DNA of 42,701 nt from a virus: the IMG/VR virus record IMGVR_UViG_3300025889_000238, positions 1 to 42,701 of that record; one strand, 5' to 3'. The notes under the pieces were generated by a model. The model ran no database searches, was not told where the DNA came from, and worked only from the letters and a program-made list of their open reading frames with translations. Positions 1 through 42,701 of the stretch are shown here, piece after piece. Both the position numbers and the translations under genes were made by a program. The stretch's first letter is position 1; every line of letters starts with the position of its first letter.

Positions 1-37
1 CCAAGGGCTACATTAATCAAATTAAAGTAGTAAAATA

Positions 38-178
38 ATGGGTTATTGGAGTGACAAATGCTTTACTTGTTGGTTTACTGCAGCGCTTATAGCTATAGTA
101 GCATTAACAACTAAGACAATAGTGAAAGATAAAAAACGTAAACAAAGATATAAAACAGAAGAGGTAAAAAAGAAATGA
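38..178 (+). CDS. Small membrane protein (46 aa)
   Basis: An ATG at 38 opens a 46-codon frame that ends in an ATGA overlap with the next gene (TGA at 176-178, next ATG at 175). After a short polar N-terminus there is one hydrophobic segment (about residues 9-25, ending ALIAIVAL), followed by a strongly basic tail rich in Lys and Arg. This predicts a single-pass inner-membrane peptide with a cytoplasmic basic tail. I do not recognise the family. The overlap with a convincing gene and the clear membrane/basic layout argue that it is real. It is the first gene of the visible left block, where phages often place small host-takeover proteins, but no function can be assigned. Confidence 0.55.
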   Translation: MGYWSDKCFTCWFTAALIAIVALTTKTIVKDKKRKQRYKTEEVKKK

Positions 179-630
179 ATATATTTTATTTAGATGAGTG
201 TCCTATTAAAGCGGCAGAAAGACAGTATAATAAACATGTAGTAAAGATGGTATTAGAGTCAGCTCAAATGCTATGTACAGCGCATCACTACTATGGAAAT
301 CATGATGTACCATATAGAGTTGCACATCTTAATCATCCAAGTACTAAGTGGGTTAGGCAATCAGCAGATCATTATGAATGGTTGTATATACACATGCTAG
401 CACTCGGCAATGAGTACAAAAACAGGTATAATAAAGAGCATTTAGTTATAACAAAATGCAAAGACGTGTTGCATAAGTTACCTCCAAAAATACCTAAGAG
501 AGGTTTTAAACAACCTCCACAATGTATGCCTGATGAATACAAAGATCACGATAGTGTAATTGCATATTGGAATTATTATATTGGTGATAAGTATAGTGTA
601 GCAGGTAAGAATGAATATATTTATAAGTAA
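175..630 (+). CDS. Conserved phage protein of unknown function (151 aa)
   Basis: The protein begins MNIFYLDECPIKAAE and continues with KHVVKMVLESAQMLCTAHH. I recognise this N-terminal pattern (MNIF-LDEDP..AA...CDKHVVKM..E.AQ.L) from many marine and T4-like phage genomes, where it is usually left as hypothetical. Conserved features are the KHVVKM segment, a His pair after AQML, an HPSTKWVR motif near residue 54, a Trp/Tyr-rich centre and an aromatic C-terminus (YWNYYIGDKY). The His/Cys/Asp-rich N-terminus could bind a metal or nucleic acid, which is inference only. It overlaps the small membrane gene upstream by ATGA. A link to T4 endonuclease V was considered because both end in aromatic residues, but the rest does not match. 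Confidence 0.8.
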   Translation: MNIFYLDECPIKAAERQYNKHVVKMVLESAQMLCTAHHYYGNHDVPYRVAHLNHPSTKWVRQSADHYEWLYIHMLALGNEYKNRYNKEHLVITKCKDVLHKLPPKIPKRGFKQPPQCMPDEYKDHDSVIAYWNYYIGDKYSVAGKNEYIYK

Positions 631-636
631 AACAAG

Positions 637-652
637 GGCTATGACAATAGCC
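637..652 (+). other. Small hairpin in the gap before the HTH gene
   Basis: A perfect 6-bp inverted repeat (GGCTAT, loop GACA, ATAGCC) lies in the 48-base gap between the first conserved gene and the HTH gene. No T-run follows, so it is a poor terminator. The AT-rich stretch after it contains GATATAATTA, which could act as a -10 box, then AAGGGG about 7 bases before the ATG at 679. This is one of the few places in the left block with SD-like purines. Its role is uncertain. Confidence 0.25.
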
Positions 653-678
653 TATAAGATATAATTAGTAAGGGGCTT

Positions 679-1293
679 ATGTCACATGAAAGAAATATTA
701 AGTGGTTGCATGATAGGAGGATAATTACTAGATGTTATCCTTGGTCTGATAAGCCTAGCTCTGAAACAGATGTGTATTGGTTTTATCAAAATGGTACATA
801 CCAATGCTACACATTGTTTGCAAGCAAAGCTAAAATAACTACATACAAATCTCTTAAGTGGCATTTCTTAGCGTTACAATTCTTAAATGAAGGTATCGAT
901 GAGCAAGATCTTATTAATGTGTTTAAGTTTATAGCTGATAAAGAAAACGGATTTGTTACGTTTTTCATTAAGCAGTCTGTTCTAAATCATATGATCAAAG
1001 AAGTAATTAACAGCGGCATCGATCCACCAATAAACAAAATAAGAAAAGTAATATTTAAGCCTGGTATAATACTAAGTACAAATCAAAAGTTAAGTATAGT
1101 AGGCAAGCTGATTGGTAGATCTAAAGTAACGGAAGATATAATATATTCTACCATGATAGAAATAAACCACATAGGAGAAAAAATAACATTAAGTAAAATA
1201 GCACAGAACTTAAACTGTTCTGTTAGAACATTGCATAGAAATATGTCTAAACAATTAAAGCAAGAAAAAGAATCATTAAATGAGGAAATATAA
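679..1293 (+). CDS. HTH-containing putative transcription regulator (204 aa)
   Basis: The C-terminus (about residues 168-192, ITLSKIAQNLNCSVRTLHRN) has the spacing of a helix-turn-helix: Leu-Ser-Lys-Ile-Ala, a turn at Asn-Cys-Ser, and a recognition helix VRTLHRNM, followed by a charged tail. The N-terminal 150 residues hold several Trp/Tyr-rich segments and match no family I know. The gene overlaps the sigma factor gene by 14 bases, which suggests coupled translation and a joint role in switching transcription. The DNA-binding part is directly visible. Whether it activates, represses, or acts as a sigma partner or initiator protein cannot be told from sequence alone. Confidence 0.6.
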   Translation: MSHERNIKWLHDRRIITRCYPWSDKPSSETDVYWFYQNGTYQCYTLFASKAKITTYKSLKWHFLALQFLNEGIDEQDLINVFKFIADKENGFVTFFIKQSVLNHMIKEVINSGIDPPINKIRKVIFKPGIILSTNQKLSIVGKLIGRSKVTEDIIYSTMIEINHIGEKITLSKIAQNLNCSVRTLHRNMSKQLKQEKESLNEEI

Positions 1294-2038
1294 TTTACAA
1301 AACTACAACAAATACAAAGCTGATGTAGAGCAATCAATAGATAGACTACCACAGTACGAAGATAATTATCCTCTATATTCTAGAGATCAGTTAATTATTA
1401 AGTTCTTACCTTTAGTAGAGAACATTGCTAAAAAGTTTTCTACTTCGCAACAAGCTATAGGTATTCTAAGTGTGCTTGATCTAATACAGTTTGGCCACAT
1501 TGGCTTAGTTAAAGCAGTTGATAGAATAGACTGGGATGTGTTTGCTAAGTCTGAAAATAAAGAGCAAACAATGAAATCCTTCTTAACAAAGAGGATTAAA
1601 GGTGCTATACGTAGATCAATAGATATAAATCGTGGAGATATACGCATACCAGAGCACAAGCTAAATGATATACGCAAGTCTTTTGATAAAGACGAAAAGA
1701 TGGTAGCTATGTTTTTTAATTCTATATTCTTAAGTATAGATGAAAAAGATAATGAAGACTCTCCATACGATATACCTGATAACTCTGAGCCATACAACCA
1801 AGACTTACTTAATGTATACTTAAAAGGTTTATTGTTGAAACATTTAGACGATAAAGAGTATCAAGTATTAAGACTGTCTTACGGATTAGACTGTGATAAA
1901 CTGCCAGCAGTAAAGATCGCAGAAAAAATAGGTATCAAAGGAGACTCAGCTTATGTGCGTGTATCGCAGCTAAAAAGGCAAGCAGTAAACAAGTTAATCG
2001 AACGAGTCGACCACTCGCAAGTGCTTGATTATCTTTAA
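1280..2038 (+). CDS. Sigma-70 family RNA polymerase sigma factor (252 aa)
   Basis: Region 2 is recognisable at about residues 35-85: LVENIAKKF, then DLIQFGHIGLVKAVDRID, which matches the core-binding helix DL.Q.G..GL..A...FD of sigma-70 proteins, followed by a basic segment (KRIKGAIRRSIDINRG) placed like region 2.4/3.0. Region 4 is at the C-terminus: LDDKEYQVLRLSYGLDCDK, then an HTH (AVKIAEKIGIKGDSAYVRVSQLKRQA). An acidic linker separates them. It should bind host core RNA polymerase and direct it to phage promoters, most likely the late block, because no phage RNA polymerase is visible. The start at 1280 lies inside the upstream gene. Confidence 0.85.
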   Translation: MRKYNLQNYNKYKADVEQSIDRLPQYEDNYPLYSRDQLIIKFLPLVENIAKKFSTSQQAIGILSVLDLIQFGHIGLVKAVDRIDWDVFAKSENKEQTMKSFLTKRIKGAIRRSIDINRGDIRIPEHKLNDIRKSFDKDEKMVAMFFNSIFLSIDEKDNEDSPYDIPDNSEPYNQDLLNVYLKGLLLKHLDDKEYQVLRLSYGLDCDKLPAVKIAEKIGIKGDSAYVRVSQLKRQAVNKLIERVDHSQVLDYL

Positions 2039-2097
2039 ATTAGATATTAAATAAATTAAATTATGTGTAATTATATAAGTACAAACCAACAACACCA

Positions 2098-2628
2098 ATG
2101 ACATTAAACGAAAAGTTAATTGAGATCCAAACTAGATTCAAATCTAAGAAATCTAGATTTAATTCCTTCGGCAAATACCATTTCAGATCAGCCGAAGACA
2201 TTCTTGAAGCAATAAAGCCCTTTTTAAAGGAGTTAGGAGTAACAGTTATTATCAATGAAGATTTGATAACTGAAGGCTACAGTCAATCACCAATCATTAA
2301 AACTACTGCGTCATTAAACGACGGCGAGTTTAGCATAACAGCTCAAGCTATAGTTGGAGTAGACATGATGCAAAAAGGTATGCAAGTACCACAGCAGTTT
2401 GGTTCGGCTTCTAGCTATGGTAAAAAGTATGCTTTAGGCAATCTGTTCTTGATTGATGATACACAGGACAGTGACGCAACAAACAATCATCAAAAAGAAG
2501 AAGCAACACCTGAGGTTATGAAAAAAGCTACAGCTTATATAGAATCAGGAGGTACACTCGAAAAGATAAAGAGTAAGTACAAGCTTTCAGCTGCACAGCA
2601 AGCAGCACTTGAAACACTAAATGGATAA
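2098..2628 (+). CDS. ERF-family single-strand annealing recombinase (176 aa)
   Basis: The core of the ERF superfamily is visible: an N-terminal helix with a conserved YHFRSAEDILEAIKP, the strand GVTVIINED, and the signature QQFGSASSYGKKYALGNLF followed by DDTQDSDA. A charged linker and a short helical tail (KSKYKLSAAQQAALETL) follow. ERF proteins anneal complementary single strands during phage recombination and repair. The next gene encodes the partner exonuclease and overlaps by 8 bases, giving the classic two-component recombination pair. The 59-base gap before it is A/T-rich with no SD; the leader ACAACACCA directly precedes ATG. The length is typical of small phage ERF proteins. Confidence 0.88.
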   Translation: MTLNEKLIEIQTRFKSKKSRFNSFGKYHFRSAEDILEAIKPFLKELGVTVIINEDLITEGYSQSPIIKTTASLNDGEFSITAQAIVGVDMMQKGMQVPQQFGSASSYGKKYALGNLFLIDDTQDSDATNNHQKEEATPEVMKKATAYIESGGTLEKIKSKYKLSAAQQAALETLNG

Positions 2629-3352
2629 AAATGAGATAATAGAAAAACTCAGGGACGATGTGAATTATTACGGAGAGTATGGTAAGAAGTACCTCAGTAA
2701 TAGTGATATCAAAACCCTACTAAATAATCCTTTAGCGCTAGGGGAGCCTAGCAAGCCTAATCCAGCGTTCCTTGTTGGCGGCTACTTTCACACTGCAATA
2801 CTTGAACCTGACAAGTTGAAGAAATACAAAGTGATACAGTCAAAGACAAGGAACTCTAAGGCTTATAAAGAGATGTCTGGTGGAGAATTATGTTTGCTAC
2901 AACAAGAAGTTGACAGCATAGAGTTACTGACTGATACAGTAATGAGTAACCAAATATGCTATGACTTGATAAGATCAGGAGACGTAATATACGAGCAACC
3001 AGGCGTTATGGAAATAGAAGGCGTAATGTGGAAAGGTAAAGCAGATATAATCAATCACAGTGAACAACTGATTGTAGATCTGAAAACAACTAACGACATA
3101 CACGCATTTAAAAACTCTGCATGGAAATACAATTATGACAGTCAAGCATACATATATAGTAAACTGTTTGGATACGATATGATATTTATAGCTATCGATA
3201 AAAACACTAAACAAATAGGTATATTCGATTGTTCAAGCGACTTCCTACAGAGAGGCTTAAACAAAGTACAAAGAGCAGTTGAAGTCTACAACTTGTTTTA
3301 TAACACAGAAGGCTTCGATGCTAAACAATACTTTATAAACAAAACACTTTAA
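2621..3352 (+). CDS. PD-(D/E)XK exonuclease, RecE/Cas4-like (243 aa)
   Basis: The catalytic PD-(D/E)XK pattern is visible as Asp142 (in WKGKADII) and Asp153-x-Lys155 (in IVDLKTT), followed by a helix with the conserved Q of motif III (YNYDSQAYIYSKL). An upstream GGYFHTAILEPD segment matches the conserved G...H...L.P of the RecE-like/DUF3799 nucleases. The enzyme is expected to resect double-stranded DNA ends so that the ERF protein encoded just upstream (8-base overlap) can anneal the exposed strands. Length and domain layout fit a single-domain phage exonuclease. An alternative reading as a Cas4-type nuclease is less likely because no four-Cys iron-sulfur cluster is present. Confidence 0.82.
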   Translation: MDKNEIIEKLRDDVNYYGEYGKKYLSNSDIKTLLNNPLALGEPSKPNPAFLVGGYFHTAILEPDKLKKYKVIQSKTRNSKAYKEMSGGELCLLQQEVDSIELLTDTVMSNQICYDLIRSGDVIYEQPGVMEIEGVMWKGKADIINHSEQLIVDLKTTNDIHAFKNSAWKYNYDSQAYIYSKLFGYDMIFIAIDKNTKQIGIFDCSSDFLQRGLNKVQRAVEVYNLFYNTEGFDAKQYFINKTL

Positions 3353-3387
3353 CAAATAAAATACGAAACCAAATCGATAATATTAAT

Positions 3388-3573
3388 ATGAAATTTAAAT
3401 TTAAAAAATCAAAACCATTAACCAGAACATGTACCGTAACCGGTATTGTAGCAAACCAAGATGAATTTTATCCTAAGCAAACCCATTTAAGAGCTGTAGA
3501 TAATATACGGCGTAACACTAGCGTTACTAAAGAGCAGCTTAAGTATATGTTTAGACAAATTAACAACTTATAA
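3388..3573 (+). CDS. Small basic protein of unknown function (61 aa)
   Basis: This 61-aa frame begins MKFKFKKSKPLTRTCTVTG, has a central Cys and a PKQTHLRAVDNIRRN segment, and ends in a helical KEQLKYMFRQINNL. It is basic throughout, suggesting nucleic acid or ribosome contact, but I do not recognise the family. It sits between the exonuclease and the SSB-like gene, two bases from the latter, in a block devoted to recombination and replication. The upstream leader (ATAATATTAAT before ATG) has no Shine-Dalgarno sequence. No other start or competing frame is plausible here. Confidence 0.6.
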   Translation: MKFKFKKSKPLTRTCTVTGIVANQDEFYPKQTHLRAVDNIRRNTSVTKEQLKYMFRQINNL

Positions 3574-3575
3574 TA

Positions 3576-3890
3576 ATGGCAAGTATAATAGCAACAAGTA
3601 TTGATCTTAACAAAATTCCAAAAGATAAGATCATCAACGGTAAAAAAGGTAAGTATTTACCTATCACGATCACATTAAACGACGAGCCAGATCAATTTGG
3701 TAACTCTGGCCCAGTCATTGTACAACAAACCAAAGAAGAGCGTGACGCTAAGTCTGAAAAGGTTTACCTTGGAAATGTCAAGGTAGTGTGGACAAACGGT
3801 ACAAACGTTGAACCTGCTCCGCGTGATGGTCAACCCATGCAGCAGTCAGCTCCAGCCCCATCAGTTGTCGACGACGACCTACCATTCTAA
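3576..3890 (+). CDS. SSB-like single-stranded DNA-binding protein (104 aa)
   Basis: The protein is a short beta-rich domain (residues 1-75: KGKYLPITITLND, KVYLGNVKVVW) followed by a disordered Pro/Gln/Ala linker and the terminal sequence VVDDDLPF. An acidic tail ending in D-D-(D/I)-(L/I)-P-F is the hallmark of bacterial and phage SSB proteins and is the docking site for partner enzymes. The position between the recombination pair and the primase-helicase is also what is expected of an SSB. The OB-fold itself is inferred, since the body does not match E. coli SSB closely and is shorter. It should coat ssDNA during replication and recombination. Confidence 0.68.
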   Translation: MASIIATSIDLNKIPKDKIINGKKGKYLPITITLNDEPDQFGNSGPVIVQQTKEERDAKSEKVYLGNVKVVWTNGTNVEPAPRDGQPMQQSAPAPSVVDDDLPF

Positions 3891-3899
3891 TTAAATTAA

Positions 3900-5612
3900 A
3901 TGCAAGAAACAGAGATCAATGGATTCTTGATTGATGAATTCAATCAGTACAGCTTAGATACAAAGAAGACTCAAGGCATTTGTCCTCTTTGTTCACATGA
4001 TAGGCAACCCAAGAATCAGAAAGCACAATGTGCTTCTTACGATTGGGAACGTGGTCTCGGAACTTGTCACAACTGTAACACCACTTTTCAACTACATACT
4101 TACCAACGTAAGGGTTCTAGCGAAAGAGTTTATGTACGCCCTCAAGTACCATTGCAAACTAATAGACCTGATAACCCTAAAGTATTCAAGTGGTTTGAAA
4201 CAAGAGGCATATCTCAGAATACTCTCGAAGACTTAAAAATCACCGAGAGTTCTGAGTTCATGCCGCAGACCGGCAAAACCGAGAACACCATCAACTTTAA
4301 TTATTATATGGGTGATCAACTCATAAATATTAAATACAGAGATGGTCGTAAAAACTTCAAGCTGTACAAAGGTGCTGAGAAAGTATTCTATAATATAAAT
4401 AGCATAGTAGGTTATGACTCTTGTATTATAGTCGAAGGCGAAATGGATGTTCTAGCTTTGCATGAAGCTGGCATTAAAAATGCTATATCAGTACCTAACG
4501 GCGCGACTCTAACAAACAACAATCTGGATTACTTAGATAATTGTATTGATTATTTCGAAGACAAAGAAAAAATAATCTTAGCATTAGATAAAGATGAACC
4601 AGGTCAAATGTTACAGCAAGAGTTTGTTAGAAGACTCGGTGCAGAAAATTGTTTTATAGTAGACTTTGACGATTGCAAAGATGCCAATGAGTTTTTAGTT
4701 AAGCACGGCAAAGAAAAACTAAAAGATACAATTAATAAAGCAAGACCATATCCACTAGAAAACGTTACAACGTTTAAAGATATAGAGGGTGAGGTTACAG
4801 AGTTTGTAAAGCACGGTTTTAAACCTGGCTTTCAAGTAGGTCTAGACAACTTTGATCAGATATTTTCAACATATACTGGTCAATTTATTACGGTAACCGG
4901 TGTTCCATCGTCTGGTAAGTCAGACTTTGTAGATCAAATGGTTGTTGGTTATAACCAAAAGTATGGATGGAAGACTGCATTTGCGTCTCCTGAAAACCAA
5001 CCAACGTATCTACATGCACATAAGCTAATGCGTAAAGTATGGGGTGACATGCCTAGTATAAACGATATTGGTGGAAACAAATGGACAGAGGTTGCTGAGC
5101 ATGTTAATGATAGTTTCTTTTTCATTGACATGGACAAGTATGACTTAGACTCGGTACTCAAAAAGGGTGCCGAGCTAGTCAAACGTAAAGGTATTAAATG
5201 CCTTGTTATTGATCCTTATAATAAAGTAAGAGACATAAACGCAGCATCAGATGATGTGAACCGTTATACAATGGATTACTTAATGAAGATCGAAACGTTT
5301 GCTAAGAAGTACGATGCTTTAGTATTCATAGTAGCACATCCAACAAAAATGATGAAGAACCAAAACGGCAAGATTGAAGAGCCTACGATGTACAACATCA
5401 AGGGTGGCGGCGAATGGTATGATGCTAGTTACCATGGGTTATTAGTCCACAGAGACTACGAAGCTAAGAACACTAAAGTAAAAGTATTGAAGGTTAAGTT
5501 CCAGAACCTTGGTGAAAACGGTGCTGAAGCATTCTTCACGTGGGAACCTAAGTCTGGAAGATTTGTACCACAAGCTAATATAATGGAAGAAGACTCGTTG
5601 CCATGGGAGTAA
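3900..5612 (+). CDS. Bifunctional DNA primase-helicase, T7 gp4-like (570 aa)
   Basis: The domain order is that of T7 gp4. An N-terminal zinc ribbon has Cys28-x2-Cys31 and Cys56-x2-Cys59. The TOPRIM primase core follows, with IIVEGEMDVLALHEAG near residue 177 (catalytic Glu) and LALDKDEPG near 230 (D-x-D type). The C-terminal RecA/DnaB-type helicase has a Walker A, GVPSSGKSDF near residue 335, a Walker B-like LVIDPYNK, and the conserved FIVAHPTKM motif. It would unwind the fork as a hexamer and lay primers. No DNA polymerase is seen in this window, so polymerase must be outside it or supplied by the host. The start has the leader AATTAAATTAA, without SD. Confidence 0.92.
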   Translation: MQETEINGFLIDEFNQYSLDTKKTQGICPLCSHDRQPKNQKAQCASYDWERGLGTCHNCNTTFQLHTYQRKGSSERVYVRPQVPLQTNRPDNPKVFKWFETRGISQNTLEDLKITESSEFMPQTGKTENTINFNYYMGDQLINIKYRDGRKNFKLYKGAEKVFYNINSIVGYDSCIIVEGEMDVLALHEAGIKNAISVPNGATLTNNNLDYLDNCIDYFEDKEKIILALDKDEPGQMLQQEFVRRLGAENCFIVDFDDCKDANEFLVKHGKEKLKDTINKARPYPLENVTTFKDIEGEVTEFVKHGFKPGFQVGLDNFDQIFSTYTGQFITVTGVPSSGKSDFVDQMVVGYNQKYGWKTAFASPENQPTYLHAHKLMRKVWGDMPSINDIGGNKWTEVAEHVNDSFFFIDMDKYDLDSVLKKGAELVKRKGIKCLVIDPYNKVRDINAASDDVNRYTMDYLMKIETFAKKYDALVFIVAHPTKMMKNQNGKIEEPTMYNIKGGGEWYDASYHGLLVHRDYEAKNTKVKVLKVKFQNLGENGAEAFFTWEPKSGRFVPQANIMEEDSLPWE

Positions 5613-5881
5613 ATAAAAATATACAGCAATATACAATGTCAGATGAAGAATTAAAAGCTTCTGCTTGGTGTGTTCGAAACAAGATATGTATTACTGCAAG
5701 AGAGTCTGGATATAGAACCAATAGATATTATATTGATATAGAAAAAGGAGACTATCCTAATCGAGTATTAATAGGTTCAACTAAAGAGACTTATAAATTT
5801 CCAGAGCAACAGAAAAAATTAGCTGAATATAAAATGTATTATTACAAGAAATATGCGGACGAAGTTCAAGAACGCAAGTGA
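5603..5881 (+). CDS. Hypothetical protein (92 aa)
   Basis: It starts 10 bases before the end of the primase-helicase gene and ends 29 bases into the TS-like gene, so it is locked between two strong genes. Features visible: a Trp/Cys segment (ASAWCVRNKICI), a Tyr/Arg-rich middle (YRTNRYYIDIEKGD) that looks like beta strands, and a helical, Tyr/Lys-rich C-terminus. I do not recognise a family. The double overlap and absence of rare codons support it as a real translated gene, perhaps an accessory to replication or nucleotide metabolism. Confidence 0.65.
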   Translation: MGVNKNIQQYTMSDEELKASAWCVRNKICITARESGYRTNRYYIDIEKGDYPNRVLIGSTKETYKFPEQQKKLAEYKMYYYKKYADEVQERK

Positions 5882-6497
5882 AGCATTTGATTATTTATAT
5901 ATCAAGATTAAAAACACTGGTATAGAATTTGATAATACTAAAGCTTTATTTAACGTAGGCTTCTATTTAAACAAACCACAAGAAACATATATAAAGTCTG
6001 GCTTTAGAAAATGGAATAAGCTATATGCACAAGCCGAATGGCAATGGTATTTATCTGGTGATAGAAAAGTTGAAACACTTGGAAACATATACGGTAAAGT
6101 TCCTGAAATATGGCAAATGATGGCTGACGAAAATGGCGAAGTTAACTCTAACTATGGTTGGCAGTGGCAAAGAGAAGACCAATTAGATAAGGTAATAGAA
6201 AAACTAAAATCAAATCCTAATACTAGACACGCTGCAATAAGTATATACGATGGTAAAGAGATAAACAAATACAGCAAAGACACGCCATGTACTTACGCAG
6301 TTCAATTCACAATCATAGATGATAAATTAAATATGTCTGTGTATATGAGGTCTAATGACTTATGGTTTGGCTTTTGTAATGACCAATACCAATTTAGCAT
6401 GCTGCAGCAAGGAGTTGCAGAAGAGCTAGGCATAGAAGTCGGATGGTACTATCATCACGCTCACAACATGCATTTATATAAAGACAAAATAAAATAA
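5853..6497 (+). CDS. Thymidylate synthase-fold enzyme, probable dCMP hydroxymethylase (214 aa)
   Basis: The thymidylate synthase superfamily is clear: IWQMMADENGE and NSNYGWQW, the nucleophile Cys146 in DTPC, the phosphate-binding Arg166-Ser167-x-Asp169, and His207-x-Tyr209. These residue numbers coincide with E. coli ThyA. Position 177, which is Asn in thymidylate synthases and selects uracil, is Asp here (GFCND). An Asp at this place is the known hallmark of dCMP hydroxymethylase (T4 gp42 Asp179) and of engineered TS variants that prefer dCMP. I infer use of dCMP and formaldehyde-donating folate to make hydroxymethyl-dCMP. The protein is about 50 residues shorter at the C-terminus than ThyA and has His instead of the second Arg of the Arg126-Arg127 pair. 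The alternative is a divergent dTMP synthase. Confidence 0.8.
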   Translation: MRTKFKNASEAFDYLYIKIKNTGIEFDNTKALFNVGFYLNKPQETYIKSGFRKWNKLYAQAEWQWYLSGDRKVETLGNIYGKVPEIWQMMADENGEVNSNYGWQWQREDQLDKVIEKLKSNPNTRHAAISIYDGKEINKYSKDTPCTYAVQFTIIDDKLNMSVYMRSNDLWFGFCNDQYQFSMLQQGVAEELGIEVGWYYHHAHNMHLYKDKIK

Positions 6498-7282
6498 TGT
6501 ATTATCTATATCATATACCCGGTAAAAAAATCGGAGTAACACAAAACCCAGAAAAAAGAATAACTAAAGAACAAGGCTACAAAGAAGGCGAGTACGAAGT
6601 CTTATTAAAGACAGATGACATAAACATAGTATCTGATCTTGAATTAAGACTACAGGAAAGCTTTGGCTATCGAAGAGATATGCAGCCTTACAACAAAGTG
6701 ATTAAACGAAAAATGAAAATAAACGTAACAGAACAAACCACCACATTCCCATGCCCATTAAATAAATTAAAAGGTAACTTAATGGATAATCTAGGCTTAA
6801 AATGGAAAACACAATTCGGCTTATTTAAGTTATCAGAGAGGACAATATCTTGGATCGTAGCAAATTCAAAGGTATCAATGTATAATCCAGAGCGTTGCTA
6901 CATATATAACAAAGCTTATTTCGAAGCATTTGCTCCAGACAAATACGACATCAATGGAGCTAAGTCAGTCGTTGATATGCCTAAGCCTGCTATCTTTGAT
7001 GCAATCAGGATGTGGGCAGAAGAACGAGGTATATATGATAAAGGCGATGCCAAGACACAATATGTAAAGTTAGCTGAAGAGTTTGGCGAGCTTGCTAAAG
7101 CTCTATTAAAAGATGATCAACCAGAAATTATTGATGCTATCGGTGATATGGTTGTCGTGCTCACTAACTTAGCACATCAACGTGGTGTAAACATTGAGGC
7201 TTGTATTCAATCAGCTTATGATGTTATTAGTAAAAGAAAAGGTAAGATGGTTAACGGAACATTTGTAAAAGATGAAGACTAA
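6497..7282 (+). CDS. GIY-YIG-like nuclease domain fused to MazG-type NTP pyrophosphohydrolase (261 aa)
   Basis: The N-terminus (residues 1-75) reads MYYLYHIPGKKIGVTQNPEK, a GIY-YIG-like start (YLY...KIGVT.N...R), followed near residue 52 by DLELRLQESFGY carrying the Glu expected for metal binding. A middle segment (about 76-150: TTTFPCPLNKLKGNLMDN, PERCYIYNK) is one I recall accompanying this N-terminus in marine phages. The C-terminus (about 165-255) is MazG-like: KLAEEFGELAKALLKDD and DAIGDMVVVLTNLA, giving the E-x-x-E...D metal-binding pattern. MazG enzymes convert dNTPs or alarmones to monophosphates, so it could feed dCMP to the TS-like enzyme immediately upstream (start overlaps the previous stop). 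The joining of nuclease and pyrophosphohydrolase is unusual. Confidence 0.75.
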   Translation: MYYLYHIPGKKIGVTQNPEKRITKEQGYKEGEYEVLLKTDDINIVSDLELRLQESFGYRRDMQPYNKVIKRKMKINVTEQTTTFPCPLNKLKGNLMDNLGLKWKTQFGLFKLSERTISWIVANSKVSMYNPERCYIYNKAYFEAFAPDKYDINGAKSVVDMPKPAIFDAIRMWAEERGIYDKGDAKTQYVKLAEEFGELAKALLKDDQPEIIDAIGDMVVVLTNLAHQRGVNIEACIQSAYDVISKRKGKMVNGTFVKDED

Positions 7283-7568
7283 TTATAGAGTTAAAACAGA
7301 AGATACCATTGTTCAATCAGTCATTGAAAAGATGGACAGACGCAGTGAGTTCGGCATGAAGAAATATGGCAAGGCCATGATTGAAGAAGTACAAACAGGA
7401 GAGAAAGACTTACATGCTTTTATAGTTGACGTACAAGAAGAATTAATGGATGCATTGTTGTATTTAGAGTCAGCTAAGATGTGCTTGCAGCTAGAAGTAA
7501 ACAAGGCTATGCTAAGTCAAACTGATCCATTAAAGTTTGCTAAACGCCATGAAAACAAAGTCGTTTAA
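7272..7568 (+). CDS. Small helical phage protein, possibly MazG-related (98 aa)
   Basis: A helical protein with a conserved-looking pattern: R..FGMKKYG near residues 24-33, then DLHAFIVDVQEELMDALLYLE at 48-68. The E-E-L-M-D-A repeat resembles the metal-binding helix of all-alpha NTP pyrophosphohydrolases, and proteins of this pattern are common in phage nucleotide-metabolism clusters. Its start overlaps the end of the GIY-YIG/MazG gene by 11 bases, and its end overlaps the resolvase gene by 20 bases. It may be a second pyrophosphohydrolase or a partner subunit. The assignment is tentative because only one of the two usual acidic motifs is evident. Confidence 0.6.
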   Translation: MKTNYRVKTEDTIVQSVIEKMDRRSEFGMKKYGKAMIEEVQTGEKDLHAFIVDVQEELMDALLYLESAKMCLQLEVNKAMLSQTDPLKFAKRHENKVV

Positions 7569-8004
7569 AAAACACAAAGGTCCAGTAAGGTCTAAGCGAA
7601 CAACATACGACGGAATAAATTTTGCATCTGGTCTAGAAAAGTATATGTATACCGCATTGAAAAAAGCAAACATAGACTGTCTATACGAGGGAGAAACATT
7701 TGAATTATCAGAAGGCTTTGACTTTCCATTTGAATGTTATGAACGATGCAGCAACGGTAAAGGAGAATTTAAAAACAGAGGTAACTCTAAGGTTTTAAAT
7801 ATCAAGTACACCCCAGACTTTATAGGTAAAGGGTTTGTTATCGAATGTAAGGGAAGGGCAAATGAGTCCTTCCCGTTGCGTTGGAAGTTGTTTAAGAAAT
7901 TAATCAAAGAAAGAAAGCTAGGACCTTACACTTTGTATAAACCACAAAATCAAAAGGAATGCGATCAAGTAGTGAGCTTAATACTAGGCAGCAAAAAGAA
8001 TTAG
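7549..8004 (+). CDS. T7 endonuclease I-like Holliday junction resolvase (151 aa)
   Basis: The catalytic set of T7 endonuclease I can be placed: Glu30 in FASGLEKY, Asp90 in KYTPDFI, and Glu99-x-Lys101 in VIECKGR, matching T7 Glu20, Asp55, Glu65 and Lys67. The insertion between the first and second motif is longer than in T7. The enzyme should cut branched DNA so that replicated concatemers can be packaged, and may also help degrade host DNA. I chose the ATG at 7549, which overlaps the previous gene by 20 bases; an in-frame TTG at 7537 is less likely. It overlaps the small gene downstream by 46 bases. Confidence 0.82.
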   Translation: MKTKSFKKHKGPVRSKRTTYDGINFASGLEKYMYTALKKANIDCLYEGETFELSEGFDFPFECYERCSNGKGEFKNRGNSKVLNIKYTPDFIGKGFVIECKGRANESFPLRWKLFKKLIKERKLGPYTLYKPQNQKECDQVVSLILGSKKN

Positions 8005-8120
8005 CAAGAAAGAAATACGCCGAACGGCGTCTCAATAAATGGATCAAATGGAGATGGGATAATTTCGGGCACATACCATTTAAAGAGTTAGTTGAACAAT
8101 GTAAAAAATATAATTTATGA
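7959..8120 (+). CDS. Small basic protein upstream of nrdB (53 aa)
   Basis: The frame begins inside the resolvase gene and reads MRSSSELNTRQQKELARKKY, then RRLNKWIKWRWDNFGHIPFKELVEQCKK. It is basic and Trp-rich, probably one long amphipathic helix followed by a short domain. It ends in an ATGA overlap with the next gene, one link in a chain of three tiny genes leading into nrdB. No other ATG is available in this frame. I do not recognise the family. The codon pattern and the neat coupling support it as real. Confidence 0.58.
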   Translation: MRSSSELNTRQQKELARKKYAERRLNKWIKWRWDNFGHIPFKELVEQCKKYNL

Positions 8121-8281
8121 GTAATAAACAATGGTCCATAAGTATTGGACTTTACCCAGGCATCCTGATTGGAGCCAGAACATATAATGACGATGAGAAA
8201 ACAGTACACGTGTTGTACTTGCCTTTAATAGACTTTGCTTTAGAAATATTACACGATGAGGTTACAACTGACGACGAATAG
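8117..8281 (+). CDS. Small conserved phage protein (54 aa)
   Basis: It starts in an ATGA overlap with the preceding gene and reads MSNKQWSISIGLYPGILIG, then a D/E-rich turn and HVLYLPLIDFALEILHDE. The pattern ISIG.YPGIL.G.RTY...YLP.ID..LEI is one I recall from other marine phages near ribonucleotide reductase genes. Two hydrophobic stretches (residues 7-20 and 36-46) are short and probably form strands rather than membrane spans. The end overlaps the next gene by 26 bases. Function is unknown. Confidence 0.62.
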   Translation: MSNKQWSISIGLYPGILIGARTYNDDEKTVHVLYLPLIDFALEILHDEVTTDDE

Positions 8282-8387
8282 GGAAAAAGTAAAACGTAAA
8301 CGCAAAGGCGTACATTCTAAAAACAATACATCAAGAAATAAAAATAGTAGAAATTATGTTAAAAAATATAGAGCACAAGGTAGATGA
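8256..8387 (+). CDS. Tiny highly basic protein (43 aa)
   Basis: Of 43 residues more than a third are Lys or Arg; the core reads KRKRKGVHSKNNTSRNKNS and the end KKYRAQGR. The ending KGVHSK..TSR.KNS.NY.K.YR.QGR is a pattern I know from small proteins encoded beside nrd genes in marine phages. It is likely to bind nucleic acid or be structurally disordered. Its stop forms an ATGA overlap with nrdB, so it may help set nrdB translation. Confidence 0.62.
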   Translation: MRLQLTTNREKVKRKRKGVHSKNNTSRNKNSRNYVKKYRAQGR

Positions 8388-9343
8388 GTTTATTTGAAGA
8401 AAGACTAGCATATAAACCATTCGAGTATCCAGAGTATTATACAGAAGGATGGCTTAAACAAGCACAAGCATTTTGGTTACACACAGAAATACCAATGCAA
8501 GGTGATGTTAAAGACTGGAACGAGAAACTAACTGATGCTGAAAAGAACCTGGTAGGAAATATCCTACTAGGTTTTGCTCAGACAGAATGTGCAGTATCAG
8601 ATTACTGGACTCAAAAGGTTACAACTTGGTTTCCTAAACATGAGATCAGACAAATGGCTATGATGTTTGGTAGCCAAGAAACAATACATGCAGTAGCATA
8701 CAGTTATTTAAATGAAACATTAGGACTTGAAAACTTTGAAGCATTTATTCATGAGCCTGCTACGGCCGAAAGGTTTGAAAACCTTGTAGCTTACGATGGT
8801 ACTGATCCTGTTGGTATTGGTAGATCACTAGCTATATTCAGCGCGTTTGCTGAAGGAGTTTCATTGTACTCCGCTTTCGCTGTGCTTTATAGTTTCCAAC
8901 TTAGAAATATGCTAAAGGGCATCGGACAGCAGATGAAATGGTCTGTAAGAGATGAGAGCTTACACAGTCGTATGGGTTGTAGATTATTCAGAGACATGTG
9001 CAATGAAATTTACGGCTTAAAATATCAGTGTGCTGACGAAGTTTTAGAAGCAGCAAAGACAATGATCGATCTTGAAGATAAATATATTGATAAGATGTTT
9101 GAGATGGGTGATATTGAAAACTTAAAGTCATACGACTTAAAACAGTTTATAAGAAAGAGAGCAAATGAAAAACTCAATGAGCTCGGTTATGAATCACATT
9201 TCTCGTTTGACGAAGAAGCAGCAACTAATCTTGATTGGTTCTATCATCTTACCGGCGGGCATACTCATACCGATTTTTTTGCGATGCGCCCAACTGATTA
9301 CTCGAAAGCTAATGAAGGCGAAGACTTTGAGGATATATGGTAA
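8384..9343 (+). CDS. nrdB: Ribonucleotide reductase small (beta) subunit, class I (319 aa)
   Basis: The ferritin-like di-iron ligands can be read: Glu68 (in FAQTECAVSD), Glu99 and His102 (in SQETIHAVAY), Glu in FSAFAEGVSLY, and Glu and His in VRDESLHSRM. Tyr106 sits four residues after His102, as the radical Tyr122 does in E. coli NrdB. The first ligand is Glu rather than the usual Asp84, with the same 31-residue spacing to the next. The subunit makes the radical used by NrdA, encoded downstream, to reduce ribonucleotides for phage DNA synthesis. The gene begins in an ATGA overlap and its end overlaps the membrane gene by seven bases. Confidence 0.93.
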   Translation: MSLFEERLAYKPFEYPEYYTEGWLKQAQAFWLHTEIPMQGDVKDWNEKLTDAEKNLVGNILLGFAQTECAVSDYWTQKVTTWFPKHEIRQMAMMFGSQETIHAVAYSYLNETLGLENFEAFIHEPATAERFENLVAYDGTDPVGIGRSLAIFSAFAEGVSLYSAFAVLYSFQLRNMLKGIGQQMKWSVRDESLHSRMGCRLFRDMCNEIYGLKYQCADEVLEAAKTMIDLEDKYIDKMFEMGDIENLKSYDLKQFIRKRANEKLNELGYESHFSFDEEAATNLDWFYHLTGGHTHTDFFAMRPTDYSKANEGEDFEDIW

Positions 9344-9588
9344 GCAAAAAGCAAATACTTAAATCACTAGTTGGTGATAAAAAGCTTACATCTTTTCAGC
9401 GTGTAGCTAGAAGATTAGGTTATATGGGAACGGGATTTTTAATAGCAGGGCAATGGACCCTGCACCCACCCATGTTTGTGATAGGATTTATTTTAGTAAT
9501 AACACAAGTCGCAGCACGTAAGCAATGGAATTTAGTATTGCTATATTTAAACGGCTTAGCTGCTTGGCTTTTACATTTAATATATTAA
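9337..9588 (+). CDS. Small membrane protein between nrdB and nrdA (83 aa)
   Basis: After a basic N-terminus (SKKQILKSLVGDKK and RVARRLG) come hydrophobic segments at about residues 29-40, 45-60 and 64-82 (MFVIGFILVITQVAA; LVLLYLNGLAAWLLHLIY). This predicts two or three membrane helices with a cytoplasmic basic start. It overlaps the end of nrdB by seven bases and stops one base before the nrdA start, so the three genes are almost certainly co-translated. I do not recognise a family. A membrane anchor for reductase or a holin-like protein are guesses only. Confidence 0.7.
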   Translation: MVSKKQILKSLVGDKKLTSFQRVARRLGYMGTGFLIAGQWTLHPPMFVIGFILVITQVAARKQWNLVLLYLNGLAAWLLHLIY

Positions 9589-9589
9589 T

Positions 9590-11287
9590 ATGTGGAATAA
9601 CGAATGGATAAAAGGAGTTGATTACCCAGAGTGGGGTGACAACGAAATATATAAAAAGACTATTGGTGGACAGTACCTATTGCCTGGTGAGTCTCCAGCT
9701 GATGCGTACATGCGTGTCTGTAAGACCGTATCGATGCGTCTAGGACGCCCAGAACTGACCGAAACTTTTTACGAATATGTATGGAAGGGTTGGTTGTGTT
9801 TAGCGTCCCCTGTGTTGTCTAATACAGGCACAGAGCGTGGCTTACCGATTAGTTGCTTTGGCATTGATGTCGGAGATAGTATATACGAAATAGGAAATAA
9901 AAATTTAGAGATGATGCTACTCGCAAAGCACGGCGGCGGAGTTGGCATTGGAGTTAACATGATTAGACCGGCAGGTAGTAAGATAAAACAAAATGGAACA
10001 TCAGATGGAGTCGTCCCCTTCTGCAAGATCTACGATTCAACGATCCTTGCAACGAATCAAGGAGCAGTTCGACGTGGAGCTGCGTCAGTCAATATCAACA
10101 TTGACCACGACGATTTTGAGGAGTGGCTTGAAATACGAGAACCTAAAGGAGACGTCAACAGACAGAGCCTTAACCTTCATCAATGCGCAGTTGTTGGTGA
10201 TAAGTTTATGCGAAAGCTTGAACAAGGAGATGTTGAAGCAAGATCTAAATGGAGTAAACTTATTAGGAAACGAAAAGCAACTGGAGAACCTTACATCTTG
10301 TTTAAAGGAAATACAAACAAGTCAAATCCAAAAGCTTACAAAGACAATGGCCTAAAGGTACATATGACAAACATATGCAGTGAGATTGTTCTACATACAG
10401 ACGAGTCTCATAGTTTTGTTTGTTGCTTATCATCTTTAAACCTAGCTAAATACGATGAATGGAAAGATACAAATATTATTTATGACTCTATATGGTTCCT
10501 TGACGGAGTACTTGAAGAGTTTATACAGAAAGCTAAAGGTAAGATCGGCTTTGAGAATGCTGTACGTTCAGCTGAAAAAGGTAGAGCCATTGGTCTTGGC
10601 GTACTTGGATGGCACACATATCTTCAAGAGAAAAGAATACCGTTTGAAGGATTGTTTTCTCAGTATGAAACAAGAAAAATATTCTCACAGATTAAGATTG
10701 AATCAGAGAGAGCGAGCATGGATCTGGCTGAATATTTTGGTGAGCCTTTGTGGTGTGCTGGCACGGGCATGCGTAACACTCATCTTCGCGCTATCGCTCC
10801 TACTGTTAGCAATAGTAAGTTGTCTGGTAATGTTAGCCCCGGTATTGAGCCTTGGGCTGCTAATATTTTTACTGAGCAGTCTGCTAAAGGAACTTTTATA
10901 AGAAAGAACCCTACGCTAGAAAAGCTGTTAGAAGAAAAAGGCTTTAACAATAAAGAAACTTGGGATAAAATACTTCACGATGGCGGATCAGTTCAAGACT
11001 TAGATTGTCTTACGCCAGAAGAAAAAGATGTATTCAAAACATTTAAAGAGATTAATCAACTAGAGTTAGTTAATCAAGCTGGAATACGACAGCAGTATAT
11101 AGATCAAAGCGTTAGTTTAAACCTTGCTTTCCCTAGTGAAGCATCACCAAAGTGGATTAACAAAGTTCATATGGAGGCTTGGAAGAAAGGAATAAAGACA
11201 CTGTACTATATGCGAACAGAGTCTGTGCTGCGAGGAGATATAGCAGCTAAAGCTTTAGATGAAACTTGTATAAGTTGTGATGGATAA
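9590..11287 (+). CDS. nrdA: Ribonucleotide reductase large (alpha) subunit, class I (565 aa)
   Basis: Key residues of the ten-stranded barrel are present: the first redox Cys in PISCFG, the active-site loop NICSEI with Cys263 flanked by Asn and Glu two residues away on either side, the second redox Cys in SFVCCLSSLNL, and the radical-relay Tyr pair in TLYYMRTES. The C-terminal dithiol is CISC. At 565 residues the protein starts directly at the catalytic domain and lacks the N-terminal ATP-cone, so it is expected to escape dATP feedback inhibition, as in other phage reductases. It acts with NrdB to supply deoxyribonucleotides. The last bases overlap the secreted-protein gene. Confidence 0.93.
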   Translation: MWNNEWIKGVDYPEWGDNEIYKKTIGGQYLLPGESPADAYMRVCKTVSMRLGRPELTETFYEYVWKGWLCLASPVLSNTGTERGLPISCFGIDVGDSIYEIGNKNLEMMLLAKHGGGVGIGVNMIRPAGSKIKQNGTSDGVVPFCKIYDSTILATNQGAVRRGAASVNINIDHDDFEEWLEIREPKGDVNRQSLNLHQCAVVGDKFMRKLEQGDVEARSKWSKLIRKRKATGEPYILFKGNTNKSNPKAYKDNGLKVHMTNICSEIVLHTDESHSFVCCLSSLNLAKYDEWKDTNIIYDSIWFLDGVLEEFIQKAKGKIGFENAVRSAEKGRAIGLGVLGWHTYLQEKRIPFEGLFSQYETRKIFSQIKIESERASMDLAEYFGEPLWCAGTGMRNTHLRAIAPTVSNSKLSGNVSPGIEPWAANIFTEQSAKGTFIRKNPTLEKLLEEKGFNNKETWDKILHDGGSVQDLDCLTPEEKDVFKTFKEINQLELVNQAGIRQQYIDQSVSLNLAFPSEASPKWINKVHMEAWKKGIKTLYYMRTESVLRGDIAAKALDETCISCDG

Positions 11288-11693
11288 AAAAATGATCAAT
11301 AAAATTATATTTACATTAGCACTTACATGCGCGTCTTTGAATGGGCAGTATGTTAAAGTAGCAACACACTATGATGCAGAGCAAACTGCAAATCAAATAA
11401 TAAAAGGTAAACTAAATAAATATTTAAATAATAAATTAGATTTTTCGTTTGAAAAAAGAAAAAATAAATTTATAGATAAATACGACGTTGAAGCAGATCA
11501 TGTAGAAAAACAAGTATATAAATATTTTGATAAAGGAAAACCAGAGTATATATCTAAAACCAACGGTGGTTATACGTTTACTATAGCCGTCATAAACAAT
11601 AAAGACGATACTGATATATTGTATTATTGTTCTTTCGCGTTGGACGCTTTTACTTCAAAAATAAAAAGTGTAGAAATAGACAAAGGTTATTAA
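11280..11693 (+). CDS. Secreted or periplasmic protein of unknown function (137 aa)
   Basis: The ATG at 11280 overlaps the end of nrdA by eight bases. The N-terminus (MDKKMINKIIFTLALTCASL) is a typical signal peptide: basic start, hydrophobic core, and a plausible cleavage after NGQ near residue 23. A Cys in the core does not fit a lipobox well. The mature part is Lys- and Tyr-rich with a predicted helix (KLNKYLNNKLDFSFEKRKNK) and a beta-rich C-terminus (GGYTFTIAVINN, ILYYCSFALDAF). It is the last gene before the convergent terminator. An exported phage protein here could act in the envelope, for example in superinfection exclusion; that is inference. Confidence 0.72.
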   Translation: MDKKMINKIIFTLALTCASLNGQYVKVATHYDAEQTANQIIKGKLNKYLNNKLDFSFEKRKNKFIDKYDVEADHVEKQVYKYFDKGKPEYISKTNGGYTFTIAVINNKDDTDILYYCSFALDAFTSKIKSVEIDKGY

Positions 11694-11700
11694 ATTAAGA

Positions 11701-11723
11701 AAGGGGCTAACGCCCCTTTTTTT
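11701..11723. terminator. Intrinsic terminator between convergent gene blocks
   Basis: A perfect 7-bp stem (AAGGGGC / GCCCCTT) with the loop TAAC is followed on the + strand by a run of seven T. It lies 8 bases after the last + strand stop codon, and the T-run runs into the stop codon of the first - strand gene it meets. In the reverse direction the hairpin is followed by TTTCTTAATTTAAT, a weaker T-rich tract, so it may stop transcription from both sides. Confidence 0.88.
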
Positions 11724-11979
11724 ATTTCTTACCACACGGTTTACCGTTGGCTATGTTTACCCAGTTTTCTTTTTCAAACCAGTCTCTAAGTGTAGCTCCT
11801 TTTTTACGAGCACCTTTAACATTGGTTGAACTAGATCTCTTGTACTTGCCTTTAGCAGACGCAGACTGTTTAGCTCTAATAAGCTTTTGTCTCTCTGCTT
11901 TAGACATACTTTTATATTTACTATATGGCAAGCAAACTTTCTTAGTTGTGCCTGCTCCTTTAATTTTGCTTTTTGCCAT
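11722..11979 (-). CDS. Small basic protein with DWFEKENWV...CGKK motif (85 aa)
   Basis: A Lys/Ser-rich protein whose C-terminus reads LRDWFEKENWVNIANGKPCG. This resembles small domains found in phages and large DNA viruses with the pattern L..W...-WV-I....G.PCGR, which are annotated as domains of unknown function. The N-terminal two thirds is basic and probably disordered or helical (SKAERQKLIRAKQSASAKGK). Two Cys residues are present. It is the last gene of the late block, ends inside the terminator, and overlaps the HExxH gene upstream by 20 bases. Nucleic acid binding or virion packing is plausible but unproven. Confidence 0.72.
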   Translation of the reverse strand: MAKSKIKGAGTTKKVCLPYSKYKSMSKAERQKLIRAKQSASAKGKYKRSSSTNVKGARKKGATLRDWFEKENWVNIANGKPCGKK

Positions 11980-12319
11980 GTGCTTCTTTTTCCCAAGGTA
12001 AATCGCGACGTCTTGTGTCGATGCTGCTCATTGGATATGTTATGGTTTTATTTGATCCTTTATTCTTCCACTCGTATTTGTTATCATCAAACTTTAATCT
12101 ACCATCCATGATCTGTTTTTTATGCACGCTCTCATGCTTAATAGTTAAAGACTTTTCTTTACGACCAAGAGCTTTCTTTATGAATATAGTTTTATTTTGA
12201 TCTATATATCCATAAACTCGTGGATCAGGCATGTCTACCTCTTTGATTACTCTATCGAGGTGGTTTGATGTTTCGTGCAAGCTTAACACTTGGTTAATGC
12301 CTTTCATTTTAAATGCCAT
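11960..12319 (-). CDS. Small HExxH protein, putative metallopeptidase (119 aa)
   Basis: The start at 12319 follows the phoH stop with one base between; an earlier in-frame ATG at 12349 lies inside phoH and is less likely. The core holds TIKHESVHKKQ, an HExxH zinc motif, followed by a charged beta region (KFDDNKYEWKNKG) and LPWEKEAH near the end, whose Glu is a candidate third ligand. I recall small marine-phage proteins with the same HE..H..Q...G....DD...W and PWEKEAY arrangement. It may be a zincin-type protease acting in lysis or on host proteins. No signal peptide is present. Catalysis is inferred from the motif only. Confidence 0.72.
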   Translation of the reverse strand: MAFKMKGINQVLSLHETSNHLDRVIKEVDMPDPRVYGYIDQNKTIFIKKALGRKEKSLTIKHESVHKKQIMDGRLKFDDNKYEWKNKGSNKTITYPMSSIDTRRRDLPWEKEAHGKKQN

Positions 12320-12320
12320 A

Positions 12321-13004
12321 TTAATCTGCAAACATTTTATAAACGTCAAGTATGTTTTGAACTATACTATGTCGATGGTTATTCTTTAAACATACAAAAT
12401 TAAATCCATCAACCTGTTCTTCTACTCTACGAAGGAATGATAATCCACTGGCTTTCTTATCTCTTAAATCTATTTGAGCTATGTCTCCACACAATACCAT
12501 TTTAGAGCCATGCCCTAACCTACCTAGTAACGCTTCTGTTTGATCGTGTGTTAAGTTTTGAACCTCGTCAGCGATCAAGAAGGTGTTAGTAAATGTTAAA
12601 CCTCTTACATATCCAAGCGGTAGTATTTGTATATTACCCTCTGCTATCTCTTTATCAACCTTAGCTTTGTCGTATAAGTTATAAAAGTTTTGATATATAG
12701 GTTGTAGCCATGGATCCATCTTCTCTGCTATATCACCAGGTAGAAAACCTAAGTCTTCACCAGCTAACACAGCAGGCCTAGTTATAATTAACTTTTCTAT
12801 TTCTTTTCTAAACAACAAGTCTAAACCTACAGCCGTAGCTAATAGTGTTTTACCGGAACCAGCAGCACCAGTTACAACCGTTACGGCGTTATCGAGCATT
12901 ATAGACTTAGCAACTTTTTGTTCTTCATTTAATTGTATTTTAAATTTGATAGGATTTTTTGGTTTTCTTTTTGATTTAAAGACTTCGTCTATATTATCTG
13001 TCAT
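12321..13004 (-). CDS. phoH: PhoH-like ATPase (227 aa)
   Basis: A P-loop protein of the PhoH family: Walker A at residues 46-53 (GAAGSGKT), LIITRPAVLAGEDLGFLPGD as the conserved PhoH segment, Walker B region FLIADEVQNLTHDQ, and a sensor segment MVLCGDIAQID followed by LKNNHRHS. It is the short form lacking other domains. PhoH proteins are very common in marine phages; roles in RNA metabolism or phosphate stress have been proposed but remain unsettled. Here it sits among late and lysis genes rather than replication genes. Its start is directly abutted by the stop of the tiny gene upstream (TAAATG). Confidence 0.93.
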   Translation of the reverse strand: MTDNIDEVFKSKRKPKNPIKFKIQLNEEQKVAKSIMLDNAVTVVTGAAGSGKTLLATAVGLDLLFRKEIEKLIITRPAVLAGEDLGFLPGDIAEKMDPWLQPIYQNFYNLYDKAKVDKEIAEGNIQILPLGYVRGLTFTNTFLIADEVQNLTHDQTEALLGRLGHGSKMVLCGDIAQIDLRDKKASGLSFLRRVEEQVDGFNFVCLKNNHRHSIVQNILDVYKMFAD

Positions 13005-13142
13005 TTACTTTTTCTTTTTACCAAGCTTACCTGGTCCACCTGCCTTAGTACATCGTACTCCCCATCCGGAAGCGTATGCGCTAGGCCATACTTTAAATTT
13101 CTTTTTTGCTGCGGCTTTACACGCCGGACTTATTTTACCCAT
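13005..13142 (-). CDS. Tiny Lys-rich protein with KVWPSAYASGW motif (45 aa)
   Basis: A 45-aa protein that begins MGKISPACKAAAKKKFKVWP, continues SAYASGWGVRCTKAGGPGK and ends in a run of Lys. It has two Cys residues (8 and 31) and is strongly basic. The segment KV.PSAYAS.W is one I know from small phage and large-virus proteins, often beside the CGR-type domain found in the 85-aa gene of this same block. It stops directly before the phoH start and overlaps the membrane gene upstream by eight bases. Probably a nucleic-acid-binding or virion-associated peptide. Confidence 0.66.
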   Translation of the reverse strand: MGKISPACKAAAKKKFKVWPSAYASGWGVRCTKAGGPGKLGKKKK

Positions 13143-13422
13143 TTTTTATAAATGTTTTGTAGTGAAATATACAAGCCCATATAAACAACGATGCCCAACC
13201 TACATTTATTAATATCTCAGGTGTAGGAGGATATTGAGCAGTCAGTACATTATATAAAGATCCAACTGCTGGTAACGCTAATCCAACTCTTAGCATCCAT
13301 TGCTCTATTATGTTTAGCTTGGCTATTGCTTTAACTTCTCTGCCAAATATAAATATATAAAACAAAGTAGTTGTCATACATATCACTATGTTAGCTAACT
13401 CGTTAATTACTTGTGCTATCAT
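13135..13422 (-). CDS. Putative holin or lysis-region membrane protein (95 aa)
   Basis: Three hydrophobic segments are visible at about residues 10-26 (ANIVICMTTTLFYIFIFG), 44-58 (MLRVGLALPAVGSLYNV) and 71-88 (ILINVGWASLFIWACIF), with a short Lys-containing end. A small multi-span protein close to the amidase fits a class I holin. It overlaps the second membrane gene upstream by 20 bases and the tiny Lys-rich gene downstream by eight. There is no family I can name, so holin is inferred from size, topology and position. Confidence 0.6.
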   Translation of the reverse strand: MIAQVINELANIVICMTTTLFYIFIFGREVKAIAKLNIIEQWMLRVGLALPAVGSLYNVLTAQYPPTPEILINVGWASLFIWACIFHYKTFIKNG

Positions 13423-13705
13423 TTTCTTTGTCTTTAAACATTCTCTTACTAATAGACTCTACGCCTTTCAAACCTATAAAACCTAGGATAAAAGCTATAC
13501 CATTAGAATAGTTCGTGTTGTTTATATTCGCCGTTTCAATTACAACCGGTGTTAAATAGTTTGCGCTAGCAACTCCCGTTATAATAGAAAAGAAAGTTTG
13601 TTTAAGGTTTTTAGCTCCTTCTTTACCTACGAAAAGTAAAGATCCAAATAATCCAGCAACAGACTGCATTATGTTGATACCAATTTCATCTAGAAATGTT
13701 TTCAT
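13403..13705 (-). CDS. Putative holin-like membrane protein (100 aa)
   Basis: The N-terminus holds an amphipathic stretch and a hydrophobic segment (SVAGLFGSLLFVG), then TFFSIITGVASANYLTPVVI and GIAFILGFIGLKGVESIS, giving two or three membrane segments, and ends in a charged tail (KRMFKDKENDSTSN). The GxxG-rich membrane helices and charged C-terminus fit a pinholin or canonical holin. It overlaps the other membrane gene by 20 bases, so the pair may work as holin and antiholin. Its start lies two bases after the stop of the 56-aa gene. Confidence 0.6.
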   Translation of the reverse strand: MKTFLDEIGINIMQSVAGLFGSLLFVGKEGAKNLKQTFFSIITGVASANYLTPVVIETANINNTNYSNGIAFILGFIGLKGVESISKRMFKDKENDSTSN

Positions 13706-13707
13706 TT

Positions 13708-13878
13708 TTATTTTTGTTTTCCACCTCGTGTATAAGGAAACAAAGCGTTCATAGCTTTTTGCCTGCCTTCACAACCGCATGGTATGTTTAGTCCTTTGGA
13801 AATCTTGTCTACAACGGTTTTAATACCTGTAGCTTTTGTAAACTTATATATATCGTCTCCTAATCCTTTTGATTTCAT
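13708..13878 (-). CDS. Small conserved phage protein with CGCE motif (56 aa)
   Basis: The protein reads MKSKGLGDDIYKFTKATGIK, then VVDKISKGLNIPCGCEGRQ and NALFPY. The arrangement GLGD.I.KFTKATGIK...D........CGC..R...LN.LFPY is one I recall from many phage genomes, typically in tail/lysis regions and always of unknown function. The Cys-Gly-Cys could bind a metal. It fits exactly between its neighbours, one base after the upstream stop and two before the downstream start, which supports the ATG at 13878. Confidence 0.75.
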   Translation of the reverse strand: MKSKGLGDDIYKFTKATGIKTVVDKISKGLNIPCGCEGRQKAMNALFPYTRGGKQK

Positions 13879-13879
13879 A

Positions 13880-14176
13880 TTAGTATTTTCCTCTCACCCC
13901 TTTTGGTGATGACTTTTTACTTCCACCTTTACCAGCCCATAAGTTTTTACAAGCCCAATATCTAGCGGATAGCTTATCTTTGGCAGAGCTACATCTGTGC
14001 CTAGCTTTAAAACTTTTTCTAGCAGCAGCAGAATAGTTATGACCATATCCACTTGCTCCGAAGTGTATGATCTTTTCTTTACCACCGGAACAAGCCTTTA
14101 CAACCTTCTTCTTGCCAGCCTTAGGAGACTTGCGAGGAACGTTGCACTTCATTTTTGATTTATCTAGTCTTGCCAT
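13880..14176 (-). CDS. Small basic Cys-containing phage protein (98 aa)
   Basis: The chosen start (14176, MARLDKSKMKCNVPRK) lies two bases after the amidase stop; an upstream in-frame ATG at 14200 would overlap the amidase. The conserved part is IIHFGASGYGHNYSAAARKS followed by FKARHRCSSAKDKLSARYW and ACKNLW. This corresponds to the pattern HFGD....K....RKSFRARH.C.....K..ARYWSCK.W that is frequent in marine phages. Four Cys residues and two His could bind zinc, and the protein is very basic, suggesting DNA or RNA binding. Its function is not known. Confidence 0.78.
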   Translation of the reverse strand: MARLDKSKMKCNVPRKSPKAGKKKVVKACSGGKEKIIHFGASGYGHNYSAAARKSFKARHRCSSAKDKLSARYWACKNLWAGKGGSKKSSPKGVRGKY

Positions 14177-14178
14177 TT

Positions 14179-14841
14179 TTATTTTGTTAAACCTTTCCAC
14201 ATCTCTATTAAGCGTGGATCAGGGTATATATCACTTTTGTCGTATCTTACGCTAACATGAGAATACACACCGCGTTTGTTTCGTAATGCCTTGTACCATA
14301 CATCCCATACTCTTTCGTCATAGTCTAATGGTATGCTATATCTTTCACCCCAGTATAATAATAACTTTCTTAAGCTTTCAATTTGCTCGTCAGTATATTT
14401 GTGCCAATACTTACTACCTCTAAACTCTTTGTCTAATGTAACAACTTCATTATCAGGTAAGCTATGACCATAAATAGTTTTAAAATGATTTCTATTAGGT
14501 GTCATTGGACCATAAGCACATAACTCAATACCTATACTTGTTTTATCTAATGATAAATAAGGTAGGTTTTCTTTCTGAAACACAGACTCTCTAAGTCCTA
14601 AATGAAATGCCCAATACCTAGAAGAGAAAGCCTGCACAATAGTTCCATCCCTAGAAATACAAACAGCAGTACCAATACGAGCTCTATCATTGTTCCAAAT
14701 ATCTATAGTTCTTTCACCAGAAGGATTACCAACTGTATGGTGTAAATAGATTTGCCTTTTTGGAAACTCTTCAGCTATGTATTGCCCTGGATCTAGCGGA
14801 TGTTGTACAAGATTTAAATCTTCTAATTTAATTTTAGTCAT
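14179..14841 (-). CDS. N-acetylmuramoyl-L-alanine amidase, endolysin (220 aa)
   Basis: An Amidase_2/PGRP-type domain spans the protein. The first zinc ligand is His34 or His35 in IYLHHTVG; the conserved AVCISRDGTIVQAF, FHLG and SIGIELCAYG segments follow; and the second His (195) is in YSHVSVRYDKSDIYPDP, where DIYPDP matches the usual K.DPGP end of the fold. The enzyme cleaves the bond between muramic acid and L-alanine in peptidoglycan. It lacks a signal peptide, so release by the holin-like proteins encoded just downstream is expected. A 46-base gap separates it from the giant virion gene. Confidence 0.88.
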   Translation of the reverse strand: MTKIKLEDLNLVQHPLDPGQYIAEEFPKRQIYLHHTVGNPSGERTIDIWNNDRARIGTAVCISRDGTIVQAFSSRYWAFHLGLRESVFQKENLPYLSLDKTSIGIELCAYGPMTPNRNHFKTIYGHSLPDNEVVTLDKEFRGSKYWHKYTDEQIESLRKLLLYWGERYSIPLDYDERVWDVWYKALRNKRGVYSHVSVRYDKSDIYPDPRLIEMWKGLTK

Positions 14842-14887
14842 TACTTATATGAGTTACTTGTTTTACTTATCTTTTAATCACTATTAG

Positions 14888-17800
14888 TTATCTATCTACC
14901 ACGTTAATCTTTCTTCTATATGGATCTTTGGATTTACGATTGAACCCTCTTGAAGAATTAGATCTTTTTTCTTTTTTATCTTTTTCCTCTTCAATTCCTA
15001 ATTCCCATGACTGCCAACCAGCTAGTAGTGCTATACGTTCTTGCATTTCTAAGTCTTGACTTAGCGCATCGTTTACGTTGTTAATTTTCTTTATGACCCT
15101 ATCTAATGGAATATTAGTTGTTGCAGATATAACATTACCAGCAGCTAACCACGCTGGGTTGTCTAAGCTAAATCCTTTTTGTTTCATTTCGTCTGAATTC
15201 CATTGCACTTCTCTAGCGGCTTGGTTTATACGTGAAAGTTTAGAAGCTATAGGTGGAGATAATTTAGTTAATTCAAACGCTACCTTTTCGTATTTAGGTC
15301 TATCTTTTTGAGACTCATTGTACACTCTAAGTCCAGCATTTTTAACTACAGCAACTGCAGCACCTGATACACCCATACCTCTTAATACACCATCCGCCAT
15401 ACCATTGCCTAGTCTTACCATCTTCTCTGTCTTCTCATCTTCGTCGTCTAAGTCTGCTGCAAATAATGCTTGCTGTATAGCGTTAAATATAAATCCTTGA
15501 ACAGCGCCATAATAAATTATCTTAGATATATTAGTTTTAGCATCACCTCTACCTGCCATTAAGTCTTGAGAAGCTTTCTTTATTATTCTAGCATACTGAC
15601 TAGGCGTGTTAGCAAATGCCAATACAACTCTACCTAGTGGTCCAGATTGTTGCTTTGATATTCTGTCTGGTCGTGATGACTGCTGTGACTCTTCTGCTGT
15701 TTCTCTAAAATCTAAGAAAGCTTTTTCTTTAGCTTCAGTCTCACTCATGCCTTGCTTAATGTAGCTTTTAATCCTATTTCTATAAAAAGTAGCGCCGCCA
15801 GAAGCGATAGCAAAGCTATCTGCAATTTGTGTAGGAGTAAAACCTTTTTGTAACAAATAAGATATAGCACCTTTTGCTCCGCCTTTATTAGCCATATCGG
15901 CAATATCAGACTCGTTTATAGTTATAGTGGCATTGTCTCTACGTTCTTTTAAGAAGTCTGAATTGAATAGCTCTTTAAAGTCTTTCCAATACTGAGGTTG
16001 GTTAGCAAAAGCTTTACCAGCGGCAAGTATATTATTGTCTTTGAAGTTTATAAAGTTAACAGCCGACAAAGTCTGTAACACAGCTGATCTAGTATTTAAG
16101 AACATGATCGCACCAATACTACCGTTCAACCAGTCCATCATTCTACCTGTTGTAGAATCACCAGCATAGTTTCTATTCTTACCAGACTTCATACGCTGAA
16201 GCATGTTTTCCAAAGCCTCTCTATAGGGCTTACCATGTATAGCCTGTAACTTGTTTAAGTTCTTTTCAGAGAATATAGCATCTACATTTTGTTGCCACTC
16301 TTCAAGATGCTTGGCTCGCTTTGTGCCGCCAAGTCCATCCATTAAGTCAGTGGTAATGCTGCCTGCTAACCAATAGTCTTTTGGCTTTGGATAACCATCT
16401 CCTTTGTTTATTTCTATAAGTTGATCTGCAAATACATTCAAGCTAGCATCTGACTCTACATATTTAATCATGTCTGCTAAGTCAGCTTTACTTAAACCAG
16501 GTATATCCATACCTTGCTTATTCCATATATACATACGTATAGCCTGCTCCTTAGTGAATCCTTCGCCTTCTATTTTCTTTCTAAGATTTTTAGGAACAAT
16601 CCCTAGTTTATTTTTGAGGGCTTTATAATCTGCAGCTAATGAAACTCTTTCTGAAGATATGTTGTTCATAGCTCTAGCGTATGGATCAAGCAAGTTCTTT
16701 TTATACCACGCCATTTGGTTATCACCAAGCTCTCCTTTTGCCAGTGTACTATATAGTAACCCAACGAAGTCATCTGCTGATGGTGGAATAAACCACTTGA
16801 ATTTACCTTGGCTTGATCCAACTACTTCTGCTTTAGCTTTTGAGTATGTTTTCTCAGATGCAATACCAGATTTAGCTTCTAAGATGTCATTCATTTCTTT
16901 ATCCATCTTATCATATATATCTTTGTATACAATGCGCTCTTTAGATTTAACATCTAAGACTTTCATTGCATCTTGAACAGCTTTCACATTCTTATATGCA
17001 TCATCTGTAAAGTAAAAATCATTGTAACCTTCAGCGGCTTTATCAACCATCCATTGTGCCTTAGCTTCAGGCGCACTGTTAGCTAAGCCAGTTATATTTT
17101 CCAATGGGATCTCATAACCAAGCCCTTTTAAAAACTCATATATTGCCGATGCTGAATTAGCAGGTCTAGCAGTTAACACAAACACATCTTTGTTACCAAA
17201 CTTCTTTATAGCTTTATCTAGCTTCGCAATTAAAGGACCAGGCTTACCATCAACAACTTTGCTAAAATCGCTAAAGTCAAATGTTGCACCTTGTTCTAGT
17301 AAGTCTTCTCCAGTTTTTGCAAACTCAGTGGCATCAATTTTAGTTTCAGTACCATCGGGCATTGTTACACCGACCATGCTTTTAGTAGTAGCAAGCGTGT
17401 CGTCAAAATCAAATACAGATATACCTTTTATAGGCGCTTTATTATTACGAGCATTACGCAAAGCCTTATCATAATTATTTAGATTGTTTAATACTTGATC
17501 ATTAGTTTTACTAGCTTTACTAATTATACCGCTTGGCGTTTTACTTATGTTTGATTTAGATGCTTTAGATTTTCCAGCTGTTGTTTTTGCATATTTAGCA
17601 CCGTATTCTCTCATTTGGTCTAAAGTTGTATCTCCAGAAAACAACTTTCTTACCATTTCTTTTTGAACTTTAACTGGAACAGATTTATTACCGAAAAAAT
17701 ATTCACCTAGGGTCTTATTAGCTGGCACATAAAATAATCTATTAAGATCTATGTCAGACTCAGTATATCTAATTATGGAAGCTAGACCTTGATCTAGCTT

Positions 17801-20800
17801 TAGCTTTCCGGTTATTATATCTTCTAGTCTGTCTAACAATGCGTCTGGCGGAGTTTTCTTATACTTGACATTAACCATGTCATCTAGCTCTTTGGATATA
17901 AACCCTTGCATTGATACCGCTCTAGCTATGTCTATAGCTTCTTTTAAGTATCCATTTTTAACTCCACCAAGAAGCAATGTAGCTACTAAGTTTTGAGGCA
18001 TAAAATGCTCTTCAACACCTTTTACATCTGTTATAGGCTCTTCTGTTTCTATATCAACTTCGTATACAAGTCTAGGAAAGCTAGATCTTGAAAAGTGTTT
18101 TTGGCTATTAGCTGCTTGCCTTACTATCTCCTGGAATGCCCAAAAGTCATTTTTATTTCCTGGCTTTTTTAAATACTTATCAACTGCTTTGTAAAAATCT
18201 ATCATATCTTCAAACCTTTTAAATTCTAACTCTGCAAAGTCAGATTTTCTAGATTCTTCTAGATATTTTTTAGTTAATAACTTTTTCTTTGTATACGAAT
18301 AGTTATCAGTTGATACTTGCTCTTGTCTTATGAGTTTATCTTTATCTATCTTTATGTTATTGGCCCATCCTTGTTGAGTGGCAAAAACAGCTCTGTCTAA
18401 TCCAAATGTAGAAGATATTCTTAACATTTCATGAAACTTTGGATTTTGCTCTAAGAAATTATTTAATACTCTACTTATACCTTGAATAACTGTTTCGCCT
18501 TCAAAAGCAGCTATACTTTCAGGTAGTTTTTTATTTCTATCGTATATGGCTTTTTGTTCATCAGAGTCTTTGGTGTTAGCTGATATATTCATCAGCTCTC
18601 TAGCTTCTTTTCTACTTATATTAAGTGTAGTAACTATTAAATCTTCGAACACCCTGGTTTTTAGCATGTCTTCTCTAGCGATAGCAGCTGCTTTCTTAGG
18701 AGAAATGCTTAGCATAGCTTTTCGCTTACCAGCAGCAGCACGAGCTACATCTTCTTTAGCAAAGTTAGACGTACCCATCTCTTGTCTAATTAGAGTGTTA
18801 GCAGCAAGTGATGAATATGTTTTAGCCATACCTTTTAATAACTGCCCTATAGGACTACGTAGTTCACCTTTAGGTAAGACATTTAATTCCCCTTTTGGTG
18901 TTATACCTATATCAGATTTAATCTTGTCTATAGTCTCTTTAGTAACTACGCCTCTAAATTCTGGTTTCAATCTTTTTACAGGTACTTGACTAGTTAAACC
19001 TTTACTTCTACCTTTTGGGCTGGTAAGCCTACCAGTTGGATCTATAAAGTCTTCATAAAAATAATCTAATATTCTCTTAGGTAAACCAAGGCCAGTACCT
19101 TTAACATCTTTAGGCGTATCTAAGGTTTCTAATCCTATTTGAGTTTCAGGTAAAGCAATGTTAAACTCAGGAAGTATTTTAACAAACTTGTCTAAGTTGT
19201 CAGCCTTGAAGAAGAACTGCTGTATAGCTCTAGCCTCATTGACAGAGCCTAGATTAGCAGCAGACTCAGTAATCTTTTTAGCAGGTATACCAATGGCTTG
19301 CTCTCCAATCTCACCAGCATATTGCTTTGTAATAGTTTTAAATGTTGGCTTACCTTCAGGCTTCTTACTTAGTGTGATAGTTCCTGGTACACCAGTAAAC
19401 TTCAATGGATTTATAGTTGGCTTTTCTTTTATTCCAACTTCTTCTTGTGCCGTAACTTCTTGCTCTACGTCTGCTATTTGCTTTGTTGATTCATCTATTC
19501 TAGTTTCTTGAGATTTACGCTGTGACTCTTCAAATAATTTCTTTTTAGCATCGAGTTTACCAAATGCTGTATTAGCAAATATAAACTCACCAAAACCCTC
19601 AATACCAACTATTGATCCATCAGCGCGCTTGGCTTGAGGATCAAATGCCATAAGCCTATCAACTACAGAATCAGTTGCAGCTTCAGCCTCTTCTATGCTA
19701 GAAGTTCTTGACCTAATGTAATTATTAATAACACCACCTGGAAATGCAGTGGCATTATAGACCTCGTTAAATACTCTTGCATCTGCAAAGTCTTCTTTCG
19801 TGTTAACATTTTCAGGCACTAAATTGTTTATTTCTTCTAGTACCGTTTTAGAAGTCATTGCTTTTCTTTCAGCATCTACTTCTGTATCAGCAGTGGTTAC
19901 AGCTCCTTGCTCTAATGTATTTTTAAGCTTATTACTAAACTCTCCTTTGTATACAGACTTGTTGAAGTCTTTTATAAAAGAAAATACATCTTTACCAGAA
20001 TTGAATTTATATCTTCTATTAGGTATAACCTTATCTAATACAGACTTTATAGCATTACCTACTTTATCTAATGCAGTTTCAGAGATTATCTCAGAGTTAA
20101 TAAAACCTTTAGACATGGCATCGGAAAGAGCCGTTAAGAACTCTTCGGATTGTACATCTGTGCTTTGATCTTTGTAGTTTTCTAATACAGCGGATATATA
20201 ACCTCCTTCACCTGCTATGCTAGGACTTAATTCATCTAAGAAACCTTCTAAGCTATTCTTCATTTGATTAGCAAGCTCTGGGTTTTTCTTAAATGTATTT
20301 TTCAAGACTACGTGTAGCAACTCGTGTTGAGGTGCTGTTATAGCCTTTGTCTCTTTAGATACATCGCTATTAATAAATATTCTAGAAGATCCATCTTTCA
20401 TTTCTACCACGAAAGCATCTGACTGCTCTATATCACTGTCTGATGGTATATTTTCTACTTGCGACTCTATTTCTTTTACTTTGTTTTTTATTTTATCAGT
20501 TGCAGAAAGCTCATTGTCTTTTTCAAAGCTTTCCATAAGAACATTAGATTCTGTACTCGCGTTTAAATCATCTATTATTTTCTTTACGTTTTCAGAAGTT
20601 CTAGTTTTTATAGTTTCTCTACTAGCCGCTACTTCTCCTTGTTCTAATTTGTCGTCTATTTCTTTTATTTGTTTGTCTATGCGCTTAGTATATAAAGGGT
20701 CTTTGCCTTGCTTTTGCCTCATTAACCCTTGTTTTTGTCTTAACAAGTCTAATTCTTCTGGTGTTGCAGATTCAGGAGAAACATTTATTGCTAGCATTAG

Positions 20801-22792
20801 ATCTGAAGCATATTCCAAAGCTTTGTCATACTGATCATTTAGCTCTTTCCACTTTGCTTTTCTTTCAGGAGTTCTAGCTCTATCCATTCTTAATTGAGCT
20901 TCTCTTTTTTCCTCCTTCATTTGCTCTATTATTCCAGCTCCATTCTCTCTGTATGCTCTATATATAGCGCGTTTACTGTTTTTTAAATCTGCGCTTAATC
21001 CGAATGGTGCAAGAACTTCTGTCAATAGTAAAGTTCCTGCTACTATTTGAGATTGAGACTCGACGTTAAGTAATTCTCCTTTTCCTTTAACGCCTACGGC
21101 TAGCTTTGCTAAATCACCAAGGCCTGCTTCTACTTCTTCTTCGCCTATTTCCCCTATAGGTCTTATTATAAAAGCATTTGCTGCTGCTTTTATCTGCGCT
21201 TTATTTGTAGCTGATTTTAAGTTTTTGCCTAATGCAACAAGCGCGTTTTTACCTACAGATCCACCAAATAAATTAGCATCTGGCATTATGCCATTAGCTA
21301 ATCCAGTTGCGGTAGATTTAAGAAACCCATATGTAATAGCTTTGGCATCACTCAAACCCATTTCTTTACCTTCAAAGTAAGAATCTATAGAAGTCATTCT
21401 AGCACCTGCCTTCATCTGAGCCAGTCTACTAGTTGATAATTTAAACCTGCCTAACTGAGCAGCAGTACCGGTCGATCTAGCCCCTCTGCTAGCTATAATG
21501 CCTATTACAAATGGAAGCATTTGGGCAGTTGTTTTAGCTGCATTCTTGGCTTTAAATCCATCTCCGAAATCAAATGTGAAATCTTCAGACTTAGTTACGC
21601 CTAGCGGATTGCCGTCTGATATGTATTTTTTAAACATATCTAGCATTAAATCTCCACCAGTATAAACGTCGTCTGTTTTTTCTTTTATACCAACATCTTC
21701 TAGCAGCTCTGTGACTGCGTTGCCAAATAAAAAACCAGTACCAATAGTAGACTTTATAGGCACTTTAGCTAACTCTTGTAATAAAGTGGATGAAGCATCT
21801 TTAGAGACGTTAGTAAATCCACCTTTTTCCATTTCTCTATTTAAGTACTTTTCGTACTCATCTGTCATTTCAAAGTTGTTATAAAAAACGCTTTCAGCAG
21901 CATTAAAGTCGTACTCTGTCTGTAGTTGAAAAACCTTGCTGTTGTATTCTTTATATTTATTTTGCGCTTCTTCTTCAGTCATTTGCGAAAAGTCTATACT
22001 ATTAAACTCTTCTGTGACTTCGTTTATTCTATTTGATAAAGCTTTGCTTTTAGCTTTTGTTATTAAGTTTTCTTTAGAATCAATAGATCCAGTTAGCGTT
22101 AGTGTGCTTTCATAATTTGCATATCTATCTAACTTTTTCTCGTCTTTAGATATTTGTTCTATTAATTCGTTTTCTACATCTTCTTGAAGCTCTATTTTTT
22201 CATCTTCAGGAACAAATGTTATAGCAGTGACATCGCCTTTTGTAGCTGTCTTTATATTTTCTAAAGCTTTCTTTGTGTTTTGATATTTAGTATTTTTAAG
22301 CAATAGACTGCTTGGGCTTACTTGCTCTTCTTGTTGTAATGCTCTATATGCAGATGCTTCTTTGTGATCTAAGTAATACTTTACTTTTTTTATTTCTTTT
22401 TCAATAGCTTTAGCTTGCATGTCTTTAGCCATAGGGCTAAGTACTTTGCTTGCTTGTATTTCTTTAAGTTGAGAGTTGAGCTCTTGATACTTAGGATTAG
22501 TAGACAAAGCAAAGTCCATTGCTTTTTCTTCGTCTGTTCTATTTATAGATTTTATATCTTCTTCACTAAGCTCAAAGCCATACATGCTAGTGATAGGTGA
22601 CTCCGATGAAAAATCTCCCAAGTTGGAGACCATATCGTCTATAGATCCTGTGCTTGTCTCCGTCTTCACGGGATCTGTTATCTTTTTTGGCATATCAATT
22701 ATGCCTCTATCAAAGTCTCTTAGTTTTATTAGTATATCTTCTTTAGAGAAGCCTTGATCTGCTAGATATTTAATGTACTCTTTTTTGTCCAT
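14888..22792 (-). CDS. Giant multidomain virion/polyvalent protein with zincin and HAD phosphatase domains (2634 aa)
   Basis: One uninterrupted frame of 2634 codons. The first 400 residues are charged and coiled-coil-like. Residues about 425-620 contain Gly/Ala-rich hydrophobic stretches (MLPFVIGIIASRGARS; VAGTLLLTEVLAPFGL) that could insert in membranes. A zincin motif, His823-Glu-Leu-Leu-His827, is followed by a candidate third ligand at Glu883/884. A HAD hydrolase domain has Asp1795 and Asp1797 in VFDFDDTLA, Thr1874 in LTARP and Asp1930-Asp1931 in FTDDAY. The C-terminal 450 residues (about 2150-2600) resemble the large polyvalent-protein-associated domains of phages. It is the last of three ejection-type genes and likely enters the cell with the DNA, like T7 gp16. 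I saw no lysozyme, transglycosylase or RNA polymerase motif. Confidence 0.85.
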   Translation of the reverse strand: MDKKEYIKYLADQGFSKEDILIKLRDFDRGIIDMPKKITDPVKTETSTGSIDDMVSNLGDFSSESPITSMYGFELSEEDIKSINRTDEEKAMDFALSTNPKYQELNSQLKEIQASKVLSPMAKDMQAKAIEKEIKKVKYYLDHKEASAYRALQQEEQVSPSSLLLKNTKYQNTKKALENIKTATKGDVTAITFVPEDEKIELQEDVENELIEQISKDEKKLDRYANYESTLTLTGSIDSKENLITKAKSKALSNRINEVTEEFNSIDFSQMTEEEAQNKYKEYNSKVFQLQTEYDFNAAESVFYNNFEMTDEYEKYLNREMEKGGFTNVSKDASSTLLQELAKVPIKSTIGTGFLFGNAVTELLEDVGIKEKTDDVYTGGDLMLDMFKKYISDGNPLGVTKSEDFTFDFGDGFKAKNAAKTTAQMLPFVIGIIASRGARSTGTAAQLGRFKLSTSRLAQMKAGARMTSIDSYFEGKEMGLSDAKAITYGFLKSTATGLANGIMPDANLFGGSVGKNALVALGKNLKSATNKAQIKAAANAFIIRPIGEIGEEEVEAGLGDLAKLAVGVKGKGELLNVESQSQIVAGTLLLTEVLAPFGLSADLKNSKRAIYRAYRENGAGIIEQMKEEKREAQLRMDRARTPERKAKWKELNDQYDKALEYASDLMLAINVSPESATPEELDLLRQKQGLMRQKQGKDPLYTKRIDKQIKEIDDKLEQGEVAASRETIKTRTSENVKKIIDDLNASTESNVLMESFEKDNELSATDKIKNKVKEIESQVENIPSDSDIEQSDAFVVEMKDGSSRIFINSDVSKETKAITAPQHELLHVVLKNTFKKNPELANQMKNSLEGFLDELSPSIAGEGGYISAVLENYKDQSTDVQSEEFLTALSDAMSKGFINSEIISETALDKVGNAIKSVLDKVIPNRRYKFNSGKDVFSFIKDFNKSVYKGEFSNKLKNTLEQGAVTTADTEVDAERKAMTSKTVLEEINNLVPENVNTKEDFADARVFNEVYNATAFPGGVINNYIRSRTSSIEEAEAATDSVVDRLMAFDPQAKRADGSIVGIEGFGEFIFANTAFGKLDAKKKLFEESQRKSQETRIDESTKQIADVEQEVTAQEEVGIKEKPTINPLKFTGVPGTITLSKKPEGKPTFKTITKQYAGEIGEQAIGIPAKKITESAANLGSVNEARAIQQFFFKADNLDKFVKILPEFNIALPETQIGLETLDTPKDVKGTGLGLPKRILDYFYEDFIDPTGRLTSPKGRSKGLTSQVPVKRLKPEFRGVVTKETIDKIKSDIGITPKGELNVLPKGELRSPIGQLLKGMAKTYSSLAANTLIRQEMGTSNFAKEDVARAAAGKRKAMLSISPKKAAAIAREDMLKTRVFEDLIVTTLNISRKEARELMNISANTKDSDEQKAIYDRNKKLPESIAAFEGETVIQGISRVLNNFLEQNPKFHEMLRISSTFGLDRAVFATQQGWANNIKIDKDKLIRQEQVSTDNYSYTKKKLLTKKYLEESRKSDFAELEFKRFEDMIDFYKAVDKYLKKPGNKNDFWAFQEIVRQAANSQKHFSRSSFPRLVYEVDIETEEPITDVKGVEEHFMPQNLVATLLLGGVKNGYLKEAIDIARAVSMQGFISKELDDMVNVKYKKTPPDALLDRLEDIITGKLKLDQGLASIIRYTESDIDLNRLFYVPANKTLGEYFFGNKSVPVKVQKEMVRKLFSGDTTLDQMREYGAKYAKTTAGKSKASKSNISKTPSGIISKASKTNDQVLNNLNNYDKALRNARNNKAPIKGISVFDFDDTLATTKSMVGVTMPDGTETKIDATEFAKTGEDLLEQGATFDFSDFSKVVDGKPGPLIAKLDKAIKKFGNKDVFVLTARPANSASAIYEFLKGLGYEIPLENITGLANSAPEAKAQWMVDKAAEGYNDFYFTDDAYKNVKAVQDAMKVLDVKSKERIVYKDIYDKMDKEMNDILEAKSGIASEKTYSKAKAEVVGSSQGKFKWFIPPSADDFVGLLYSTLAKGELGDNQMAWYKKNLLDPYARAMNNISSERVSLAADYKALKNKLGIVPKNLRKKIEGEGFTKEQAIRMYIWNKQGMDIPGLSKADLADMIKYVESDASLNVFADQLIEINKGDGYPKPKDYWLAGSITTDLMDGLGGTKRAKHLEEWQQNVDAIFSEKNLNKLQAIHGKPYREALENMLQRMKSGKNRNYAGDSTTGRMMDWLNGSIGAIMFLNTRSAVLQTLSAVNFINFKDNNILAAGKAFANQPQYWKDFKELFNSDFLKERRDNATITINESDIADMANKGGAKGAISYLLQKGFTPTQIADSFAIASGGATFYRNRIKSYIKQGMSETEAKEKAFLDFRETAEESQQSSRPDRISKQQSGPLGRVVLAFANTPSQYARIIKKASQDLMAGRGDAKTNISKIIYYGAVQGFIFNAIQQALFAADLDDEDEKTEKMVRLGNGMADGVLRGMGVSGAAVAVVKNAGLRVYNESQKDRPKYEKVAFELTKLSPPIASKLSRINQAAREVQWNSDEMKQKGFSLDNPAWLAAGNVISATTNIPLDRVIKKINNVNDALSQDLEMQERIALLAGWQSWELGIEEEKDKKEKRSNSSRGFNRKSKDPYRRKINVVDR

Positions 22793-22804
22793 TATTGTTA
22801 TTAT

Positions 22805-24592
22805 TTATTTCACCAATTGATTAACTAAAGAGCTGTTTTCTTGTTGTTGGTTTTTAAATCTTTCTTCAGCTTGTTTTAACTTGGAAACAATATTTGCTTT
22901 GTATTCATCACCATATAAACTAGACGTCTTTATAACCCAATCTCTCCATTGTTTCATATCTGGATTCAAAAATAAATCCATAATCTTTTCATCTGAAGTA
23001 ACTGAAGCTATCATGAACATGTTGTATCCATCACTCTTTAATGCTTCTCTACTTTTACCTTTAGCTCCAGAGGTTTCAGTTGCGTCATAAAATTCTCTCA
23101 TAGACTCAGGATCGTATATATTATAAACATCAGAAAAGGTAACATCTTGTTCTCCACCTGAAGGTAGACTAACTTTCAATCTAAAGTCGCCCATTTTTCT
23201 ATTAGCTGTAAAGTCGTAGCCTAATAGTTCCCAATCTTTTTGGTTTATTTTTATTCTACCAGGCAAAGAAGACGTTTCTGGTAACACACCGCCACCAACT
23301 GATGTTCTAGAAAAATCAGATAATTCTTTCATTGCTGTTTCTACTTTAGTAGCTTGAACCTGCGCGATGGCATTATTGAAATCTCTTGTTTTTGTTTCTC
23401 CTTTAGATGGTGATGGCGTCCTTGGCAATGAAGGTGGCTTTATTGGTTGAATGTATTTACTTTTTAAACCTTTAGATTTTAATTCTTTTTTCAAACCTTC
23501 CCTAATGGCCGTTGATCTATATGTTGAAAGAGCTTCGTCTATGTTATTTTTATCTTCTATAGACATTTCGTTAAATCTCGCTTCACCTAAAACTTCTTTT
23601 ATAAGTCTTTTTCTTTCAGATACATTGTTTAACGGAATATCTAATAACATAGATAATGCTTCCTTGCTATTATTGTTATTATTTTTAATGTCTATTTCTT
23701 GGGCAGTATCGATCAATAGCTTACCACCTGATTGTTCTAATATCTTAGCTTTTGTTGCTTCATCGCTTATAGAATCTAACTCATTATTGTAAAACTCATC
23801 TTTGGTTTTCTTGCTCATGTTAGCTACTGTATCTTCTAGCATTTTATCGATGTACTCTTCTTGGTATATTTCTTTTCCATTTTTATCTCTACTAGCATAG
23901 CCTTTTGTTATAGCATTATTAAGATCAGTCATAGTAGAGCCATATACTTTTATTACAGTCTCATCCCAAGCTTCATCTATTCTTTTTCTAGCCTTTGGAT
24001 CATTACCCGCTATTATCATTTGTAAATCATCTTGATCTAGAACTTTTCCATCTTCTGTTTTTACTTTAAAGCTATATTTGTTATTTTTATCGTATTTAAA
24101 TTCGTAGTTACCATTGTCCAATGCTCTCTTGACTTTCAATAAAGGATCATAATATAAGCCGCCTTTGTCTAAATCTTTTTCTAAATCTATTTTTTCGCTA
24201 TATACTATATCAGCTATATCGCCAGCGGTTTTAGCTGAAGCAGAAAAAGCAGAAGAAGCAGTATCAATTTCTGCTTTTGTTTTTTTAATCAATTTGGGAG
24301 CTCCAAATGCGTCTGTGTCTTCTGATACGGTTCTACTCTCTTTTAAAAAGTCTTGAGCAGCTTGCTCAGCTTGCTTTATCATATCTGCTGTGACATTCTT
24401 GCTTTTAAGTATAGCTTGTCTTTGTCTTTCAGCTTTGAGCTCTAAACTATCATTGTATTCTTCGAGATCTTTTGATTTGGCCTCGTAATATTCTATTGCA
24501 TTGGTATATTGAGTATTGAAACTTTTTTGAAAAGCATCTGTAAATGCTTGCGGGTTTCCTATTCCATACCATCTTGGATTACTATAACTCAT
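22805..24592 (-). CDS. Probable internal virion/ejection protein (595 aa)
   Basis: The protein is long, charged and mostly helical with coiled-coil character (residues 35-90 and 240-390), and has a Pro-rich linker (IQPIKPPSLPRTPSPSKGE) near residue 380 and a beta-containing segment at about 430-500 (GDFRLKVSLPSGGEQDVTF). No enzyme motif is visible. It stands between the small Gly/Ala-rich protein and the giant protein, the place of gp15 in T7-type ejection modules. I infer that it forms part of the ejection channel or inner core. The leader (AAAATAAATAAA before ATG) is A-rich with no SD. Confidence 0.68.
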   Translation of the reverse strand: MSYSNPRWYGIGNPQAFTDAFQKSFNTQYTNAIEYYEAKSKDLEEYNDSLELKAERQRQAILKSKNVTADMIKQAEQAAQDFLKESRTVSEDTDAFGAPKLIKKTKAEIDTASSAFSASAKTAGDIADIVYSEKIDLEKDLDKGGLYYDPLLKVKRALDNGNYEFKYDKNNKYSFKVKTEDGKVLDQDDLQMIIAGNDPKARKRIDEAWDETVIKVYGSTMTDLNNAITKGYASRDKNGKEIYQEEYIDKMLEDTVANMSKKTKDEFYNNELDSISDEATKAKILEQSGGKLLIDTAQEIDIKNNNNNSKEALSMLLDIPLNNVSERKRLIKEVLGEARFNEMSIEDKNNIDEALSTYRSTAIREGLKKELKSKGLKSKYIQPIKPPSLPRTPSPSKGETKTRDFNNAIAQVQATKVETAMKELSDFSRTSVGGGVLPETSSLPGRIKINQKDWELLGYDFTANRKMGDFRLKVSLPSGGEQDVTFSDVYNIYDPESMREFYDATETSGAKGKSREALKSDGYNMFMIASVTSDEKIMDLFLNPDMKQWRDWVIKTSSLYGDEYKANIVSKLKQAEERFKNQQQENSSLVNQLVK

Positions 24593-24603
24593 TTTATTTA
24601 TTT

Positions 24604-25305
24604 TTACCCTGTAAAACCAAGTTTATTAAGATCACCTGTATAATCCATGCTACCTGCTTGACCACCAAACCCTGCTCCAAGCCCAGCTCCAAGTGCAGAT
24701 CCTGCACCACCTAATGCAGCTTGCGTGTATTGCATTTTTGCGAATTCTGCTTGTCCCATAAGCGCTGATGCTCTATTTAGTTTTGCAATATCTCTAGATT
24801 CTTGCGCTGCAAATCCAAATTGAGCTGCTCCAGCTCTTGCTGCATCTACTCTTCTTCCTTCTTGCAATATTCTCCTTTGTCTAGATTCTTCTCCTTGAGC
24901 TCTCAACATTATATTTCTAACTTCCTGCTGTTCTAATTGTGCAGCTATATTGAGCTTACTTTGTAAAGCTTGTCTAGCTAACTCAGTAGCTCCACCAGAT
25001 CCAAAGCCACCACGTAATACTAATTGTCTTTGATTTTCTAAAGCTTGATCTGTTTGTTCTGCTTGCAATCTTGTTGCTTCTGTAGATACCTGCAAGTTAG
25101 CCATTGTGTTTTGTATTTGACTACTTCTATCTTGTATGAACTCTGACAAATCAGGTATTGCTTGACGATTAGCCTCTAATTCGGCTATCTCCTTCTCATA
25201 TCTTTCAGCCATTTCTTTTTGCTGCATAGCCATGTAGCCAGAAGATATAGCCTGTATTAAACCTGCACCTGCTTGTGCTGCTGCCATTGCTAAAAAATTT
25301 CCCAT
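24604..25305 (-). CDS. Gly/Ala-rich internal virion protein, T7 gp14-like role (233 aa)
   Basis: The N-terminus (MGNFLAMAAAQAGAGLIQAI) is hydrophobic and Ala/Gly-rich, the centre is a long Gln/Glu/Arg helix, and the C-terminus has a GxxxG-rich stretch (GGAGSALGAGLGAGFGG). This layout, a small protein with two potential membrane-inserting ends around a coiled coil, matches T7 gp14 and P22-type ejection proteins, which form the outer-membrane pore during DNA delivery. Direct sequence homology cannot be claimed. It is the first gene of the three-gene ejection set and lies immediately after the tail-hub genes. Confidence 0.7.
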   Translation of the reverse strand: MGNFLAMAAAQAGAGLIQAISSGYMAMQQKEMAERYEKEIAELEANRQAIPDLSEFIQDRSSQIQNTMANLQVSTEATRLQAEQTDQALENQRQLVLRGGFGSGGATELARQALQSKLNIAAQLEQQEVRNIMLRAQGEESRQRRILQEGRRVDAARAGAAQFGFAAQESRDIAKLNRASALMGQAEFAKMQYTQAALGGAGSALGAGLGAGFGGQAGSMDYTGDLNKLGFTG

Positions 25306-25307
25306 AT

Positions 25308-26681
25308 TTATATTTTTACTTGGTTAGACACTGCATATAACTCTACTTTTTTACCATTACCAGTAGCTTCGTGATATAACATATCTACTTCTAAGTAGTA
25401 TCCTTTTATTCCAAGAGTTGTATTTAGTGTATTTCTATTAAATGTTGCGTTATAATCTGACGTTAAGTGCAAAACTTCTTGCTTTAGCTCTTTGTAGTAT
25501 TTACTTTCTTTGAGTTCAAAACCTACATCTATAGACACGCCATTAGCATCTAATATAGTCACACCTTTCTTAGGTATTTTATATGCTAGTTCTCTTTGCT
25601 TGCTATAAGTAGAGCCAGGCTTTGAAACACTCTCGGCTTCTGCTCTGTCCATGCTCCAGTCTTCAGTACCTTCGTAACTTATAGTCATAAACGTTTTTAT
25701 ATCGCTCGGACTATCGTTCATAACGAAAGTAACATAAGAAGGATCGTTATACGTGCTTTCATAAAAGTTGTTATAAGTAGCAGATTCGTATTGCTTATAC
25801 AAGTTAACACTATTAAATGTAAAGAACTGATTAAGCATACTAAATCCAAAAGTAGGTTTATAAGTATAAAAACTAACCCATCCTTTAGATTTTTCTGAGT
25901 ATCCTAAAGTTAAAAAACCATTTTCATCAGTAGTTGTAGCAGAGTTGGTTTGTGTTTTTTTGCCTCCTTTTAATTCACTGTGCTGCAATGAAACAATGTA
26001 TTGTCCAAATCTTTCATCGTACATACCGTACACTCTTCCTTTTTCTGCTCCTCCAGCTGTATTTATTCTAGTCTTTTCTAAATTATCTCTAAAGAAAGTG
26101 CTCATACCTTGATCGGATATTTCTTCTAATCCATTTTGAGACAATCTAAGTACTGCTGCTCTGTTCTTATCTACGAAATATTTTCTATGAGCATATACTG
26201 CAAAGCTTTCAGGGTTATCTGAAATACCAAACCTACCAGCATATGCTGATATTTGTCCTATTACGGAATCTCTAGACACGCCTAGTGAAGTTCCTTCCGC
26301 CGTAAATATAGCATCCTTGTCTATTAAAGCTTTACTAACTTTGTGCTCTTGAAATATATTTAAATTAGTATCTTCAGAATATAAAAGCTGTATTGCTCCA
26401 TTAGCTGCATCTAAAGATTTAGTTATACTTTTAGCTATAGAGAATTGATTAGTATTATTTATATCTGTTTTAGAATTATAAATATCAGAGTGTATCATTG
26501 TATTTACTCTTCTATTTATAGCATAGTCTTCATCTACCATATAGGCCCTGGCTCCGTAGTCTGTAGATGTACCATTGAAGTCTCCTTTTATTCTAGATTC
26601 TTCTACGTGCCAATAGCCAGTATCGTTAGATCCTGTAAGGACGAATGAATTATAATAACTTATTTCTATTTGCTTAGCCAT
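25308..26681 (-). CDS. Tail hub/tubular protein, second part (457 aa)
   Basis: A beta-rich protein with aromatic repeats such as GRVYGMYDERFGQYIVSL, GWVSFYTYKP and the segment LSQNGLEEISDQGMSTFFRD, which I recognise from the C-terminal part of tail proteins in crAss-like and marine flavobacterial phages. These sequences suggest a beta-propeller-like arrangement. It follows the 1238-aa hub protein by 14 bases, and in related phages the two may be a single longer protein, so this could be a split form. It probably forms the short tail tube or its tip together with that protein. Confidence 0.66.
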   Translation of the reverse strand: MAKQIEISYYNSFVLTGSNDTGYWHVEESRIKGDFNGTSTDYGARAYMVDEDYAINRRVNTMIHSDIYNSKTDINNTNQFSIAKSITKSLDAANGAIQLLYSEDTNLNIFQEHKVSKALIDKDAIFTAEGTSLGVSRDSVIGQISAYAGRFGISDNPESFAVYAHRKYFVDKNRAAVLRLSQNGLEEISDQGMSTFFRDNLEKTRINTAGGAEKGRVYGMYDERFGQYIVSLQHSELKGGKKTQTNSATTTDENGFLTLGYSEKSKGWVSFYTYKPTFGFSMLNQFFTFNSVNLYKQYESATYNNFYESTYNDPSYVTFVMNDSPSDIKTFMTISYEGTEDWSMDRAEAESVSKPGSTYSKQRELAYKIPKKGVTILDANGVSIDVGFELKESKYYKELKQEVLHLTSDYNATFNRNTLNTTLGIKGYYLEVDMLYHEATGNGKKVELYAVSNQVKI

Positions 26682-26695
26682 TTGTTTTGTTTGTT

Positions 26696-29600
26696 TTAAC
26701 CACCAAGAATATCTCTGATTCTTTCAAGAAGACTTGGATTACAATCTTCTGTAGGATCGAAGTTAATAATAGAAGAAACAGAATCAACAATACCGTCGCT
26801 TCCTATAGTTGCTACTTTTCCTTTTAAAGGATTTTTGCTTACAAAGTAAAAATACTCACCTTCTGGCATAGTCTTTTGTAAAGAGTAATCAGTATAAACT
26901 ATATGATCTACATCTATATTTAACCAATTTTCAAACGTGCTAGGGCCAATGACAGCAGCGAAGTTAGTAGCATAATACGTTGCGGGGCCTCCTCCTACTG
27001 CATCGCATAGATTATCTATAGTTTGACCAGCTGTTCTTACTAGTTGTCCTTCTTTTATAGTTATCGTGTTTTCATCTATGCGTACTGTAGCTGTGTCTGT
27101 TAATCCATATTCATCAGTAGCCGTTAGCGTTACAGTTCTATCGGCATTGCTACCAGCGAAGAAGGTCTCTGCGTTTGCAATATCCCATAAACCAGTAGTT
27201 AAAAGCTCATAGCTGCCATCTACGATATTGTCTAGCTTAAAATATTTATTAAAAGACGTATCACCAAAAGTAAAAGTAGGTGTTACATTTTTATACTTGT
27301 TAAAAAATCCGCTTGGCTTTTTACTTCCATTGTCTATGGAATTATTGGTATATATAACTTTAGAGTTTTCTCCGCCATATTTTGTTATCTCTATAGGACT
27401 AGAAGGAGCTGTTATATTAGGAGCTGCATTGTAAACGATAGCTTGTATAGTCTCATGATTTGTTCCGCCAGAGTCTGTTACAGAGATTCTAACATCGTAA
27501 ACATCGTTTAAGTCATTTCTAAATGCAAATGTACTAGCAGTCTTCAACTTATAAGATCCTGATTCTAATGCTATCGAAAAGTCAGAAGTATGATCAACAC
27601 CATCGCTAACCCTTGTTACCTTGTCTAGTGCAAAAACAAAGTTACCGTCACCAGATCCATTTTGATTTGCACTTAACGTACCAATAACTGTTCCAGAAGT
27701 GGCGCTTTCGTAAAAACCCGCCTCCTTAGTACTTATCTGTAATGGGTTTAGAGTATCAGGCTGCGTTATGTCTATGTCATCGGGTAGATCTCCTACGCCT
27801 AATAATATTTCGTCCATTAAGTCTGACACTAGCCCGTTAGTAGAAGTTTCATAGTATATGTCAAGTTTAGATTTAAAAGGTTCCGTTTCAAAAACAGAAA
27901 GACCTTCGTAATATTTACTAAAAACTAATTTATCTGCATCTTTTACCGTCTGTGGACTGGATAAGTTTATCTCTTGTTGCGAAGCAAAAGTATCTTCTAC
28001 TTTAACATCAGTGTGTAATGCTAAGCTAGTGAAATTAACAGAGTAACCATTTAGTTGATCATTGATAATAGTTGCTGCATTTCCAAGTTGGTCCGCGTCT
28101 AAGTTGAATGAAATTGATTTAGTCTTGTCTGTTCTAGCAAAAAACACATTAGCTTTGTTATTACTGGTACTTCCAGTATATGCTTTCATGTTTTGTAGTT
28201 CTGCTACTAAAGGGTTTTTATCTTTACCATACACGAACTTATAAACAGTAAAACCACCAGTTCCAGATTTATTATCATCTCCAGAAATATATAAGTTTTG
28301 CTCGTATGCTGTGCCAAGGCTTATTACCTCTGTGAGTTCGTGATATGAATCATTTGTTTTAGATTCTCCTCTATCATCAGGTGGATTATTGAGATGAGAT
28401 CCTACAAGTTTAAATATAACTTTAGGATACAACCTAACGTCGGAACCCATTGTTCCGTCTCTATTAAGATCCGTATCATTTAAAGATCTTGGAACTTTGT
28501 TTACGTTATCTCCATGTAAAAACAACCAACTACGACCTCCAGTTAATGTGTCTTCTGGTTGCTCTGTTATATTGTTCCAACCATCAAAGGTATGAGGTGC
28601 ATATATATTATAGTACTCTTGCTCTTGTTGTTTTACTACTATTCTATATGAATACCACCCATGAGGATTATAAGGTATGCCATAAGATACGTCTGCTTTG
28701 AATTTACTCTCGCTTGTTAGTTGTCTATCTTGAAAGCTTATAGCTAATGAATTACCATAGCAGTCGTCAGTTGCATTCCATTTACCATCCGCATTTAAAG
28801 CGAAATCGCTTGTAACCTCAGGAGCAGTTATTGTATCCGCATCAACACTTTTATTGGAAGAAAGTATAACTGGAGATTGTCTGCCGAATATATCTGAAAA
28901 AACAATACCTACTTGATACGTTCTTCTTTGCTTTAGCGTGTGGTATTTATATATGCTATTCATCCATTGCTTTAATCCATATAAATATGGAGCGGCAGCT
29001 GGACTTATTTTACTAGCTTGATCTACAGTACCTTTAGTTACTACATCTACTTTGTAGTTCATACCTTTATTACCTTTAGTATCTACAGGATGCGCGTAGT
29101 TTTCTACATAGTTTCCAAATACTAGCCTATTGTTAACAGTGTCTAACGCTTTGGCAAGTATAGGAACTTGATCATATGTTCTGCTTATTTGATCTTCTGG
29201 CAATAATTGTATTGGCTCTGAAGAGTTATAAGTATATTTAAATACTTGTCTATAATATAAAGAACTAGTACTTTTAGGTTGAACAGTGTATACTTCTATT
29301 TCACTAGATTCTATATCTGATATAGGTATAGATTTGACTAGCTTAAAAGACGTACTGTTAGATTCTTTTAGTAGTATTTCTATTTCTTGTATATGGTATG
29401 GATTCGTATATGTACTACCAGGTGATGTAGTAGCAAATTCGTTTTTATTAGGCAAAGGTATTCTAAGATCAACTTTGTTGATTCTATTCTGCATAATATC
29501 TACTATGCCTTTTTTGTATATTTCTTTCTTACCTGTTAAAACCTCAGGCTCGCCAGATGTTGCATTTTTTTCATTGTCATTGCTACTATTAGTTATTAAG

Positions 29601-30412
29601 CCAGAATTTAAAGGCTCGAATATTGACTGAGTAAATGGAGCAATCAAAGAATATTCCCCATCGTCGTATCTATATCTGTAAGAAAATCTTATAAATCTTT
29701 CTTTCATATACTCAGAGTAATCATCGCTAGTGTCTCTACTAGTACCTGCTGTACCTGCGTCGTTATGCAAGAATATAGTTTTATAAGGAGCGTATTTAGC
29801 TACACTTACTGTTTCTTCACAGTCATAATATTGATCTTCGTGAGATACGTAATTTTCTAAAGCCGTGTTTATATTTATTTTTCTTGGTTGATTCAAGTTA
29901 TCAGTCCAAAACAATAAATTATCTATAATGCTTACGCCTGTTATTAAGTGGTTCTTACTGAAATTCAGCCAAGATCCAAAAACCAAAGTACTATTATTTT
30001 TTGTTTCTAAGTCATATAGTATTATAGCGCAATGCTCTTCAATGTCAGCACTGTAGTTTGATGTTCCAGCTTTTTGAGCTCTAGTTATTGATCTTATATC
30101 ATCAGTAAAAGAGTCACTAGTGAAGTTAGTTATAAAATATACTACTCTTTTATTTCTTAAATCTTTGCAGTAGCCTATAACTTCATAACCACTACCAGTT
30201 AACAAAGTAGATCCATCGCCAGTTAAGTCTGGTGCTATGACGCCATTAACTTTTAAATTGCCTAATACATTTTCAATGGCACCTGCATCAGAACCTTCAG
30301 ATTCTATTATATGAATATTCTGAGCTTCTCTATACTCTCCTTTAGGTATTAACCTCTCATCGAGGTCTTTGTTCATTCTACCTCTAGTAAAATTCTGTTT
30401 AATTTCAGGCAT
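26696..30412 (-). CDS. Tail hub/stabilisation protein with cadherin-like C-terminal domains (1238 aa)
   Basis: The start reads MPEIKQNFTRGRMNKDLDER followed by LIPKGEYREAQNI and a Gly-Asn-rich turn (ENVLGNLKVNG). This opening (NFT.G.MNKDLDERL.P.GEYR.A.N) is a signature of tail proteins in crAss-like and related short-tailed phages. The first 870 residues are beta-rich. Residues about 885-1125 contain two repeats of cadherin/Ig-like character (TSGTVIGTLSA, VYDVRISVTDSGG; DRTVTLTATDEYGLTDTA), each closing in a V.DS/TDEYG turn. The C-terminus has a short Cys-containing segment. The protein probably builds the tail stub, with the repeats exposed for contact with the cell surface. Confidence 0.75.
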   Translation of the reverse strand: MPEIKQNFTRGRMNKDLDERLIPKGEYREAQNIHIIESEGSDAGAIENVLGNLKVNGVIAPDLTGDGSTLLTGSGYEVIGYCKDLRNKRVVYFITNFTSDSFTDDIRSITRAQKAGTSNYSADIEEHCAIILYDLETKNNSTLVFGSWLNFSKNHLITGVSIIDNLLFWTDNLNQPRKININTALENYVSHEDQYYDCEETVSVAKYAPYKTIFLHNDAGTAGTSRDTSDDYSEYMKERFIRFSYRYRYDDGEYSLIAPFTQSIFEPLNSGLITNSSNDNEKNATSGEPEVLTGKKEIYKKGIVDIMQNRINKVDLRIPLPNKNEFATTSPGSTYTNPYHIQEIEILLKESNSTSFKLVKSIPISDIESSEIEVYTVQPKSTSSLYYRQVFKYTYNSSEPIQLLPEDQISRTYDQVPILAKALDTVNNRLVFGNYVENYAHPVDTKGNKGMNYKVDVVTKGTVDQASKISPAAAPYLYGLKQWMNSIYKYHTLKQRRTYQVGIVFSDIFGRQSPVILSSNKSVDADTITAPEVTSDFALNADGKWNATDDCYGNSLAISFQDRQLTSESKFKADVSYGIPYNPHGWYSYRIVVKQQEQEYYNIYAPHTFDGWNNITEQPEDTLTGGRSWLFLHGDNVNKVPRSLNDTDLNRDGTMGSDVRLYPKVIFKLVGSHLNNPPDDRGESKTNDSYHELTEVISLGTAYEQNLYISGDDNKSGTGGFTVYKFVYGKDKNPLVAELQNMKAYTGSTSNNKANVFFARTDKTKSISFNLDADQLGNAATIINDQLNGYSVNFTSLALHTDVKVEDTFASQQEINLSSPQTVKDADKLVFSKYYEGLSVFETEPFKSKLDIYYETSTNGLVSDLMDEILLGVGDLPDDIDITQPDTLNPLQISTKEAGFYESATSGTVIGTLSANQNGSGDGNFVFALDKVTRVSDGVDHTSDFSIALESGSYKLKTASTFAFRNDLNDVYDVRISVTDSGGTNHETIQAIVYNAAPNITAPSSPIEITKYGGENSKVIYTNNSIDNGSKKPSGFFNKYKNVTPTFTFGDTSFNKYFKLDNIVDGSYELLTTGLWDIANAETFFAGSNADRTVTLTATDEYGLTDTATVRIDENTITIKEGQLVRTAGQTIDNLCDAVGGGPATYYATNFAAVIGPSTFENWLNIDVDHIVYTDYSLQKTMPEGEYFYFVSKNPLKGKVATIGSDGIVDSVSSIINFDPTEDCNPSLLERIRDILGG

Positions 30413-30416
30413 TTAA

Positions 30417-31541
30417 TTAATGTTTAATATGTTTACTCTTACCTCTCATCACGTTAATCATTTCCGTAGTATTGAAATTATACAACCTTATCTTTGCGTT
30501 GCGCATTGCAGCGAACCTTTCTTTTTGAGCTCTACGGATTTGATATTCAGGTATATTTAATTTAGTTGAAAGTATAGCGTGATATACATATTTGTACAGC
30601 GCATCTTCAGCAAGCTTAGATACTTTCATTTCTGCATCTGTACCTAATCCATCTGATATATATTTAATCAATATAGTTTTACCAGCCATGTCGCTAGTAA
30701 ATCCAAATTGTCCATTAGCCTCATCTACTACAAACATACCATTTGAGTTTGCTCTAGCAGCGTCGATGCCGTATCTACCGCCTCTATTAAAAACTCTATT
30801 AGCTATATAGTGAGTATATAACCAGTAGTCGTCGTCTTTTAAATTACCACTAAACGTATATAAATCAAAATCTTGAAATCTAGTTTGAGTAACAGATGGA
30901 TTTATTTCAGTAACCTTACCGTCACTGTTAAATAAATAGTTACCATCATCATCCTGCGCCACAGATTGAGATGGTCTACTAGTAAGTTCTCTCGTTGGAA
31001 ATATAGGATGCTCAAGTCCAGCTGTATCTACCCAAGATAACATCGTATACTGCACGTAATCTTGTGGCATAGGCAAAGTTAAAGTTGGTGGAACATCTAC
31101 TTCTTGTATCTTTTCTATCTTAGATATATCGTAAGAAAACTCTTGTATACCTCGCTTAGCGTGGAACAATATGTCTGATCTCCTAACCTTGTTCAATACC
31201 TTGCCTTCTCCAGTGTAGCCATACATGAAGTTATTCACAAAGTCCTCTAGTGTTATATATCTATAATCGCCTAGCGATCTATCTACAAACTTTACATTTA
31301 CTATAGAACTTAAAGCTGGTTTACCAGAGCTAAAAGTAATTAAGCCTGTCACAGCATCATAGCTGTAATTAGCTTGATCGACCTCTACTCCGTCATCTTC
31401 TATGATGAATCCATCGATGCCATTTGGTAAATCTTGTACTGTTAGCTGGTATTCTCCGCTAGTAACTTGAGCAGAAGTAGTTGTAAACTTTTGACTCAGG
31501 CTATAATATTGTTCTGCTGTAGTTGTTCCTAGTAATCCCAT
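30417..31541 (-). CDS. Ring/neck (head-tail connector) protein (374 aa)
   Basis: The first 100 residues are a beta domain (LTVQDLPNGIDGFIIEDDGV; ITFSSGKP), followed by a mixed domain with LEDFVNNFMYGYTGEGKVL and RRSDILFHAKRGIQEFSYDI, and a C-terminal helix-rich segment (KLAEDALYKYVYHAILSTKL, RRAQKERFAAMRNAKIRLYN). The pattern matches the neck/ring proteins found between the capsid and tail-hub genes in crAss-like phages. It follows the 340-aa ring protein with a 6-base gap. The N-terminal beta domain could be an accessory decoration. It should connect the portal to the tail hub. Confidence 0.66.
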   Translation of the reverse strand: MGLLGTTTAEQYYSLSQKFTTTSAQVTSGEYQLTVQDLPNGIDGFIIEDDGVEVDQANYSYDAVTGLITFSSGKPALSSIVNVKFVDRSLGDYRYITLEDFVNNFMYGYTGEGKVLNKVRRSDILFHAKRGIQEFSYDISKIEKIQEVDVPPTLTLPMPQDYVQYTMLSWVDTAGLEHPIFPTRELTSRPSQSVAQDDDGNYLFNSDGKVTEINPSVTQTRFQDFDLYTFSGNLKDDDYWLYTHYIANRVFNRGGRYGIDAARANSNGMFVVDEANGQFGFTSDMAGKTILIKYISDGLGTDAEMKVSKLAEDALYKYVYHAILSTKLNIPEYQIRRAQKERFAAMRNAKIRLYNFNTTEMINVMRGKSKHIKH

Positions 31542-31547
31542 TTTTTA

Positions 31548-32570
31548 TTATTGTTGTCTTTTATTCATCGCATCAGCCGTAGCTAACTGAGTTACACCTT
31601 GTACTATTGATGGATCTTTGATTATTAAACCTGCATACCCTAGTATAGAAGATATTAAGTTAGGCTCTAATGATTCGTGCAGCGTGAAATCAGTTGAACC
31701 TTGATTTGTAGTAGCGTACAAGTCTTGAATCCTAAGAGTCATAGTGACGGCGTTAGCTGCTCCAGTTAAAAACGAATCAGTGAAAGTAATAGTGTCTCCA
31801 TTTTTAAATCCAGTACCTACTCCTTTTATTTCAACATTTCCTATGCCTAAGCCCGTAGCAACTAATTCTATGACAGCACCATCTCCGTCTCCACTTGTTG
31901 AAACTCCAGTAGTTGTTCCAACTGTTGCGGTGTAAGTGCCTGGCGTTATACCAGTTGCGTTAGTAGTTATTATGCCTATTGACTTGCTACCAAGTATAAC
32001 ACCTCCATCAACAAATGGATTAGCATCGTAAATCTCTGTACCATATTGTGCATTAACGGTGTATCCAAATCTAGGATCACTTGGTTTTGCAACATAGTTA
32101 ATAGCTACATTCTCTGTAATACTAGGATCAAAAACAACTTCAGTTGCCTCTTGATAGTAAATAGGAAAAGTACTTGATGGTTTAGTTAAAGGAGATGATT
32201 TTAAAAAAGGTAATCTTACTTTGTCTACCTTCTCTACCTTTAACCCGTGATTACGCATGGTTACATCTAATATTCTGTACGCATCTGTAGGTACAGTAAC
32301 CTTGCCACTTGATGGAGTTAATGTAGCAGACTTATAATGTTCATCTATCTGCTCTTGTATTTTCTCTGCTAAATCAGCGTAACCTTCGTTCGTCCGATTT
32401 ATGTTTTCAATATTTAAAAACTGGTTGTACTGATAAAACAAACCATCTAGTAATTCTAGCTGGGCTTGTCTTGCTAAGTTATTGAACTCATAAGGTGTTA
32501 AGTAACCTCGTTCTTCTTTGTTCAATATTGATAAAACGGATTTGTAAACTTTATTTACGTTGATAGCCAT
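31548..32570 (-). CDS. Ring/neck protein with inserted beta domain (340 aa)
   Basis: Residues 1-80 are helical: VNKVYKSVLSILNKEERGYL followed by TPYEFNNLARQAQLELLDG, a start I recognise from ring proteins of crAss-like and flavobacterial phages. A beta part follows (VTVPTDAYRILDVTMRNHG; AINYVAKPSDPRFGY). At about residues 195-285 there is a Gly/Thr-rich insert (TPGTYTATVGTTTGVSTSGD, GTGFKNGDTITFTD) that looks like an added surface domain. The helical end (EPNLISSILGYAGLIIKD) closes the core. It likely forms a ring under the portal. Confidence 0.68.
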   Translation of the reverse strand: MAINVNKVYKSVLSILNKEERGYLTPYEFNNLARQAQLELLDGLFYQYNQFLNIENINRTNEGYADLAEKIQEQIDEHYKSATLTPSSGKVTVPTDAYRILDVTMRNHGLKVEKVDKVRLPFLKSSPLTKPSSTFPIYYQEATEVVFDPSITENVAINYVAKPSDPRFGYTVNAQYGTEIYDANPFVDGGVILGSKSIGIITTNATGITPGTYTATVGTTTGVSTSGDGDGAVIELVATGLGIGNVEIKGVGTGFKNGDTITFTDSFLTGAANAVTMTLRIQDLYATTNQGSTDFTLHESLEPNLISSILGYAGLIIKDPSIVQGVTQLATADAMNKRQQ

Positions 32571-32593
32571 AATTCTTTTTTTGATTATAGCCT

Positions 32594-32615
32594 AAGGGCG
32601 AGTTGCCCCGCCCTT
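32594..32615 (-). other. Hairpin between the 248-aa gene and the ring gene
   Basis: A 7-bp inverted repeat (AAGGGCG / CGCCCTT on the - strand) with an 8-base loop lies in the 56-base gap. On the - strand it is not followed by a T-run but by AGGCTATAATC and an A-run, so it is not a classic terminator; the TATAAT lies about 20 bases before the ring-gene start codon. Its 5' arm shares CAAGGGCGG with the terminator after the capsid gene, so the two elements may be related by descent. Confidence 0.5.
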
Positions 32616-32626
32616 GACTACATTAG

Positions 32627-33373
32627 TTATTTTAGTTTTTTCTCGACAGTTTGGTAAATTTCAATACCATCATCTGTCTTAAAATATGCGGCCAATGCCG
32701 AGTATGGGTTTTCATCAAATGGTACAGTGATTAACTTTCTACCATTACTTCCCCATTTAAATGTTCGTTGATCTTCAGATAACTTAATAATGTTTTGCTC
32801 AACAGCTTTAATGCCTATATTCCTAATGTTAATGTTTTCATCATTAACTAATTCTAAGAACATTTCAGGATTGTTCTGAGCAAATATTAATACATCGCGT
32901 TTAAGCTCCTTAGAAGTCATCTTAGTGACGTCAGAGCCGTACTCAGTACGTAGCACCGCCTCTGCCCTATCAACTTCTAATGCTTTAGCCGTGTTCATTG
33001 CTTCTAGTTGTAGTTCTATAATATCAATGTCGCTTTCTGCTACAGCTTCTGCGTTGTATTCTTCGTATACTAAGTTGTTTTTAGGATGGTAAATAGATAG
33101 AAACTTCTGTAGAATAACTTGTTCTTTTTCAACTAGTAGTTTTCCATTCCTAAATACGATATGACCAAGACGCTGAGGTCCTTTCATTTCGTCTACAAAA
33201 ACTGTTTGTTGGTTTCTGCAGTATTTAATTTCTCTTTCCATACCTTGCTCTTCATCGAACCAGTATAGATTTTTTGATTTCAAAACATATACGGGTGGAA
33301 TTTTATTTCCTTTCAACTCGTATAGTCTATTTTTAGTTTGCCAAGTGCTGGCGCTTTGTTTTTTAGTTGTCAT
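32627..33373 (-). CDS. Conserved protein encoded after the capsid gene (248 aa)
   Basis: The protein has a beta-rich first half (YVLKSKNLYWFDEEQGMERE, QTVFVDEMKG, GHIVFRNGKLLVEK) and a helical second half with repeated Glu/Asp, including MTSKELKRDVLIFAQNNPEM, then FKWGSNGRKLITVPFDENPY. I recall similar proteins immediately after capsid genes in marine phages, without a known function. It is flanked by two related hairpins, so it is set apart as its own transcriptional cassette. It may be a head-completion or decoration protein. Short leader ATATTATTTTATC before ATG, without SD. Confidence 0.65.
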   Translation of the reverse strand: MTTKKQSASTWQTKNRLYELKGNKIPPVYVLKSKNLYWFDEEQGMEREIKYCRNQQTVFVDEMKGPQRLGHIVFRNGKLLVEKEQVILQKFLSIYHPKNNLVYEEYNAEAVAESDIDIIELQLEAMNTAKALEVDRAEAVLRTEYGSDVTKMTSKELKRDVLIFAQNNPEMFLELVNDENINIRNIGIKAVEQNIIKLSEDQRTFKWGSNGRKLITVPFDENPYSALAAYFKTDDGIEIYQTVEKKLK

Positions 33374-33392
33374 GATAAAATAATATAATATT

Positions 33393-33430
33393 AAAAAAAA
33401 GACATAGGGCGGCGTTAACCGCCCTTGTCC
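33393..33430 (-). terminator. Intrinsic terminator immediately after the major capsid gene
   Basis: On the - strand the sequence forms a long stem (GGACAAGGGCGG with CCGCCCTATGTC, one bulged A) around the loop TTAACG, followed by eight consecutive T. It starts 11 bases after the capsid stop codon. This is the strongest hairpin plus T-run on this strand and should end most transcripts leaving the capsid gene, letting the capsid message exceed that of the tail genes behind it. Confidence 0.85.
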
Positions 33431-33440
33431 TTATTGTTGT

Positions 33441-34877
33441 TTAGGATTCTTTCTTGAACAACACGAAGTTGTTAGCAGCTTGAACTACCAAGCAGCGCTC
33501 AGAAAGATAGTTGATTTCCATGTTGTCAACATTAGAAGTGACAGCACCACCAACTGAACCAGTTACCCAAGACTTAAGCTTGCGATCGTCAGTTTGACCA
33601 GCGCGGTAACGTACGTGCAAGAATGGACGACGAACGTTAGCACCAACCATTTGATCGTAAACTGAAGAAGTACCAGCAGGAATCAAAATACCTGAAATAC
33701 CACCAACGTGTCCACGAGTAGAAGCATCGTTTAAGTATTTCCAGTCAGTCTTGTAGAAGTCATAAGATCCACGACGGAATCCAGTGAAACCAAGATTCAA
33801 TGCCATGTCTTCAGAGTTTTCAAATACTCCATAAGCAGTACCACCTTGAGTACCAGCAGAAAGACCAGCAAGCATATCGTCAAACTTTAAGTTAGCGTTA
33901 CGATCTAAGTAAAGCATGTTTTCTTCGATAGAGCCTTGCTTATCAAGTTCAGCTAATAAAACATCAAAGTCACCTAAGTCATCAGTACCATCAAACATGT
34001 CAGCATCGTCTACGATACCGCGATTCTCAATAGCGGAGAATAAACCTTCAGTACCCTCAACGTTTCCAGCTACTAAAGCACCAGAACCAGTTTCTGCTTT
34101 TTCAGCTTCAACCATTGACATCTCTAAGTAATCGTTAAAACGAGTACGAGTATCACCAGCAGCTTTCAAGTACCAAAGATAACCACCTTGTCCAGACTCG
34201 CCAGCAACTTCGATCCAACCAATTTGAGCAGTGTCAGAACCGTTGATTTCGAAATGATCTTTGATAATCATTGGACGGTTAGTGAAAGTTTTGAAGTTAG
34301 GCTCAACAGACTCAGTCATCGTGTCAGAACCTTTTTCAAACTCAGAACCATATACAAAGAACTTAACAGTTTCACTACCAGCAGCGATACCAGCTAAGTC
34401 ATCAACGTGCTCAGCTCCGTATGGGCGGATAGTTAAAGTGTTAGTAGCCGTTTCGATACCAGCAGTAACAATTGCTTTGAATACTACTTGGCTAGCACCA
34501 GTTCCAACAGTTGCTACTACTGTAGCTCCTTTACGTACTGCGTGCGCTTCAGAAGCACCAGTGTCAATATTCAAAATAGAAGTAATAACACCAGTTGCAG
34601 TAGCTAAGGTACCAGTATAAGCTAAGTGCAAACGACCTTGCTCAGACCAAATAACTTGATCAGACTGCAAAGGCATTTCTGCGCTAAGCATTGCTAAGAA
34701 ACCAGAAATAGTACGGTTACCATATCTGTCAACTTCCTGCTCATAAAGCTCAGGAAGGTATTGTTGTGCCCATCCATTATTTTGGATATCCAAGTAGTTG
34801 GAATCAAGGGTCATTTTTTTGTAGGCTGGAGTCACGATGCCTGCGGCAGCGGGTCCAGTAAAACTTACATTTGCCAT
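33441..34877 (-). CDS. Major capsid protein (478 aa)
   Basis: The N-terminal third contains YLPELYEQEVDRYGNRTISG and AEMPLQSDQVIWSEQGRLHL, which I recognise as the signature region of capsid proteins from crAss-like and related Bacteroidota phages with the HK97 fold. Residues about 90-185 are a Thr/Ala/Gly-rich beta insertion (TVVATVGTGASQVVFKAIVT). The helix-rich spine (AAGDTRTRFNDYLEMSMVEA) and the C-terminal beta part ending in ERCLVVQAANNFVLFKKES complete the fold. Codon use is more GC-rich and regular than in neighbours, as expected of a highly expressed gene. It is placed after the scaffold and before a strong terminator. Leader: ACAAAACAAA before ATG, without SD. Confidence 0.88.
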   Translation of the reverse strand: MANVSFTGPAAAGIVTPAYKKMTLDSNYLDIQNNGWAQQYLPELYEQEVDRYGNRTISGFLAMLSAEMPLQSDQVIWSEQGRLHLAYTGTLATATGVITSILNIDTGASEAHAVRKGATVVATVGTGASQVVFKAIVTAGIETATNTLTIRPYGAEHVDDLAGIAAGSETVKFFVYGSEFEKGSDTMTESVEPNFKTFTNRPMIIKDHFEINGSDTAQIGWIEVAGESGQGGYLWYLKAAGDTRTRFNDYLEMSMVEAEKAETGSGALVAGNVEGTEGLFSAIENRGIVDDADMFDGTDDLGDFDVLLAELDKQGSIEENMLYLDRNANLKFDDMLAGLSAGTQGGTAYGVFENSEDMALNLGFTGFRRGSYDFYKTDWKYLNDASTRGHVGGISGILIPAGTSSVYDQMVGANVRRPFLHVRYRAGQTDDRKLKSWVTGSVGGAVTSNVDNMEINYLSERCLVVQAANNFVLFKKES

Positions 34878-34896
34878 TTTGTTTTGTTTTTAGTTT

Positions 34897-36033
34897 TTAG
34901 TAATTTTTTAGTTTCAATTTTGTTGTTGAACTATTTTCACCACTAATAACTCTTACTTTAGTACCACCAGCATCTACCATACCATCAGATGTAGTACGAT
35001 CGACTTTGATGTTTTTAGCTTGAGCAGTCATATCTCTAACTGCATCAGCTTTACCTTGTTCGTAAAAGTGATTAGCGAGTGCATCAGCATTACGCGCAGC
35101 AAACAAAGACTTATGATAACCTTTAGCATCGCTTAACAAATTGTCTTGGCCGATAAACTTATCGAACACATTCATAACGTTGCTTTGAGCTTGCTTTGTT
35201 TCTTGCACATCTTTCACATTGAAGCGATATTTCTTTTCACCGACTTGAAAGTCAAAACCTTTGAACTTATCGTTGAAAACTTTGTTTGTTTCAGCTTGAA
35301 AGTGTTGCTGCTGTTTGGTGGTTAGTTCTTCCACCGATTTTTGTTCCTCGTTGTACCTGTTGAAAAAGTCCATAGCTTTCTGTTGATCAGGAGTCAACCG
35401 CGATCCTAACTTAAGATCTTGGTAATACTTCGACTTCATACTCTCGAGATGATTTTTAGCTTGTGCTACTTCTTCTTTGTACGCGAGCTTTTTTCTTTTT
35501 ATATCCCTCTCTTCGTCCATTTCTTCATCATAATCAAATCTATCTTCGATTAAGAAGTTGAGTTCATCTGAACTTAGATGAGGCTTGGTCGCCTTGTAAT
35601 ATTCTAGTAAAAGTGCTTTATCGTCTAGTTTTCCGTAATCAGCATTTAACCTAGCATAGTCTTCGATTGTTCCACCAGTTTCTTTCATAAATTCAACTAG
35701 CTTTTCAATCCCTTCAGGCAAGTCAACTTGTGGTTGCTCCTGAACTACAGTTTCTTCTTGAACTGTCTCTTGTGCTGGCTCTTGTGCGATAGGTTCTTCA
35801 ACTTCAGGCTCATCAGTAACCTCTTGTAAAACAGGAACATCCTCTTCTACTTTTGGTTCTTCAGGTGCCTGTGGCTCTTCTACCGTTGGCGTTTCGTTAG
35901 TATCTGATAAACCTACTCTGTAAGTTCCATCTTCTAATACTTCACTTTTAACTTTGTTTTCTTCAACCGGTGCTTCTTCAGTTGGTGTCACCTCCTGCTC
36001 TACAACTGGTTGTTCATCTTTAATTTCTTCCAT
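34897..36033 (-). CDS. Scaffold protein (378 aa)
   Basis: The first 115 residues are extremely acidic and Pro-rich with repeated P-V-E-E and Q-E-x-V units, low in complexity and probably disordered. Residues 140-290 are helical and charged (DERDIKRKKLAYKEEVAQAK, GSRLTPDQQKAMDFFNRYNE), and the C-terminal 80 residues contain KYRFNVKDVQETK and a basic end (STTKLKLKNY). An acidic, helical protein between portal and capsid genes, ending in a basic capsid-binding tail, is what scaffold proteins look like. It would guide procapsid assembly and then leave or be cleaved. No protease motif is present. Confidence 0.72.
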   Translation of the reverse strand: MEEIKDEQPVVEQEVTPTEEAPVEENKVKSEVLEDGTYRVGLSDTNETPTVEEPQAPEEPKVEEDVPVLQEVTDEPEVEEPIAQEPAQETVQEETVVQEQPQVDLPEGIEKLVEFMKETGGTIEDYARLNADYGKLDDKALLLEYYKATKPHLSSDELNFLIEDRFDYDEEMDEERDIKRKKLAYKEEVAQAKNHLESMKSKYYQDLKLGSRLTPDQQKAMDFFNRYNEEQKSVEELTTKQQQHFQAETNKVFNDKFKGFDFQVGEKKYRFNVKDVQETKQAQSNVMNVFDKFIGQDNLLSDAKGYHKSLFAARNADALANHFYEQGKADAVRDMTAQAKNIKVDRTTSDGMVDAGGTKVRVISGENSSTTKLKLKNY

Positions 36034-36067
36034 GATATAATATTATATGAGTGTTTGTTTGTTTTTT

Positions 36068-38485
36068 TTATCTTGGTTCAAACTGCTCCAAGCCAAATCC
36101 TCCCAAGTTGTCAAACCCAGCGGATTCAAACTTCTTAGCAGGTGCATTTTGTTTTCTTTGCTCGATCATCTCAGATTGTTGACTGGCTTGTATTCTAGTC
36201 CTTTCGTCTTTGCGATCTTCTTTATACTTCTCTTTATCCTTTATCACTTGACTTTCTACATCTTTAAGCTGCATGTTTAGTTCAAATTCTTTTTGCATAA
36301 GATCAAACTTGATTTGTGCTTCTCTTTCCATCTTCTCAATTTCAAACTGATTCTTAGCTTGATGTATTTGTATCTCAGTAGACGCTAGCGATTGTTGCTT
36401 CTGCATCTCAGCTTCTGCTGCAACTCTAGATGATTCTTGATTTGCTTGAGCTTGCATCTGTATATTACGCTCTTTAAGTGCTTGGTCAAGTGCCATCTTT
36501 TTAGATTTCCTAACCTTTAGTAATTGGTTAGCTAGCTTAGTGTTTCTTATATTCCTAATATCTATAGCATCTTCTAAGTTAATAGCTTGTTGCTGCAATG
36601 CCATTTGAATATTGTTTTCTAATCTAGTCTTCTCTTCTTCGTCAGGCTCTATCTCTAAGAATATACCAAAGTCATGTAAATGTAGGTTCTTAACCTCATG
36701 AAGTGTACCAACGTTGAATCTTCCTAGAGACTGTACAAATTGGTTCTGAGTATTAGAGTATTCAAGTACATCAGAAACTCTAAGAGAGCACGCCTCTGCG
36801 GTTTTAAGAGTAAGGTATAAACCTCCATCTTGTATATGTTTAGTAGCGACGTTTGAATTTGCTGCAGCTAACTTCTGCAGCCCAACCAAAGAGTTTTCGT
36901 TTGGTGCACTACCATCTCTAGCTTCGTTCAAACCTGTCACATCCCTAATCATTTGCAAGTAGTAATTATAAGAATTAATAAGTGCAGATATTTTAGCGTT
37001 ACCACCGCTGGTTTGTAGTTCTTGAATAGGTACTCTTCCATTGTTGAAGTCTCCATCCTGTGTCATTGATCTACCAATAACAGAACCAGTTTGGAAATAC
37101 ATATTCAATGCTTCTTGAGGGTTGTAATTAGTACCGTTACCTAAGTCAATCTCAGCAATACCATCAGCGTCTAAGTAGACACCATCTGGTACCATGCGTG
37201 ACATAACCTGCTGCAGCTTTAAATGCGTCAACTGAACCATATCAGCAAACGTCATCATTCTACTTACTAACGACTCGGCAACTCCTTTATACATCCTTGG
37301 TGCTACGATGTTATAACTCATAGCAACCTTTGTTATATCAGACTTAGGACGCGTCATGTTTTCACATAGCTTCCAATCTAATAATATATCGTGACCTAAT
37401 ATTTTAACTCCAGAGTATAAAACCTCAATAGATCTAGAAACTCTTTGAAATCTAGCTCTTTGATCTTTAGGTGGATTAAATGTATCAGACTTCTCTATTG
37501 CTTTGTCAGCACCAGATGCAGTTTGTTTAATCTTATATGTTTGATTATTAAATGTTTTATACTCGAAGTACAATACATTGATATAATCTTTATCTTGTCG
37601 ATGCTCAGGATAATAGTTGTATCTATCGTAATTAGAGCTTTGGTATTTACTTTCTAGATCTTCTAGTTGCTCTTGGGTTAGGTCAGGGAATTGTTTCTTT
37701 AATTGTGTCAAAGTAATTCTCCTAACTTCACCAACGTAGTATAAGTCATCGAAGAACGGTGACTCACTGTATGAATAAACTATATTTGCTGGATCGATAT
37801 ACTCGATTGTAACTCCTTCAGCTGTATTAAAACCGTTTTTAACACAAGCAATACCAAGTACAGTTAAATCGTAATCTAATCTTTTCTTTGTTAAACTATA
37901 TTTATTTAAATTAAATAAGTTATCTAGTGCTTCCTCTTCTGCTATCTCTATACCTTGCTTATAATCTAGCTGCATGTGTATTGCTAACTCGTCATCATCT
38001 TGTGGTATAGTTGCTGGATCATTATTAAATGTATTAACTCCAGTCTCTTGTTGTACAGTTTCTTTAAATGTTTTAAACTGCATATCTTCCATCACCGCCT
38101 CTACGTAATCTGTTCTTTCTTTGACAGATGCAGGGTCTTGTGAGAAAGCTTTTATTTTGTATAGTCTTTCAGATATACCATTAACAACAATATCAACAAA
38201 CTTAGGAATAATTGGTACAGGCTTCCAGTCTAAATTAAGATAAGACAAATCACCGTTAATAGATAATTCATCTTTGTACTTCTGAACAGACTGTTCACCT
38301 CTAGCATATAGTCTAAGCTCATGAAACCTATTCTTAGTATCATAATACCTAGAGCTACCACCGTCTCTGTCAAACCATTCCGCCTCAACTGCCTTAGCAA
38401 CTTGCAGGCCGTAGTCAAAGCTTGACTTCTCCTCATCAGGCACTGCCTGACTAGGGAAAACGGATTTAGTTTTAGTTTTAATCAT
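36068..38485 (-). CDS. Portal protein (805 aa)
   Basis: The large size and domain layout fit portals of crAss-like and P22-type phages. The N-terminus has YGLQVAKAVEAEWFDRDGGS and LYARGEQSVQKYKDELS; the crown and wing parts follow with INGDLSYLNLDWKPVPIIPK and FVDIVVNGISERLYKI; the stem region is near LTHLKLQQVMSRMVPDGVYL and LQMIRDVTGLNEARDGSAPN. Residues about 640-760 form a continuous Gln/Glu/Lys-rich helix, the barrel/tube extension. The portal is the packaging channel and docking ring for TerL and the neck. Its start overlaps the last base of the terL gene. Confidence 0.85.
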   Translation of the reverse strand: MIKTKTKSVFPSQAVPDEEKSSFDYGLQVAKAVEAEWFDRDGGSSRYYDTKNRFHELRLYARGEQSVQKYKDELSINGDLSYLNLDWKPVPIIPKFVDIVVNGISERLYKIKAFSQDPASVKERTDYVEAVMEDMQFKTFKETVQQETGVNTFNNDPATIPQDDDELAIHMQLDYKQGIEIAEEEALDNLFNLNKYSLTKKRLDYDLTVLGIACVKNGFNTAEGVTIEYIDPANIVYSYSESPFFDDLYYVGEVRRITLTQLKKQFPDLTQEQLEDLESKYQSSNYDRYNYYPEHRQDKDYINVLYFEYKTFNNQTYKIKQTASGADKAIEKSDTFNPPKDQRARFQRVSRSIEVLYSGVKILGHDILLDWKLCENMTRPKSDITKVAMSYNIVAPRMYKGVAESLVSRMMTFADMVQLTHLKLQQVMSRMVPDGVYLDADGIAEIDLGNGTNYNPQEALNMYFQTGSVIGRSMTQDGDFNNGRVPIQELQTSGGNAKISALINSYNYYLQMIRDVTGLNEARDGSAPNENSLVGLQKLAAANSNVATKHIQDGGLYLTLKTAEACSLRVSDVLEYSNTQNQFVQSLGRFNVGTLHEVKNLHLHDFGIFLEIEPDEEEKTRLENNIQMALQQQAINLEDAIDIRNIRNTKLANQLLKVRKSKKMALDQALKERNIQMQAQANQESSRVAAEAEMQKQQSLASTEIQIHQAKNQFEIEKMEREAQIKFDLMQKEFELNMQLKDVESQVIKDKEKYKEDRKDERTRIQASQQSEMIEQRKQNAPAKKFESAGFDNLGGFGLEQFEPR

Positions 38486-40692
38486 TACTCAATTATCTTT
38501 GATATTGCTCCTTTGTTATCAAACTTTGAAAAGCCAAAGTTCAATGTGTTTGTTTGTCTTTCTGTTTTAGGTTGATACATATGTCTATTACAAGCCATGA
38601 TAGCAAGTCCAGAACTAATAGATGCGTCGTACTGTGTTCTTTTATTTATATCGAACTTAGCCCAATCGTTTAGCGTTCTATTAAATTCTATATTACCGTA
38701 GTCACCCTGCTCGTTTAAACCTACATAGCTTGATATATAACTTTCAATCGCTGATGCGTGTGCTTGCTTTATATCTTCACTAGAGTTAGGTATACCACCT
38801 ATTTCTTTTTCTGCAGGTGATAACTTATTCCAAGTCTTATCAGGCCTGTTCATTGAATATCCTCTATAACCTCTTCTTTTTAAATAATACAATAAACGTG
38901 GCTTATTATTCTCTGCTAATATTGGCATGCCATAAAAAACCAAAGCCATCAATACATCTTCGAAAAATATCTCAGATGTTTGTGGTCGTGCTATGTATTC
39001 TAAAAAGAAAGTATTAGGTGGTGCATCTTCCATACTAAACTTAGTAAGTCCGTGCAGTGCACCTTTAGAACCTCTACCATCTACTGTCCCTGATATATCG
39101 TAACTATCACAACCGAAAGCTCCAATGTGTTCGTTGCCAGGAAACTTGAGTCCGTTTTTTAGTACCATCTTGTTTTGCAAGTGTGTACCTGGAACCCAAG
39201 ATATATTAAACCTACCATTGTTTAAATCAGGAACAAATAAAACCCTTGAATCTTTAACTCCGTTCTCCCATTGAAAGTTTCCTTTAATAGGTCTTGCAGT
39301 CTCCTCGTTATAATCTATTTGCTCGTATATCTTTGTTAGGTTAAATATACTATTTTTTGTTTCATCTCTAAACGCATGTTCTTCAGTTCTTGGGAACTGT
39401 CTGTAAAATTCGTTTAAAGAGTCTTGATCACTTCTTAAGCCTTCAGCCTCGTTTTGCCAGTGTTCTATAACACCTAAATCTATTTCACTCCCATCAGGAC
39501 CTATCACCGGTTTATTAGGAGTATTAAATACCGGGACACCATACTCGTCCATGAATCCTTCGTAGTTCCACTCCATTGGGATAAACAAAGAATAAAGACC
39601 TGAGCTAGTTTGTCCGTTCTTATTTCTTTTAGTTACGTCAGAATCGTTGTATAACTTTTTAAAGTTTGATCCACCTTTGTCTAACGCATTTGATGTTGAA
39701 CCCATCATACACTTACCTATAACCCTACTACCTAACCTGAGCGTAGTCTTTGTTACTCTCCAGTTATTTAGTATATTCTCAGGCTTCTCCCACTTACCTG
39801 CCTCATCGTGTATTAGTAACGCAAGCTTCTCACCATCATAGGAGTTATCTCCTGTATTCTTCCAGTCTATAGTAGTATCAAGCCCTTGCATTTCTTCTAG
39901 ACCTTCAGATGACGACATCCTCTTTCTAGTTAGCTTGCTTGCTGGAACTCGGTATGCTAGCTCTGTCTTAGGTCTATCCATACCATCTTGTATAGGCTTG
40001 AAAAAGAAAGGATAGTTTATAGAAATAGGTACAACCTTATCTGTAAACATTTTCTTTGCGTCAGCACCAGACTTTGATAATATACCATATCTAGAATCTG
40101 ACTTAATCGTGGCAGAAGAAACTGTCTCACTCGATGCCATAAATGAAAAACCAGAACGTCGATTCTTCAAATAACACATACCATAAGATCTGTTATCTGC
40201 TTTGCAAGCCTCCCAAAATATAAAGAATAATCTATTTGCTTCTCTATAATCAGGTTTACCTACGTCGATCTTACTCCACTGTAGGTACATATAATGGCTA
40301 CCAGTTATATACGTTGGTACACCGTTATTGTAAAACCAAAAGCCTTCATCTCTTCTTTTAAACTCTTCCTCAATGTAATCTATCCATTGTTCTTTAAAGT
40401 TATTAGGAAGATCTCTCCAATCAAATATAGACTTGATGTTACTCAAGTCTTTAGGCAATGGCTCTACGTTCCATTTGTTATTATCCCAGCGTTTAACCTC
40501 TGCTGGTTGCTTTGGCAGAGCTATCTGTAGGTTTTGTATTTCTATTATTTCACCTATTTGCCCTGTCTTGCTAATAACAATTATGTCGTGTTCTTTATTG
40601 TAGCCGTATTCCCAACTCTTAGACTTGTTAAGTCTCTTGATCGTATTAATACGTATTGGTTCTACGACTTTTACTAGGCTTTGCTCATACAT
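38485..40692 (-). CDS. terL: Terminase large subunit (735 aa)
   Basis: The ATPase is recognisable by the segment CYLKNRRSGFSFMASSE (about residues 171-187) in the Walker A place, LALLIHDEAGKW as Walker B with the catalytic Glu, and the coupling segment GKCMMGSTSNALDKGG. The nuclease domain begins with GAFGCDSYDISGTVDG near residue 530, whose Asp fits the first RNase H-type ligand. The Walker A loop lacks the usual Lys before Ser/Thr and has Phe instead; deviant loops also occur in terminases of crAss-like phages. It packages concatemeric DNA into the procapsid through the portal. Size and order, directly before the portal, are typical. Confidence 0.88.
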   Translation of the reverse strand: MYEQSLVKVVEPIRINTIKRLNKSKSWEYGYNKEHDIIVISKTGQIGEIIEIQNLQIALPKQPAEVKRWDNNKWNVEPLPKDLSNIKSIFDWRDLPNNFKEQWIDYIEEEFKRRDEGFWFYNNGVPTYITGSHYMYLQWSKIDVGKPDYREANRLFFIFWEACKADNRSYGMCYLKNRRSGFSFMASSETVSSATIKSDSRYGILSKSGADAKKMFTDKVVPISINYPFFFKPIQDGMDRPKTELAYRVPASKLTRKRMSSSEGLEEMQGLDTTIDWKNTGDNSYDGEKLALLIHDEAGKWEKPENILNNWRVTKTTLRLGSRVIGKCMMGSTSNALDKGGSNFKKLYNDSDVTKRNKNGQTSSGLYSLFIPMEWNYEGFMDEYGVPVFNTPNKPVIGPDGSEIDLGVIEHWQNEAEGLRSDQDSLNEFYRQFPRTEEHAFRDETKNSIFNLTKIYEQIDYNEETARPIKGNFQWENGVKDSRVLFVPDLNNGRFNISWVPGTHLQNKMVLKNGLKFPGNEHIGAFGCDSYDISGTVDGRGSKGALHGLTKFSMEDAPPNTFFLEYIARPQTSEIFFEDVLMALVFYGMPILAENNKPRLLYYLKRRGYRGYSMNRPDKTWNKLSPAEKEIGGIPNSSEDIKQAHASAIESYISSYVGLNEQGDYGNIEFNRTLNDWAKFDINKRTQYDASISSGLAIMACNRHMYQPKTERQTNTLNFGFSKFDNKGAISKIIE

Positions 40693-40694
40693 GA

Positions 40695-40970
40695 CTATTT
40701 ACTTTTACGCTCAGCAAAACCACTAAAGGCTTGCTTTGTTTTTTCTACAGTCTTGTTTTCTAGCAAAGCTTTCTCTTCTTCAATCCTAGTTAATATTTCA
40801 AAGGCATCGAATATAGCAAGCTTCTTTGTAGCTGCAGCATTTTTAAGTCTATCAGCAGACACGTCTTCTTCAGTGTTTGTGATAATCTTTTCTTCTGCTA
40901 CTTTAATAAGTTCCTCAACGGCCTTATACCCAGCTTCTATTATGTTGCTTTTCTTCTCCTTGATGTTCAT
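40695..40970 (-). CDS. Small helical protein before terL, possible small terminase (91 aa)
   Basis: The protein is almost all helix and rich in Glu, Lys and Ala: IKEKKSNIIEAGYKAVEELI, SADRLKNAAATKKLAIFDAF and EILTRIEEEKALLEN. The SADRLKNAAATKKLAIFDAFEIL segment is a pattern I recall near the terminase genes of Bacteroidota phages. It ends two bases before the terL start and begins 47 bases inside the upstream gene. A small terminase subunit is the natural guess by position, but I see no clear DNA-binding HTH, so a different packaging or regulatory role is possible. Confidence 0.6.
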   Translation of the reverse strand: MNIKEKKSNIIEAGYKAVEELIKVAEEKIITNTEEDVSADRLKNAAATKKLAIFDAFEILTRIEEEKALLENKTVEKTKQAFSGFAERKSK

Positions 40971-41469
40971 ATTTAATTGTAATAAAATCTGTTTTAAGTC
41001 TATATAGTTTTTCTTCGTCTATATTAAACTCATACTCTCCAGCTGGTCTGTAACCAACTATATCGCCTTTATCGTAAACGTCAGAATATACAACTTCACC
41101 TATGAACTCTCCAGCGGGTTTAACAAATGTATAACCTGGTAAGGCTTTCCATTGTTTATCCTTTTTATAAGCAAATACTTGATCAATAGCTATCTTATAT
41201 AAATCTTCTTCTATATAACTAGTACTGTTTCTTTCTTTGCCTCTAGCATCGTGCCATCTTCTAAATACATTGTGATGCACAATTACTTCATCTTCCTCTT
41301 TAACAGGTGTGTCAAACTCAGTTGGTAAGCCAACCACTACACCTTGTCTGCTTATATAATCATGGTTAAATATTTCGGTGTTAAGTATAAGCTCTTTGTC
41401 ACCGACTTTTTTAGTGTTGTTGTATCTTTCGTTTTTAGGCTTTATTAAAAAATAAAAAGTGCCTTTCAT
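40924..41469 (-). CDS. GroES-like protein, putative phage co-chaperonin (181 aa)
   Basis: The sequence RQGVVVGLPTEFDTPVKEED and EVIVHHNVFRRWHD, then an acidic loop and YKIAIDQVFAYKKD, recalls the GroES pattern (GxVVxVG....VKxGDxVxF......DxxxYxIV-E-D-I-A). A second similar half follows (GYTFVKPAGEFIGEVVYSDV, DKGDIVGYRPAGEYEFN). GroES-like co-chaperonins (such as T4 gp31) help fold capsid proteins, and the position at the start of the head-assembly genes fits. The full GroES mobile loop cannot be identified by eye, so the call is tentative. Its first codon shares a base with the stop of the gene before it. Confidence 0.5.
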   Translation of the reverse strand: MKGTFYFLIKPKNERYNNTKKVGDKELILNTEIFNHDYISRQGVVVGLPTEFDTPVKEEDEVIVHHNVFRRWHDARGKERNSTSYIEEDLYKIAIDQVFAYKKDKQWKALPGYTFVKPAGEFIGEVVYSDVYDKGDIVGYRPAGEYEFNIDEEKLYRLKTDFITIKYEHQGEEKQHNRSWV

Positions 41470-41687
41470 TAATACTCTAGGTTGTACTCAACAGAGACTG
41501 CCATGTTCTTGTTGAAATCTTTCCAAGGTAGAACTTCTTCGTTCTTCCTTATATAGATACTATACTTAGTGTCATCTTCGACTATATCACAGATGGTATG
41601 CCCTCCGTAGACCTCTTGGCCCACGGAGTAGTGCATAGCATCGTTCTTATAATCTCTCCCTACACTAATCTTCCGGATTAGCTTCAT
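41469..41687 (-). CDS. Small conserved phage protein (72 aa)
   Basis: The protein reads MKLIRKISVGRDYKNDAMHY, then VGQEVYGGHTICDIVEDDTK and EVLPWKDFNKNMAVSVEYNL. I recall this compact beta-rich protein, with its VGRDYK.DAMHY and PWK.FN..MP.S.EYN parts, from Bacteroidota and marine phages upstream of the GroES-like gene. Function unknown. It overlaps both neighbours (23 bases with the coiled-coil gene and one base with the GroES-like gene). Confidence 0.72.
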   Translation of the reverse strand: MKLIRKISVGRDYKNDAMHYSVGQEVYGGHTICDIVEDDTKYSIYIRKNEEVLPWKDFNKNMAVSVEYNLEY

Positions 41688-41913
41688 CTTCTACTTCTTT
41701 GATAGTACCATCTTGGATGTTGATACTAACCTTACCGTACTCTTCCTCTAGTTCGTTTTGGAACTCATTAAGTTCTTTACGTACCATAGGGATCGAACCG
41801 ATAATGTCGTACTTCCTAGATTCTACTTGACCCAATTCCATTTGTAATTGGTTGATTTGGTTTACTAGTCCTTGCAACTTCGTAAGTTGCTCTTCTTTGA
41901 TTTTGTTTTCCAT
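41665..41913 (-). CDS. Small coiled-coil phage protein (82 aa)
   Basis: Residues 5-58 form one long heptad-rich helix (LTKLQGLVNQINQLQMELGQ and RKELNEFQNELEEEYGKV), followed by a short strand (VSINIQDGTI) and an acidic tail. This helix followed by EYG.V.INI.DG is a pattern I recall in other marine phage genomes, of unknown function. It may be a chaperone for tail fibres or a structural linker, as it lies between fibre and head genes; that is inference. The 60-base gap upstream is AT-rich and holds no recognisable site. Confidence 0.7.
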   Translation of the reverse strand: MENKIKEEQLTKLQGLVNQINQLQMELGQVESRKYDIIGSIPMVRKELNEFQNELEEEYGKVSINIQDGTIKEVEDEANPED

Positions 41914-41973
41914 AATAAAATTTTAATGTTTGGTTTTTAACTTATATATAGTATTACTCTATTTTACTATTTT

Positions 41974-42270
41974 TTACTCTTCTGTTGCTTCGGTAAGTCC
42001 TAGCTCAGTTAAAACCCAATCAGTTACGTGGGTGTCGTCTGTTCCCCAAAGGTCGTATTGTTCTTGAGGGAATTGAAGATTGCCTTCTAGTAAGTTACCA
42101 GATGGGTAATATTCTGTTTCTCCTTCTTCGTTTTCTCTACTACCTTGAGAATGTAAAGACCAATAGATAGTAATTCCGTTGGTCGGTGAAATACTAAAGC
42201 CGTTAGCTGTTACGTTTAAGTACTTAGCAGTTCCTTTAGTTGGGATTGTTAGTTCGTTAATTTCGATCAT
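41974..42270 (-). CDS. Small protein next to the tail fibre (98 aa)
   Basis: A beta-rich protein: INELTIPTKGTAKYLNVTAN, GITIYWSLHSQG, and a Tyr/Pro loop (TEYYPSGNLLEGNLQFPQEQ), ending in an acidic helix (VTDWVLTELGLTEATEE). I do not recognise a named family, but proteins of this style are encoded directly after tail fibre genes in flavobacterial phages, and could be fibre tips, chaperones or virion decoration. It follows the fibre gene by 26 bases, with an A-rich leader and no SD. Confidence 0.62.
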   Translation of the reverse strand: MIEINELTIPTKGTAKYLNVTANGFSISPTNGITIYWSLHSQGSRENEEGETEYYPSGNLLEGNLQFPQEQYDLWGTDDTHVTDWVLTELGLTEATEE

Positions 42271-42296
42271 GATGTTTGTTTTTTATAAGTTTGTTT

Positions 42297-42701
42297 TTAT
42301 GTTACATTTGTTATTATTCCACCATTTATTTCTAAGGTTATAGGTGGATTTGGAGAGGGTTGTTGTATGGTTACATTTCCAGTATAACCTTGAGTACCAT
42401 TATGGTAGAAGTCCCCATCTGCATTAATATCTCCGCTTACATCTGCGTCGCCATTCACTTGAAGTTCCTCTCCGCTGTCAGTTGTCTTACCAATCAATAG
42501 ATTACCACCAGCTGTCATAGCCATGTGGGTAGTTAGCCATGAACCCCAACTAAATAAATATCTATTAGTAAGTGGTCCGTTGTTGGCATAGGTACGAGCA
42601 TTAAAGTGCATTGCTGCACCAGCACCAGCGGCGCTAGGATAAGATGTATCATCTACAGCAGCTACAAAGCCACCACCATAAACACCACTAGGGTATCTAT
42701 T
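42297..42701 (-). CDS. Tail fibre C-terminal part, cut by the window end (135 aa visible)
   Basis: The frame is open to the right edge; the first complete codon visible ends at base 42701, so the true start lies outside. The visible part reads VYGGGFVAAVDDTSYPSAAG, then FNARTYANNGPLTNRYLFSW, and the motif GNLLIGKTTDSGEELQVNGDADVSGDI is written here as GNLLIGKTTDSG and LQVNGDADVSG. The pattern NLLIG.TTDSG..L.VNG.....G is very common in tail fibres of Bacteroidota phages. The C-terminus is NPPITLEINGGIITNVT. It should be a trimeric receptor-binding fibre. I saw no peptidase S74 autocleavage motif in the visible part. Confidence 0.75.
   Translation of the reverse strand, partial: NRYPSGVYGGGFVAAVDDTSYPSAAGAGAAMHFNARTYANNGPLTNRYLFSWGSWLTTHMAMTAGGNLLIGKTTDSGEELQVNGDADVSGDINADGDFYHNGTQGYTGNVTIQQPSPNPPITLEINGGIITNVT

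Follow-up and report, generated by a model that had tools for sequence, protein, structure and literature searches.

Most of what is known about cytosine hypermodification comes from T4-like phages. From the ternary complex of T4 gp42, a dCMP hydroxymethylase (dCH) signature has been proposed that combines an Asp (or Glu) at the third position ahead of the catalytic Cys with a Ser-x-Tyr motif and the absence of a C-terminal lid; in T4, Asp145 activates the substrate water, and the D145N mutation abolishes activity (PMC6400193). Position 177 governs the choice of base but does not set the last chemical step: an ordinary thymidylate synthase (TS) bearing the N177D mutation methylates dCMP (PMC8670742). 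The MetaGPA study found that positions 147 and 177 best separate the TS proteins of cytosine-modified contigs from those of unmodified ones, and that the domains linked to modified contigs include PF01503 (PRA-PH), dCMP deaminase and DNA ligase (PMC8670742).

The window, that is, the whole stretch of DNA analysed here (42,701 bp), is an entire virus record (G000), but is probably a fragment because most of its near relatives are 52-71 kb long. Its gene at 5853-6497 (plus strand; ATG at 5853, TAA ending at 6497) encodes a predicted dCMP hydroxymethylase of 214 residues with the TS fold. In a profile search the product matched PF00303 (E=1.3e-29; 103.6 bits for a cut-off of 24.3) and PHROG 160, phage thymidylate synthase (1e-44). 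The score above the curated cut-off and the presence of the catalytic Cys with the Arg/Ser/Asp set place it in the TS superfamily, and its AlphaFold model had a pLDDT of 92.2. A scan of viral contigs gave 405 candidate stretches that were confirmed as relatives; 80 loci, with 64-93% identity, were retained, and the residue counts below refer to these 80 homologues plus the window protein (n=81). Most relatives start at the position equivalent to 5853, and their commonest length is 213 residues. The nearest named relative, with about 44% identity, is a TS-like protein of the Bacteroides phage BF486P2 (WAX06796; L082 20001-20681), which shares the signature residues and an FCNDQY motif. BF486P2 differs in belonging to another phage group and in having a dUTPase and a second, divergent TS-like paralogue. 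In this second paralogue (L082 17168-17929), the folate Glu is replaced by Leu and the Trp by Tyr, while the Cys, Asp143 and Asp177 are kept; judging from these residues, it may have been misannotated as a dCMP hydroxymethylase.

We aligned the window protein with E. coli ThyA (L106) and T4 gp42 (L103) using MAFFT. The initial annotation had assigned ThyA-equivalent Cys146, Arg166, Ser167, Asp169, His207 and Tyr209, with Asp177 at the position of ThyA Asn177 and T4 Asp179, and the alignment bore out each of these. The remaining active-site residues that we listed are Glu62, Trp87, Ser99-Asn-Tyr101, Arg125, Asp143 and Thr147. All 81 sequences have the cytosine-recognition Asp177, which excludes a single aberrant sequence or an error at this position, and also Asp143 (three residues ahead of Cys146), Ser99 and Tyr101 (the Ser/Thr-x-Tyr of T4 positions 94 and 96), Thr147, the folate-activating Glu62, and the Trp87/Asp169/Tyr209 set. 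The TS C-terminal tail is missing: 5 residues follow Tyr209, as compared with 55 in ThyA and 28 in T4. Met90 occupies the place of the site-shielding Trp83 of TS (Val85 in T4), and position 126, the second phosphate-binding Arg of ThyA and T4, is His, Gln or Lys in the window family; this departure counts against the hydroxymethylase assignment, although SPO1 gp29 is likewise without Arg there (Gln).

The closest solved sequence was that of T4 dCH (1b49; E=1.5e-20). T4 gp42 (1b49, 6a9a) and the window protein have in common the fold, the mechanistic residues (Glu60, Trp82, Ser94, Tyr96, Asp145, Cys148, Asp171 and Asp179 in T4), a reduced C-terminus and an NSNYGW motif; they differ in overall sequence (about 30% identity), in length (246 residues in T4 vs 214) and in the number of residues after the Tyr (28 vs 5). 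The deep branches of the TS-fold tree were not separated, and both common descent with T4 gp42 and convergence fit the data.

The initial annotation had read Asp177, the cytosine-selecting residue, as pointing to a probable dCMP hydroxymethylase. This holds for the choice of cytosine, but Asp177 alone also fits dCMP methylases and AfhB, and we therefore examined further signatures. ThyA, which methylates dUMP, has Leu at the position three residues before the Cys and Asn177; SPO1 gp29, a dUMP hydroxymethylase, has Asp and Asn177; T4 gp42 and the window protein have Asp at both. Thus, across these sequences, the first position separates the chemistry from the base choice made at 177, and because SPO1 gp29 has the water-activating Asp together with Asn177, it is the Asp143/Asp177 pair that specifies a cytosine hydroxymethylase. 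SPO1 gp29 also shares the folate-activating Glu, but has Ala for Ser99 and a long C-terminal extension. A dUMP hydroxymethylase of the SPO1 type (Asn177 with Asp before the Cys) was rejected on account of Asp177 in the window protein.

A dCMP methylase, an activity reported from phage XP12, would form 5-methyl-dCMP by hydride transfer, and Asp177 by itself fits such an enzyme, given the conversion of TS by the Asn177 to Asp change (PMC8670742). We consider it very unlikely here, as three TS elements that contribute to hydride transfer, and that are altered in T4 dCH (PMC6400193), are not found in the window protein: Leu143 is replaced by Asp143, Trp83 by Met90, and the C-terminal lid is missing.

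The structure comparison of the AlphaFold model was headed by AfhB (9iqc; Z 24.0) in a virtual tie with MilA (23.8), and T4 dCH scored lower (20.9). AfhB, which binds FAD (9iqc, 9iqu), shares with the window protein the fold, the catalytic Cys and the Asp at 177. An enzyme of this type (Mosigvirus / RB69) would be an FAD-dependent dCMP 5-hydroxylase making 5-hydroxycytosine, to be glycosylated directly on the ring. However, a Mosigvirus TS-like protein nearly identical in sequence to 9iqc/9iqu, and only 23% identical to the window protein, has lost folate-handling residues that the latter has: the folate Glu is Phe, Trp82 is Ala, Asp171 is Asn and Tyr209 is Phe; furthermore, Asp145 is replaced by Glu and Ser94 by Thr. 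All of the residues altered in AfhB are retained in 81/81 members of the window family, so that its active-site pattern is not that of AfhB, and MilA superposed better on the model (rmsd 1.7) than AfhB did (2.2). This makes the hydroxylase highly improbable, and since the folate-handling residues lost in AfhB are kept throughout, the window protein is expected to use methylene-tetrahydrofolate (methylene-THF).

MilA (5b6d) was the best match in the PDB profile search (E=1e-24) and in Foldseek, and resembles the window protein in its fold, in the Asp at the cytosine position and in the Cys-Thr pair at and after the catalytic Cys. A MilA-like hydroxymethylase would act on the ribonucleotide CMP for a nucleoside or RNA purpose. 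In contrast with MilA, which has a long helical C-terminus and belongs to an antibiotic gene cluster, the window protein is encoded in a DNA-replication operon. In addition, the ribose determinants of MilA, Ala176 and Lys133, are replaced by Ser167 and Arg125, which is the deoxy-preferring state (PMC5175136); because of this replacement dCMP is predicted to be preferred over CMP, and the ribonucleotide enzyme is left with a very slim chance. Finally, an ordinary thymidylate synthase supplying dTMP, as one might expect from its being the sole TS in nearly all related genomes (no second TS in 40 records, bar one contig with two identical-scoring matches near its ends), from the absence of ThyX in the same 40 records and from the adjacent ribonucleotide reductase (RNR), is hardly credible with Asp177, Thr147, Asp143 and Ser99 invariant in 81/81 sequences, with the Asn177, Leu143 and catalytic C-terminal lid of canonical ThyA all lacking, and with a score that, like those of T4 gp42 and SPO1 gp29, falls far short of every thymidylate synthase equivalog cut-off in NCBIfam.

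We conclude that the protein is in all likelihood a dCMP hydroxymethylase acting like T4 gp42, as the initial annotation had proposed from Asp177, with a probability of about 0.85 based on the conserved Asp143, Ser99/Tyr101, Glu62 and Trp87/Asp169/Tyr209 and on the lost tail; the hydroxymethylase pathway as a whole is held only slightly less firmly. In the mechanism that we propose, Cys146 would attack C6 of dCMP, Asp177 would bind and protonate the cytosine ring, and Glu62 would activate 5,10-methylene-tetrahydrofolate. A water molecule activated by Asp143, and held with Ser99/Tyr101, would add to the exocyclic methylene in an active site that the missing lid leaves open to water, and the products would be 5-hydroxymethyl-dCMP (hmdCMP) and THF rather than a methyl group and DHF.

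The gene is part of an operon with a conserved order: primase-helicase, a 92-residue ORF, TS, MazG protein, a 98-residue ORF, DUF1064 nuclease and RNR. In the window, a T7-like primase-helicase with Toprim and DnaB_C/KaiC domains lies upstream (3900-5612, plus strand). Downstream, on the same strand, are the MazG protein (6497-7282), a conserved 98-residue protein to which no function was assigned (7272-7568), a DUF1064 nuclease-like protein (7537-8004; PF06356, E=1e-6; phrog_190, Holliday junction resolvase), and the small (NrdB, 8384-9343; PF00268, E=1e-57) and large (NrdA, 9590-11287; PF02867, E=1e-96) subunits of a class I RNR. The RNR (8384-11287) and MazG domain that the initial annotation had placed in the operon are thus both there, and in the same direction; the RNR would provide deoxynucleotides. 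A class II B12-dependent RNR (PF21995, phrog_367) takes the operon position of the class I enzyme in L100 (3638-5506; G021), L051, L053, L056, L063 and L069. NrdA is followed in the window by a 138-residue ORF (11277-11693) that, judged by eye, has a likely signal peptide; none of the five relatives compared has a homologue of it. Further on, the structural gene block contains an ORF of 2634 residues (14888-22792, minus strand) with homologues of 41-73% identity in 5/5 relatives compared.

The protein encoded at 6497-7282 consists, according to Pfam and Foldseek, of a T5orf172/MUG113-like N-terminal domain and a C-terminal MazG/PRA-PH domain (residues ~166-248), and is a candidate dCTPase. Its gene directly follows the TS gene in 76 of the 77 loci with room for it, with a median gap of 6 bp. 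Frames of ~480-490 residues in some relatives, which could have indicated a stop-codon reassignment across the TS stop, turned out to be a TAG followed immediately by the MazG ATG, i.e., tandem genes. PF01503 and PF03819 were found in 47/47 members scanned, and T5orf172, which we take to be a domain of the GIY-YIG superfamily, in 12/47 at E<=0.1 (best 5.6e-5). In the L018/L019 lineage the MazG domain alone follows TS, indicating that the pairing can do without the N-terminal domain. The top Foldseek matches of the MazG part were RS21-C6/DCTPP1 and mouse dCTPase, with marginal scores (best E 1.6e-3). According to the T4 record annotation, gp56 removes dCTP, yielding dCMP; by analogy, we put at about even odds that the MazG domain is a dCTPase, in which case it would both supply the substrate of the hydroxymethylase and lower dCTP. 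The arrangement of a T5orf172-like domain, an unassigned middle part (~66-165) and MazG beside a hydroxymethylase may parallel the pairing of dC-DNA nuclease and dCTPase functions in T4.

At the genome level, the likeness with T4 extends to the pyrophosphatase gene, the RNR and, in the closest relatives of the window, a dCMP deaminase. In the closest full relative (G001), the genes for this deaminase and for an ATP-dependent DNA ligase precede the part that matches the window. The TS proteins of MetaGPA modified contigs similarly have Asp177, a changed residue 147 and PRA-PH, dCMP deaminase and DNA ligase domains (PMC8670742); Asp177, Thr147 and these associated domains are all present, either in the window itself or among its closest relatives, the difference being that no carbamoyltransferase was found in the related records searched.

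Unlike in T4, there is no adjoining glucosyltransferase in the window, and no gp1-type kinase or phage polymerase was found. The absence of a T4-type hmdCMP kinase and glucosyltransferase, already pointed out for the window, extends to the 27-32 longer related contigs that we searched, which are possibly incomplete records. The gp1-family dNMP kinase (PF21448) was found in 0/32 of them and T4 beta-glucosyltransferase (PF09198) in 0/27, the positive controls T4 and Enterococcus phage vipetofem both matching; thymidylate kinase, carbamoyltransferase and DNA polymerases of family A (PolA) or B (PolB) were also absent from the related records searched (27-32). Enterococcus phage vipetofem and Lactobacillus phage ATCCB (L107, L109) have TS-like genes with Asp143, Ser99 and Asp177 beside T4-type beta-glucosyltransferase genes; although recorded as thymidylate synthase, these are probably dCMP hydroxymethylases, to judge from these residues. 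Because no phage kinase or polymerase was found, host or unrecognised phage enzymes would be needed to phosphorylate hmdCMP and incorporate it, giving 5-hydroxymethylcytosine (5hmC) in virion DNA. We think that 5hmC is rather likely to be present there, and it may protect the DNA from restriction and other bacterial defences. Among the options for the downstream steps, the initial annotation had named novel ones, which is an overstatement: simpler options are that the host supplies the enzymes or that the 5hmC stays unglycosylated.

A putative glycosylation cassette occurs only in some relatives, the window phage being without it. In 20/80 loci, the genes after the RNR encode a JmjC_2/cupin protein, another cupin, a conserved GT8-like protein (identified by eye) and a GT29-like protein (e.g., L029 6910-9524; L045 11819-16646; L026 15280-19176), and some members insert a DAHP/KdsA-family synthase, a KdsB-like cytidylyltransferase and a methyltransferase. 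The GT29 match was seen in one member (L026; PF00777, E=2.4e-6), and the two putative glycosyltransferase families had no relatives in the PDB profile search. From its gene content the cassette looks like a CMP-Kdo-type sugar pathway. The sugar could be added to DNA, but a role in modifying host LPS or the virion is at least as likely.

We also counted palindromes in 47 relatives (16 kb each). None of the C-containing 4-bp palindromes was strongly depleted, and GATC was over-represented (2589 observed vs 2152 expected; O/E 1.20), whereas it was depleted in 5/5 phages whose terminases are related and in which the stretches read contained no TS match. This pattern is suggestive of modified DNA, but we give it little weight: a difference in hosts would explain it equally, and T4 and BF486P2 are themselves GATC-depleted, which runs counter to the argument. 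MW202828 (L102, L104), a related podovirus from spring water that has ThyX, has a genome of 60,850 bp, in the whole of which GATC was found 0 times for ~193 expected and CCGG 0 times for ~26. CATG was absent from 50 kb of Flavobacterium phage elemoD (L110).

The window phage is an uncultured marine podovirus whose relatives infect Flavobacteriia. Its terminase matched only phages of Flavobacterium, Cellulophaga, Tenacibaculum and Maribacter and one unassigned spring-water contig, from which a Flavobacteriia host is likely. We found no prior report in the literature of a dCMP hydroxymethylase in Flavobacterium phages; as far as we found, the enzyme type is known already and its presence in this marine phage group is apparently new. 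In its most extended form, which we regard as unlikely, our proposal would be that marine phages with terminase relatives in Flavobacteriia-infecting phages use a minimal hydroxymethylase and a nuclease-like/MazG fusion to replace cytosine by 5hmC, that the host phosphorylates and polymerises the nucleotide, and that a sub-lineage adds a CMP-activated acidic sugar by means of the cupin/JmjC, KdsA-like, KdsB-like and GT29-like cassette after RNR.

The residues equivalent to Glu58, Leu143 and Asn177 provide a quick means of telling methylases, hydroxymethylases and hydroxylases apart among TS-fold phage proteins. The apparent absence of a phage kinase and polymerase would allow a direct test of which enzymes phosphorylate hmdCMP and incorporate it. 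The full hydroxymethylase signature across 80 loci suggests that 5hmC-based protection is common in this uncultured marine phage group.
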